From: Suillus spraguei
Taxonomy: Eukaryota > Basidiomycota > Agaricomycetes > Boletales > Suillaceae
DNA length: 64,000 bases
Assembly (NCBI GenBank): GCA_016800925.1
Contig: JABCPU010000225.1
Location: 46,937 to 110,936 of the forward strand
Reading direction: 5' to 3'
The notes beneath the pieces were generated by a model. It ran no database searches. It saw only the letters and a program-made list of their open reading frames with translations, and was not told where the DNA came from. This document shows positions 1-64,000 of this stretch, in pieces (within the stretch, counting starts at the first letter, position 1; each line of letters starts with the position of its first letter). Position numbers and translations under genes: made by a program.

Positions 1-686
1 TCATTCTGTTACAGTATCGAGTGAACACTAGGATCGATACACTGGAGATATGTACATCGATGGAAGTCAACACGATGTATGGAATCGAGTAAAGACTGAC
101 ATCAAGATTGGGAATATAGAATCGGTTTCCCCACACGGTGGTCTAACACGGTTTGGGAGGTGTTTGTCCTTGGGCCTGCCACTTGACCGTCAAATGCCTT
201 AGTAAGTCGCTGGATACTCCACACGTTCGAGAGTAGTGCTTTGAAGATTCCAACCTTGTAGGAATCACTATGTGAGATACGAATTGCAGGCATCAGAGTC
301 ATCTGTGATGGTGAGACATCTCGAAGGAGTGAAACCAGAAGTGTGATGGATAGAGTCCGTGTTAGGCCAGTGTATGGATGTAAGTACGAGTAAATATCAG
401 GGAAACGTGAAACGTAACGTACGAGCAAAACTTTAGTTCTAACTCCAAGCACACCCCAGTTGTGCATTTTGCACAGAATCCAGCCAGATGATCGTCCAAT
501 GCGAAGCTTGTGCTATGAAAGTCACCTCGCTGATAATGTCTTTGTTTTTTGATGAAATGAACTCGTTGTGCCAAGTCCAACAGCCGTTATTTTCGTGCGA
601 GCTAGGTAAAATTGAGGCAGCCTGCTGCGCATCCTAACGTCCGTCAAATTCGTGGGTGCAGTATCGTGAAGAAGTTCTTCTCAGTG
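1..686. repeat. Direct repeat, copy A (0.7 kb)
   Basis: This stretch is repeated in the same orientation at 6592-7304 (shared start cattctgttacagtat, shared interior on a potassium-free, gene-free background), with many substitutions and small indels between copies. A third partial copy sits at about 7312-7450. On the minus strand all copies keep a short similar reading frame (around NEVAFIAQ-S-RMIIWLDS in the second and third copies), but it is broken in copy A. I recognise no protein family; it may be a decayed dispersed element. The left end may continue outside the window. Confidence 0.6.
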
Positions 687-1029
687 ATACAGAGAATTTG
701 GGTCAAAGTTACGGTGTAACAGCAGCAGAATGAGCGGGTGGCAACAGGTCTCCAGAATCCAATACCACATAAAAGACAGTACACGTCCGAATATTAGATA
801 AGGATTGAGACTTTGTAATACAGTCAGATGTTACAAATAACCTATCCCAGTCGAGTGTAAAGAGAAGGTACTAAAAGCGTAGCGTTGAATGTATCGCAGG
901 CGAAGTTTCCTAGTATGGTAACTATATTGAATGGGAAATGTACTATGTTGGCGGGTTAATACCACCTGCCAACGGTAAGAGGAAAATTTCGACCCTGGCG
1001 GTGAGTATAGCCAGGTTTGGGTCGAACAA
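687..1029. other. Stretch with no recognised gene
   Basis: Apart from the possible tail of the divergent DUF6533-like fragment on the minus strand, I see no coding signal, RNA gene or repeat here. Confidence 0.5.
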
Positions 1030-1962
1030 ATGCCAGTCTCGACAGCCTTGTGCAGGTTAAGTATCAGTCGAGAGACGATAGTGACGGAAATGCTGGATAA
1101 TGATATCATATTAAAATATTCTGTGTGTATCGTATCAACCCCTCACCAGCTAGTAAATGCGCAAAAGCCGCCTCTGAGGCTAACCTTGCCAATCATCATG
1201 AAACGCTCAAGCTAAATATAACGTGAGGGATTTGTATGCTCACTGCACCAGACTGATACGTTATGAGTGTTTCGTGATAGCATCAGTATTCACTCGGCAA
1301 CTCACATCGTACGATAGGATATTCAGTATATACGAGAGTGTTATGCTCTAGAATTGGGATCAAAATCACTCGAATCACAATCTCGTCAACAACCTCGCGC
1401 GAAAAACATCACACCTGCCGTTGATTCAGTGATTACAATATCAATGCAAATGCAAAAAAATCACCATTGTTAAACATGTTAAACATGATGTCAGTGAAAT
1501 TTCGCCTGGTAAATAGTGGAACCACGACAACCACAACAAGTTCCCAGCCTTGCAAAGCCTTTACATCGTGAGTATGAAGATGAATGAATCGAAGATAAAA
1601 TGGGCTATATATGCCAGCCCAATTCCTGCAGTTGAATAAGATCACGACATCAAGTTGCATACAAATGTGACTTGAAAATCACTGACGGGCGGCTCTGTAA
1701 CGACATTTGAGTAGCAGAACCAGGATGAGGACGACATACACCGCTTTTGAAAATGTTTCATTGCAGCCAATTCCTGGCACGATGGCCACATCGCCTGAAT
1801 ATTTTCCAAAAGTGTCCGCCTAGTAGGAATGATCAGTAGACACTAGAGTACGAAACTCTATGCAAGAACATACACAACATACTCCTGCAAGAGCCACCAT
1901 GACGATTATTATCCAAGTGAGAAGGCGCTTGCTACAGCCATAGAGCGCATAGTCATTATGAC
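1030..1962 (-). pseudogene. Divergent DUF6533-like membrane protein, remnant
   Basis: Reading the minus strand from 1962, a frame gives DYALYGCSKRLL followed by a hydrophobic helix (TWIIIVMVALAGVCC). This corresponds to the R-(I/T)-x-A-(M/L)-Y-x-x-S-K-x-L-L signature of the DUF6533 family seen repeatedly later in this window. Further down, about 1680-1800, a second hydrophobic segment (AVYVVLILVLLLK) follows a Cys-containing loop, and at about 1040-1200 an exon pair joined by an intron gives a helix ending SRLILNLHKA, a typical C-terminal motif of these proteins. I could not join the pieces in one frame and found no N-terminal DUF6533 domain upstream. It is either a divergent relative with unrecognised introns or a pseudogene. 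Confidence 0.38.
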
Positions 1963-2194
1963 TAAAACTTTCAGTGTATGATTTTCTCGCAACAAAGTTC
2001 TACTTAGCGCAAACGACTATTCCCTGGAGGAAAAGGGCCGGTTCTCTGTATAGCGAATATTTCAAACAGCTAAGCCTTTATTGAGCAAAACGACACATGT
2101 TCAAAAACCAAAGCAATTCAAACCTCTACACACAAGTTGTGAGCATGCCAGTTCAGCACACGCATAATGAAGAAACCAGATAAAAGCAATTTCT

Positions 2195-2316
2195 TCAGGT
2201 AGGGTCACCATATGGTCGTATACCAGGATACCTAGAATATTGTATCATCGTCCTGGGACCAAAAACGATGAGCTCAAGTACTGTTTCTCGCCAGGATGGT
2301 CTACATTCTGAGCAAT
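2195..2316 (-). pseudogene. Possible C-terminal exon of another DUF6533-like gene
   Basis: After an acceptor (tggtag) a minus-strand frame reads WRETVLELIVFGPRTMIQY and stops at 2195. It resembles the last exon of the tandem family below (AEVLQMFVLGPRLILSIR). No convincing upstream exons were found, so this may be a solitary remnant or chance similarity. Confidence 0.25.
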
Positions 2317-2319
2317 CTA

Positions 2320-3700
2320 CCATCAGGATAGATAGTAAATCTATGTGAGTATCACTCACATTTGTTGTGCTTCCGAGTCAGTGGTATACATCGTGATGAG
2401 GCGAAATACTTGAATAAGATAACTTAAGGGCACTGAGAACCTGGGGTGGTCTATTATATACTAGCCACAATGCTGCATATTATGTTCAACAGTTCTTCAA
2501 AACGCAGTCATCAAACAAGGACTATACGGTACTGCGCAAGCCTCGTGCAAGCCAAACACGGTGGCCACTGCCCGGAATGAAATACAAATTTCAGGCTTAA
2601 CATGATATGTGGAGTGCTGTGAATGTTGCTGTGCAGGAAGCTTTGAAAATCGAAGTTCCATGCCATGTCTACTCTGGTCTATCACTGAATATTGGATACT
2701 GATCAGCGTGTCACTGTCACAGACTAGCCTCACCTGGGTGGGCGACTCACGATGGGTTTTGCCATTCCGAGGCTTGTAATCCTGACTTAGACTGCGGGCC
2801 AGGCTATCGGAATCAAGTAGGGTCCGAAAAGAAGCAAAGCAAGAACTTCAGAAGTTGCCTAAAATGGGTGACGTCACTGCCACATCTAACATTTAAATAA
2901 TCTATTTATATGGACGATATGATACGGCGCAAATACCGCTCGGGAAGTGCATAGATGAAAGATGTGTGTCATCATGCGGTCATCGGGGTAGCTAGTAGTA
3001 TACCTACCAATTGAACAATTATAGGACGCGGTGCACACTGCTACAAATGGAATATGACCCACATATAGGCACTTCTTCTGCGTTTGTGGCGTGTCCAACC
3101 AAACTACTATTAGTACTTACATCATGATGTGGTGGCATAGCGCGTTAGTGGTGTGTAAGGCTTGGTATGAGTTCCATGATGAGCGAGGAATTCAACGTAT
3201 ATGTAGAATTCCTTGTAGGTATGAGTGTACATGGACGGTATATATACGTTTTCGAGTAGTTCACTAGGCCAGAATTGAGCCTAAGATGTGGTAATAATGA
3301 AATGAGCGGAGCAAGAGTGAACACAGGCGACTTCAAGTTCGGACGCGAAGAGTAACATCATTAAGTCACGTGGCCGATTTCGAGCGTCCTTGATCTGAAG
3401 GGTTGGTCCGCGTGTAGAGGTTATACAATCCTTACAGGTGCCACACTCGAAGTTGGGTGCACACGTTGCACACGGCACATGGTATGTACATACAATAAAT
3501 ACATCATGTACAGGTCGAATCGCGCGCAACCAGGTCAGACTGTATAAATTTTGACAGGCCGTGTTTTGTGTGTGTGCTGTCCGAAGGCCCTTGATAGGGT
3601 GCAAAATCGGCTCGTTTTATTCTGGTCAAATATCTAACCACATGGTGGCAGACTATATATTATATCAAGAAAGAAAGTCCGAACATCAGAGGAATGTATA
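2320..3700. other. Stretch with no recognised gene
   Basis: Only short, non-conserved open frames occur on both strands. It covers the 3' flank of the lipase gene. No repeat shared with the rest of the window was noticed. Confidence 0.5.
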
Positions 3701-3761
3701 ATACTGAAAATGTAAATGATATACAAAGTAGAAGAGATACCTCAGGTGAAGTCACGCCAGT

Positions 3762-5093
3762 TCAGCATCCCATCTCGACACCATTATATGGCCCATCGTG
3801 GTCATCGAGTTTACCTGCATAACCTATCAGCAACACAAACAATCAGTACGCAATCAATACGTACCATTCCACGGCTTGACATCACCAACACTACATTGAG
3901 TACTCGGATTGTCTTGCCCTGATGCCCAAATATTCAGCACATCGTCATCAGAACATATGATACATGAACTAACCGGGGCAGGCAGCCCATTCACCGGAGT
4001 CCTCAATGTGCACCTCGCCTGCGGGGTGCACATAGCCCATGGACAAAGTAGGGAGGGAGGGTATCGGGTCCTCTTTATTATTGATGTGCGTGAGATGGAC
4101 GTGTGCGTCGACATAATTAGCAAATGCTTGATTTCCAACCTATTTGGAAAGAAGTTAGTTGGGCAGCGACAAGACCCGGGGGATATCGTACACGAGGAAG
4201 ACCATAATCAATAGTGTTAAAAGTCGTTCCCTCAGGAAGCCAGAGGGGAAGATATACGGAGTCAAGTAAGCTGATCGCAGCACCTGTGGATATTTCAATA
4301 AATGCAAGGCCAAATCCAGCACGAGAAATACACCATACCGAGAGAGTGACCGACCATGGTGACTAAGTTGGTGTCGTAGGTAGACAAGGTGGATTCAACG
4401 GCGGAAAGGACGTCAGTAGCAGTACTTTGTGGAATCACAAACTCAGCGCTATTACACCTGATCATGCAGAATTATGTACACACCTGGCTTGAGCATTTTG
4501 GAAGCCGTCGTGAACCTCAATATCTGAACTAATACCAGGGAATAATATTGGATTCAGGGGGACCAAAACGACGTCGACATCGGTGACGAGAGGCAAACTG
4601 GCGAACATGCATCAGTACTCAGTCTCTGGGAGCTAGAAGAAGTAACCTACATCTCTGAGGGGTCCGTACCCTGATGAGAGACGATCACTGTATCCAAATT
4701 TGGGTCATATCCGACGAACCCTGTTGGCTTCGGTCACATCTCAACACGACGTTCAGTTCAGTAACACTCACAGTACTGAACCGAGTCCCCGTTACCTCCA
4801 GAGGCAACTGGTTTGAAATCTGGATTGGCATTGCAGTTAGCTGTTCAAAGATCATCCATCAGACTCGCCAGAGAGCAACACATTCAAGTAGGCACATATA
4901 ATCACTCACTGCCACAGTCCCATGCGAGTGTCTGCATGTTTGTGCAGTACCCTGCACTGGCGTAATAGGTATACGGGGTGAATTGATCGATCTGTGACGT
5001 TGTCAAAGCCGTAATACTCTGTCGTGTGCTGATAGATGGAAATGGAAATGCCTGGACAGCGGCAGCGAGCAGGACAGCGATAATGTATGTCAT
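3762..5093 (-). CDS. Secreted class 3 lipase (alpha/beta hydrolase)
   Basis: This is a complete triacylglycerol-lipase-like gene. Nine exons: 4910-5093, 4840-4772, 4720-4651, 4597-4484, 4424-4339, 4283-4192, 4139-3974, 3918-3865, 3823-3762. They sum to 897 nt, 298 residues, the usual size for fungal secreted class 3 lipases. Introns are 41-69 bp with GT-AG ends. The N-terminus (MTYIIAVLLAAAVQAFP) is a signal peptide, so the enzyme should be exported. The mature part begins with the family pattern ITALTTSQIDQFTPYTYYAS. The nucleophile elbow GHSLG places the catalytic serine at about residue 173, the aspartate is probably Asp229 (NKEDPIP), and the histidine His243 or His249 (GYVHPAGEVHI). Paired cysteines near the N-terminus and C-terminus fit disulphides. 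It acts on ester bonds of extracellular lipids; exact substrate is unknown. No frameshift was needed, so it looks functional. Confidence 0.93.
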
Positions 5094-5329
5094 AGCAGCT
5101 TTACCTCGACTTGAACATGTTTAGCCTGGGGTTAGAATACTAGCGCGGCTTCTCTGTTTATGTACCCAGGCATGCCGTCAAGAAATAGAGGCCCAAAAGA
5201 ACTGATGAGTCCTTCATATCACTTTTAGCGACAAAATGAAGCACATGCTCTGCAAATATTATTATCTCACCAGTCATCTGATTGATTAGCGCCCGAGTCC
5301 CATGAGCACCAGGTGAGGCTCCTGCACCA

Positions 5330-5733
5330 TCATATGGTTGTTTTGTCTTTCCCAATGAACATTTGAACAGCATCTGTAAAGTAAGGGAGAACGGTTTGAG
5401 AATTTTCGCTCTCTAAGCTTTATTGGGCTCACAGGCGTGATACGAAAATTCATTTCCATCGAAGAACCACGAGACCCGAGTACTATGGTTGTGCTGTGAT
5501 CAAATAATCACAAAAAAGCGACACTGAGATAGGTAATAGCTCACATTCATCAAAGCTATCAAAGATGCAGAAGTTTCATCACGCGAATTGTATGTAATAT
5601 TCCTTGTTCTATTGCCGCAGCCGAACAGGCCTTTTAAAAAAAAATTTAAGCCGATATCTTCGACTCTTCTTTCAGGAAGAGTGAGTGACCCTTCCGAAGT
5701 ACCTCGTCTCATGCCTGCAAAATTATCGCCCAA
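5330..5733 (-). CDS. Small hypothetical protein, three exons
   Basis: Three exons (5545-5733, 5433-5493, 5330-5373) joined by introns with good donors (gtgagc in both) give a 97-residue frame beginning MGDNFAGMRR and containing STRVSWFFDGNEFSYHA. The sum, 294 nt, is a whole number of codons. I recognise no domain. A longer frame in exon 3 (5158-5373) uses a different phase and its own ATG; it could be the real 3' part if the second intron is wrong. It lies just upstream of the lipase on the same strand but I infer no shared role. Confidence 0.35.
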
Positions 5734-6005
5734 TTGCCTAGGGATCTTATTAAGTTAGCTCAACTGGAATCGACGAATTGGAGTTGGTATTGGTAGAATG
5801 TACCGGTAGAGGTTCTGCCGGGGGCTGGAACGACGACTTAGTTTCGCCTGACCTTTTGTGGAGGGTCTATCACAACCGCGCGCTTGAGGCAAGTTTGTTT
5901 CTGGCGATAGCATATGAAAAGAGCAGAGTCGTGAGCCTCGTAGTCGTAATCGTTGTGTGGACAGATGTAGCGTTTCTCGCCCGTACTAAACAAAATTGTT
6001 AATCA
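5734..6005. other. Intergenic, nothing recognised
   Basis: An open plus-strand frame exists at 5778-6002 but has no family resemblance and no introns; treated as chance. Confidence 0.4.
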
Positions 6006-6011
6006 GCGGAA

Positions 6012-6270
6012 TCAATGACGGTCATGAATGAGCACGTGCTGTTTAGCAAAATGGATGTCATTACTGGTGTTCATCATTGTCGCGAAGTCGCACCCGGGCC
6101 AGGTGCGGATATAATCACTGCGTGAGGAAATGTAGGTGATGTGGGGTGTATACTATAGAGGAGAAATACGTACTCTGCTAAATGTGCGACCTCGTGTCTC
6201 TTGAAGTCGACGAACTTGGTAAAAGTTTGGTTGCAGCCAGGCTCAGCAGAGTAAACGAGAGCTAAATGTT
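6012..6270 (-). pseudogene. C2H2 zinc-finger-like fragment
   Basis: Two exons (6270-6174 and 6117-6012) joined by a 56-bp intron (gtacgt to cacgcag) encode two finger-like segments. The first, GCNQTFTKFVDFKRHEVAH, has C-x12-H-x3-H spacing exactly as in C2H2 fingers; the second contains PGCDFATMMNTSNDIHFAKQH before the stop at 6012. In both, the first cysteine of the C-x2-4-C pair is absent (Tyr/Ser and Trp stand near its place). Upstream sequence on the minus strand has stops and no clear 5' exons. It is either the end of a gene whose 5' half I could not model or a decayed copy. Confidence 0.35.
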
Positions 6271-6274
6271 TCAA

Positions 6275-6591
6275 GAGTCAGTCATCAAGTTAGTGCATGA
6301 AGTCTATGCATGAGTAGGCTTAACCTGGACATGATTGTTATATAAAGATATGAATGGCGACCTTGATTCTGTGTGAGGTGAACGTGTGATTCAACTTGGG
6401 GTGATGATGGTACTGGGTAGGTATTGGGGTAGAGACATGAACGATTCCTGGCGATGGTCATGACATTGTGCTTTGCAGTGGACAGACGCTTGTGAAGTTC
6501 GTACAGGGACGTTTGGAGAAAATACTAGTGGATGTGGGCCATGTAACGTATAAGTGCATTGTCCCTGAGTGAACTACATCTGTTCAAAGGC
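6275..6591. other. Stretch with no recognised gene
   Basis: Possible 5' portion of the zinc-finger fragment on the minus strand, but frames are interrupted. Nothing else seen. Confidence 0.4.
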
Positions 6592-7450
6592 TTCATTCTG
6601 TTACAGTATTGAGTGAACATCAGGATCGATGAGATACGATGGAGGTAAAATCGATGTATGGACTGACATCAAGACTGGGAATATCGAACCAGTTTCCAGA
6701 GGTCCGACGCGGTTTTGGAGGTCTTTGTTCCTGGGCCTGTCACTTGACTGTCCAATGCCTTAGTGAGTCACTGGACACTCTACATGTTCAAGAGTAGTGC
6801 TTTAAGGGGTTCCAACCTTGTAGGCATGACCGTGAGATACAAATATCGGAGTTGTCTGTGATGGAGACATGTCGAATGAGTGAAATCAGACGTGTGATTG
6901 ATAGCGTTCATCCAGGTCAGTGTATTGGCGTCTATTGCTACTGATGCTAGACAGTACGTTGACGTAATGTTTGATCGAAGAGGAGACTTGTCGAGTGTGC
7001 AGTTATTATCCTTTCGTGTATGAATGTAACTGTAAATACGAATGAATATTGTGGAAAGGCGCAACGTCACGTACAAGCAAAGCTTTGGTCACAACTCCAA
7101 GTATGGCCAGAATCCAACCAGATGATCATCTGATGCGAGGTTTGTGCAATGAAGGCTACCTCATTGATAATATCATTGTTTTTAATAAACTCGTTGTGCC
7201 AGGCCAAGTCCGACAGTTGGTGCTTTCGTGCAAGCCAGGTGAAATTAATGCGGCCCTTATACTGTCCGTCCCATTCGTGAGTGCGAATATCGTGAGGAAG
7301 TTCTAATAGTTCCAATACCCAAGTTGTGCATTTTGCACGGAATCCAACCAAATGATCATCCGATGCGAGTTTTGTGCAATGAAAGCCACCTCGTTGATAA
7401 TATCATTGATTTTCATAAGCTCGTTGTGCCAGTCCGACAGCTGTTGCTCT
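6592..7450. repeat. Direct repeat, copy B plus partial tandem copy
   Basis: 6592-7304 is the counterpart of 1-686. Its right part is repeated again in tandem at about 7312-7450 (shared words such as gatgatcatc, gaaagccacctcgttgataat). Minus-strand frames keep NDIINEVAFIAQ in both tandem parts. The block ends about 150 bp before the start codon of the ABC transporter, so part of that gene's promoter region may derive from it. Confidence 0.6.
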
Positions 7451-7596
7451 TGTGACGTGCAAGTCAGACCGTGCACTGCCACCGGAGGCAAAGTTGTTTG
7501 TTGACAAACAGTCTGCTAACCAGTAATCACATGTGAGTTTAACGAGCGCCTCATTATGAAGTTCTCCTGTGCTGTTCGCTGCGACGCACAGCGAGC

Positions 7597-10500
7597 ATGG
7601 CTATATTCTCGAAACCGCTCAACCCCAATGAACTATTTCGACACCAGTCATCGCGACGACCGTTACTTGTTCTGCTCGCAGCATCTCTCATTCTTCGGTC
7701 TAGACTATTCAAACCTTTTACGACCAAGTCAAGCTCGAGCACGTCGAATGTACCAACACACAGTCAAAGCAAGCTTGCCACTGACGTTATTTACTTTCCT
7801 CTGGTGAATTCGAGTCCAGCAATTGGTCTTCCGTTTGTGCACCAGCTCCGTTCGCTCCTGCGTATAGTCCTACCTTCGCTTTACACTCGTGAAGCGCTCC
7901 TGCTCACTGCTCATTCTACATTTCTCGTTCTTCGTACAGTGCTGAGCATAGCTGTTGCCCGCCTAGACGGTCGCATAGTAAGGGACTTGGTTAGTGCAGA
8001 CGGCAAAGGGTTCTTGACCGGCCTCGCTCTGTGGTTTGCACTCGCTATACCAAGTATATACACAAATTCCATGGTACGTATCCCCCCTGCAATGATTCTC
8101 TTTCATCCCACATATACTCTCCCAGATCCGCCACCTTCAATCTACACTATCCCTCAGGTTCAGGACCCGCTTGACTCGATACATCCACGACCTCTACCTC
8201 TCCTCTGCTCCCCATCTCCGCTACTACCGTGTTCCCCTCCATGGCATTGACCAGTACATCACAGCAGACGTTGACGCTTGGGCCGAGAGCGTCGCTGGTA
8301 TCTAGTATGTCCTTCCTCTCGTGCGCGAACAGAACTAACTCTTTCTAGCGGCAATCTCATGAAACCTTCCCTTGACCTCCTTCTCTTCACTTCTCAACTC
8401 GCGAGGTCTCTCGGCTTCAGAGGCACTGTACTTCTTTTCATCAATTACTATATTACTGCCAAAGTCTGTCGACTACTATATCCCAGGATCAATGCTAACA
8501 TCCACCCAGATCCTCCGCGCTGTAACACCTGCCTTTGGTCGTCTCGCAGCTGTAGAAGCCCGTCTGGAAGGCGAATATAGAGCTGGTGTCGGACGCATCG
8601 GGAGAGAGAGTGAAGAAGTTGCGTGAGTGCTTTTCCTTCTGTCTTCCACGTTTGTCACCTTTTATCCGACGCTAACACAGATTCTACGACGGAGGGACGC
8701 GCGAACGAGATATCCTCACAACAGCATACTTGCGATTAATCAAACATGTAAATTCGATATACAAGGTATGTTCAAGTTTACTTGCCATCGCACACCTCCA
8801 TCATTTTATCACTGTTTTTCTCATGACATGCTTTTACACTGTCTATCCAATTGTGCGATACATCCCAAATCCATTCTCCCGTCTCTCAAAATCTCAACTA
8901 ACTCCCTTCACAGATCCGCATCGCATACGAATGGACAGAAGATTTCGTCATCAAATATCTCTGGTCCGCCGCTGGATATGGATTGATAGCTGTGCCGTTG
9001 CTTATCACGAGGAAGCGCTTTCGTGGTGTGGATGGAGAGGGTGATGGTAAGGAAAAGCAGGGAAAAAAGAAGAAACATGATGCGGATAGTATCATTGCTG
9101 CCAGGACAGAAAGTGAGTTTTTTGGTGCTTGGTGTACTGTGGATTCAATCCTCATCTCCCTTTTTTATATTCCCCAATGAGCAAACACGACTAACAAATT
9201 TAAACAGCCTATATCTCCAACCGCCGTCTTCTACTCTCCCTCGCAGATGCAGGTGGAAGACTCATGTACGCGTACAAAGATCTGCAGGAGGTTGCTGGGT
9301 TGACGGGACGGTGAGTGCCTTGTGTGTTTTCTGCGTATATTGATGCGTCTCATTTTGTATTTTTTTTTGATTGCTCGTGTTGTTTCGTTCTGGCATTCTT
9401 GATCACTCGTATTATGTCATTCTGGTATCCTGGATCACTCACCGATCCTACGAACCCGCCAAAAGACTCTACACCCTCCTTTCGACTCTCCACAATCTCC
9501 CCTCACTCCCCCCTGCACTCCTAGGGGATGGGGATACATTCGCGCTAAAGAACGTGGAGATATGCATTCCGGGTGATCCCTTCGCCTCTCCTGACTCACC
9601 CTCACATATACCTTCTCATTCTTCTGCTACCACATCCAATCTCGAAGCTCACACCGAACCAACCGCACCACCATCCTCTCAGTTTGAATACACTCCCTCA
9701 GAAACCCTCGCAGGGTCAAACACCACCACCCTCGTCCACGCACTCACACTTACACTCCAACCAGGCATGCACCTTATGATCACGGGATCTAACGGGGTTG
9801 GGAAGACAGCTGTTGCGCGTGTTTTGGCGGGGCTTTGGGCACCTGGGAGTTGTTCAATGCTCAGGGACTCAACGCTCAGTGACGTCAACAGTGCACTCAC
9901 ACGTCCCACACACGATGCAAATGGCCGCCCAGGCGTATTCGTCATCCCTCAACGTCCCTACCACCCCACAGGGTCCCTCCTATCCCAAGTCATATACCCA
10001 CACTCCGTGTCCAAGTTCACACCGTCCTTCGCAGCACTGTCAGAGCTCGAAAGCTTGCTGGATGCAGCTCATCTTGGGTATTTGGTAGATAGGGAGGGCG
10101 GGTGGGATGCGGTTAAAGAGTGGAGGGACGTATTGAGTGGGGGAGAGAAGCAGAGGGTGAGTTTTGGGTTCTTTTTTCCTTTCTCTTTGTTGCTTACCCT
10201 TGTTAACAGCTCGCAATGGCCCGTCTTTTCTATCACCGTCCCAAATTCGCGATTCTAGATGGTGAATCTCTTGCCTCCTTTCTACCTCATCTGATCTAAT
10301 CTAAAACGCAACAGAATGCACATCTGCCGTGAGTTCCGACGTCGAAGGTCAGATGTACGAACACGCAAAGGCATTAGGGATAACATTGATTACTATCTCC
10401 TTGCGGTTCGTCTCCGTATGATTTTTTGTCGATGCTGAGTCCTGATGATGAAGTCGGCGCGTGCAGACCGTCTCTAACAAAGTACCACACGCACATATTG

Positions 10501-10791
10501 ACTCTTACTGGCGATGGGACGGGGAGTTGGATATTTAATCGGATTGCTGCGCCTCGGGCTCAGGAGGGGTTAACGGAAGGACACGGTGAGAACGGATTAG
10601 CGACACCGCCTAGTGAAAGCGCACCAACTGTGAGGGAAAGTGAACTAACGACAGCATGCACGGAGGACACGGGTGCTAGACATCTCGCGCACGTACTTGA
10701 AGAGATACATGTGCTAGAAGCACGGATCGAGGAGTCGTGTGGGTGGGAGAAGAGGGTGAGGGAACTTGATCAGGAGTTGAAGGCGAAGTGA
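7597..10791 (+). CDS. Peroxisomal long-chain acyl-CoA ABC half-transporter (ABCD/PXA type)
   Basis: Eleven exons (7597-8073, 8126-8304, 8349-8463, 8510-8622, 8681-8765, 8914-9112, 9208-9310, 9466-10156, 10210-10261, 10315-10405, 10467-10791) sum to 2430 nt, 809 residues, normal for ALDP-like half-transporters. The N-terminal membrane domain contains the ABCD signature around residues 257-300 (PAFGRL, LEGEYR, EEVAFYDGG). The nucleotide-binding domain has Walker A GSNGVGKTA (about 530), signature LSGGEKQR (about 647), Walker B FAILDECTSAV and the family's PSLTKYHTHILTL. The family works as dimers in the peroxisome membrane importing fatty acyl-CoA for beta-oxidation. The usual H-loop histidine (SHRPSL) is Leu here (SLRPSL). 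One intron is 155 bp, and one donor is gtctgt. I cannot say whether it is the Pxa1 or Pxa2 orthologue. Confidence 0.93.
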
Positions 10792-11160
10792 TATGTTAGT
10801 TCTTTCTTGAGCTGGGGACGTTTTGTGAGGGAGACGAGATATTGTATATGAAATTATACGTGAAATGGGTTCAGACACAAGGTCCATGATGTTCTGGTAG
10901 TATCGTGTGCTAGCGCTTGGCTTGTCCTTGTTTGTCATATGTAGTGACTGCCGTAATACTCAGATTAGCAGTTATGAGGAAGGCATGGAGCTTGGTTATC
11001 GTGGAGCTCCAAGCATCGAGTGACCACTCCGCATCTAGAGGGGACTCTATGTCTCATTAGGTAGCAGAAAGTAAGTACAAGAAGTTCAATCCTCTAAATC
11101 ACTTCGGAACACCAGATACATAGTGCGACAAGATTAAATATCACAACGAAACAAATCAAT
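10792..11160. other. 3' flank of the ABC transporter gene
   Basis: No gene recognised. The sequence from about 10950 on begins to resemble flanks of the DUF6533 array. Confidence 0.4.
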
Positions 11161-11164
11161 ATGC

Positions 11165-11350
11165 ATGCTCCCCGCACAGTAACGTGGTTGATCACTTAGA
11201 CCCTTCTATGTACTACACCGTCATCTCCGTCGGTCGACGCATCTCAGCTGGTCAACTCATCTCCACCGGCGTGGAAAGCAATGGACGTCATGCTTGTTCC
11301 TCCGTCGGCCCTGGCGACGACCTTGGCGTGATGTATGTTCTCGAATGGTA
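11165..11350 (-). pseudogene. Truncated DUF6533 family member (last exon only)
   Basis: The sequence catgctccccgcacagta followed by the words cgtcatctccgtcggtcgac and gaaagcaatggacgtcatgc matches, on the minus strand, the last exon and 3' end of the minus-strand DUF6533 copies (for example 43740-43900). It is followed directly by promoter-proximal sequence of such a copy (gggtccatcgctttcatag), so the gene body between was deleted. It marks the left edge of the array. Confidence 0.65.
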
Positions 11351-11379
11351 TCATCTATAATCATATCTGGATGAGGTGC

Positions 11380-12390
11380 GGGTCCATCGCTTTCATAGTT
11401 ATAGTGATTAGGTTAGCTGTCCGTCTCTCGAAGCAGAATCTTTGATTGATCACAGATGTTACAATATAGTGCTGTATGCCTGCTGACCGGTCTGCGATGA
11501 CGAAGCATGAGCTTCATTGTTACTGCTTTTTGATGTAACGGTCAAAGAACAACAGTCTGGATAGTACTTCAATAAGTCATGACTGCCAAAGTTCATCATC
11601 ACGTGACAAGCCTTGAAACTCGGGTACCTCGTCGAAGTTCGAGGCTTACCGGTAGTTTCATCTGTTGGATTATCAAGCTCAACTCTTATCTGGAATGATG
11701 GCGCGATATTACCGGGCGTCGGCAGCATAGTTTTACCGTTGGCATGCATATATAAGTAGAGATTTTACGGTACGACTCGCGAGTACACCATGCGTTTGTT
11801 CAGCGGGTTCACTGTAACACCTGAGATGGTATTACTTCGCAGAACGTGTCCGAGACTTGCGTGCAACTCAACATCATCGCACTCAGACAGACAGAAGGCC
11901 TTCGTGAGTGCCGCATCTTTCGGAATGTCGCACACTTGTCTTGCTAACTCTCTGTAATGCTGTGGCACTCAAGCTGTTAAAGGGATAGTCGAACGCTCAT
12001 CAAATTCTCACACTAGTGACTCACAGATGACGTGATTTCATTCAATTTGTATTTTGAGCCCAGCGCCTCTTGAAGGGATGGGCTTTAGATTTTGGCTAAG
12101 CTGATCACATCCTCAGGTTGCACCAGGCACTGAGAGGCTCGTAAAGCGGTATGGTAGCGGTTTCCCCTGGCCTGCGAAAGCTCTCGTCAGGGTTGCTACC
12201 TCAACTGTAGGGTGAGCAAAGGCCACCCATGCAGGTGCGGAATATATTTATCACCGACATGATATCTTGTGCCAAGAGCCTTTGGTCCCCATGTATGGAA
12301 TACAGCCGGATCAAGACCGGGACTTTTCGAAGTTGAATAGCCAAACTAATCATAAGGCTTATAACAATAGCCAAACTAATCATAGGCTAT
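11380..12390. repeat. 5' flanking block of the array, copy 1
   Basis: This roughly 1-kb block recurs at about 20577-21412 and 37185-38090, each time just upstream of a plus-strand DUF6533 gene. Shared words include caaagaacaacagtctggat (first two copies), ggcactgagagg and gcaaatgc or gcaaaggc before the TATA region. Its left end carries the promoter side of a minus-strand family member, so the block looks like the spacer of an ancestral divergent gene pair. No coding sequence recognised. Confidence 0.7.
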
Positions 12391-12393
12391 AAC

Positions 12394-12401
12394 TATAAAA
12401 G
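12394..12401 (+). promoter_or_regulatory. TATA box of DUF6533 copy 1
   Basis: The octamer tataaaag lies 54 bp before the start codon. The same box precedes most copies at a similar distance. Confidence 0.6.
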
Positions 12402-12454
12402 TGAAACGATGGAAGGTAGTAAGTTTGCGAGTACTCCACACACCCCATCCCGAT

Positions 12455-14151
12455 ATGACTGAGTTCTCAGATGACCCCGCTAATTGGCCGTACATCAGTT
12501 ATATTTTATTTGGCAACTATTTTCTAGGTTCGTAGAGAGAGTGATTACGATTCTCATGATGATGATGACTCAATACATTGCTTCGCAGTCGCAAGCTCTA
12601 CTATGCTGGTATATGATTGGGGTAAGTGAGATAACACGTTCCGAGAGATCACTGATATGTATACAGTATTCAAGCTTTAACATTCGGACAAGAGGTAAGT
12701 TGTTATCACAACCTACTACCTCACCGTGACTCAGAGTGCTTTAACAGTTCGATTTAATCTTGGTGAGCAAAGTCCTATCAGATCAAAATAGGATGACGCA
12801 ATTGACTCGGTGCAGAGCCAACGATGGTCTTCCATGACTGTTCTTTATATCTGTGTATGTCATTTCTCTGAGCGCAATTGGTATCCTGTACTGACTTCAA
12901 TACATGCTAGGTGCGCTGCATTGGGATACTATTTGCTGCGTACGTTTTCTATCTACGTAATACTACAATGTGTTAATAAGTTATATCTCGCAATCAGCAT
13001 CAACATCCTATGTATGTATCATCAAATGTGTTTGCTCCTTCTGACTGGCGGCATACAGCAATTCTTCCTACCACAATTAGCGATACAGTGGGTATTCTGT
13101 ATTGATGCCTGCCATTCCAATTGAAGTACTGACCACGCTTCTATACAGGAGTGAGTGATACTTCCGTGCTGACTCATGTCTTACGAATTGACTTCAACAG
13201 CTGTGGGTTCATTTGAAGCATTTATTCCATCATTATCTGACTGAGTTTTAGGCCTTATCATTTGGTACGTACTGACATGGGCCCCTGTCATCGTAAATGC
13301 TATGCTAGGTGGTGAGCTCACTCGTGGCTTCCTTACTAATATTAACTTGACTGAAATATCATTCAAAGTTGTCATGATTGCCCGAATAAATGCCATGTAT
13401 GAAGGATCCAAGAAGTTGCTCATCTTTCTTGTTCTGATCTTGCTGGCTTGCACGATCGTCTCCGGAGTTACGGTGGTTATTGAAAACTTGAATATCTCAG
13501 GGCGTAAGTTTTAATTATCAATAAAAGTCTAGAGCACAAGAGACTTATAGACATTTACCAGAGGAGGCCGTCCTTTCTGGCCTTAATATCTGCATCATGT
13601 ACCACGAGACGAGCCTGATTTACGAGAATCTGATACCCACCTTTGTGTGGGAGATCCTCGCCTTGTTTCTTACAATCTGGATTGTTGTAAAGCACTTCTG
13701 CGAACTGCGACAATCGCGGACAGGACCGTCCATTGGGAACTGCCTCAAGATGTTAATAGAGAGCCACACGTTTTATTTTCTGGCGTAAGTTCAATAATTT
13801 AGAAGATATTATCTTGTTTTGCTGACGTCCCGCATGTGCTAGCTTTGCTACTGTGGCTTCCTTGAGACTTGGCTCACTGTCTAATTTCACGGTGCGCCGA
13901 CGTGTGACGGCATCTGTAGTTGACTACTTATCATTTCTATGCAGAACACAACGTCCGTTGGGAGTGCTTTTTACTCTGGCATTTGGTCAATTGCCGAGGT
14001 ATTGCAGATGTTTGTACTGGGACCGCGTCTGATCCTCAGCATTCGTGAATATCATGCTGAGCTCGTGGCCAAGTCCGACGGAGGAACATGGATGGTGTCC
14101 ATCAGTGCTTTCCAGGTTGATGAAGATGCGTGGACCGGCGGAGATGTGTAG
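12455..14151 (+). CDS. DUF6533 domain multi-pass membrane protein, copy 1
   Basis: Same 15-exon plan as the copy at 38154. Early exons: 12455-12527, 12589-12621, 12675-12694, 12748-12762, 12816-12854, 12911-12939, then a 14-nt exon, then the 2-nt exons GA at 13149-13150 and CT at 13201-13202, and the last exon ending at 14151. The N-terminal domain reads ASSTMLVYDWALTFGQEFDL, the DUF6533 pattern; IARINAMYEGSKKLL marks the start of a central helix and VLQMFVLGPRLILSIR the C-terminus. No frameshift was found under the micro-exon model; if the 2-nt exons are denied, the region 13149-13200 contains stops. Function of the family is not known; several helices point to a membrane location. Confidence 0.8.
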
Positions 14152-14289
14152 TACATGAATAATCCAAATAATGAGACACGGTACTGTGCGGGGAGCATGT
14201 GTTCAGGTACCACTGCAGGGGTATATTAATACATCACTTAATCTATGTAGAGTAGTAGTCAAAATGTAATACACTAATTACCTCCTTAC

Positions 14290-15290
14290 ATGCATAGCGT
14301 TCTTACAGCAATCAGTGGCTGAAAGTGGTGCCTTCAACGTCGTCCGGTGCTCTCAAGGTTCTCACGATTATTTCGTGGCTTTCTGTTGTGATGCCGCTAA
14401 TGAGTTCGACAGGGATTGATGGATCATCAGAGATGAGTGAGTGGTAGTACAAATAGAATTCCTGACGACCAGTCGAGCGTTCTGTCTGGACTCTGCAACA
14501 AATGTCTAAACCGTGGGAAATATTATATCATCCTCGCTTTAGTTTGAACTTTGAAGACGACCTTACATCTGTATGTTTTTCGGCTCCCTCTCGAGCACTT
14601 TCTTACCTTCTTGTGATTTAGTTCTTTCAAGGTGACCTTCTCTTTGTATCATCCGCGATATTTGCCACTCCTGAAACATCTTGTGCTTGGCTCCTCAAGT
14701 GTCTCGTGTCCCATCATCGCCCCTGCTCAGCGTGCAGACTCCCGCTCACAGGTTGTGTGCCATTGTAATCACCTTGGGCGACGTGTCTGTCTCACTCTTG
14801 CTGGTTCGTTTTGAGAGCGCTGGTTATTGTCACCGTTTTGTCATTCGTCAACCTCTGTCGGAAGGTATTCCTTTTTTACCCTCCTTTGAGCAGTATCCCC
14901 TTTGGTTCCTTTAAAGTCAAGACATGACCAGATTTCATTTGGATACTGTATTTGCTTCTACTTTGTCTCTGACTATCTCACTGTTGTCCGTTGCCACAAG
15001 ACTAACTACGTCGTTACCATTTGCCTCATCGTTGGCGAAGTCTGTCCGATGTTAGTGCATTCGCATCTGTGCAACTTCCAGCTGACTGCGAGCGTCACTT
15101 TCCGCCATCTCTGTCTTCTTTGAAAATGTTTGTGGGTCTGAAGTAGTCGCAGTGCTTCGTCGTCCATGCACTCCTTTCTACGTTTATCACTCTGTTGGTG
15201 ATGGTGTGGCGCCTTGGACGGATCCTGCCTACCAAAATCTTGTACGCTGTTTACGCGATCTCGCAGTTGTCACCTGTATCTAGATATCAC
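14290..15290. repeat. 3' flanking block of the array, copy 1
   Basis: The block recurs after copy 3 (23300-24500); its first 230 bp also follow copies 4 and 5 (about 35780-36010 and 40020-40260). Plus-strand open frames in the two long copies resemble each other (both contain FATPE or equivalents, CWLL-like and LTG stretches with clustered cysteines) but are broken by stops in different places. I recognise no protein; it may be a decayed gene carried along with the duplication. Confidence 0.55.
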
Positions 15291-15520
15291 CGTTGTCCCA
15301 TCGACCTGTGCTACATAGCTATAGCCATGAATGCATGCGGAGTTACTCTAGTAGGGCTTCTCATGTGACTCGCACTGCAGCCCCAGAAAATCTAAAAAGG
15401 TATTCCAAATTTGTCCATTTTTACGCCTTTGTCACGCGTGTTGAAAGAGGTTGCTTTCGCTGCAGTGTTGGATGGGGCCCTTCTTACGTGATTCCATTTA
15501 ATTCGGAAACCAATCATAGC

Positions 15521-15528
15521 TATAAAAG
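15521..15528 (+). promoter_or_regulatory. TATA box of DUF6533 copy 2
   Basis: tataaaag, 46 bp before the start codon, preceded by caatcatagc as in the other plus-strand copies. Confidence 0.6.
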
Positions 15529-15573
15529 TAAAGCGATGGAAGGCGGCACCAACTCCATATGCCCCATCCCGAT

Positions 15574-17289
15574 ATGACCAAAGTCTCAGACGATCCCGTT
15601 AATTGGCCGTACATCAGCTATACTTTGGTTATCAACTATTTTATAGGTTCGTAGAGAGCAACTGCGATGCTCATCATGATTATGGTGACTCATATCAATA
15701 CTCTTGACAATTGCTTCGCAGCCGCAAGCTCTACTGTGGTGCTATACGATTGGGGTGAGCAAGATGATACGTTTCGAGGGATCATTGATATGTATACAGG
15801 ATTCAAGCATTAACATTCGGACAAGAGGTAAGTTGTTACCATCATGATGATCTGCGTATCTCACTAAGAGTGCTTTAACAGTTCGAACTGATCTTCGTGA
15901 GCAAAGTCCTATATCCGATAAGAACCAAACAGGATGATACAGCTGACTTGGGGCAGAGTCAACGGTGGTCTTTCATGACCGTTCTGTATATTTGTGTACG
16001 TTGTTGCTCCGAGTGCAATTGTCATCCTGAGCTGACTTCAATACATGCTAGGTGCGCTGCATTGGGATACTATTTTCTGCGTACGTTTTCTATCTACGCA
16101 ATATTGCAATGCACTAATAAGCAATCAGCATCAACATCCTATGTATGTATCCTCAAATACATTCGCTCCTTCTGACTGGCGGCATACAGCGATTCTGCCT
16201 GTCTTAATTACCGATGCAGTGAGTATTCCGTATTGATGCCTGTCATTCCCATTAAACTACTGATTACGCTTCTATATAGGAGTGAGTGACATTCTCTGTT
16301 GACTTGTGTCCGAAAATGACTTCGACAGCTGTGCGTTCATTTGAAGTATTTATCACATCATCAACTGACTGGGTTTTCAGGCCTCATAATTTGGTATGTA
16401 GGGACATGGGCCCCTGTCATCGTAAATGCCATGCTGGGCGGTGAGCTCACCCGCGGCTAACTGATATTAACCTGACTGAAATATTATTCAAAGTCGCCAT
16501 GATTGCTCGGTTAAATGCCATGTATCAAGGATCCAAAAGGTTGCTCATATTTCTCGTTATAACCTTGCTAGCTTGTACGATCATCTCCGGAGTTACGGTG
16601 GTCATTGAAAACTCGAGTATTTCAGCCCGTAAGTTTTGATTATTGATGACAGCCTTGAGCATAAGAGACTTATAAATGTTCACCAGAGGAGGCCGTGCTT
16701 TCCGGCTTTTATACCTGCATTACCTACAGCGAGACAAATCTGAATCTGATTTACGAGAGTCTGATACCAACCTCTGTATGGGAGATCCTCGCCTTGTTTC
16801 TTACGATCTGGATTGTCGTAAAGCACTTCTGTGAACTGCGACAATCGCCGACAGGATCGTCCATTGGGAACTGTCTCAAGATGTTAATAGAGAGTCACAC
16901 ATTTTATTTTCTAGCGTGAGTTCAGTGATTTGGATATTATTATCTTGTTTTACTGACGTCCCGCATGCGGTAGCTTTGCTATCGTGGCTTCCTTGAGACT
17001 TGGCTCACTGTCTAATGTTACGGTGTGCCGACATGTGACTGGCATATGTAGCTGACCACTGATAATTTCTACGCAGAACACGACATCCGTTGGGAGTGCT
17101 GTTTACTCTGGCATTTGGTCAATTGCCGAGGTATTGCAAATGTTTGTGCTGGGACCGCGTCTGATCCTCAGCATTCGTGAGTATCACGCTAAGCTCGTGG
17201 CCAGGGCCGACGGGGAAACATGGATGATGTCCATCAGTGCTTTGCAGATTGGTGAAGATGCGTTGACTGGCAGAGATGTGGATGTGTAG
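15574..17289 (+). CDS. DUF6533 domain multi-pass membrane protein, copy 2
   Basis: Begins MTKVSDDPVNWPYISYTL. All fifteen exons of the family model can be followed, including micro-exons GA at 16280-16281 and CT at 16329-16330. The exon after them reads LIIWYVGTWAPVIVNAMLG, then IARLNAMYQGSKRLL. The long exon near 16690 has two extra codons (repeat of NL) like copy 4. Relative to other copies, 4 nt are missing between the two micro-exons and 4 nt in the following intron; both fall in introns under the model, so the frame stays open to the stop at 17289. It is the closest relative of copy 4. Confidence 0.78.
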
Positions 17290-17960
17290 TACATGAACAA
17301 TCCAAATGATGAGACACAGTACTGTGTGAGGGGCATGTGTTCAGGCTCCACTGCAGGGATATCAATACATTACTTAACCTACAGTGGTAGTGAAAATATA
17401 ATTTCATTGTAAGCATAACGTTCTTACAGCAACTGACCTTGAATCAGCGAAGTCCAAGTCAGAACGTCCGGGAGAGCGTCGCGAGGCAGACTACGTTCTT
17501 AGCACCCGCTGCAGTCACCCGTCCCCCAAGATATTCGAACCTGCGAAAGTTCTCGTCAGGGGGCCACCCCAACCGCGCCGACCTTCTCGTTCTGTTTAGG
17601 ATAACACTAGTATCAACCTTGTAGGGAGACTGTCGGACGCTTCGAGAAACTCGGCTCATCAGAGAGATGATCCAACCTAGACCGCTGGAGGGCCATATTA
17701 TATATTATGAAGTAGCTAGTAGCTGGTATATCGCACACTTTGAGGTTGTGTATCGCACAATTCATTAAAGTTCCTTTTGGAGCGTCATAGGCGCGCACGC
17801 CGGTACTCGACCTTCGAACGGATCCCTTGCTCACGGTCAATTGTACATGGCTCTGTCGAGAGTGAGAACGCGCGAAGAGACACATCATGTCTATTTGGAG
17901 AGACAAAAGAGACATAGGAGAGGGCAAACATTGTATTTCCTGAATTGCTCTTATAAGGAG
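17290..17960. other. Spacer without a recognised gene
   Basis: 3' flank of copy 2 followed by unrelated sequence. Overlapping open frames on both strands (17439-17659) look like chance. Confidence 0.4.
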
Positions 17961-17967
17961 CATGGGG

Positions 17968-18231
17968 TCTGCAACCAGCCTCGTGCTGCCTGGGTCTGCA
18001 GCCAGCCTCGTTTTGTCATCATCTGCAGCCGGTCTCGTTATGGCTGAGTCTGCAGCAGGCCTCGTTCTGGCTGGGTCTGCAGCGGGCATCGTCCTGTCTG
18101 TATCTGCTGCCGGGCTCGTCCTGCCCGGGTCTGCTGCCGGTCTCTTCCTGCCTGTGTCTGCAGCCAGCCTCGTCCTCCCTCGATCTGCAGCCAGTCTCGT
18201 CCTACCTGAATCTGCAGCCAGGATTGTAAAT
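17968..18231. repeat. 27-bp minisatellite, about 9.7 units
   Basis: Nine complete units and a partial one, each starting tctgcagcc or a near variant (tctgctgcc, tctgcagca) and every one exactly 27 bp, so any reading frame is kept through the array. On the minus strand it encodes a 9-residue repeat of the type GRTRLAADP; on the plus strand SAAGLVLPG. It abuts the 3' end of the NACHT remnant. Units differ by substitutions only, which suggests either selection on a frame or recent amplification followed by point mutation. Confidence 0.85.
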
Positions 18232-18253
18232 CTGAAGTGCAATTTCCTCGGAG

Positions 18254-19630
18254 CTACAGCATACAGATGGCAGCTGATAGTGGCTCTAGTGGCTGAACAA
18301 GGAATAATAATGAATTTTTTAAGTTGTGAGTATCCTCAGGTTGCATAGCTTTGCCCAGTTCTGAGAGTGCATCCAAGAGAGCCGTGGTTATTAAAATCGC
18401 CTTGATCAAGTGGAGAGAAGAATATGAATATGTGAGTAGTGAGTGGGGTGATGCGATATCGTGTACTTGAGGGAGGCCGCAGTTTGATGGGTCGGAAACA
18501 TAGTCACGAATGGACGAGTGATATATATTCACAAGGAGACTACTGTCTGTGGGGATATCCATGACAGACCATAGCTGCACTAGCGTTCTCTCGGCGTCAT
18601 AGCCCTGACCAGGGCCAAGAAGTTTCGAGATCTGTAACAGCGGCAGAGGGTCTGCAAGCGCAGTGACAATGGACAAGTGCTGGTATGCCCGCCTGGGATC
18701 GGTACACGTAGAGAGGATACAATCGTATAACTTGTACACCTCCGTTCCTGCTAGCAGCTCGCTTGTAAGTTCGAGCATCAGCTGTAACCGATCCCAGGGA
18801 TCATCGTCGACAATGAACTTCATCATTGTAGACGCCACGATGAAACGTCTGCCAGCTCGGCTCGCCAGCTTTGCAAGGTCACCCCCCGATGGCTGCGGGA
18901 AATCGGGATGGCGCCATTGCAGCTCTCTGAATGAATGCTGCAAAAATATATAGATGTCATTGTCGACGTCAACACCGTCTAATGAGATTATGGTAGCAAC
19001 GCCCTCTCCAGAAGTTTTGACTGGTATCTCGCGTACCAGCAGGTGCACCTCTTCGTCCTGAAAGGCTTTACAAATATGCGATTCTGAGCGACTCGTGAGC
19101 AGAATGTGGGTCACGGGCAGATCAGACTCACGAAGAGCCCGTGCAAGGGAAAGGATGAGATTAATAATTTCAGGTTCAGATGTGTATGTGCATTCATCAA
19201 GGGCATCGATAACAAACGTCAAAGGCGGACATCCACACAATCTGAATTGAAGTTTCCGGAGGGGTTGGAGAAAAAGAGTCTCCATCTGGTCGCAGAGAGG
19301 TGTCAGGGTCTAGTAGAGCGGGATCGTTGCGGATGGCTTTGGTCACATCTTGCCGGATACTTGGAAAATTAGTGGGTAGACGAGCGTTGCAAAGAAATAT
19401 CCAGCTGTGCAACGTTTGGTGTGTTTGCGAGAGAAAAAGAATGTTCCCGCTAGCCGCTTTTCGACATTCGTCTCTTCGGTCACTTTGAGACCTCTCATCT
19501 TTTCAGCTACTATAAACGCAACTGCAGACTTTCCAACGTCAGCCGTGCCATGCAGCCAAATGAGTTGATTCTTATTTGTATCGTGAGCACCCCTGACAGC
19601 GACCTGGGACAGTCTCCCAAGTTTCTTCAA
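18254..19630 (-). pseudogene. NACHT-domain STAND ATPase (fungal NLR-like), frameshifted
   Basis: Reading the minus strand from 19630: LIWLHGTADVGKSAVAF is a P-loop (Walker A), then after a frame change near 19370 NFPSIRQDVTKAIRNDPALL, after another near 19280 the long frame 19285-18254 with Walker B LTFVIDALDEC and sensor-like ILLTSRSES. This order is that of NACHT ATPases of basidiomycete NLR-like proteins, which act in non-self recognition or programmed cell death in fungi. No N-terminal effector domain and no C-terminal WD40, ankyrin or TPR repeats were seen; the frame ends at 18254 next to the minisatellite. Two frameshifts make it a likely pseudogene, unless they are sequencing errors or missed introns. 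Confidence 0.75.
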
Positions 19631-20576
19631 GAGCTACCAAAGAGGTTAGAGAGCATGCGAGTGATAATAGATGGAAGTACTGACACTCATTGTCACTCAT
19701 TGATAAGGTTGTAATATGTGAGATGCAATGAACCTACTGAAAGTACTGGCTAGGTTCCAAGGTACTGTTAGAAATAATTTGGTGATAGTTGTCTGGAAGG
19801 ACGACGTACGAAAATTTGAATGGAAGCTTGTAAATTCTGACAAGACTCAGTCGTGGAATGACCCAGCTGTTGCGAGATGGAAATGGAATGGACGAATGGA
19901 TGTTTCAATCTATTCTGCTGTGGAAAGCTCGCTGCGTGGTTGTGGAACACAGTTGAAGGACAAGTAGGCACTGTCCGATCCTTGCAGGAGGACACGAGGC
20001 TGCCTTGCGACCATACAGCCAGACAGAACACTGCAGAACCACATCCATCTCGTGCAATGGAGAAAGCCGAAACACCAGCACTTTGTTTACCATAGCAAAA
20101 ACCTTAATCTCAGCCAATTTGGCGTTATATCTCTACAGCGAGGCTATACTGCTAGAATGTATCCAGATCGGATGATGATAGGAAATTTCGATTCTCGGAA
20201 CTTTCCAGGCCTTGGAGGGGTCACATACCAAAAATAGACACTTTCAGCCCCCTCTCTGGCGTTGTTCTTGACCGATCTGATCTGGGTGCTTGACTTCGTT
20301 CGTACTTATCTGTACTTGTCTGCACTCGCTTGGACTCGTCTGGACTCCTCGTCCATGCTCATTCGCACTTGCGCATTTGTGTTCATTTGTATGTGCTTGT
20401 TTATGCTCGTTCATTTATGCTCATTGTCCATGCTTGTTCACCATGTTTATTTTGAAAGCCCTGGCCCAGGCCCACAGTAAGGGCCTGGCCTGGGATTTGA
20501 CAACGCATGAGCCCTCTAAAGCCAGGCCCAAGCCAGGGCTTTCAGGCCAAACTAGGCCCGGCGCATCACTAATACT
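19631..20576. other. Spacer; 5' side of NACHT remnant and low-complexity sequence
   Basis: An acceptor-like tttggtag precedes the NACHT frame, so an upstream exon may exist, but no domain was found. 20280-20450 is a run of related cttgt/ctcgt words. 20455-20570 holds GC-rich words ggcctgg and ccaggccc in both orientations, capable of pairing, perhaps a small dispersed element. Confidence 0.4.
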
Positions 20577-21412
20577 AGAACCGTTAGCTGTCTCTCGAAG
20601 CAGAATCTTTGATTGATCGCAGCAAATATTACAATATAGTGCTGTACGCCTGCTGACGGGTCGACTGCGATGAAGCATGAGCTTCATTATCACTGCTTTT
20701 TGGCGTAACGGTCAAAGAACAACAGTCTGGATAGTACTTCCACTGTAAGTTACAAGCGCCAAGCCAAAGTCCTTCATCACGTGACAAGCCTTGGGTAAAC
20801 GAGGCTACCGGTAGTCTCATCGCACTCAGACAGACAGAATGCCTTTGTGAGTGCCGCATTTTTCAGAATGTCGCACGCTGTTAACTCTGTGCAATGCTGT
20901 GGCACTCAAGCTATTAAAGGGATAGTCGAACGCTCGTGCAGGTGGAGTTCTCACACTGGTGACTCACAGATGCCCCTTTTTACGTGATTTCATTCAATTT
21001 GGTTTTGAGCGTAGCGCTTCAAGGCATGCCTTAGACTTTGGCTGCTGAACTAGGCTGATCACATCCTGTACCAGGCACTGAGAGGCTCGTAAAGCGATAA
21101 GGTAGCGGTTTCCCCTGGTCTGCGAGAGCTCTCGTCAGGGTTACGGTACCTCAACCACTCCTACTTTGGAAGCTTTCTTTTAAGCCTGTTGGGTGGGAGT
21201 AAATGGCCCGTGCACGATCATATACCGGCCATAGCGTGGTGTAAGGTGAGCAAATGCCACACATGGAAAGGTCTGGCAGATGCGGAATATATCTATCGCC
21301 GACACGATATCTTAGCCCCCAAAAGCGAAAAAGGATATGGCAGGATCAAGGCCGGATCGCTGGTCTCAAACTTTTCAAATTTGATAAATCGGATAGCCAA
21401 ATTAATCATAGC
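20577..21412. repeat. 5' flanking block of the array, copy 2
   Basis: Second copy of the block at 11380-12390, slightly shorter through internal deletions, ending at the TATA region of DUF6533 copy 3. Confidence 0.7.
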
Positions 21413-21420
21413 TATAAAAT
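21413..21420 (+). promoter_or_regulatory. TATA box of DUF6533 copy 3
   Basis: tataaaat after agc, 53 bp before the start codon of a copy that is frameshifted. Confidence 0.5.
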
Positions 21421-21472
21421 GAGACGATGGAAGGCGGTATGTTTGCAAGTACTCCACACACCCCATCCCGAT

Positions 21473-23170
21473 ATGACTGAATTCTCAGATGACCCCGTTA
21501 ATTGGCCGTACATCAGTTATATTTTGTTTGGCAACTATTTTCTAGGTTCGTAGAGAGCAATTACGATGTTCATGATGATGATGACTCATCTGAATCGCAG
21601 CCGCAAGCTCTACTGTGGTGATATATGATTGGGGTGAGTGAGATAATACGCTCCGAGGGATCACTAATATGTATACAATATTCGAGCCTTAACATTCGGA
21701 CAAGAGGTAAGTTGTTACCATGACCTGCGTATCTCACCGTGACTCAGAGTGCTTTAACAGTTCGATCTGATCTTGGTGAGCAGAGTCCTATCAGATCCAA
21801 ATGAGATGATGAGTTGACTTGGGGCAGAGCCAACGGTGGTCTTTCATGACTATCTTTATATTGTGTACGTTATTGCTCCGAGCGCAATTGGCATCCTGTG
21901 CTAACTTCAACATATGCATATGGTAGGTACGCTGCATCGGAATACTATTTGCTGCGTACGTTTTCTATCTTCGCAATACTACAATGTTCTAATAAGTTAT
22001 ATCTCGCAATCAGCATCAACATCCTATGTATGTATCCTTAAATGCGTTTGTTCCTTCTGACTGGCGGCATGCAGCGATTCTTCGTGTTGTAATTACCGAT
22101 GCAGTGGGTATTCTGCATTGATACCTCCCATTCCAATTAAAGTATTGACTACGCTTCTATACAGGAGTGAGTAATACTTCTGTGCTGACTTGTGTCCTTG
22201 CGAAAATGACTTCAACAGCTGTGGGTTCATTTGAAGCATTTATTCCATCATTATCTGACTGAGTTTTAGGTCTTATCATTTGGTATGTACTGACATGGGC
22301 CCCTGTCCTCGTAAATGCCATGCTGGGCGGTGAGCTCACCCGCGGCTTCCTTACTGATATTGACTTGACTGAAATATCATTCAAAGTCATCATGATTGCT
22401 CGGATAAACGCCATGTATGAAGGATCCAAGAAGTTGCTCATCTTTCTTGTTATAATCTTGCTGGCTTGCACTATCGTCTCCGGAGTCACGGTGATTATTG
22501 AAAACTTGAATATCTCAGGGCGTAAGTTTTGATCATCGATGAAAGCCTAGAGCATAAGAGACTAATAGACATTTACCAGAGGAGGCCGTCCTTTCCGGCT
22601 TTAATACCTGCATCATATTCAACCAGACAAATCTGATTTACGAGAATCTGATACCCACCTTTGTGTGGGAGATCCTCGCCTTGTTTCTTATGATCTGGAT
22701 TGTTATAAAGCGCTTTGTGAACTGCGACAATCATCAACAGGATCATCCTTTGGGAACTGTCTCAAGATGTTAATAGAGAGTCATACATTCTATTTTCTGG
22801 CGTGAGTTCAGTGATTTGGATGTCATTATCTTGTTTTTCTGACGTCCCGCGTGTGCTAGCTTTGCTGCTGTGGCTTCCTTGAGACTTGGCTCACTGTCTA
22901 ATGTTACGGTGCGCCGACATGTGACTGGCATCTGTAGCTGACTACTCATTTTTTTCTATGCAGAACACAACGTCCGTTGGGAGTGCTGTTTACTCTGGCA
23001 CTTGGGCAATTGCCGAGGTATTGCAGATGTTTGTGCTGGGACCGCGTCTGATCCTCAGCATTCGTAAATATTACGCTGAGCTCGTGGCCAAGTCTGACGG
23101 AGGAACATGTACGATGTCCATCAGTGCTTTCCAGGTTGGTGAAGATGCGTGGACCGGCGGAGATGTGTAG
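21473..23170 (+). pseudogene. DUF6533 family copy 3, two frameshifts
   Basis: Starts MTEFSDDPVNWPYISY and follows the family exon plan, with micro-exons GA at 22165-22166 and CT at 22219-22220. Two defects: a net 2-nt loss in the fifth exon (about 21848-21866, where other copies read MTVLYIC) and a 1-nt loss in the long thirteenth exon at about 22710 (TTC reduced to TT before GTGAACTGCG), which leads to a stop near 22770. An ATG in frame upstream (21420) would extend the N-terminus. The rest, including VLQMFVLGPRLILSIR, is well kept, so inactivation is recent or the indels are sequence errors. Confidence 0.75.
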
Positions 23171-23299
23171 TACATGAACATTAATCCAAATGATGAGACA
23201 TGCTGTGTGGGGAGCATGTGTTCAGGTACCACTGCAGGGATATTGGTACATTACTTAACCTATGTACAGTAGTAGCGAAAACGTAAATATACTAATTAC

Positions 23300-24500
23300 T
23301 TCATTGCAAGCATAGCATTCTTGCAGCAATCACTGACCGAAAGTACTGGTGCCTTCGTCCGACTTCCGGTACTCTCAAGTTCTCACGATCATTTCGTGGT
23401 TGTAATACTGCCAACGAGTTTGACATGTACAGCGATTGATGGATCATGAAACATGTCACATAAGTGCGTGGAGTTAATTCACTGAAGTGAGGACAAGCTT
23501 TCATATCAAAGGCTGTGAATGGCAGTACAAATGGAATTCTCAACGACCAGTCGAGCATTCTGCCGCCGTCTGCAGCAAATGTCATAATGAAAACTGTGAG
23601 TCTGTGATATAATCCTCGTGATCTGTCACTGATCTGTGTCTCGCCCTTTATTTTGAAGGCGACCTTCCATTTGCAAGTTTTCCGGCTGCCTCTCGAGCTC
23701 TCTCTTACCTTTTGTTCCCTTGGGATTCGGTCCTTTCAAGGCGACCTTCTCGTTGTATCATCTCCATGTAAGTCTTTCAGTTACGTTTCAGGCAATTCTG
23801 GTCTTTCTCTCGCCTAGGGCATTTTTGGTCGAGGCACCTTCGCGTGTTCCTCGTGTGGTGGATGAAGACGTTTGTCTACCTTCTGCTGTTCACGATATTA
23901 ATGATTACCCTGAATATCACGATGCACATTATTATCCCCGATATCATCGCGCAATATTTGCTACTCCTGAAGCATTTTGTGCTTGGCTCCTCAGGTATTT
24001 TGTGTCTCATCACTGCTCCTGCTCAGCATGCAGACTCCAGCTCACTGGTCGTATGTCATTGCAATCACCTTGGGCGACGTGTCTGTCTCACTCTCGCTCG
24101 CTCATTTTGAGAGCGCTGGTTATTGCCACCGTTCTGTCATTCGTCGACTATCTCTTCCTCCGTCGGAAGGTATTCCTTTTTACCCTCCTTTGAGCAGTAT
24201 CCCCTTTGGTTCCTTTAAAGTCAAGACACGACCAGATTTCTCTTGGACAATGTATTCGCTTCTACTTTGTCTTTGATCATCTCATGCATTCCAGGTGTTT
24301 CTGTTGCCCGTCACCCCAAGACTAACTATGTCGTTTCCATTTGCCTCCATTTTCTTCAACCACATACCTCGATGTTTCAAGTGCATTCGCGTCTGTGCAA
24401 CTTCCGGCTGACTGCAAGCGTCACTTTCTGCTATTGCTTTGTCCCTTCTTCGAGGTAGCCGCAGTACTTCATCGTCATGCATCCCTATCTACGTTTACAG
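23300..24500. repeat. 3' flanking block of the array, copy 2
   Basis: Counterpart of 14290-15290, longer. A plus-strand frame 23720-24193 contains FATPEAFCAWLLR and a cluster SHHCSCSACRLQLTG, but stops and frame changes relative to the first copy suggest decay. No family recognised. Confidence 0.5.
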
Positions 24501-24610
24501 GGCACTTGAGCCACCACCGTCACTTGAACCAAATGCCCATCGCACAACACTTGTGTAATATTTGGCCAAAGTGCTGGCTAACATTCATCAGGGAAACGTA
24601 ATTTACTACA

Positions 24611-24628
24611 GAGTGCTCCGGAGCACTC
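24611..24628. repeat. 18-bp perfect palindrome
   Basis: gagtgctccggagcactc reads the same on both strands; with flanking ctac and gtag it extends to about 28 bp with one mismatch. It could be a transposon end or a footprint. It is single in the window. Confidence 0.5.
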
Positions 24629-24833
24629 CGTAGCACAATCCAACTCGCTGATGTTTTTTGCCTTGCAGTCATCTTCTATATACAGACTTGCTTGGTCTTT
24701 ACGATCTTGTGCTGTGTGCTCTAATGTGCCAGAAATTTCACTATTTTGCGAGACCGTACTGAATTATCCTCGTCACCCGAGTTCGTGAAATAAACAGACA
24801 CAACCTCTCCCAACAACTTCATCAAATGGAAAG

Positions 24834-24847
24834 TATGGTTCCTGCAT
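24834..24847. repeat. Target site duplication of the LINE, left
   Basis: tatggttcctgcat, identical to 32670-32683. It directly precedes the poly-T tract that is the LINE poly-A tail. Confidence 0.9.
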
Positions 24848-25052
24848 TTTTTTTTTTTTTTTTTTTTTTTGAATCCTTGTTTATTGTCCGTTGGGGCTAA
24901 GCCCTATGTTGGACATCTCCTACATGTATGTACCTTGGTATTTACTCTATATATCTTGTCTTGGTAGCGTCTTGACAATGGTTCCGGCGTGGGCGGGAAC
25001 TGTGATGCCTGTGAGGAGGCAAGCGGTTATGTTTGGGTTTGGTTTCGTTCTA

Positions 25053-28000
25053 TTATTCTCTCCTTTCCTCTTTTTCCTTGGGGGGGGTAACGTCTCCGAA
25101 AGTCTGCTCGAAGCGTCTTGTACGTGCGATGTATTTCAGGGTCGCTCTCATTCCTTGAGTATCGTTGAGCAAGTGCTTGATATTGTATTTGCGCGGGCCT
25201 ACTTCGAGACGCATGGCGTCTCTCTGTCTGGTGAAGGTGGGGCATACTAGTAGGAAATGATGTACTGTTTCCTCATGCGCGTTGCAGTTTTCGCACTTGG
25301 CTGATTGGCTCTTCGATATCCGGTGTAGGTGTTTGTTGAGCGCTATATGACCCGTTCTGAGCTGAAAGAGAAGCGAGCTGTGCTTCCTTGGTAACGATGC
25401 GGTTTTTGCGGCGAATTTGTTGGAAGGAGCTGACTGGTCTATGGTGCGCAGGGCGGTGAACCTTGGTGAGTTGTTTGCTATTTCCGTCGCCTCGTCCTTT
25501 ATTCTGCGGTGGTATGTCTGTTTGATCGCTGACTTACTACGTGGCAGTTCCTTGGTTTCGCCGTGTTTTGTTAGCAAGGATTTCGGGAGTTCATTCGTTC
25601 CCGATGATTTCCCTCTCGCTGCCTCTTTCGCCTGCTCGTCTGCTGCTTCATTGCCAGGGATGCCCTTATGCCCTGGCGTCCACCTGATGATGAGTTTCCT
25701 TCCATCGTTGGCTGGGATGACCCTGCGTAGGTCGTCGTGGAACATGTCCATCAGGTAGTGTCCCGGTTGTGAACGGAAGGCTGATGTTGCGCGGATGGCT
25801 GCCTGATTGTCTACCCCCAGTGACATGGTACCCCCCCTTTCTCCTCCCTCTTCTTTTAGAAGCTGAACCGCCAGAATCATTCCCACAAGCTCTCCTTCAT
25901 ACACCATGTGCTCCGTGTCCTTGCCCAGGTAGAATCTCCGACTCTTAATCACTTCTTCGCCTCGCATGATCACTGCTGCTGCCCCCACTCCTCCTTCGAT
26001 CGAAGATCCGTCCGAGTATGCTCTTATGTCTTCTTCCGCCGATAAGTCTTCATCCGCTGCTCTCTCTGGTTTGTCTGCGATGTGCGTTTCTGTGTCTGGG
26101 GTCCACTTTGGATAGTGTCTGACCGGCCTAATCTTCTCTGTGGTGTCGGGGTCTATCTGGTACTCGTACGTCAGTTTGTGCAGTGGAGACGGGTGTCGTT
26201 TTCTCCCCTTGAATTCCCTTTTTGCGCCGAACATGTACGCTGACCTGATGTCCTTTGCTAGTGGGTGAGTGTCTGGGAGTGTTGCCATGCGGAGTGTCGC
26301 CCTCAGGCAGATTTTGCGGAGTGTCTGTTGAAACGGTAAGACGTTAGCGTGCGCGTCTAACATATCATTGGAAGTTGATCTTAGTCCTCCTGTTATTAGG
26401 GTCGTGGCCATGCGCTGAACTCTCGACATCTGTGTGGCGAAGCCTTTCGGTCCCCTGCCCCCTCTCTGTTTCCCTCTCCCTTTTGCAACGAGGCCTGAGC
26501 ACCAGACGTCCGCTGCGTAAAGCATTTTTGGCAGTATGACTCCTTCGTACAGCCGTTTCATCGCCCTTCCATGCATTCCTTTTGTCGGTCGGATCACCCT
26601 CATACATGCTAGTGCGTACTTTGTTCCTTTTGCAAGTGCGTAGGCCGCGTGTTCCTTGAAGTTGAGGTTCTCGTCTACGATCATGCCCAGGAACTTGTGT
26701 GATTTCGACGGTTGAATGGTGCAATTGCGGATGGTGATAGCTGGGCGGCATTCTGGTGTGGTCTTGCGTGGGTTCTGTTCGTCCGGTATGCGCTTCCTTG
26801 ATAGACATATTAGTGCTGTTTTCTCAAGTTCAAACTCAGCGTGGTGCCGTTCACTCCATTCTAACGCTCCTCCCCTTTTCTCCATCATGTGTCTGAGCTT
26901 TTCGTTCGATTCCTCATATGATTTCGCTCTGGCTGCTAACGCGACATCATCAAGGAAGCCCAGGCTCAGTTCTCCTTTGCGTGGGTTGGGGTTAGTGACT
27001 TCCAGTACATCTGAGTTGTAGAAAATGAACGCTATTGGGGACAATGGACATCCTTGATCGAGTCTGTCTGGGACCTTGAAGAGTTTCGATTGGTAGTCGT
27101 CAAAGAAGAGATGGGTGGTTCTATTTTCGAGTCTTCTTCTGTACCATTTGATGTACTGTGTTGGTATCCCTTTTCTTTTCAGAATGTGCAGGATGTTACA
27201 AACTGGGATGGCGTCACCAGCGACAGTGAAAAGACACAGCCGGTCTGCTGGGAAGTTCTACAATGTCCGGAAGAGGACAAGGTGAAAGTACAAGGAATGC
27301 GTTCCGAGTACGATCAAGGGTTCGGCCTCAAGACAAGTCTAGAGGTTCTGCGAGAATAGAGACTAAGGCTAAGGAGTGCTTAGACTTAGAGACGATTCAA
27401 GATGACTTAGGTTGGAGACCTAAGTGAGGAGATTCCAGGTAAAACCCAGTAAGATTAAAGTAAGGAATCTACTACAAGTACACTGTGCTTATATAGGTAG
27501 ATATGTGCACACAGACCAGGTAACTGTGAGAAGTAACTGCGTATCCTAATAAGGAAGGCATGTGTTGTACAGATGCGTTGAGCATATGAGTCAAGTCATG
27601 TGACATGATATACAAGTAAGAAGATAAGTGGAAAATGAATAGGGCATGTACAACTGTAACACAGGAGTCTGTTTGTAACTACACTTGGGAATGCCGCTTT
27701 TACATCGAGGAATAGTAGTGAGATGTGATCATCTTTCGATGCCCAAGCGTCTGTTATGAATTTTGTTAACATGTGGAGTGAGTCTACCGTCGATCTGCCT
27801 GGCCGTCCGCCCAAGTGCATTGCTGGTAATAGGCCGTGTTGTTCTGCAATGTACGTGAGATCGTCTGCTACACAGGAGGATAGAAGCTTAGCCATGATAT
27901 CCAGGAGCGTTATTGGTCTATACGCTTTTGGCACACTGTAGTCTGGCCTTCCAGGTTTTCTTAACACTATCGTTGATGAGCACTTCCATTCGTTTGGGTA

Positions 28001-29592
28001 GATTTTCAGTGTGAATGTAGCTCGGAAGATTGGTGCCATGTGAGGTACTATTAGATCCGCGCACTTGGTAAAGACTATGTTGCGAATTCCGTTCAGGCCT
28101 GGGGCTTTATGAGGAGCTAGTTTGGCTATTGCGCGGTAGATTTGCTGGTCTGTTATGGGCTCGAAATCGCATATTGGGGGGTCATAGTTGAAGTCTGGGT
28201 CTACTGAGTCGTTTTCCACCGGTGATCTGAAAAAGACGTTATATAACAGTTCGCTTTTTTGAGCGTTATCCTGTGTTACACCATTTTGGCCATCAGCCTG
28301 TTGGTCTTGTAACATTTTTATTCTGGTGTGGATTTGGTCAGTTGGTGTACTAGCTGCGTACTTATGAAAGGTCCAGATCCCCTTTGGTGTTAGCGATTCC
28401 ATCCATTCGTTCCAGTGGTCTGTCTTTGCTCGTTTGATGTTCTCCGTGAGTTTGTTTCGCGCCGCTCTGTATTCCTTGTGTACCGGGTCATTCCATCTCG
28501 CTAGGTGTTTTCTTGAGTCTCTAGCTAGTTTCCTTACCCCTTTTCGCTCTGCCTCTAGTTCTTTTGACCACCAGCGCTTCGCGTATGGGGAGGGGTTGGA
28601 TTTAGGGACCTTGGCTTCTACCGTTTCCGAAATGCACCTCGTCAGCACTGTCAATGCTTCCTGGAACTGTACGTGGGTAGTTAGTTCATTTGGTGGTGGG
28701 ATATTGCTTAGCTTGCTGGCTAGGTACTCTCTGAACTCTTCCCAATCCGTTGCGTGATAGTTGTGCTTGGGGGCGTGCGTCATGCGTTCCGGTTCTATGT
28801 CTATGACCGTTATGATTGGGAAGTGGTCTGTGACAACTGGGCGGAGGTGTTGTTCGACGCTGCATTTGCTGATCCGTTGCTCCATTTGCATGAAGCAGAA
28901 CGTATTATCCGGGCGTGTTATGTTTCTTGTATTAGAGGCTTCTAGGGTAGTTAGACCCGGTGGGAGTATCTGTACAAGGTTATACATAGACAATAGGTTT
29001 ATTAGTACTGCTGCAGCGTTTAGATTTGCTGCTGTAAATAAGTGTGTGTTATGCTGTGGTTCCCACAAAGGGTGATGGCGGTTGAAATCGCCCATCCACA
29101 TTATGTACTCTGGTTTTGCGCCTTGTTCACCTTTAGCGGTGCGCTGCGCCTGCCTTGTGTTGCGCTCTGTGGCCATGTGCCGTTCGAGAAATATTAGTGT
29201 GTTATCGTGATCACAGGCATTATATATGTTGTACATGCGTACCTTCCCGAAGTTGCCCGTCAGTTTGATTGCCATTACGTTCGACGATTTGATCGTGACA
29301 GTGTGCCAGTCGTTCTTCGAGAGTTTTTTGTTAACTAGCATTATTACTTGTGATCTTTCTGGGCTGGTATGATGGTCTGTCGGGTATATTACATCCCAGT
29401 ACTGTCTTAGGTTGGAGGCGTTAGCTAATTTTACCGGGTTTAGATATGGTTCTTGTATACAGGCGATGTCATATACATTCGGGTCCAGGTCCTTGAGCAT
29501 GTGCTCCCAGGCTGGGAGCGATTTCCTCAGATTTTGTTGCCAGATTTGTAAGTTGTCGCCCCCTGCTAATTGGTCTTGGGTTGTTCTGGCAT
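25053..29592 (-). pseudogene. LINE ORF2: endonuclease, reverse transcriptase, RNase H; split by a solo LTR
   Basis: From the 5' end (29592): endonuclease motifs CIQEPYLN, MWMGDFNRHHPLW and VTDHFPI; reverse transcriptase with YRPITLLDIMAKLL and LFLDVKAAFPSVV; interruption by the LTR at 27194-27661; then DQGCPLSPIAF and the active-site box GFLDDVALAA; RNase H with AYSDGSS, VYEGELVGMILA, LGVDNQAA and GNEAADEQAK; and a C-terminal zinc finger CENCNAHEETVHHFLLVC. The frame is open on either side of the LTR, so the LTR is the main lesion. The frame has no obvious ATG near its upstream limit, where it follows ORF1 closely. Confidence 0.88.
27194..27661. mobile_element. Solo LTR inside LINE ORF2
   Basis: 468 bp starting tgttac and ending gtaaca, with 5-bp duplications cagga at 27189-27193 and 27662-27666. 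It interrupts the reverse transcriptase between AFPSVV and ILHIL. A TATA-like tatatag near 27490 suggests the LTR is in plus orientation. No internal retrotransposon genes remain, so the copy arose by LTR-LTR recombination. Confidence 0.88.
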
Positions 29593-29815
29593 TTAATCTA
29601 GGTCTTCGTCATCGCTCCATCTGCCTGGGTTGTATTCACCGAGTGGCGTTGGGGATCCTCGGGGTGATGACAAGTGAGGGTCGAGCGTGCTGGGAGGTGA
29701 AGTCTCGTGTCGGTTCTGCAGAGACTGTGACGGCTTTGGTGTCATCTGGCTTTGCGATGGCTGGCCCCACATATCCGTGAATGTTTGATTCCATTGGTGC
29801 GTGGTTCTTGGTTGT

Positions 29816-30577
29816 TAAGACTGTACTCAAGGGTAGAGAGATCCGAAGGGCTTTGGCCTCAGTTCGTACACTGTGCCCCTTTCTCGAGTAATGCCCTTAT
29901 TTCAGGGAGGAGTTATTCGTCCGAAGACCCAGAAGGGGTTGCGCGACGGATCCGGGTGTCCGAAGGTGTCGGATATAATACGCCGAAGGTAATTTGGAAC
30001 GTAAGGAGAGGACAGAGATTAAGGCTAGTTTCGGAACAAGTTCCTAACTAGAAACTAACAGAGATGGACTATCCGAAGATAGAGTCGGAGGTATGGACTA
30101 TAGGAGTCAATCCTAAGTCTCGGAAGGTGACTTAAAGCGGAGAGTGGCTTAAGTCCGGAGGAGGCAGAATGAGTAGAATCTAAGATGATATTCGAACTAA
30201 GGTTCTACGGAGATCTACAAGTGGTTTATATACAGTAAGTATCTAAGACGGATAATAGCAAGTCCGGGACCGAGGGCTATGTACGAAGTGTAACGGAAGT
30301 CTATTAGTTATTGCACAGCGGATCAGTAAGCATGAATCGGAAATGAACACAGGAAACGGATCATAACACAGGACGGAAATATAAACAGCCGGAGTACCGG
30401 TAGTAGGAGAAATGACGAAAGGAGATAGACGCAGATGTTCACCAGGGAGTTAAGGTGCGAGAAGTGAGTACATTCGGAAGGGTGGTCCGGACAGGATCTG
30501 TGGACTGGACGGATATGGAAACGATCGGATCTGGACGGATATGATCGGATCTGAGATTAGAAGTATGGTATATGACA
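29816..30577. mobile_element. Second solo LTR inside LINE ORF1
   Basis: 762 bp with 5-bp duplications gttgt at 29811-29815 and 30578-30582. On the minus strand it starts TG (tgtcatatacc) and ends TA rather than CA, consistent with one point mutation. Taking it and one duplication away leaves ORF1 open across the junction, which independently supports the boundaries. The interior repeats words gatcgga/ggatctg and is unlike the first LTR, so a different element family is involved. Confidence 0.82.
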
Positions 30578-31890
30578 GTTGTCTGTTTCTTTGGACCATT
30601 TGCCATTTGTTCTCCCTGTTCCTTGGTGGGGGGTATCTTGGGGGTTGCTGTTCTTGGTTGGGCTGCTGTGAACTCGCTTGCCAGTCTTCGTGCTCGTGTC
30701 GTTCGAAGTTTGCATCCGTGATCCTCTCCCACGTGAGGGGATCCTCAGTTGGGTAGAAGCGGTACTTCGTTTCTGCGTGACGGTTCTTGTGGTCGTCCCA
30801 TTTCTGGATGAACGTGGGGCAGTTCCTGTCCCAGGCTGCGTGGCCTTGGGCATTGCAGTTCGCGCAGAAGAAGAAGTTCTGGTCAGTTATTGTGCATGCC
30901 GAGGTCCTGTGTATTCCAGTGCATGTGCTGCATGTGTCAGATTCTTGCTGACACTCCACTGCCTTGTGTGATCCATCGAACGAGTGGCATTTGAGACATC
31001 TAGAAGGTTCGGCGATTAGTTTCCTTGCATAAACTTTCTTACCTGCTACGGTAAGTCCGAACTTGATTGCCTGGTTGGCGCTTTCTTTTGTATTGAACGT
31101 GAGGATGATGTGGGCAGTATGTTGGCCTGGGCTGCATCTGTTGACTGGTTTGATATATCTTGCCTTCATTATTGTCTGGGGTCTCATCCCTGCTTTCTGT
31201 TCGATGTCGGAAAGTGCCGCTTGGTTCTCTGGTACGAAGCTTATCGGTACGTTCTCCACTATGACGTGGAATGCCCTGTCTCTGATTGCTACCTTGATTC
31301 TGAAGCCGTCGAGAAACTTGCTGCAGTTTGACAGTGTACCGAACCATGCGGCCGATTCAGTTGAGTCGAGTTCGTACAGTACGCCTCCTTGGGGGAGACA
31401 TCTTGCTGATAAGAATTTGATGTTCTGTGGGATGTCGGCGTCCTCCTTAGTCATGGCCTCCACTGCTAGATTGGCTTTCGTGACTAGCTGAATTTCTGTG
31501 AGGTTGATTAGCATGTTAGTGAAGTTCGGTGAGCGTCTTTCTATAACTATCTGACGCACTTGAGTTTCGCTTCTGGCGAGGACCTTGACTAAGGGAGTCG
31601 GAATTCCATCCTTGGTTGCAGCTGCGTATGATCTCTGGCCTTTCTGTTCGGTGACATCTCTGTGCGAGGTTGGGGTGTTGTTTCTGACTGTGGTAGCATT
31701 CTTGGATGCCTGTGCAATGTTTAGTACGGCTGAGTTGAGTTGTTTGCTTACCTCTGTTGCTGTGTATTCCAATGCTGACTTGTGCTTTTCTATTGTTTTC
31801 TCTAATTCCTCTACCTTCTCATCCAGTGTGGCGACCGGTCCTCCCATTAGGGCTTGGATCTTCTGAACAATACCTTGTACGTCTATCTCC

Positions 31891-32159
31891 ATCAGGAAAT
31901 TCACACATTCCTTGACGTGCCCTTATGCGGACTTATTTACACTTAACTGCCTTGGTGAAATTGAATCTACTTGTCAAAATTTCAATGTGAATGAATTCAG
32001 AAAAAAAAAGTTGAGATATATTAATATACATGTTTTATTGTATTTCGCACTCAAACAATATAGATATACCAGGTGAATGATGTGAGAGAGAGCAAACAAG
32101 TTTTGAGATAAGTGAGTTAAGCTGATTAAGCATGTTAAGGAATGTGTGAATTTCCTGAT
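31891..32159. repeat. 23-bp inverted repeat flanking 223 bp in LINE ORF1
   Basis: atcaggaaattcacacattc plus ctt at 31891-31913 is the exact reverse complement of 32137-32159. The segment between is AT-rich, has a run of nine A and breaks the ORF1 frame. It could be a small inserted element or the trace of a local inversion; no clear target duplication was seen. Confidence 0.6.
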
Positions 32160-32669
32160 GTCCCTGTCAATCTCGAACAGAACGAAGGCCATTGCGCGGA
32201 GTATATCGATGTGAGTCGCTCCTAGATTGGCTGATATGCTGAACTCGAATAGGGCTGTTGCTATGGGCTGTAGCATGTTGCCTGCCATCGGTAGTATCAG
32301 CCCATGAGTAGTGAGAATCTTTCTTGCTGAGTTGATCGAGTTTACATCCGTTCTTATGCCTGTTCCTAGCGTGTGGTCTTCATTAGATTTACTGATGGAC
32401 AGTAGAGGTTTGTTTGCTGTTGTTTTGCGATTGTTCATTCTTGTCGACTGGGATGCAGTTGGTGGGTTTGGGTGTGTTCGTCGGGGCCATGTTTCTTGGG
32501 TGGTTGGTGTTTTTTTTTTTTGATGCTTGGGGTCTCATTGATGGGTGCTTGTGTTGTTTGGGGCTCTTGGGGCCGCCTTTTGGCGTCCTGTGCGCGGTTG
32601 CGCGCTGCTTTGGTGGTCGAGTTCCGGGGTCCTAGTCGGGGTGCCACCTGGTTCGGGTCCAAGCAGCGA

Positions 32670-32683
32670 TATGGTTCCTGCAT
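32670..32683. repeat. Target site duplication of the LINE, right
   Basis: tatggttcctgcat, identical to 24834-24847. Confidence 0.9.
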
Positions 32684-32809
32684 ATAATCGTCTGCCAGCG
32701 TGATGCCGGTGGAAGATTGTAAAATGTACACATCATATCTTAGCGTTTTATCAGTGACGCATGATAAACCATATATGATTAAAACTGGACCCTTCAATTT
32801 GCTGTTAAG

Positions 32810-33121
32810 GTGTCCATCGTGCTGCTAGCCCACTCTCCTCCAGAAGATGCGTCGCCCATATTAGCGGAAGCTGCGTGGGTGGTGAGAAATGAAGTGCGCA
32901 GAACAGCATATAGAGATCAAGTGAAGTTGTGGGAGAAATCGAGTCAAGTTGGAAAGACGGAGACAAGCATAGAATCAACCAAAACTTGGGAAACTAGAAG
33001 CACTGCTGCAAGGCCAACGCTGAATGACCCAGAGGCTGCCAAGGTATCCGAGGAAGGTGGCAGTGGTGAAGAAGACGCTGATGAGAATGATGGCGATGAG
33101 TCTGATGGTGGGAGTGAATAG
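32810..33121 (+). CDS. Hypothetical protein fragment with acidic C-terminal tail
   Basis: A 103-codon frame with a charged middle (WVVRNEVRRTAYRDQVKLWE) and a tail rich in D, E, G and S (EDADENDGDESDGGSE). The LINE inserted about 130 bp upstream; in the empty site, sequence left of the LINE (24740-24847) is also open in part, so the frame may be the 3' end of a gene disrupted by the LINE. I recognise no domain. Confidence 0.35.
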   Translation: MSIVLLAHSPPEDASPILAEAAWVVRNEVRRTAYRDQVKLWEKSSQVGKTETSIESTKTWETRSTAARPTLNDPEAAKVSEEGGSGEEDADENDGDESDGGSE

Positions 33122-33860
33122 TCAGCCATGATGTGACGTTATCAATTGTAAAGATAGCGCTGATCTCTCTGACTTACTTCTGGTTCAAGTGACCGTGGTC
33201 CAGTGATGAAGACCGGAAACACTGATGCATTCACAGCATATTCATGCATCAACCGATGAACCCAACAATTTATTTTATACATTTATGAACATATCTTATA
33301 AGTTTGTATCAGGTAGATCTGAATAATACCTCTTTGTTGTGCCAACAGGAGGCCGACAAAGTTTTGCTGGCTCAAGTGCCCGTTTTAGATTGTACATATC
33401 TACCAAAACCTCGCACGCTCAGTGTTTCCCACTTGCCGCCTGTGTCTGGGTATTACCGTTGACCTATTGACCTGTGCTATACTATAGCTATAGCTATGAA
33501 TGCATGACAGCTGCGTTTATACATAAAGGGGTAGTTCGAACGCTCATGAGTCACTGGGGCTTCTCACATGACTCGCACTGCAGTGGTGAAAATGGACAAA
33601 TGTGGAATACTCATGATTGTTTGCCATTCCTACATAGAATCATCCACGATTATGTCTTGTAGTTAAGTCTAAAATACTCACAAGAATATGTGATGCCTCC
33701 CATGCAAAAGCTCTCAAATTTTAAGTTTATATCCATCTTCCAAATTTGTCCATTTTTCACGCCTTTTTTGTGTTGACAAAGGTTGGTTCCGTCCAGTGCG
33801 GCCCTTTTACGTGGTTGCATTCAATTTTGATTTGAGAAATGAACAGCCAAACTAATCATA
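33122..33860. repeat. Flank of the array upstream of copy 4
   Basis: From about 33430 the sequence matches the region upstream of copy 2 (15290-15520): shared tacgcc or cacgcctttt-type words, atagctata and the final gattgcattca-like segment before the TATA box. No gene recognised. Confidence 0.5.
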
Positions 33861-33862
33861 GC

Positions 33863-33870
33863 TATAAAGG
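33863..33870 (+). promoter_or_regulatory. TATA box of DUF6533 copy 4
   Basis: tataaagg after catagc, 57 bp before the start codon. Confidence 0.5.
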
Positions 33871-33926
33871 TGAAACGATGGAAGGGGGGGGTATATCCGT
33901 ACTAACTCCATACACCCCATTCCGAT

Positions 33927-35639
33927 ATGACCAAAGTCTCAGATGATCCCGTTTATTGGTCGTACATCAGCTATACTTTAGTTGTCAACTATTTTATAGG
34001 TTTGTGGAGGATGCCCATCATGATTATGGTGACTCATCACAATACCTTTGATAATTGCTTCGCAGCCGCAAGCTCTACTGTGGTGCTATACGATTGGGGC
34101 GAGTGAGAAAATACGTTCCGCAGGACAACTGATATGTATACAGGATTCAAGCATTAACATTCGGACAAGAAGTAAGTTGTTACCATGACCTGCGTATCTC
34201 ACCGTGACTCAGAGTGCTTTAACAGTTCGAACTGATCTTGGTGAGCAAAGTCCTATATCCGATAAGAATCAAACAGGATGATACAGTCGACTTGGGGCAG
34301 AGTCAACGGTGGTCTTTCATGACCGTTCTGTATATTTGTGTACGTTATTGCTCCTACCGCAATGGGCATCCTGTGCTGACTTCAATACATGCTAGGTGCG
34401 CTGCATTGGAATACTATTTTCTGCGTACGTTTTCTATCTACGTAATATTGCAATGTATTGATAAGTTATATCTCGTAATCAGCATCAACATCCTATGTAT
34501 GTATCCTCAAATGTGTTCGCTCCTTCTGACTGGCGGCATGCAGCAATTCTCCCTGTCTTAATTACCGATGCAGTGAGTACTCTGTATTGATGCCTGCCAT
34601 TCCCATTAAACTACTGATTGCACTTCTATATAGGAGTGAGTGACATTCTCTGTTGACTTGTGTCCTTCAGAAAATGACTTCGACAGCTGTGCGTTCATTT
34701 GAAGCATTTATTATACCATCAACTGACTGGGTTTTCAGGCCGCATCATTTGGTACGTAGGGACATGGGTTCCTGTCATCATAAATGCCATGCTGGGCGGT
34801 GAGCTCACCCGCGGCTTACTGGTATTGACTTGACTGAAATATCATTCAAAGTTGCTATGATTGCTCGGTTAAATGCTATGTATCAAGGATCTAAAAGGTT
34901 GCTCATAATTCTTGTTATAACCTTGCTAGCTTGTACGATCATCTCCGGAGTTACGGTGGTCATTGAAAACTCGAGAATTTCAACGCGTAAGTTTTGATTA
35001 TCGATGAAAGCTGGAGCATAAGAGACTTACAATATTTACCAGAGGAGGCCGTGCTTTCCGGCTTTTATACCTGCATTACCTACAGCGAGACCAATCTGAA
35101 TCTGATTTACGAGAGTCTGATACCAACCTCTGTATGGGAGATCCTCGCCTTGTTTCTTACGATCTGGATTGTCGTAAAGCACTTCTGTGAACTGCGACAA
35201 TCGCCGACAGGATCGTCCATTGGGAACTGTCTCAAGATGTTAATAGAGAGTCACACATTTTATTTTCTAGCGTGAGTTCAGTGATTTGGATGTTATCATC
35301 TTGTTTCGCTGATGTCCCGCATGTGGTAGCTTTGCTATCGTGGCTTCTTTGAGACTTGGCTCACTGTCTAATTTTACGGTGTGCCGACGTGTAATTGGCA
35401 TCTGTAGCTGATCACTCATCATTTCTTTGCAGAACACGACATCTATCGGGAGTGCTGTTTACTCTGGCATTTGGTCAATTGCCGAGGTATTGCAGATGTT
35501 TGTACTGGGACCGCGTCTGATCCTCAGCATTCGTGAATATCACGCTAAGCTCGTGGCCAGGTCCGACGGAGGAACATGGACGATGTCCATCAGTGCTTTC
35601 CTGGTTGGTGAAGATGCGTTGACCGGTAGAGATGTGTAG
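33927..35639 (+). CDS. DUF6533 domain multi-pass membrane protein, copy 4
   Basis: Starts MTKVSDDPVYWSYISYTL and follows the full exon plan, micro-exons GA at 34634-34635 and CT at 34687-34688, last exon ending 35639. Frame is open throughout. One change of note: the donor after YDW is gcgagt where the other copies have gtgagt or gtaagt, which would make this a GC-AG intron. It shares two extra codons in the thirteenth exon with copy 2. Flanked by the LINE remnant region upstream and the short 3' block downstream. Confidence 0.75.
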
Positions 35640-36585
35640 TACGTGAACAATTCAAATGATGAAATATGGTAGTGTGCGGGAAGCATGTATTCAGCCTCCA
35701 CCGCAGGGATATTAATACATTATTTAACCTACATGGTAGTGAAAATTTAATTACTCCATTATAAGCACAGCGTTCTTACAGTAATCACTGCCTGGTGCCT
35801 TCGTCTGGTACACTTAAAGTTCTCGTGATCATTCCTGAATGCTGCTAATGAGTTTAACAGGGATTGAATATTGATGGATCATGAGAGATGAGTGAGTGGG
35901 AGTTGATCCAGTGAAGTAAGGACAGGATTTTATGTCTAAGTGAGTAGCAGTACAAATGGAGTTCCCGACGACCAGTCGATCGAGGGTTCTGCCTGTAGAC
36001 TGTAGCAAATGTCTTTTTCTCTGTAAGAAAAACTGGGAAAGATCATGTCAAAAATTTGTGCGCAGCAATCATTTGGGACGAATTTCATGACCTTTGCTGT
36101 ACAATCTGCAATCGTCCATGAATACCGTTCGGAGGAAATGCCTTTATAAGTTTGAGACATTTTCGGCAGGCAAGTCATATTGTCAGCGGAACAGGAGAGA
36201 CCGCAACTCCCGCAGCGTCGGTAAAGTCATTGACATTCATTCGCATAATGAGTCTCGACGCGGCAATTTGGACCATGGGGATCCGCAATTTACAGCTTTC
36301 GTAGATCGTATTGACGAACATAGAATCTCAGTTGACCAATCCTGGCGTACCTCCTCATCGCCTAGATCTCAAACAAAACTGCATTTGTGCCATTCGATAA
36401 AACCTGGGTGAGCGAGATTGCACTGCGTCGTCAGTTCTCAATGTATTCGAAAGCCGCAGCATTCACTGCATCAACTTTTCGTTACATGAGTGGGAACGCG
36501 AAGAGTTTTTGTACAATTATTGTATTTCCTGTCTTGCTACTGTATAAGTATCACAGTATGTCGTCCGAGAGTCGACCGAAGGCGT
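35640..36585. other. 3' flank of copy 4 and unassigned sequence
   Basis: 35780-36010 repeats the first 230 bp of the array 3' block. 36010-36585 has open frames on the plus strand (36094-36411) without family resemblance; no gene called. Confidence 0.4.
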
Positions 36586-36586
36586 G

Positions 36587-37147
36587 TCCTTGTAGTAACA
36601 AAGCTAGCAAATGCGGAACTTCAGTGAAATAAGATAACGGCATCCAACTCACCGAACTCATGCTAGAAAGTAGAATGTCTTGTGAAAACGTACACAGAGT
36701 ACAGTATTCCATTGTAGCGTACCTAGTAGTATATGTTGAAGTCAGCAACAACACGCCAGCTACGCTAGTAGCAGTAACGTCGACACTTACGTCAACTGTA
36801 TCATCCTGTTTGGTTCTTATCGAAGACTTCGCTCACCAAGAAAGTTCGAGCTGTTTAAAGCATTCTTGGTGAGATCTTGTGCAGGTCATGACATGAACAG
36901 AACCTACTTACCTCTTGTTCGAATTTTAAAGCTTGAATATCGTATACACATTAGTGGAACGTATTATATCGCTCACCCCAGTGATATACCACCGCAACAA
37001 CAGAGCTTGTAGCTGACAAAAAAAAGTCAAATATACTGATATGTCACCATTTCATCCCAATTGCTCTATGTGAACCTACAAAATAGCTGGAAATACGAGC
37101 AGAACGAGCGGCCATGAAGCGGGATCATCTAGTGAGACTATGGTCAT
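36587..37147 (-). pseudogene. Internally deleted DUF6533 copy on the minus strand
   Basis: The minus strand from 37147 carries the start codon and first four exons of a family member (start MTIVSLDDPASWPL, with one extra codon, then E2 about 37015, E3 about 36935, E4 about 36850), with promoter sequence cttttatagtg on the upstream side. Exons 5 to 12 are absent, and at 36587-36665 sequence of the exon 13/14 junction appears (gctagcaaatgcggaact). The fragment is divergent to copy 5 and separated from it by the 5' flanking block. Confidence 0.7.
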
Positions 37148-37184
37148 ATCTGGATGGGGCATATGGGGTGCGTGCGGGTCCATC

Positions 37185-38090
37185 GCTTTTATAGTGATCA
37201 GTTTAGCTGTCCATCTCTCAAAGCAGAATATCTGATCGATCGTAACAAATGTTACAATATAGCGCTGTACGCCCACTGACCGCAATAATGAAGCATGGGC
37301 TTTCATTATCACTGCTTTTGAGCGAGTCAAGTTACAAGCGCTAAGCTTGGGATGCCAAGCCGATGCCCATCATCACATGACAAGCATTGGGTACCTCGTC
37401 AAAGTATTTGCCGGTGATTTCATCGCACCCAGACAGACAGAAGGCCTTTGTAAGTGCCGCATCTTTCGGAATGTCGTACACTTGTCTTGCTAACTCTGTG
37501 CATGTGACGCTCAAGCTATGGCCATGACGCATGGCGGTTGCCTGCATCCATTTCAAAGGGATAGTCAAACGCTCGTGAAGTTCTCACACTAGTGAGTTGC
37601 GGACCCCTTTTAGTGATTTCATTCGATCTGAATTTTTTTTTTCCGTCCTGAGCGTAGCGCTTCAAGGGATGGTTTAGACCTTGGCTGCTGGACGAGCTCC
37701 TGTACCAAGCACTGCAGTCCACTCTCTCCTAATATAAAGTGCCGGTAGTTAAGGCACTGAGAGGATTATAAAGCGGTAAGATGGTGGTTTCTCCTGACCT
37801 GCAAAAGCTTTCGTCAGGGCCGCTACCTCAACCGTTCATTCTACGTAGGAAGCTCCCTTTTAAGCCTGTTGAATGGGAGTAAATGGTCCGTGCACGATAT
37901 ACCGGCATTAGCGGGGTGTAAGGTGAGCAAATGCTACCCATGGAAAGGTCTAGCAGATGCGGAATGTATTTTTTGCCGACACAGATCTAGCCTTTGGCCC
38001 TATGAGGGAAAAAGAATACGCCCGGATCAAGGCCGGATAGGTCTTTCGGTCCGGACTTTTCAAGAAATCGGACAGCCAAACTGTTTATAG
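37185..38090. repeat. 5' flanking block of the array, copy 3
   Basis: Third copy of 11380-12390. It lies between the truncated minus-strand copy (36587-37147) and copy 5, showing the divergent arrangement most clearly. Confidence 0.7.
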
Positions 38091-38091
38091 C

Positions 38092-38099
38092 TATAAAAG
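38092..38099 (+). promoter_or_regulatory. TATA box of DUF6533 copy 5
   Basis: tataaaag, 55 bp before the start codon of the best-preserved plus-strand copy. Confidence 0.6.
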
Positions 38100-38153
38100 T
38101 GAAGCGATTGGAGGCTGTATGTTTGCACGTACTCCCATACACCCCATCCCGAT

Positions 38154-39861
38154 ATGACCGAAGTCTCAAATGACCCCGCTGATTGGTCGTACATCAGTTA
38201 TATTTTGTTTGGCAACCATTTTATAGGTTCGTAGAGAGTAATTACGATGCTCGTGTTGATGATGACCCATCTCAATACCTTCGCAGCCGCAAGCTCTATT
38301 ATGGTGCTGTATGATTGGGGTAAGCGAGATAGTACGTTCCGAGGGATCACTATATGTATACAGTATTCAAGCTTTAACATTCGGACAAGAGGTAAGTTGT
38401 TACCATGACCTGCGCATCTCACCGTGACTCAGAGTGCCTTAACAGTTCGATCTAATCTTGGTGAGTAAATCTTATCAGATGTAAATAGAATGGTGCTATT
38501 GACTTGGGGCAGAGCCAACGGTGGTCTTTCATGACTGTTCTTTATGTTTGTGTACGTTATTGCTCCGAGCGCAATTGGAGTCCTGTGCTGACTTCAACAT
38601 ATCCTAGGTGCGCTACGCTGGAATACTATTTGCTGCGTATGTTTTCTATCTATGCAGCACTACAATGTGCTAATAAGTTATATCTCGCAATCAGCATCAA
38701 CATCCTAGGTATGTATCCTCAAATGTGTTCGCTCCTTCTGACTGGCGGTATGCAGCGATTGTTCCTTTCGTAATTACCGATGCAGTGAGTATTTTGTATT
38801 GATACCTGTCATTCCAATTAAAGTACTGACTACGCTTATATATAAGGAGTGAGTGACACTTCCGTACTGACTTGTGTCCTTATGAAATTGACTTCAACAG
38901 CTGTGGGTTCATTTGAAGCATCTATTCTGTCGTTAACTGACTGGGTTTTAGGCCTTATCATTTGGTACGTAGGGTCATGGGTCCCTGTCATCGTAAATGC
39001 CATGCTGGGCGGTGAGCTCACCCACAGCTTCCTTACCGATATTGACCTGACTGAAATATCATTCAAAGTCGTCATGATTGCTCGGATAAACGCCATGTAT
39101 GAAGGATCCAAGAAGTTGCTCATCTTTCTTGTTATAATCTTACTGGCTTGCACGATCATCTCCGGAGTTACAGTGGTTATTGAAAACTCGGGTATTTCAG
39201 CGCGTAAGTTTTTATTATCGATGAAAGCCTGGGGCACAAAAGACTAATAGACATTTACCAGAGGAGGACATTCTTTCCGGCTTCAATACCTGCATCATCT
39301 ATAGCCAGACAAATCTGATTTACGAGAGTCTGATACCCACCTCTGTATGGGAGATCCTCGCCTTGTTTCTTACGATCTGGATTGTTATAAAGCACTTCTA
39401 TGAACTGCGACGATCACCGACGGGATCATCCTTTGGGAACTGTCTCAAGATGTTAATAGAGAGTCACATATTTTATTTTCTAGCGTGAGTTCAGTGATTT
39501 GAATATTATTATATTGTTTCATTGACGTTCCGCATGTGCTAGCTTTGCTACTGTGGCTTCTTTGAGACTCTGCTCACTGTCTACTGTTACTGTGCGCCCA
39601 CCTGTGTCTGGCATCTGTAGTTGACTACTGATCATTTCTATGCAGGACTCGACGTCGGTTGGAAGTGCTGTTTACTCTGGCATTTGGGCAATTGCCGAGG
39701 TATTGCAGATGTTTGTGCTGGGACCACGTCTGATCCTCAGCATTCGTGAATATTATGCAAATCTCGTAGCCAGGTCCGACGGGGAAACATGGATGATGTC
39801 CGACATCAGTACTTTCCAGGTTGATGAACATGAAGATGCATTGACCCGCGGAGATGTGTAA
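38154..39861 (+). CDS. DUF6533 domain multi-pass membrane protein, copy 5 (reference model)
   Basis: Exons: 38154-38226, 38287-38319, 38372-38391, 38446-38460, 38513-38551, 38608-38636, 38695-38708, 38756-38784, 38847-38848 (GA), 38901-38902 (CT), 38952-39011, 39069-39203, 39262-39484, 39543-39603, 39646-39861. They sum to 951 nt, 316 residues. The DUF6533 domain is at about residues 22-75 (ASSIMVLYDWALTFGQEFDL, then WSFMTVLYVCVRYAGILF). Central part: LIIWYVGSWVPVIVNAMLG, IARINAMYEGSKKLL, then WEILALFLTIWIV; C-terminus VLQMFVLGPRLILSIREYY. About seven hydrophobic segments suggest a multi-pass membrane protein. Family function is unknown; a receptor-like role is sometimes supposed but nothing here shows it. 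Each intron has a consensus donor and most a CTGAC-type branch site. Confidence 0.85.
38847..38902 (+). other. Two consecutive 2-nt micro-exons with intervening intron
   Basis: tataag|GA|gtgagt at 38847-38848 and caacag|CT|gtgggt at 38901-38902. The preceding exon ends in phase 0 at 38784 and the next starts at 38952 needing one base of a codon. Skipping both, or including only one, shifts the frame into stops or an unrelated frame; including both gives Asp-Cys followed by LIIWY. The intervening 52 nt start gtgagt and have a TGAC branch-like site near the acceptor. Confidence 0.7.
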
Positions 39862-40930
39862 CACCCAAAATGATCCAAATGATGGACCATGGTACTGTAC
39901 GGGGAGCATGCATATTTAGTTGTTCAGGCTCCGCTGCAGGGATATTAACACATTACTTAACCTCCAGTAATAGTGAAAATGTAATAGACTAATCACTTCA
40001 TTATAAGCAAAGCGTTCTTACAGCAATTACTGGCCATGGTGAATCCAAAAGTGATGCCTTTGTCTAGTACTCACGAAGTTTTCACAATCATTTCTTGGTT
40101 TTCTATTGAATATATTGTGCAGTGCTGCTAATGAGTTCGACGGGGATTGATGCCATCGATGGATCATGAGAAATGAGTGAGTGGGAGTTATGTAATTCAC
40201 TGAAGACACGGAAAGTAAGGACAAGATTTCATATCCAAAGTGCCAAGTGGCGGTACAAACGGAATTCCATATTAGCCGGGAAAATTCACTGGAGCCGGGT
40301 TTCGGCCGAGTCGGAGCTTCTCTGCATCGATGATGCGCTTGTCCAGACCAAGTCCAGACAACCTTCTTCCCCCCACCTAGTAGAACGCTGACATTCGCCC
40401 ACAAGTTCTCTTTGTACTCTCTCAGATTCTGGGTTATTCTCTCTGTAAACCGGTATAAAGGGAATTCCATAGTCGGTGGTACAAAGGGAATTCCGTAGCC
40501 AGTGGAATGACTTTACAATATTCAAGTCACCAGTCCTTATTCTAAGTCTGGTCACTTGTTTATCGCACCGGTCACGACTGTAAGCTCACGCTGACGAAGC
40601 CACCACGTGGCGCACGTTGCGCAATGTCCATCTTGAACCACAGAAACCTTCAACGATGCAACCGGTGCCATCATCACAGACCTACGCCCGAGGTTATAGT
40701 GGACAGAAAGCTAGGCGCAGGGGAGTATATCTCATATCTTAGGCAAGTCCCTTCTTATTCATCGTCAAGGCTTCATGATAGCTCTCCGGCTTTTCTGGCA
40801 TCCTGTGTATGAACTCGGGAGTCGGGACAAGCCGCAGAGCTATCAGGCAATACTTAAGTCCTTTGTTCTGCGCCTTCTGAAACCAGATGCTCTCCTACTT
40901 CGTTAAAATTTGTTTCTATATCATTAATAT
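39862..40930. other. 3' flank of copy 5 and spacer
   Basis: 40020-40260 repeats the first part of the array 3' block. 40260-40930 has no recognised gene. Confidence 0.4.
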
Positions 40931-40939
40931 TGCAATATT

Positions 40940-41240
40940 CCAGCCCACAAGACAAACCCATTCATCGCACAGGAATACATCGATGGCGAGCTCTTGGCAC
41001 TATGTGAAATCGCTATACCAAGACAGAAAAGCGTTCAGTTACCCGTTACCCTGCACATCGCAACATTCAAGTCCCTTATTCTGCGCTTCCTGGAACCAGA
41101 TACTCTGCTGCTTCGTCAGTCATCAAAAAAGTCGCTTTCATATCATTAGTATTGCACGTTGTCCCTGGACTAATATTCCAGCTCCCAAGGCATACACATA
41201 TAGCACTGACGGACCGAACCCATTCATCGCACGGACGTGA
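40940..41240 (+). pseudogene. Unknown repeated fragment, NPFIAQEYIDGEL type, copy 1
   Basis: A plus-strand frame reads TNPFIAQEYIDGELLAL and, about 100 bp further, LEPDTLLLRQ before breaking. The same segment recurs at 46290-46420, 50490-50830 and 56570-56900 with the same protein words, so the frame was once coding. I do not recognise the family; a kinase-like or phosphotransferase-like origin is a guess only. Confidence 0.4.
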
Positions 41241-42290
41241 CCTAGTTATCATACAAGAGGCACTTGTAATACCTGAAGTGGGTAGCTATGTACTCTCTTC
41301 AGCGTTGCACAAGACTTACAGTCCACTCAATCAAGCTCTCCTAATGTCATTTGCGTCAGTTAAGGCTGAATTCAGTGACCTTGACCGATTCTTGTGGTCA
41401 CCCTACCCTGTTCCCATAGTTCCTAATCCATGGGTACGCTGCTATCCTCTTTTCCTGCGCTCTGTCTTGTATTCATTTTTTTTCAGGCGGTAGACGAACC
41501 ATCCCACACTCCAACACCGGAGCTTAGCGAATTCTCTGATGAGTCAGAGCACTCTCAACTCTTTCATCTCTCATTGGACTAACCTCTCCCACCTGGCAAA
41601 ACCATTCGAGCATCCCGAGTTCCAAATAAGTCGTCTCGGTCTCCCTCGTTACCTACAAACCAGTTCACTCCGGATTCGAACATTTCAAGATGCGCGAGAC
41701 CACGTCTTCACCACCCATAATCTACCACCTGTCACCAAGCGATGCTCGCTACTCACTTCGCCAGCTACCTTCATTTGACATATCTATACAACCCTGGATA
41801 TCGGTTCCTTCAAAACACCGCAAATCTAATTCACAGCAACTTACATAGTGTCACATTCATGATCACGCCCCCTCTTTTATAACGGAAACGGAAACGCTTT
41901 GTATCAATACTTTGATATTATTGCATCGTTTTGCGGGATCATCGAAAAGCTATTCAAAGGTCGTTATGTTATGTAATACGAGCCTCGTTTGACTACGGCA
42001 CTGAGCCTCGCACAATCGGCCAGGCCTACAGCCACTTTGTATGGCCTTGTTAGACCCGTCGAGGCCTGATAAGACCCGCGCACTATCCCAACTCAAACCC
42101 AGATTTGCCACCAGTCCGTCTATTGACAGCTTGCTGCTTGCTCATAGAAGCTGGTCACCAGTCTACTGCGCACCTTCTACCTGCTTAACCCGTTTTGCGG
42201 CATTCGGCTTATGAGGCGCTCTAAACTACATATACTTCCGTTCACACACCTGTGACATGATGAACACTCACATGCATGCGCAGAGATCGA
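41241..42290. other. Stretch with no recognised gene
   Basis: A possible short plus-strand frame (VDEPSHTPTPELSEFSDESE at about 41490-41560) ends in stops. The last 150 bp are the likely promoter region of the Brl1/Brr6 gene. Confidence 0.4.
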
Positions 42291-42301
42291 CGGAGGCTCC
42301 A

Positions 42302-43395
42302 ATGGACTTCCAGTTTACGTCTCGACCAAGCAGTAATACGAAGCCCGTCTGGGCTAATAATGACTCAAATGTGCCCCGAAAACGTGGGTTTTCGTTCTCT
42401 TTGATTCCAACCTTACTAACCAAGTCTCAGGTCAACGGTTCGATGACCTTGAGCCCACGAGCCCGCCATCTCAGGCTCTTATATTTGGAGGAAACCCCAA
42501 CGTACCATTCACATTTCAGCCTCCAGCACTGCAGACTCCTCCAGTCCACCCATGGGTACCTCGCGTGAATTTTCCAAGAGTCTTCCGAAACACGAGGCAG
42601 GAGGCTCGTACGAAAAGCCGACACGTTGTACCATCACGCGAGTCTGGCAATGAGGAAGAAATTGATGGGAATGTAGATCATGTGCCTATGACACGCACCA
42701 CGTCAAATCACTACACGTTTAACATGCCGGCTAATCCAGCACCACGGGCAGACATGCCACAAGTCCTGCTAGGGTGAAGTCGTTTGCATTCCCACTCCTC
42801 TCCAAGTGCGCTGCGCTGACCATGCTTCCCAAGGTATTTACAGTTCTTTTTTTACCTGTTCCTGGTCATGGTGGTTCTATATCTGCTGGTACACTTCATT
42901 CTCACAGTACAACATGATGTTGAAAGTGGCATCTCAGAATATTCGATGGGTACGATCTTCATTCCAGTGCAAGTGTCTACTAAAATGAATCATTCGTCAG
43001 GTATTGTACAAGAGATTGGCGTGTGTGCTACACAATACAGGGACAACTTGTGTGGAAACAACCCTGTGCCTGCCATGATCCAACAATGTGCATATTGGAA
43101 AACATGCATAGATCGCGACCCAAGTATGGTTGGCCGTGCCCGAGTAGGTGCGAGACTCATTGCAGATGTTATCAACGGCTTTGTGGAACCCATAAGCTGG
43201 AAAACATTGGTCAGTACATGCGAGTCCCTGCCGATTAGTGTGCTGTGGTGATTACATATTTGTGCATAGGCTTTTATCTTGATACCACTCACATTTTTGA
43301 CGGTCTCCCTGTACCGCTCGCGTCACGAAGCTGTTCCAGTTGCCCCTATAGTACACCATTACCTTCCTTCTGGCCCTGCACCTCAGGGTTCTTGA
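42302..43395 (+). CDS. BRL1: Brl1/Brr6 family nuclear envelope protein
   Basis: Five exons (42302-42383, 42431-42773, 42834-42949, 43001-43209, 43270-43395) sum to 876 nt, 291 residues. The first ~140 residues are polar and proline-rich (HPWVPR, typical of fungal members). A membrane segment YLQFFFYLFLVMVVLYLLVH (about 142-162) is followed by the lumenal domain with four conserved cysteines (about C189, C198, C210, C216 in VCATQYRDNLC and QQCAYWKTC), the signature DPSMVGRARVGA and NGFVEPISWKTL, then a second membrane segment (AFILIPLTFLTVSLY). Brl1 and Brr6 act in the nuclear envelope in pore complex assembly and lipid homeostasis. An in-frame ATG upstream at 42257 would add 15 residues. It is the only single-copy gene between the two DUF6533 blocks. 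Confidence 0.92.
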
Positions 43396-43780
43396 CTTGG
43401 AAGTGGTGACTGTATCTCCGGAGATGCACCTCGCAGAAGATGTGGAGATTCTGGAGAAGGCAGACAAGTGACGAAAGTAAAATGAGTTTTTTTTTCTATG
43501 ATTAAATCTACAAGCTCGCCTCCGGATGGTTTCTCGGATCTCTAGTAATGAAGCTACGTTCGCCGCCTGTAGTCTGGAGTGGATCTTTCTGGCAAGTAAA
43601 TGTCAAACTTTGTTGTCAACATGTTTTTTTCGCTGTGTGACAGAATATCGTCGACCCGCTGTAGCACTAATGTATAGCCGTTCAAATTGTTCCCGAGACG
43701 GACAACACGACAATCAGTTAAAAAACAAAAGATGCATGCTCCCCGTAGAGCACCATGGTTGATCATTTGGATCGGTTTAT
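43396..43780. other. Convergent 3' region between Brl1 gene and copy 6
   Basis: Open frames on both strands at 43526-43766 have no family resemblance. No gene called. Confidence 0.4.
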
Positions 43781-43783
43781 GTG

Positions 43784-45544
43784 CTACACATCTCCGTCAG
43801 TCGACACATCTCTACCAGTCAACACACCTCCACCAGCATGGAAAGCAATGGTCGTCATGCTTATTCCCCCATCAGCCCTGGCCGTGACCTTGGCGTAATA
43901 TTCTCGAATACTGAGGATCAAACGTGGTCCAAACACAAACGTCTGCAACATCTGGACAACTGAAATAACGCCAAAATAGGCAGTATTCCCCCCATCCACG
44001 GGCGGCGGTGAGTATCGGTTCTGCAAAGAAAATGATGAGAGGGGTCGACTGCAGATTTGAGTCACAGGTCAGCGCACCGTATTATTTGGAGACGCTGAGC
44101 TAAGCATAAAGCAAGCTACAGTCGCAAAGCTAGTACATGCGAGACTTTAGTGAAACAAGGTAATGATATCAAAATCACCAAACTCACGCCAGAAAGTAAA
44201 TTGCGTGACTCTTTATCAACACCATGAAACAGTCCCCAATGGTCGATCCTGTCGGCGATCGTCGCAATTCACGAAAGTGCTTTATAACAATCCAGACTGT
44301 AAGAAACATGGCGAGGACCTCCCATACAATAGGGGATATCACAGTCCCGCGATTCAGATTCATCAAGTCCGTGTCAGTTACGGTAATGCAGGTGTGGTAA
44401 CCGGAAAGGATAGCTTCCTCTGGCAAATGACCATGAGTTTGTTGTGCTCCAGGCTTTCATCAACAATTAAAACTTACGTGCCGAAATACCCAGGTTCTCA
44501 ATTACCACCATAACTCCGGAGACAATTGTGCAAGCCATTAAGGTTACAACAAGAAAGATCAGCAATCTTTTTGATCCCTGATACATGGCATTTATTCGAG
44601 CGATCATGATCGCTTGAATGAAATTTTTGTTAAGTCAACATCAGTAAGGAAACCGCAGGTGAGCTTACTGCCCAGCATGGCATTTACGATGACAGGGGCC
44701 CATATCCCTATGTACCAAATAATAGCGCCTGAAAACTTGGTTACTTTGCGGTGAAATAAAATACTTCAAATGAACTCACAACTGTTGAAGTCGTTAACTT
44801 GAAGACACAAGCTGGCCGAGAATATCACTCACCTCTATAAGAGTGTACTTAGTAGTTAAATGGGAATGGCAGGTATGGGTGCAGAATACGTACCACATCG
44901 ATGTTTGAAATAGGAAGACTCCCTATATACTGCCAGTCAGAAGGATTCGGAGTGAACGCATTCGAGGAGACATACACAGAAGGTTGATTCTAGTTGCGAG
45001 AGATGAAGTATTAGTACATTGTAGTGTTATATATATAGCCTTGCAAACTTACACAGAAATCAATATTCCGATATAGCGCACCTAGCACATGTCAACATGG
45101 TACAGGATGTCAAATGTGCTCATAGTAATAACGTACACACACATAAAGAACGGTCATGAATGACCAACGTTGGCTCTGCCCCCAGTCAAATGATTCATCC
45201 TGTTTGGTTCTAATATGATAGAAATTTGCCCACCAGGACCAGTTCGAACTGTTTAAAGTATTTTTAGTGAGATGAGGAGGTCATGACATCAACTTACTTA
45301 CTTCTTGTTCAAATGTTAATACTTGAAGACTGAATACATATCAATGATCCTTTGGTACGTATTATCCCGCTCACCCCAGTCGTATACTACCGCAGTAGAG
45401 CTTGCAGCTACGAAGTGACAGTCAAACGTATTGAGACGTCACCATTAACGTCTCAATTGCTCTGTACGAACCTACAAAATAGCTGGAAAGATGAGAAGAA
45501 CTGATGAGAGGCCATAAAGCAGGATCATCCGAGACTATGGTCAT
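43784..45544 (-). CDS. DUF6533 domain multi-pass membrane protein, copy 6
   Basis: Starts MTIVSDDPALWPLISS at 45544. All exons can be followed with open frame: micro-exons AG at 44833-44834 and TT at 44780-44781 (giving Ser-Cys), long exon with WEVLAMFLTVWIV, last exon with FVFGPRLILSIREYY ending at 43784. At the end of the fourteenth exon the ancestral VRR codons have become CGC-TGA; a donor gtgcgc 12 nt upstream, in the same phase, would avoid the stop. The two changes are shared with copy 7, so they predate that duplication. Gene is probably functional if the shifted donor is used. Confidence 0.72.
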
Positions 45545-45584
45545 ATCGGGATGGGGCGTATGAAGTGCGTGTGCCATCTGATTG

Positions 45585-45592
45585 CTTTTATA
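45585..45592 (-). promoter_or_regulatory. TATA box of DUF6533 copy 6
   Basis: cttttata on the plus strand, that is tataaaag on the gene strand, about 40 bp upstream of the start codon. Confidence 0.55.
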
Positions 45593-45639
45593 GTGAGTAT
45601 TCGCTTCCTGTGTCAAAGGCGAAGCTCATAGTGATTCGT

Positions 45640-46090
45640 AAGGGAGTGAGGTTTGATTTTAATTTCTTACGTTTTAACTTTTTACGGTAGCTCGATTTTG
45701 GCGATTTAGCTCTTTTTATAGTAAAATCCTGTGTTGATCAATCGGTTCCGTTTGTCGCCGCGTCTAACCTCTTAATCATCTGTTCGCATTTGACCTTGAA
45801 TCCCGTTCTTCTCTTGTTTCTCATTCACTCATCCATTAGTTTGAACTTCGTAGTTCTCTGAAGTTCTCATGGCCTCCGAGTTCGAGGTCGTGAGTGTTCT
45901 GGATTCCGTGATTGGGATGAACTGGATTGCTTCCTAGCTCACTGTTGAGCAGGCACACGAGACTTCTGTGGCTAATCCTTATTCTCGTATGATGTCCGAC
46001 CTTCAAGGTGACAGTGCCTCTTTCCTTTTTTTGTACGTGCGCTAATTTTGTTCTGAATCGTTAATCTTGGAATTTTGTAAGCAGCGTCAC
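45640..46090 (+). pseudogene. Unknown repeated gene fragment, MASEFEVVSVLDS type, copy 1
   Basis: A plus-strand frame begins MASEFEVVSVLDS, then GMNWIAS, a stop, and continues VANPYSRMMSDLQGDSAS. Related copies at 49310-49860, 50053-50270 and 52900-53660 keep the same words (GMNWIA, EQADEIPVANPY, MSGLQGDSASLLFF). The shared reading frame shows descent from a protein-coding gene; no domain is recognised. Confidence 0.45.
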
Positions 46091-46289
46091 TCCGGTGGCT
46101 GCGGAATTCTGTCTGCACCGTCGCCACGATACAAAAGCTTTCTGTATCATATTCGGTGAATTAACTCCCGCTCACTCATCTTTCATGATCCATCAATCTC
46201 CGCCCAACTCATTAGCAGTATTACAATTCAATAGAAAAGCAAGACATGATCAGGAGAACTTCAGATCAACGCATCACCTTTGGATTCAC

Positions 46290-46760
46290 CATTGCCAGTG
46301 ATTTTGGTGATTGCTGTACTAAGAACGCTATGCTGAGTGCCGACGGACCGAACCCATTCATCGCATGGGAGTACATCGGTGGCGAGCTTTCGGCATTGGT
46401 CGATCCTGTCGGCGATTGTCGCAGTTCAAGGAAATTCTTTATAATGATCCTGACTGTAAGAAATAAGGCGAGGATCTCCCATACAGCGGGGAGTATTACA
46501 CTCTTGTAAGAGAGATTTATTGTTTGCACGTCAGTTTTGGTGATGCAGGTATGGTAGCCGGAAAGGACGGCTTCCTCTGGTAAATGACCATGAGTCTCTT
46601 GTGCTCTAGGCTTTCTTCAACAATTAAAGCTTATGCGTTGAAATACCTTCAGTGACTTCCATATCATTAGTATTGCACGTCGTCCCAGCCCCAAGGCATA
46701 CGCATCTACCACTGACGGACTGGACCCATTCATCGCACAGACGTGACATAGTTATCATAG
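46290..46760 (+). pseudogene. Unknown repeated fragment, GPNPFIA type, copy 2
   Basis: Carries GPNPFIAWEYIGGELSAL, then a switch at about 46395 into minus-strand DUF6533 exon 13 sequence (46400-46600), then the end of the fragment again at 46650-46760. The junctions show that a piece of a family gene was inserted or recombined into it. Confidence 0.45.
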
Positions 46761-46951
46761 GGTAGCATATGTGAATTGGATATAGACACAAAGTCCGTGG
46801 TGCATGATCTAGTAGCAATGCGTGCTGTTTAGCTATGTAGTAACTGCAGCAAGACTACCTAAGTGCGAGTTATCATTAGTGCGAGTTAAAGAACAAAATA
46901 TGCATGCTCCACGTGCAGTACCGTGGTTGATCATTTGGATCGGTTTATGTG

Positions 46952-48714
46952 CTACATATCTCCGCCAGTCGACACATCTATACCAGTCAACACACCTCCA
47001 CCAGCCTGGAAAGCAATGGACGTTATGCTTATTCCCCCATCAGCCCTGGCCGTGACCTTGGCGTAATATTCTCGAATACTGAGGATCAAACGCGGTCCAA
47101 ACACAAAAGTCTGCAACATCTGGACAACTAAAATAACGCCAAAATAGGCAGTATTCCCCCGTCCACGGGCGGCGGTGAGTATCGGTTCTGCAAAGAAAAT
47201 GATGAGAGGGGTCGACTGCAGATTTGAGTCACAGGTCAGCGCACCGCATTATTTGGAGACGCTGAGCTAAGCATAAAGCAAGCTACAGTCGCAAAGCTAG
47301 TACATAGGGGACTTCAGTGAAACAAGGTAATGATATCAAAATCACCTAACTCACGCCAGAAAGTAAATTGTGTGACTCTTTATTAACACCATGAAACAGT
47401 CCCCAATGGTCGATCCTGTCGGCGATCGTCGCAGTTCACGAAAGTGCTTTATAACAATCCAGACTGTAAGAAACATGGTGAGGATCTCCCATACAATGGG
47501 GGATACCACAGTCTCGCGATTCAGATTCATTGAGTCCATGTCAGTCACGCCGATGATTGTCATGCAGGTGGAGTAACCAGAAAGGATGGCCTCCTCTGAA
47601 ATGACCATGAGTTTCTTGTTCTTCAGGCTTTCATCGATGATTGAAACTTACGTGCTGAAATACCTAGGTTCTCAATTACCACCATAACTCCAGAGACGAT
47701 TGTGCAAGCCAGCAAGGTTACAATAAGAAAGACCAGCAATCTTTTTGATCCCTCATACATGGCATTTATTCGAGCAATCATGATCACTAGGATGATATTT
47801 TAGCTAAGTTTATCAGTAAGGAAATTGCAGATGATCTCACCGCCCAGCAAGGCATTGACAATGACAGGGATCCATATCTCTATGTACCAGATGATAGTGC
47901 CTGAAAGCTCAGTTACTTGGTGGTGAAATAATACTTCAAAGGAACTCACAGCTGTTGAAGTTGTTATCTTGAAGACACAAGCTAACTGAAAATACCACTC
48001 ACCCCTATAGGAGTGTACTTAGTAGTTGAATGAGAATGGCAGATATCGGTGCAGAATACGCACTACATCGGTATTCGAAATAGGGAGATTGCCTATATGC
48101 TGCCAGTCAGAAGGATTCGGAGTGAACGCATTCAAGGAGACATACACAGAAGGTTGATGCTGGTTGCGAGAGATGACATATTAGTACATTGTAGCGTTAT
48201 GTATATAGCCTTGCAAACTTACACAGAAATCAATATTCCAATGGAGCGCACCTAGTATAAGTCAACATGACACAGCATGTCAAATGCGCTCGTAGCAACA
48301 ACGTACACACACATAAAGAACAGTTATGAATGACCAACGTTGGCTCTGCCCCGAGTCAAATGATTCATCCTGTTTGGTTCTAATATGATAGAAATTTGCC
48401 CACCAGGACCAGTTCGAACTGTTTAAAGTATTTTTAGTGAGATGAGGAGGTCATGACATCAACTTACTTACTTCTTGTTCAAATGTTAATACTTGAAGAC
48501 TGAATACATATCAATTATCTCTCGGTACGTATTATCCCGCTCACCCCAGTCGTATACCACCGCGGTAGAGCTTGCAGCTGTGAAGTGACAGTCAAACACA
48601 TTGAGACGTCACAATTGACATCGCAATTGCTCTATACAGACCTACAAAATAGCTGGAAAGACGAGAAGAACTGATGAGCGACCACAAACCAGGATCATCT
48701 AAAACTACGGTCAT
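46952..48714 (-). pseudogene. DUF6533 family copy 7, frameshift in last exon
   Basis: Starts MTVVLDDPGLWSLISS at 48714. Micro-exons GG at 48003-48004 and CT at 47950-47951 (Gly-Cys). All exons up to the fourteenth keep the frame, with the same shifted donor as copy 6. In the last exon a run of six G in copy 6 is five here (plus-strand ccccc near 47157), which shifts the frame before the conserved MFVLGPRL-type end. As the change is in a homopolymer it may be a sequencing error; copies 6 and 7 are otherwise very similar. Confidence 0.7.
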
Positions 48715-48877
48715 ATCGAGATGGGGCGTATGAAGTTGTGTGCACGTATACCACCATCTGGTTGGTCTTATAGTGATTATTCGCTTCCTGTGCCAAAGGC
48801 GAAGCTCATAGTGATTCCTACCGTAAGGGCGTCTTACTCGATTTTTATTTATTTATTTTGCTCCTTAGATACGTTAT

Positions 48878-49287
48878 GTTCATCACGTGACTTAGCGTGA
48901 CTTTTCAACAAAATTACATATAACTCATCATATACAAACATGAGCGAAATCTGTTCCAGAATTATTTGTGGATAGTTTGTAGCAAGCCGAACATGTATTT
49001 TTTATGATGTAATGTAAAAAACTGAGAGACGAGTAGGCTTTATATTGTCAAAATGTCATGAGTGAGCATCACCAGCTGACAGGCATGTCACAAATGGGTC
49101 ACAAAGGTAAATTTGCTACCAAAAAGCCTACTCCTCCTTCAGTTGGCCGAAAATAATAATTCTGAGTAGACCATTTTGATAAAGTTGTATGTGTCTACAA
49201 AAATTTGGAACAGATTTTGCCAATTCTAATTTGAAGTAAAGTTACGAGCCAAAATCATGCATTCTGGCCTCAAGTCACGTGATGAAC
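48878..49287. mobile_element. MITE-like element with inverted ends
   Basis: gttcatcacgtgactt at 48878-48893 is repeated in inverted form at 49272-49287 (aagtcacgtgatgaac). A second inner pair, aaatctgttcca and tggaacagattt, lies inside. The 410-bp body is AT-rich, with no open frame. No clear target duplication was found. Confidence 0.6.
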
Positions 49288-49309
49288 CGGTGCATGAACG
49301 AGGTCTATC

Positions 49310-50270
49310 TTAGTAAGATCCTGTGTTGTCGCCATTATGACCTCGTCTATCGGTCGTCTAAGTCTTTCTGTATCTGTTTTGACCTCGAATCCAAATCCCA
49401 TTCTTCTCTTGTTTTTTCTCCCTCATTCGCTCGGTCATTCTGGACCTTGGGTCTACATAGGTTTGAACTTCGCGATTCAGTGAAGTTCTCATGGCCTCAT
49501 GACCGTGCGCTCCCGAGTTCGAGATCGTGAGCGTTCTGGATTCCGGTGTCGTGACTGGGATGAACTGGATTGCCGCCTGGCGTGCTGCTGAGCAAGCAGA
49601 TGAGATTCCCGTGGCTAATCCTTATTTTGTATGATGTCCGGCCTTCAAGGTGACAGTGCCTCTTTACTTTTTTTCATACGTGCTGATTTTGTTCTGTATG
49701 TTCAGTTTTCAGAAACCTTGGTGTATATTTACATAATTCTGGCAACAACCATATTGATCCTGTCAACTTTGGTCCCTGGGCTATCTCAGTCTTCGTCCTT
49801 CGTCGGGGCAGTTTCACTGATCTTGTGGACCTTCGGAGTCTATAATATATTGTCCATAGGGTCAAATGATTCATCCTGTTTGGTTCTAATATGATAGAAC
49901 TTTGCCCACCAAGATCAGTTTGAACGGTTTAATGAATTTTTAGTGAGACGAGGAGGTCATGACATCAACTTACTTACTTCTTGTTCGAATGTTAACACTT
50001 GAAGACTGAATACATATCAATGATCCTTCGGTGCGTATTATCCCGCTCACCCTGGAGTTCTCATGACCTCCGATTTCGAGGTCGTGAGTGTTCTGGATTC
50101 TAATGTCGCGATTAGGATGAACTGGATTGCTACCTAGCACACTGTTGAGCGCGCAGACGAGATTCCTGTGGCTAATCCTTATGATGTCCGACCTTCAATG
50201 TGACAGTGCCTCTTTCCTTTTTTTGTGCGTGCTTTGATTTTGTTCTGAATCTTTAATTTTGTAAGGAGTG
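49310..50270 (+). pseudogene. Unknown repeated gene fragment, MASEFEVVSVLDS type, copies 2 and 3
   Basis: The first part (to 49860) has GVVTGMNWIAAWRAAEQADEI, then MSGLQGDSASLLFFIRADF and, after a likely intron or frame change, a stretch with NHIDPVNFGPWAISVFVLRR. It is interrupted at 49861-50052 by DUF6533 exon 3-4 sequence, after which a further partial copy starts (VRNWI-like with ggttcaaagg-free decay). Decayed. Confidence 0.4.
49861..50052 (-). pseudogene. DUF6533 fragment with exons 3 and 4 only
   Basis: The 190-bp piece gtcaaatgattcatcctgtt to cccgctcaccc closely matches 45190-45380 and 48355-48545 of copies 6 and 7 and contains their small exons 3 and 4. It is inserted within the MASEFEVVSV-type block. 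Confidence 0.65.
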
Positions 50271-50489
50271 TCACTCCGCTGGCTGCAGAATTCCGTTTGT
50301 ACCGTCGCCACTCACTTACTAGATATGAAAGCTTGTCCTTACTTTCTGTATTATATTCAGTGAATTAACACCCGCTCATTTATCTCTCATGATCCATCAA
50401 TCTTCGCCGAACTCATTAGCAGCATGACAATTCAATAGAAAAACAAGACATGATCGGGAGAACTTCGTGAGTGCCAGATGAACGCATCA

Positions 50490-50830
50490 CTTTTGGATTC
50501 ACCATGGCCAGTGATTTTGGTGATTGCTGTACTAAGAACGCTATGCTTAGCGCCGACGGACCGAACCCATTCATCGCACGGGAATACATCGGTGGCGAGC
50601 TTTCGGCATTGGAAATCATTATACCAAAACAGAAAAGCATGCAGCTACCCCTTACCCTGAAGATCGTAACGTCGTGGTCCTTTGTTCTGCGCTTTCTGGA
50701 ACTAGATACTCTACTGCTTCGTCAGTTATTAAACGAAGTGACTTCATATCATTAGTATTGCATGTCGGCCCAGCCTGGGCCCATTCATCGCACAGACGTG
50801 ACATAGTTATCATAGGCTAGTATATATGTG
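50490..50830 (+). pseudogene. Unknown repeated fragment, GPNPFIA type, copy 3
   Basis: GPNPFIAREYIGGELSALEI followed by LPLTLKIVTSWSFVLRFLE and LDTLLLRQLLNEV in one plus-strand frame, the best preserved copy together with 56570-56900. Confidence 0.45.
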
Positions 50831-51013
50831 AATTGGATGTAGACCAAAGTCCGTGGTGATCTGGTAACAATGCGCACTGTTTAGCTTCTCTGTCGCATGT
50901 AGTGACTGCAGCAAGACTACCTAAGTGCAAGCTATCATCAGTACGAGTTAAAGAAAACAATATTCATGCTCCATATACAGTGACCTGGTTGATTATTTGC
51001 ATCGTTTTATGTG

Positions 51014-52750
51014 CTACACATCTTCGCTAGTCGACACATCTCTGCCGGTCAACGCACCTCCACCAGCCTGGAAAGCAATGGACGACATGCTTGTTCCTCC
51101 AGCCCCGGCTAAAACCTTAGCGTAGTGCTCTCGAATGCTGAGGATCAGACGCGGTCCTAGCACAAACATCTGCAATACCTCGGCAATTGACCAAATGCCA
51201 GAGTAATAGCACTCCCAATAGATGTCGTCGTGTTCTGCATAGAAATGATGAGTGGTCAGCTACAGATGCCAGTCACACGTTGGCGCACTGTAACATTAGA
51301 CAGTGGACCAAGTCTCAAGGAAGCCACAGTGGCAAAGCTAGCACATGCGGAACGTCAGTGAAACAAGATTATAACCCAAATCACCGAACTCACGCTAGAA
51401 AGTAAAACACGTGACTCTCTGTCAACATCTTGAGACAGTTCCCAATGGACGATCCTGTCGGTGATTGTCGTAATTCACGGAAGTGCTTTACAACAATCCA
51501 GACTGTAAGTAACAAAGCGAGGATTTCCCATACAGAGGTGGGTATCAGACTCTCGACAATTAAATTTGTGTCCTTGAAAGTATTGCAGGTATGAAAGCCG
51601 GCAAGGACGAACTCCTCTGGTAAATGTCTATAAGTCTCTTGTGCTCCAGGCTTTTATCGATAATCAAAACTTACGCGTGAAGATACCCGAGTTTTCAAGA
51701 ACCACCATAACTACGGAGATGATCGTGCAAGCCAGCAAGAATACAACGAGAAAGATGAACAACTTTTTGGATCCTTGATACAAGGCATTTATCCGAGCAA
51801 TCATGACGACTTTGAATGATATTCAGTCAAGCCAATATAGTAAGAAGCGTGGGAGAGCTCACCGCCCAGCATGGCATATACAATGACAGGGGTCCACATC
51901 TCTATGTACCAGATAATAGTGCCTGAAAACTCGTTTACTTGGTACTGAAATGAATACTTCAAATGAACTCACAGCTGTTGAAGTTGTTATCTTGAATACT
52001 TATCTTGAATACACAAGCCGGCCGAGAATATCACTCACCCCTATAGGAGGTGGTTAGTAGTTGAATGGGAAAGGCAGCCATCGATGCAGAATACGCACTA
52101 AATCGGTATTTGGAATAGGGAGATTCCCTATGTGCTATCAGTCAGAAGTGCTCGGAGCGAACACATTTGAGGATACATACACAAAAGGTTGATGCTGGTT
52201 GCAAAAGATGAGGTATTAGTACATTGTAGTGTTATATATAGCCTTGGAAACCTACACAGAAACCAATATTCCAATATAGCGCACCTAGCATAGTATGTCA
52301 AAGTCATTACCGTCAACATGATATAGCATATCAAATATACTCCCAGCAATAACGTACACACGTATAAAGAATGGTCATGAAGGACCAACGTTGGCTCTGC
52401 CCCGAGTCAAATGATTTATCCTGTTTGGTTCTGACATAGAACATTACTCACCAAGATCAGTTCGAACTGTTTAAAGCATTTTAATGAGATGCAGAGGTCG
52501 TGACATCAACTCACCTCTTGTCCAAATGTTAATGCTTGAATACTGGATACATATCAATGGTCCCTCGATACGTATTATCCCGCTCACCCCAGTCGTATAC
52601 CACCACAGTAGAGCCTGCAGCTGCGAAGTGACAGTATTGAGACGCCACCATCAGCATCTTAATTGCTCTATACGAACCTACAAAATAGCTGGAAAGACGA
52701 GAAGACCTGACGAGCGGCCAGACAGCAGGATCATCTGAGACTATGGTCAT
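51014..52750 (-). pseudogene. DUF6533 family copy 8, frameshift in last exon
   Basis: Starts MTIVSDDPAVWPLVRSS at 52750. Micro-exons GG at 52039-52040 and CT at 51973-51974. Between them a 13-nt tandem duplication (attcaagataagt) enlarges the intron without touching the frame under the model. In the last exon GCTGTTTACTC of other copies is GCTATTACTC (near 51205), one base shorter, which leads to a premature stop. The remainder is well preserved. Confidence 0.72.
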
Positions 52751-52798
52751 ATCGGGATGGGGGTATGAAGTGCGTGCAGATATACCGCCATCTGATTG

Positions 52799-52806
52799 CT
52801 TTTATA
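52799..52806 (-). promoter_or_regulatory. TATA box of DUF6533 copy 8
   Basis: cttttata on the plus strand, about 50 bp upstream of the start codon. Confidence 0.5.
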
Positions 52807-52899
52807 GTGCTTACATATTCGCTTCCTGTGCGAAGGCGAAGCTCATAGTGATCCCTCCTACCGTAAGGGAGTGGGTCTTACCGTGTCGGTAGACTTCAA

Positions 52900-53660
52900 C
52901 GAATCATTTTTTGCTATTTATAGTAAAATCCTGTGTTTGATCGATGATTGATCGGCTTCCGTCCGACCTCATTTATTGGTTGTCTGTTGCATCCCATTCT
53001 TATCTTGGTCTACCTACGTAGTTAACTTCGCGATTCTCACGGCCTCTTATCATGACCACGTGCTCACAAATTTGAGGTCTCTGGATTCCAAATTTCCGAA
53101 CTGGATTGCTACCCGGCGTGCTGTTGAGCAGGCAGATGAGATTCCCGTGGCTAATCCTTATTCTTGTATGATGTCCGGCCTTCAAGGTGACAGTGCCTCT
53201 TTACTTTTTTTCATACGTGCTGATTTTGTTCTGTATGTTCAGTTTTCAGAAACTTGGTGTATATTTACATAGTTCTGGCAACAACCATATTGACCCTGTC
53301 AACTTTGGTCCCTCGGGCTATCTCAGTCTTCGTCCCTCGTCGGGGCAGTTTCACTGATCTTGTGGACCTTCGGAGTTTAATATATTGTCCATACCATTTT
53401 TTTGGGTCAAATCGCTCAGGTGTTTGTATTCGTCTTTTTTCATCAGATGCAGGGCTGCTTACCCAGGGTATTCTTTGCACGGTTTACTGCTCGGAAAGTC
53501 TGCTGAAGTGGTCGAGCTACGCCAGATGCTGTTAAGATATGTACTTCATGGCGAGTACATGTCTTCACATACACCTTCGTGATCATACTACTGCGTCACT
53601 ATCGTGAGATTGTTGCCGGTTTTAGTCCGTCTTCGGGCTTAGTTGACTGCGTATTGGACG
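52900..53660 (+). pseudogene. Unknown repeated gene fragment, MASEFEVVSVLDS type, copy 4
   Basis: Contains RRAVEQADEIPVANPYSCMM, GLQGDSASLLFFIRADFVLY and then ISVFVPRRGSFTDLVDLRSL, the longest version of this family in the window. Downstream frames (LLLGKSAEVVELRQMLLRYV) may be further exons. The family remains unidentified. Confidence 0.45.
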
Positions 53661-54060
53661 AGTTGACGTCGATGTATCATGTAGACCCATTTATGCCCAC
53701 TCAATAGGCTTCCTGAGCAGAACTGGAAGTACAAGCTGTCGGACAGCGATATCCCTCTGACGGGAACTTTCGCAGGCTCGAAACCACTACCTTACCGTTT
53801 TACTAGCCTTTCGATGCCTTACCTACCAGCGCCTATCTTAGGAGACAGTGGACTGCAGGGCTGTGTGCAGGAGATGTTCAGCCTAGTCCAACAGTCAAAA
53901 AATCTCAACTGCCCTTCGCTGCGCTCGTGATAGGAACATACAAGAAGTTCTTGTCCTCCAGAACACCAAATGTATCATGATAGCGCGACGAGACTAAATT
54001 CACAATGAAACAAATAAAATGCTCTCCGGAGTGACCATGGTTGATCATTTGGATCGTTTT
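53661..54060. repeat. Inverted piece of the array 5' block
   Basis: 53750-53830 (ctgacgggaactttcgcagg and onwards) is the reverse complement of a segment of the 5' flanking block (for example 12130-12190, tggtagcggtttcccctgg). No coding sequence. Confidence 0.5.
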
Positions 54061-54065
54061 ACGTG

Positions 54066-55778
54066 CTACCCATCTCCGCCAGTCAACGCATCTTCACCTA
54101 TCAACGTATCTCTACCAGCCTGAAAAGCAATGGACGTCATGCCTGTTTCCTCGTCTTCCCTGGCCACAAGCCTAGCGTAATATCCGCGAACGCTAAGAAT
54201 CAGGTGCGGTCCCAGCACAAACATCTGTATCATTTGCATTGTCCATAGTATACCAGAGTACATAGTAATTTCCATGGACGATGAGTTCTGCAGATAAATT
54301 ATGAGAGAGTGGTCAGTTGCCGATGTCAGACATGCACAGGGTGGCGCACCGTGATAGTTGGAGACAGTGAGCCAAGCATGAAGCAAGCTACAGCAGTAAA
54401 GCTAACACATGCAGAACTTCAGTGAAATGGAATAATGGCATCCAAATAACCAAACTCACGCTAGAAAGTGAAACGCGTGACCCTTTACTAACATCGTGAA
54501 ACAGTTTCCACTGGTCGATCCTGTCGGCGATTGTCGCAGCTCAAGGAAATTCTTTATAACGATTCTGACTGTAAGAAACAAGGCGAGGATTTCCCATACA
54601 GCGGGGAGTATTACACTCTCGTAAGAGAGATTTATTGTTTGCATGTCAGTTTTGGTGATGCAGGTATGGTAGCCAGAAAGGACGGCTTCCTCTGTAAATG
54701 ACCATGAGTCTCTTGTGCTCTATGCTTTCTTCAATAATTAAAACATACGCGATGAAATACCCATGCTTCTGGTTACTATAAAGACTCCGCAGGTGATCGT
54801 GGAAGTAGGTAATACTATAACAAGGAAGACGAACAACTTTTTAGATCCCTGATGCATGGCAATGATCCGAGAAATCATGATCACTTGGATGATATTTCAG
54901 CCAAGTCAATATCAGTGAGGCATCGCGGATGAGCTCACCTCCCAGCATGGTATTGACAATGGCAGGTATCCATGCCTGTATGTACCAAACGATAGTGCCT
55001 GAAACACCATTACTGAGTAGTGGAATAAACGCTTCGAATGAACTCACAGCTGTTAAAATAGTCATCTTGAAGAACAAGTTAGCAGAGAATATCACGCACC
55101 CCTATATAGGAACGTGGTTAGCAGTTAAATGGCAGCGGCAGGCATCGGTACAGAATACCTACGGCATCAGTACTCAGGATGGGGAGTGTCACTGTATGCC
55201 ACCAGTTAGACGAAGCGGGTACATCTGAGGATACATACACAGGAAATTGATGCTAGTTGTGAGGTATGGCTTATTAGCACGATGCAGTATTACACAGATA
55301 GTCTCGCAAACGTACACAGATAATAGTATTCCAATGTAGCGCACCTGGCATATATTGAAGTCAGCACAACATGAAAACTACACTCATAGTAGCAACGCAC
55401 ACAAATGAAAAGAACAGTCATCAAGGACCACCGTTGGCTCTGCCCGAGTCAATTACATAGGACTTTGCTCACTGATATCTGTTCAAACTGTTCAAATATT
55501 AATAGTGGGACACGTAGGTCATGATATCAACTCACCTCCTGTCCGAATGTTAAAGCTTGAATACCGTATACATATCAATGATCCCTCGGAACGCATTATC
55601 CCGCTCACCCCAGTTATATACCACCGCAGTAGAGCCTGCAGTTGCGGAGCAACGGTCAGATATATTGAGATGTCACCGTTCGCATCCCAGTTGCTCTATA
55701 CGGACCTACACAATAGCTGGAAAGGCTAGCAGAACTGATGAGCGGCCACAGAGCGGGATCATCTGAGATTATGGTCAT
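54066..55778 (-). CDS. DUF6533 domain multi-pass membrane protein, copy 9
   Basis: Starts MTIISDDPALWPLISSASLS at 55778. Micro-exons GG at 55100-55101 and CT at 55048-55049. The acceptor of exon 2 has changed from gcag to gcaa; the next AG, six bases on (ctgcag), keeps the frame with loss of two residues. All later exons are open: IIAMHQGSKKLF replaces the usual NAMYEGSKKLL, and the C-terminus reads MFVLGPHLILSVRGYY. It is the most divergent of the intact copies. The promoter box is degenerate (cactaaaag). Confidence 0.65.
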
Positions 55779-55927
55779 CGAGATGGGGCGTCTGAAGTAC
55801 GTGCAGATATCGCGCCGTCCGTTGCTTTTAGTGTGATTAGTTTGGTTGTCCGTTTCTCAAATCAGAATTTGATTGATCGCAGAAAGTGTTATCGAATAAC
55901 ATCACGTAGAAAGGAATAGCACTATCC

Positions 55928-56303
55928 CTTCCACTGCAATCGGCACTCCACAGAAGTCGGCAGTCACGTAAGTCACAGGCTACAGCACGTCACATAGGCT
56001 GGTTTCAAGCTCGGCAGCCAAGCAAGGGCGTCGGCGTGAGCGAGTATACTAAGTACGAACATTGATCACAAGGTTGGATTAGCGCAGCGTGAAGTCGGCA
56101 GTGTGTATTGAAACTCCGTCATGGCACATATCGGCAGGTGACATTTGGCACTATCACACTCAATTCTGTTTCAAACGTGGTCGTTCGACCTCGTAATAAT
56201 TTATATTAGAGAGAAGATTGTATCTATGCTAATAATTTTGTGTTTAAGTTGCTAGTTTTATGAAAGCGCCGACTCTTCTGTGGAGTGCCGATTGCAGTGG
56301 AAG
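55928..56303. mobile_element. MITE-like element with ~36-bp inverted ends
   Basis: cttccactgcaatcggcact and the next 16 bp at 55928-55963 recur as the reverse complement ending at 56303 (gtgccgattgcagtggaag), with a 2-bp difference. The 376-bp body holds no open frame. Flanks do not show a clear target duplication. Confidence 0.7.
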
Positions 56304-56569
56304 CCCTCATGAAATAAAGTATTTTTGGATCCGAAACCATGATCGGATTTGTTTTTCATCAAGTCATCAAAACACAGACCAACCGCAGAACTTTGTCATG
56401 TCTTAATGCTGTGAATTGGCAATGAACAAACGATGAGGATGAGGATGTGCACCGATAAGAGCGGCATTTGTGACATCATAAGATCAGGGGACAGGTAGAT
56501 TGCCTGAGACTTCGGCATAATTATATATACTCATAATCATCGTAAGTACCAGGTGAAGGCATCACTTTT

Positions 56570-56900
56570 GGATTCATCATGGCTATAAGAACGCTATGCT
56601 TTAGCGCTTTCGGACCGAACCCATTCATCGCACAGGAATACGTTGATGGTGAGCTTTCGGCATTATATGGGATCGCTATACTAAGACATAAAAGCATTCA
56701 GTTCCCCCTTACCCTAAAGATTATAACACCCAAGTCCTTTGTTCTGCCCCTTCTGGAACCAGATACTCTGCTGCTTCGTCAGTTATTAAACGAAGTTGCT
56801 TCCATATCATTAGTATTGCACGCTGTCTCTGGACCAATATTCCAGCCATACATGTGGGTTGGGTATAACACAAAATCCTTGGTGATTTGGTACATTATGT
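56570..56900 (+). pseudogene. Unknown repeated fragment, GPNPFIA type, copy 4
   Basis: A single frame from 56579 reads FGPNPFIAQEYVDGELSAL, LPLTLKIITPKSFVLPLLE and PDTLLLRQLLNEVASI. It has the longest open frame of the four copies (125 codons, 56579-56956). Unknown family. Confidence 0.45.
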
Positions 56901-57032
56901 TGCGCCGCTCAGCTTCTCTGTCGCATGTAAGTAGTGACTGCAGCAAGACTACCTGAGCGCAAGTTATCATTAGTACGAGTTAAAAAAACTAAATTGCATG
57001 CTTCTTGTTGATCATTTGCATCGTTTTATGTG

Positions 57033-58745
57033 TTACACTTCTTCGCCCGTTGACACATCTCTGCCGGTCAACGCACCTCCATCAGCTTGAAAAGCAATGG
57101 ACGTCATGCCAATTCCCCCATCAGCCCTGTCCGAGATCTTAGCGTAGTATTCTCGAATGCTGAGGATCAGACGTGGCCCCAGCACAAACATCTGCAATAC
57201 CTGGGCAATCGACCAAATGCCAGAGTAAACAGCATTCCAAATGGATGTCGTGTTCTGTATAGAAATGATCAGTGGACAGCTACAGATGCCAGTCACATGT
57301 CGGCGCACTGTGGCATTAGACAGTGAGCCAAGTCTCAAGGAAGCCACAGTAGCAAAACTAGCACATGCGGGATGTCAGTGAAACAAGATAATAACATCCA
57401 AATCACTGAACTCACGCTAGAAAATAAAATGCGTGACTCTCTATTAACATCGTGAGACAGTCACCAATCGACGATCCTGTCTGTGATCGTCGCAGTTTAC
57501 GGAAGTGCATTACAACATTCCAGACCACAAGAAACAAGGCGAGGATCTCCCATACCAAGATGGGTGTCAGCCACTCGTAATTCAAACTCGGATTTGTCTC
57601 GCCGTAGGTAATGCAGGTATAGTAGCCGGAAAGGACGGCCTCCTCTGGTAATTGTCCATGAGTCTCTTGTGCTCTAAACTTTTATCGATAATTAAAACTT
57701 ACGCACTGAAACACCCAGGTTTTTAATAACCACCATAACTCCGGAGTGATCGTGCAAGCCAGCAAGGTTACAACAAGAAAGATGAACAACTTCTTGGATC
57801 CTTGGTACATGGCATTTATACGAGCAATCATGACGACTTTGAATGATATTTCAGTCAAGCCAACATCAGTAAGAAGCCACGGGTGAACTCACCGCCCAGT
57901 ATGGCATTTACGATGACAGGATTCCACGTCCATATGTACCAATTTATGGTGCCTGAAAACACAGTTCCTTAGTGGTGAAATAAATACTTCAAATGAACTC
58001 ACAGCTGTTGAAAAGGTCATCTCGAAGACACAAACCAGCAGAGAACGTCACTCACTCCTATATAGGAATGTAGTCAGTAGTTGAACTGCAATGGCAGGTA
58101 TCAGTGCAGAATACTCACCACATCGGTAATTAAGACAGGGAGAATTGCTGCATACCGCCAGTCAGAGGGAGCGAATGCATTTGAGGATACGTACATAGGA
58201 TACTGGTGCTGGTTGCGAGATATGATGTTTAGCGCATTGCAGTGTTACATAGATAGAAAACGTACGCAAAGATAGTATTCCAATGTAGCGTACCTAGCAT
58301 ATGTTGAAATCAGCACAAGATGCCAATTGCGCTCGGAGCAATAACGTACACAAATATAAAGAACCGTCATGAAAGACCACCGTTGGCTCTACCCCGAGTC
58401 AACTGCATCATCCTATGTGGATCTGATATAGGACTTTGCTCACCAAGATAAGATCGAACTGTTAAGGCACTCTTAGTGAGATACGCTGGTCCATGATGGT
58501 GACAACTTACCTCTTGTCCAAATGTCAATGCTTGAATACTGTATGCATATCAATATCCCTCAGAACATATTATATCGCTCACCCCAATCGTATACCATCA
58601 CAGTAGAGCTTGCAGCTGCGAAGCAATAGTCACCATCATGATTGGCATCATAATTGCTCAGATTCCACGAACCTACAAAATAGTTTACAACAGAAGAATA
58701 ACTGACGAACGGCCAATTAACGGGATCATTTGAGATTATGGTCAT
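57033..58745 (-). pseudogene. DUF6533 family copy 10, two frameshifts
   Basis: Starts MTIISNDPVNWPFVSYSS at 58745. Micro-exons GA at 58056-58057 and CT at 58013-58014. The sixth exon is 28 nt instead of 29 (CTATCTTTGC near 58262) and the twelfth lacks one base (ATCACTCC for ATCATCTCC near 57745). The C-terminus (VLQMFVLGPRLILSIREYY) is intact. Exon 11 reads TINWYIWTWNPVIVNAILG. In sequence it is close to the plus-strand copies rather than to copies 6 and 7. Confidence 0.72.
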
Positions 58746-58793
58746 ATCGGGATGAAACGTATGGGGTGCGCGCAGATATACCACCATCCATCA

Positions 58794-58801
58794 CTTTTAT
58801 A
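58794..58801 (-). promoter_or_regulatory. TATA box of DUF6533 copy 10
   Basis: cttttata on the plus strand about 50 bp upstream of the start codon, as in the other copies. Confidence 0.5.
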
Positions 58802-58809
58802 TAGCTATG

Positions 58810-59590
58810 TTGGCTGTCCAAAAGGGCCGAGTCGCTAGTGTGAGAAGCCGAAGCCTTAAGCCGTGCTCAATTCTTAGAGTCCGTTGGGGAACTCAGATTT
58901 GGCCAACTTCCAGAATTATTAAGTAAGCTTGCCGGGTTGCCGTCGAGCGTGACCATAGCTATGTCACAGTCTCAGTGTTGGAACACCTGGATAGCCCAAT
59001 TGGGAAGCCTTACTAGGCTTAGCAATAGCGTGCCTCGTGAACTTTATTTAGGCTCGAAACTCGAAATATTCCAACACCAGCGTTAAATAACGCCCTAAAT
59101 ATTCTATTAACTTTGTACTGTAGCCTATAGCTAGGCTGGCACGTATCCCGCCTTATCCCGCCCTACGCCTGATACCGGCACTTTCCGCAAATCGCCCAAC
59201 TTAGTCATAGAGGTTCATCTGGCGGGTTTCTCACGCCTCTGTACTCCTACCCCCTACACTGCTGCACACTGCACGCTGCCGCCGCTGCTTCTACAGCCCA
59301 GCAGCCATCACCCAGGCCAACACTACGCTCTACAACATCCGCCCATCTTCCCCACCCAAAACCCCAGCGCCTCAGTGGTCTGTGCGCCCCCAGCTTGCAG
59401 CGCTGCAAGCATCCTGTAGGCTGCCTCTCACCTCGATCTACAACGCTTGTGCCCAGCACCAAGTCGTCTCTGTGTCCCAAGAACGCTTCCTGCACCAACC
59501 TGCTTCCCACCTCATCATCCTTGCCCACCACTGCCCTCTACAACACCTGCCCAAGTGGTCCGTGTGCCACTGTCAAACCTAGTCTTAGCT
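58810..59590. other. Spacer at the right edge of the array
   Basis: A 105-bp segment 58976-59080 begins tgttggaac and ends ttccaaca, like the ends of a small LTR or inverted-repeat element, but no target duplication is visible. 59220-59590 is C-rich and purine-poor on the plus strand, with open frames on several phases that look like composition effects. Confidence 0.4.
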
Positions 59591-59594
59591 AACC

Positions 59595-59940
59595 GCCTAC
59601 GCCTACAGAATCTTGCCTTGCGGATCGCACCATTCAGATCCACCAACGCCTGGTGTCATCTACTCACCTACGCCTACAGACTCGACACTCGGGGATCGCA
59701 CCATTCAACCGTTTGTCGACCTGGTCCGTGCGCCCACTATCACCCCGTCTCAGCTAATCGCCTACGCCTATAGGATCTTGACTTGCGGATCGCACCATTC
59801 AGATCCACCAATGCCTGGTGTCGTCTACTCGCCTACGCCTACAGACTCGACACTCGGGGATCGCACCATTCAACCGTTTGTCGACCTGGTCCGTGCGCCA
59901 CTATCACCCGGTCTCAGCTAATCGCCTTGCGGATCGCACC
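59595..59940. repeat. 165-bp tandem repeat, about 2.1 units
   Basis: Units start at 59595, 59760 and 59924 (gcctacgcct, then cggatcgcaccattcagatc, then tcgacctggtccgtgcgcc). They are nearly identical. Within each unit cggatcgcaccattca or ggggatcgcaccattcaacc occurs twice. The third, partial unit runs into the left arm of the large inverted repeat. Confidence 0.85.
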
Positions 59941-61908
59941 ATTCAGATGTCAACTTTCAGGCCACTGGACTGTGCGTCCCCCTTGCCTCTCACTTCATCA
60001 AGCTTGCAGTTCCACTGACGCCTCATTTGAAATATAATATTTTAAGACACCACTGCTGCCACCATTGCCATCCGTCAGTTTGAAGACACCACTGCTATCG
60101 CCCTTGCCATCCTGTCAGTCCGGCACTTTCTCAAGTGTGCAGACTATCAACAATGCTTAGAGGGACCGAGGCTTCGAGCTAGAGGGCCGCACAATCACAT
60201 TATTGGTAGTACTTGACAACTGTACGCAACAATATATTTTTTTTTGCAATACACAACCTCCATTCTGATATTAATGAGTGATGCCATACACAAAAGCTAT
60301 GACTCGACACTAGGTAAGTATAAGTGAACCTCCCTCACTACAACATTGGCGCGAGCTATGACTCGACACTAAGTATAAGTGAACCTCCCTCACTCCAACA
60401 TTGGCACGGGGCCAAACATTCGATCTAAGTCAGCCAACACTCTATCACAGTCAAAGGGAAAGAAGTCATCACCAGGAACAGGTGGCTCTGTATCACGAGC
60501 AGCTGGATCAGGTAACTCTTCATCACCAGCCTCGCTGTCCTCAATAGTCTCAGCACTCTTGTACTGTTTGCGACGAGTTGTTGCAGGTATTGCTGCACTG
60601 CGGCGCTTCGTCCCTTTGTCAGATCGAGTGCGGCGGCGGCGATCAATTATTGCGCCACTCTTGAGCTTCTCTTCATGCTCCAGACGGAGTTTCTCGAATT
60701 CTTCGTCGCTCAAGGACTTCCAGTAAGTCGTACCATCATCCCACCTATTGCAAAGCATCTGGAGGTCCGGAAGCGCACTCGATACTTGACTAAGATTTGT
60801 AAACGGAATTTGATCTGGCCATCCTTCCACAACAACCTGGTACCGCTGTACAACGTTGCGGAAGTAATGCGCCCATTGCATTTTTGCGCCAGTGTCACCG
60901 GTACACTCCTCTATTAATGAAATAAGTAAATTAATGTTGTAAATGCCAAAAAAAAAAAAAACTTACGAAGCTTTCGGTTGATGATGTCACGGATTTCTGC
61001 GCGTTTATCGGAGACGCGCTTCTGGTGGTTTTTCGCAGAACCTGAATACAATTAGAACGATGTAGCAATAAGAACAAAGACACTAACCTTTCATCCCCTG
61101 GACGGCGAAGCCTTCCATTTTGCTGACTAAATCTTGATTATCGATACCCATCACAGTGTCCATGAAAATGTCAACACCTTGAGTAGCAAACGCGACACCT
61201 CGGAGGGGAACATCCGTAGAACCACGTGTAGTGTATAGAATAGATTCCGCGCCTGTACGACAATGGAGGCTCTTGAGCTAGAAGATGTGAGGAAATGTCA
61301 GAGACAAATTCAAAAAAGAACTACCTCGTTTTCCACTGCCTTCAAGGTTTGCGTGATATCGTTGATTTTCGACTTGGCCGTAACACGAACACCTGTCTTC
61401 TTCGTCTCTTTCCATTCAGTGAACTCGGCGAGAAGTTCAACTTGTTCTTCATTTGAGAGTGCGAGGTATTCGGACTTGTGTTCTCGGACAAGTGTTTGGA
61501 GCACCGCTTTACCATGGCTATCTAAAAAAAAAAACACTTGAGCACAACAGAACACGATGACACAATTATAATAAAAACTTACCGTTCTCTTTATCTTTGT
61601 TTTTCTTCCAGCAGAACGCGTTCCATAAATTAGCCTTAGAGCGCTTTGAACGGAGAAGGCCACGACCTATGTATAAATCGTTCTGAACTTGGCGGATACT
61701 TTTGTGGTGTGAAGACGCAATCAATTTGGTAGCATCATCGAGCTGCTTCCATGTGTCATCTAAGGCGTCCTTGAACCGAAGAGATTTGGTGCGTCGCTCG
61801 AGCCTGAGAGCCGCACGGGCTTCTTTACTGAGCACAACGTTCGAACGTCGACGGGCAGGTGGCTGGATGAGTCTAGCGTTTGAACTGCGCTTGTTGGCGA
61901 AGAATGAT
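59898..61908. repeat. Large inverted repeat, left arm
   Basis: Reverse complement of 61992-64000. The arms are almost identical over 2.0 kb; differences found by reading are single-base indels in short runs (for example an A-run of 11 here against 12, and missing C at about 59966, 60007 and 60072). The outer end cannot be placed because the right arm reaches the window edge. Confidence 0.93.
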
Positions 61909-62021
61909 TGGAACGTGACGGTGCGGTGCGCTGGATGAATGATTGCAGGTTTGACTTGTCTCCGCTGCTTTCCTTGAGCTAATGGTTGCCCATCATTCTT
62001 CGCCAACAAGCGCAGTTTCAA
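60390..62021 (-). CDS. Repetitive basidiomycete protein family, left copy (HMG-box-like region)
   Basis: Five exons: from at least 62021 to 61583, 61521-61325, 61277-61088, 61041-60967, 60910-60390, joined by short introns with gtaag, gtagt and gttag donors. Features: basic N-terminal part (PPARRRSNVVLSKEARAAL), KANLWNAFCWKKNKDKENG with DSHGKAVLQTLVREHKSEYL and LSNEEQVELLAEFTEWKE, the layout of a dispersed fungal family with an HMG-box-like region; then CRTGAESILYTTRGS, MQWAHYFRNVVQRYQVV, a basic stretch RRRRTRSDKGTKRR and an acidic tail. Members are abundant in Agaricomycete genomes and may travel with transposons, but that is my inference. The 5' end is lost because the sequence folds back; the frame shown upstream of 61909 lies in the 83-bp centre. 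Confidence 0.6.
61909..61991. other. Unpaired centre of the inverted repeat
   Basis: 83 bp that occur once. On the minus strand they continue the reading frame of the left gene copy (QVKPAIIHPAHRTVTF), so this is upstream coding sequence of that gene; the right copy lacks it. Confidence 0.75.
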
Positions 62022-64000
62022 ACGCTAGACTCATCCACCACCTGCCGTCGACGTTCGAACGTTGTGCTCAGTAAAGAAGCCCGTGCGCTCTCAGGCTCGA
62101 GCGACGCACCAAATCTCTTCGGTTCAAGACGCCTTAATGACACATGGAAGCAGCTCGATGATGCTACCAAATTGATTGCGTCTTCACACCACAAAAGTAT
62201 CCGCCAAGTTCAGAACGATTTATACATAGGTCGTGGCCTTCTCCGTTCAAAGCGCTCTAAGGCTAATTTATGGAACGCGTTCTGCTGGAAGAAAAACAAA
62301 GATAAAGAGAACGGTAAGTTTTTATTATAATTGTGTCATCGTGTTCTGTTGTGCTCAAGTGTTTTTTTTTTTTAGATAGCCATGGTAAAGCGGTGCTCCA
62401 AACACTTGTCCGAGAACACAAGTCCGAATACCTCGCACTCTCAAATGAAGAACAAGTTGAACTTCTCGCCGAGTTCACTGAATGGAAAGAGACGAAGAAG
62501 ACAGGTGTTCGTGTTACGGCCAAGTCGAAAATCAACGATATCACGCAAACCTTGAAGGCAGTGGAAAACGAGGTAGTTCTTTTTTGAATTTGTCTCTGAC
62601 ATTTCCTCACATCTTCTAGCTCAAGAGCCTCCATTGTCGTACAGGCGCGGAATCTATTCTATACACTACACGTGGTTCTACGGATGTTCCCCTCCGAGGT
62701 GTCGCGTTTGCTACTCAAGGTGTTGACATTTTCATGGACACTGTGATGGGTATCGATAATCAAGATTTAGTCAGCAAAATGGAAGGCTTCGCCGTCCAGG
62801 GGATGAAAGGTTAGTGTCTTTGTTCTTATTGCTACATCGTTCTAATTGTATTCAGGTTCTGCGAAAAACCACCAGAAGCGCGTCTCCGATAAACGCGCAG
62901 AAATCCGTGACATCATCAACCGAAAGCTTCGTAAGTTTTTTTTTTTTTTGGCATTTACAACATTAATTTACTTATTTCATTAATAGAGGAGTGTACCGGT
63001 GACACTGGCGCAAAAATGCAATGGGCGCATTACTTCCGCAACGTTGTACAGCGGTACCAGGTTGTTGTGGAAGGATGGCCAGATCAAATTCCGTTTACAA
63101 ATCTTAGTCAAGTATCGAGTGCGCTTCCGGACCTCCAGATGCTTTGCAATAGGTGGGATGATGGTACGACTTACTGGAAGTCCTTGAGCGACGAAGAATT
63201 CGAGAAACTCCGTCTGGAGCATGAAGAGAAGCTCAAGAGTGGCGCAATAATTGATCGCCGCCGCCGCACTCGATCTGACAAAGGGACGAAGCGCCGCAGT
63301 GCAGCAATACCTGCAACAACTCGTCGCAAACAGTACAAGAGTGCTGAGACTATTGAGGACAGCGAGGCTGGTGATGAAGAGTTACCTGATCCAGCTGCTC
63401 GTGATACAGAGCCACCTGTTCCTGGTGATGACTTCTTTCCCTTTGACTGTGATAGAGTGTTGGCTGACTTAGATCGAATGTTTGGCCCCGTGCCAATGTT
63501 GGAGTGAGGGAGGTTCACTTATACTTAGTGTCGAGTCATAGCTCGCGCCAATGTTGTAGTGAGGGAGGTTCACTTATACTTACCTAGTGTCGAGTCATAG
63601 CTTTTGTGTATGGCATCACTCATTAATATCAGAATGGAGGTTGTGTATTGCAAAAAAAAATATATTGTTGCGTACAGTTGTCAAGTACTACCAATAATGT
63701 GATTGTGCGGCCCTCTAGCTCGAAGCCTCGGTCCTCTAAGCATTGTTGATAGTCTGCACACTTGAGAAAGTGCCGGACTGACAGGATGGCAAGGGCGATA
63801 GCAGTGGTGTCTTCAAACTGACGGGATGGCAATGGTGGCAGCAGTGGTGTCTTAAAATATTATATTTCAAATGAGGCGTCAGTGGGAACTGCAAGCTTGA
63901 TGAAGTGAGAGGCAAGGGGGACGCACAGTCCAGGTGGCCTGAAAGTTGACATCTGAATGGTGCGATCCGCAAGCGATTAGCTGAGACCGGGTGATAGTGG
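61992..64000. repeat. Large inverted repeat, right arm (reaches window end)
   Basis: Mirror of the left arm. Within the first 150 bp from the centre it has an extra T and several missing single bases relative to the left arm (near 62026, 62040, 62048, 62090, 62134, 62141), more than elsewhere. The last bases match part of the 165-bp repeat unit, so the mirror image probably continues beyond the window. Confidence 0.93.
61993..63507 (+). pseudogene. Repetitive basidiomycete protein family, right copy, 5' truncated
   Basis: Mirror of the left gene: exons about 61993-62313, 62376-62572, 62620-62809, 62856-62930, 62987-63507. The start is missing (the sequence enters within SFFANKR) and the first exon has several single-base deletions that break the frame; the other exons are identical in translation to the left copy. 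Confidence 0.7.

What the first reader, a model, noticed from the sequence alone, without database searches (positions are those of the whole stretch)
38785..38951. Two consecutive 2-nucleotide exons conserved in ten paralogues
Between the exon ending GAT GCA (38784) and the exon starting GC CTT ATC (38952), the sequence contains three intron-like units separated by the dinucleotides GA and CT, each with ag before and gt after. Only including both restores frame (Asp-Cys-Leu); skipping one or both gives stops or a foreign frame. All ten copies keep the layout: first dinucleotide GA, GG or AG, second CT or TT, encoding D/G/S then C, with the C/T change at a synonymous third position. The 50-odd nt between the dinucleotides differ by 1, 2, 4 and 13 nt among copies, which fits intron and not exon. 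Micro-exons of 2 nt, and two in a row, would be extreme.
Basis: partly seen in the sequence, partly recalled or inferred. Interest (0 to 1): 0.92.

Follow-up and report, generated by a model that had tools for sequence, protein, structure and literature searches.

The report
Two back-to-back two-letter exons
In a mushroom gene family, the message for one conserved protein position is split over two consecutive exons of only two letters each; proteins that appear to come from transcripts carry both, while most of the public gene models examined read this spot differently.

Summary
Confirmed and upheld. The window is most likely Suillus spraguei (Boletales). All ten DUF6533 copies keep exon 8 | intron (58-62 nt) | GA/GG/AG | intron (47-64) | CT/TT | intron (49-51) | exon 11. 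The same double 2-nt exon parses in 67 of 74 sampled family loci of this genome, with Cys in 63 of 63 distinct parsed loci.

RNA-level support: of 48 jgi/lgn-labelled homologues listed, 41 span the site and 41 of 41 have Cys there (30 as T-D-x-x-Cys); 34 lie on contigs too short for the introns they span. One, P0131, matches genomic locus L079 at residues 1-207; only one linear splice path in L079 gives its peptide there: exons GG and AT.

About 116 of 183 listed public models look like it; none of the 41 does.

The split codon makes a Cys at the start of TM3 in a GPCR-like 7TM model. A sister subfamily has only the first 2-nt exon. One-nucleotide exons are known, also in a fungus; my searches found no report of two consecutive 2-nt exons.

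The parts
38154..39831 (+). copy c38, DUF6533 7TM gene, 15 predicted coding exons (73,33,20,15,39,29,14,29,2,2,60,135,223,51,166 nt as far as the query reached; the last three rest on a composite query)
   Evidence: spliced alignment
38756..38784 (+). exon 8 of c38, ends GAT GCA
38785..38846 (+). intron 1 of the cluster, 62 nt, GTGAGT..TAAG
38847..38848 (+). 2-nt exon 9: GA
38849..38900 (+). intron 2, 52 nt, GTGAGT..ACAG; if retained its donor gives an immediate in-frame TGA
38901..38902 (+). 2-nt exon 10: CT (C = wobble base of the Asp codon, T = first base of the Cys codon)
38903..38951 (+). intron 3, 49 nt, GTGGGT..TTAG, splits the Cys codon T|GC
38952..39011 (+). exon 11 of c38, starts GC CTT ATC
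13149..13150 (+). copy c12: 2-nt exon GA (second, CT, at 13201-13202)
16280..16281 (+). copy c15: 2-nt exon GA (second, CT, at 16329-16330)
22165..22166 (+). copy c21: 2-nt exon GA (second, CT, at 22219-22220); gene has a 2-nt shorter exon 5
34634..34635 (+). copy c34: 2-nt exon GA (second, CT, at 34687-34688)
44833..44834 (-). copy c45: 2-nt exon AG (second, TT, at 44780-44781)
48003..48004 (-). copy c48: 2-nt exon GG (second, CT, at 47950-47951)
52039..52040 (-). copy c52: 2-nt exon GG (second, CT, at 51973-51974)
55100..55101 (-). copy c55: 2-nt exon GG (second, CT, at 55048-55049)
58056..58057 (-). copy c58: 2-nt exon GA (second, CT, at 58003-58004)

Best explanation
The site holds three ordinary short introns separated by two exons of 2 nt each. 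Mature mRNA joins exon 8 + N1N2 + N3T + exon 11, giving two codons, N1N2N3 (in the loci read here Asp, Glu, Gly, Arg or Ser) and TGY (Cys). Shown: the layout in DNA, its conservation in the family, and transcript-type proteins containing both dinucleotides. Inferred: (a) splicing works by intron definition, each intron paired on its own and removed one after another, because two spliceosomes cannot share two nucleotides; (b) the pair is kept because it encodes a conserved Cys at the start of TM3, probably disulfide-bonded to a second conserved Cys in the loop between TM4 and TM5, as in GPCRs; (c) if intron 2 is not removed, its GTGAGT donor gives an immediate in-frame stop (GNG TGA), so failed splicing yields a truncated or decayed transcript.
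For: Alignment without gene model, 10 of 10 copies. Spliced alignment to proteins from outside the window finds the pair in 10 of 10 copies with query P0010 and with P0176, also when introns up to 200 nt are allowed; dinucleotide-shuffled intron regions give the double pair in 5 of 400 trials and any exon of 2 nt or less in 78 of 400. 67 of 74 family loci in the genome parse the same way (64 of the 74 lie outside the window; two places are in the set twice); 63 distinct, 53 of them outside the window: N3 is A32/C13/T10/G8, as a wobble base should be, and Cys is 63 of 63. 41 of 41 spanning jgi/lgn-labelled proteins have Cys at the site; 34 of the 41 sit on contigs shorter than their coding length plus 45 nt for each intron spanned (35 at 50 nt, 28 at 40 nt). 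L079/P0131: residues 1-207 identical, unique linear splice solution. Five further jgi/lgn proteins (P0013, P0016, P0020, P0026, P0031) end where exon 8 + exon 9 + retained intron 2 would end. C86 and C161 invariant in the 35 of these 41 proteins that I aligned; the model places C86 at the start of TM3 and C161 in a loop hairpin, and the best PDB folds are GPCRs.
Against: No RNA read could be mapped here: the RNA evidence is protein sequence, and that the contigs are cDNA is inferred from their length. P0131 departs from L079 after residue 207, so that contig may be chimeric. For the ten window copies no identical transcript-type protein was listed; the nearest spanning one is P0176 (71% identity to c38). 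Spliced-alignment queries contain the Cys, which favours finding it. In the 63 loci, 2 parses use GC as donor of intron 1 and 2 of intron 2. Order of splicing is not shown. 7 of 74 loci do not parse: five show the AG|NN|GT layout by eye but are broken or oddly framed, L066 was not read through, L076 is cut by a contig end.
Confidence: 0.93

Rival explanations
1. One long intron: exon 8 runs 4 nt further (GTNN) to a second GT inside the first donor, and a single 158-172-nt intron leads to exon 11, giving for instance D-A-V-S-L. No micro-exons.
For: In frame in 10 of 10 window copies. Many public gene models look like it: about 116 of 183 annotated homologues listed, by a motif sort, including P0076 and P0228 on this very contig. 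The second GT is present in 54 of 63 distinct loci.
Against: 0 of 41 spanning jgi/lgn proteins has V-S; all 41 have the Cys. It loses a Cys that is invariant in 35 of 35 aligned. It leaves the conserved inner AG|NN|GT pairs and the wobble pattern unexplained. The intron would be about three times the usual length. With introns up to 200 nt allowed the aligner still prefers the micro-exons in 10 of 10.
Confidence: 0.03
2. Nested (stwintron-like) splicing: an inner intron must leave before an outer intron's donor, branch point or acceptor is complete, and the dinucleotides are parts of such split elements rather than exons.
For: Stwintrons are well documented in fungi (PMC6616335, passages seen; listing of ten papers).
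Against: Each of the three units has its own donor and acceptor, and the four nucleotides end up in the mRNA, which is exon behaviour. My enumeration covered linear splice paths only, not nested ones.
Confidence: 0.03
3. The site is spliced poorly and serves mainly as a switch: intron 2 stays in, the donor supplies a stop, and many transcripts encode a protein of about 85 residues; full-length protein is made only when splicing is permitted.
For: 5 of 48 jgi/lgn proteins end at this stop and one more (P0024) seems to run into intron 1. The stop arises in 9 of 10 window copies if intron 2 is kept.
Against: 41 of 48 read through the site; contig counts say nothing about abundance. Incomplete splicing is common in assembled transcriptomes (recalled). 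This adds to, rather than replaces, the two-exon reading.
Confidence: 0.15

Closest known systems
1-nt exon of Fusarium CYP621A P450 genes (PMC12940212, 2026; part 1 of 3 of the text and passages read)
   Same: Fungal, conserved over orthologues, inferred from frame and backed by transcripts, encodes part of a conserved motif, missed by annotation
   Different: One exon of 1 nt in orthologues of one genus; here two consecutive 2-nt exons in dozens of paralogues of a basidiomycete
1-nt exons of plant APC11 and VPS55 (PMC4674806, abstract and Discussion read; PMC8831610, passages read)
   Same: Constitutive ultra-short exon, conserved GTRAGT donors (VPS55), missing from annotations, intron definition with stepwise removal proposed
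   Different: Single micro-exon, plants; the adjacent pair mentioned in the passages I saw is 5 and 12 nt (rice)
Microexons of 2-10 codons in Phanerochaete P450 genes (PMC1184071, passages read)
   Same: Basidiomycete, short introns of 45-55 bp, many genes
   Different: Shortest exon 6 bp
Stwintrons, nested fungal introns (PMC6616335, passages read)
   Same: Clusters of adjacent short U2 introns in fungi
   Different: The outer intron's splice elements are interrupted and nothing inside is kept as exon

Membership tests
ultra-short spliceosomal microexon | internal exon of a few nt flanked by introns with canonical borders | tested here: met
   donors GT in 61, 61 and 63 of 63 for introns 1-3, the rest GC
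ultra-short spliceosomal microexon | included in mature mRNA | tested here: met
   indirectly, through protein sequences: Cys in 41 of 41 spanning, 34 of 41 on contigs too short for their introns, unique linear path in L079; no reads mapped, none for the window copies themselves
ultra-short spliceosomal microexon | inclusion preserves reading frame and a conserved residue | tested here: met
stwintron | inner intron interrupts donor, branch point or acceptor of an outer intron | tested here: not met
   each unit has its own donor and acceptor; intervening nt kept in mRNA; nested paths not enumerated
recursive (zero-nt exon) splicing | acceptor directly followed by regenerated donor, nothing kept | tested here: not met
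   two nt lie between and appear in the protein
DUF6533 (PF20151) | profile match over cut-off | tested here: met
   3 of 4 proteins given: P0131, P0162, P0076 at 49-57 bits, cut-off 24.1; P0176, which lacks the N-terminal part, no match
class A GPCR | 7TM fold with TM3 Cys and loop Cys | tested here: inconclusive
   AlphaFold model pLDDT 80.9, seven long helices plus hairpin; the 50 PDB rows shown are GPCRs, mostly class A, TM-score by query 0.37-0.56, 10-15% identity, 9 matches at E <= 0.001; Cys-Cys distance not measured
class A GPCR | sequence motifs such as DRY, NPxxY | not tested
   not examined

The most novel reading that the evidence does not exclude
A stack of introns has grown around one conserved Cys codon: one intron in some DUF6533 genes (L092), two introns with one 2-nt exon in a sister subfamily (11 of 12 loci) and in the more distant L083, three introns with two 2-nt exons in the large family. 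Splicing must then run in a fixed order over overlapping recognition sites, and the intron-2 donor doubles as a stop codon, so the cluster acts as a splicing checkpoint for a large family of receptor-like membrane proteins.
Probability: 0.35. Interest if true: 0.87.

Novelty: new variant of a known kind. Interest (0 to 1): 0.75.

Why it matters
It pushes the lower limit of exon size in a new way: not one ultra-short exon but two in a row, with three introns in about 165 nt, in dozens of genes of one genome. That makes the open question of how spliceosomes handle exons too small to be shared directly testable, with many natural variants of dinucleotide, donor and intron length. It also means that most of the 183 public models listed here are probably wrong at a conserved Cys, because a 4-nt donor shift happens to mimic the 2+2 nt.

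Tried and rejected
Rejected: the +4-donor single intron (rival 1); nested introns (rival 2); exon skipping (foreign frame or stops). Tried without result: a genome-wide pattern count of the double layout (not completed). Not done: a tree of DUF6533 subfamilies, so gain versus loss of introns stays open; distance between the two Cys. L098 and L099 were looked at and left unparsed. In the sister subfamily a reading with intron 2 kept looks open in L085-L087 (by eye); but the intron-2 lengths of the 11 loci, 47 to 59 nt, differ by amounts that are not multiples of three. A first estimate that 37 of 41 contigs are too short (14 introns of 50 nt for every protein) overstated the case for incomplete proteins; one search counts only introns spanned and gives 34 of 41 at 45 nt each.

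Full report
What the window is. The window ends a 110,936-base contig of an 86.2-Mb genome. Seven listed public proteins of Suillus spraguei lie on a contig of that length (P0008, P0076, P0166, P0167, P0170, P0179, P0228), and P0008 reads as copy c21 over about its first 80 residues. I infer S. spraguei (Boletales). The window carries ten long copies of a DUF6533 gene, five on each strand.

The observation. Between exon 8 and exon 11 of the copy at 38154-39831 lie GA (38847-38848) and CT (38901-38902), each with AG before and GT after. An alignment of the ten copies made without a gene model keeps these borders in all ten. Intron lengths are 58-62, 47-64 and 49-51 nt. Copies c38, c12, c34, c15 and c52 read open from ATG through exon 12, and c45 too when exon 3 uses a donor 4 nt upstream. 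c21 and c58 have lost bases in other exons; c48 and c55 were cut at exon 1 by my slices, and c55 has CAA instead of CAG before exon 2.

An overlooked route. Skipping one or both dinucleotides breaks the frame in 10 of 10 copies, but a donor 4 nt downstream (the second GT of GTNNGT) with one long intron is in frame in 10 of 10. Many public gene models look like this: by a simple motif sort, about 116 of the 183 annotated homologues listed show x-V-S/G/R/C, 15 show x-C and 52 something else. An alignment-based count of the same 183 gives Cys in 33; part of the difference is that forms such as x-V-C fall in the first class of the motif sort.

Is it more than chance? A spliced aligner written here, with a stretch of P0010 as query (a protein from a 960-base contig, of another clade), finds both 2-nt exons in 10 of 10 copies; so does P0176, also when introns up to 200 nt are allowed, which lets the rival in. 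With the intervening sequence shuffled, the double 2-nt parse appears in 5 of 400 trials, and some exon of 2 nt or less in 78 of 400. A gapped pattern built from the copies hits nine of them in the window and 0 in 100 shuffles.

The family. I examined 74 loci: the 30 fetched from the best matches (ten are the window copies), 40 more from its list, taken from the top down with some left out and not at random, and 4, of which two repeat places already held. 67 parse with two consecutive 2-nt exons; 4 repeat the introns of another, leaving 63 distinct, 53 outside the window. First exon GG 35, GA 24, AG 4; second AT 32, CT 13, TT 10, GT 8. The joined codons give G 35, E 16, D 8, R 3, S 1, then Cys 63 of 63. 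The first base of exon 10 thus behaves as a third codon position and the second base does not vary. The queries contain the Cys, which favours finding it. Of the 7 loci that do not parse, L026, L032, L034, L063 and L074 show the same AG|NN|GT layout by eye but are broken or oddly framed (printed), L066 is a relative of L063 that I did not read through, and L076 is cut by a contig end.

RNA-level evidence. The protein database lists relatives from jgi and lgn sources on contigs of about 1-3 kb. A gene of this family with a 313-residue product has 14 introns adding roughly 0.8 kb, so a protein of that length on a 1,022-base contig (P0100) should come from spliced RNA; this is my inference from length. 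In the rows listed by the three searches (45 of 45, 120 of 1,343 and 120 of 301 hits) I counted 48 such proteins. 41 span the site, and 41 of 41 have Cys there, preceded two residues before by T-D in 30, T-N in 5, S-D in 4, T-G and T-E in 1 each. 34 of the 41 are on contigs shorter than coding length plus 45 nt for each intron spanned. None shows the +4-donor product. The other 7: five end where exon 9 followed by intron 2 would end (..TDVE..TDAG..PDAE..TNTG..SDSG; the stop would be the TGA of the GTGAGT donor), one (P0024) seems to run into intron 1, one (P0025) starts downstream. Their DNA was not seen; the five fit intron 1 removed and intron 2 kept.

The tightest case. P0131 (lgn, 1,074-base contig) equals the spliced product of locus L079 of this genome at residues 1-207; it differs after that, perhaps because the contig is a chimera of two paralogues. 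Enumerating every linear splice path in L079 (GT or GC donors, introns of 20-260 nt, exons from 1 nt, at most 5 introns) that yields P0131's peptide TILLSDAGCWILYIAVNW leaves one: introns of 58, 48 and 60 nt around exons GG and AT. Nested paths were not enumerated.

Why the letters are kept. Cys 86 and Cys 161 are invariant in the 35 of the 41 proteins that I aligned. An AlphaFold2 model of P0162 (mean pLDDT 80.9) shows seven long helices; Cys 86 lies at the start of the third (83-115) and Cys 161 in a hairpin between helices 4 and 5. The 50 Foldseek rows shown from the PDB are GPCRs, mostly class A, at TM-scores by query of 0.37-0.56 and 10-15% identity; 9 matches reach E <= 0.001. By analogy with the TM3-loop disulfide of GPCRs (recalled) I infer a disulfide; the distance was not measured.

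Where it came from. In the same genome a sister DUF6533 subfamily shows, in 11 of 12 loci searched with a pattern that I fitted to it, one 2-nt exon (AG) at the matching place, with intron 1 in phase 0 and intron 2 in phase 2, and an unsplit Cys codon. L083, more distant, fits one 2-nt exon TT; L092 fits one intron and an unsplit TTC TGC (borders picked by eye). These are readings of DNA without transcripts. They suggest stepwise gain of introns 2 and 3, but loss is not excluded.

Mechanism. The introns are short and each carries its own donor and acceptor; a strict CTRAY branch motif is found in 28, 28 and 50 of 63 for introns 1-3. I favour intron definition with sequential removal, as proposed for the 1-nt exon of Arabidopsis (PMC4674806, Discussion). 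Order is not known. Retained intron 2 gives an immediate stop in 9 of 10 copies, so failure is contained.

Known or new. Single 1-nt exons are known in plants (PMC4674806, PMC8831610) and, reported in 2026, in Fusarium CYP621A (PMC12940212, found; its introduction also cites exons of 2-5 bp in Arabidopsis, Drosophila and human). Searches for 2-nt or two-nucleotide exons, tiny exons in fungi, DUF6533, microexons in basidiomycetes, single-nucleotide exons and microexons (30 of 731 listed) and micro-exons with Suillus or Agaricomycetes (15 of 407 listed) showed me no report of two consecutive 2-nt exons; the library lacks most subscription papers. I call it a new variant of a known kind.

Noticed in passing
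window 38372-38391, 38446-38460, 38695-38708: The same gene has other small exons of 20, 15 and 14 nt; the DUF6533 domain is spread over several small exons, whereas the sister subfamily seems to have much of it in one exon.
   Followed up: partly
public proteins of this window: P0076, P0166, P0167, P0170, P0179, P0228, P0008: Public models of the window copies solve the junction in different ways (V-S, a gap, T-Y-C, read-through of intron sequence).
   Followed up: partly
L085-L097: Sister DUF6533 subfamily with a single 2-nt exon AG between introns with weak donors (GTTCTA, GTTTGT and the like) in 11 of 12 loci.
   Followed up: partly
window 36594-37015 (-) and 46402-46647 (-): Partial copies of the gene between the full ones, probably decayed duplicates.
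   Followed up: no
copy c45, end of exon 3: Duplicated donor GTAAGTAAGT; only the upstream one keeps frame.
   Followed up: no
P0131 against L079: Identity stops abruptly after residue 207; chimeric contig or gene conversion between paralogues.
   Followed up: no
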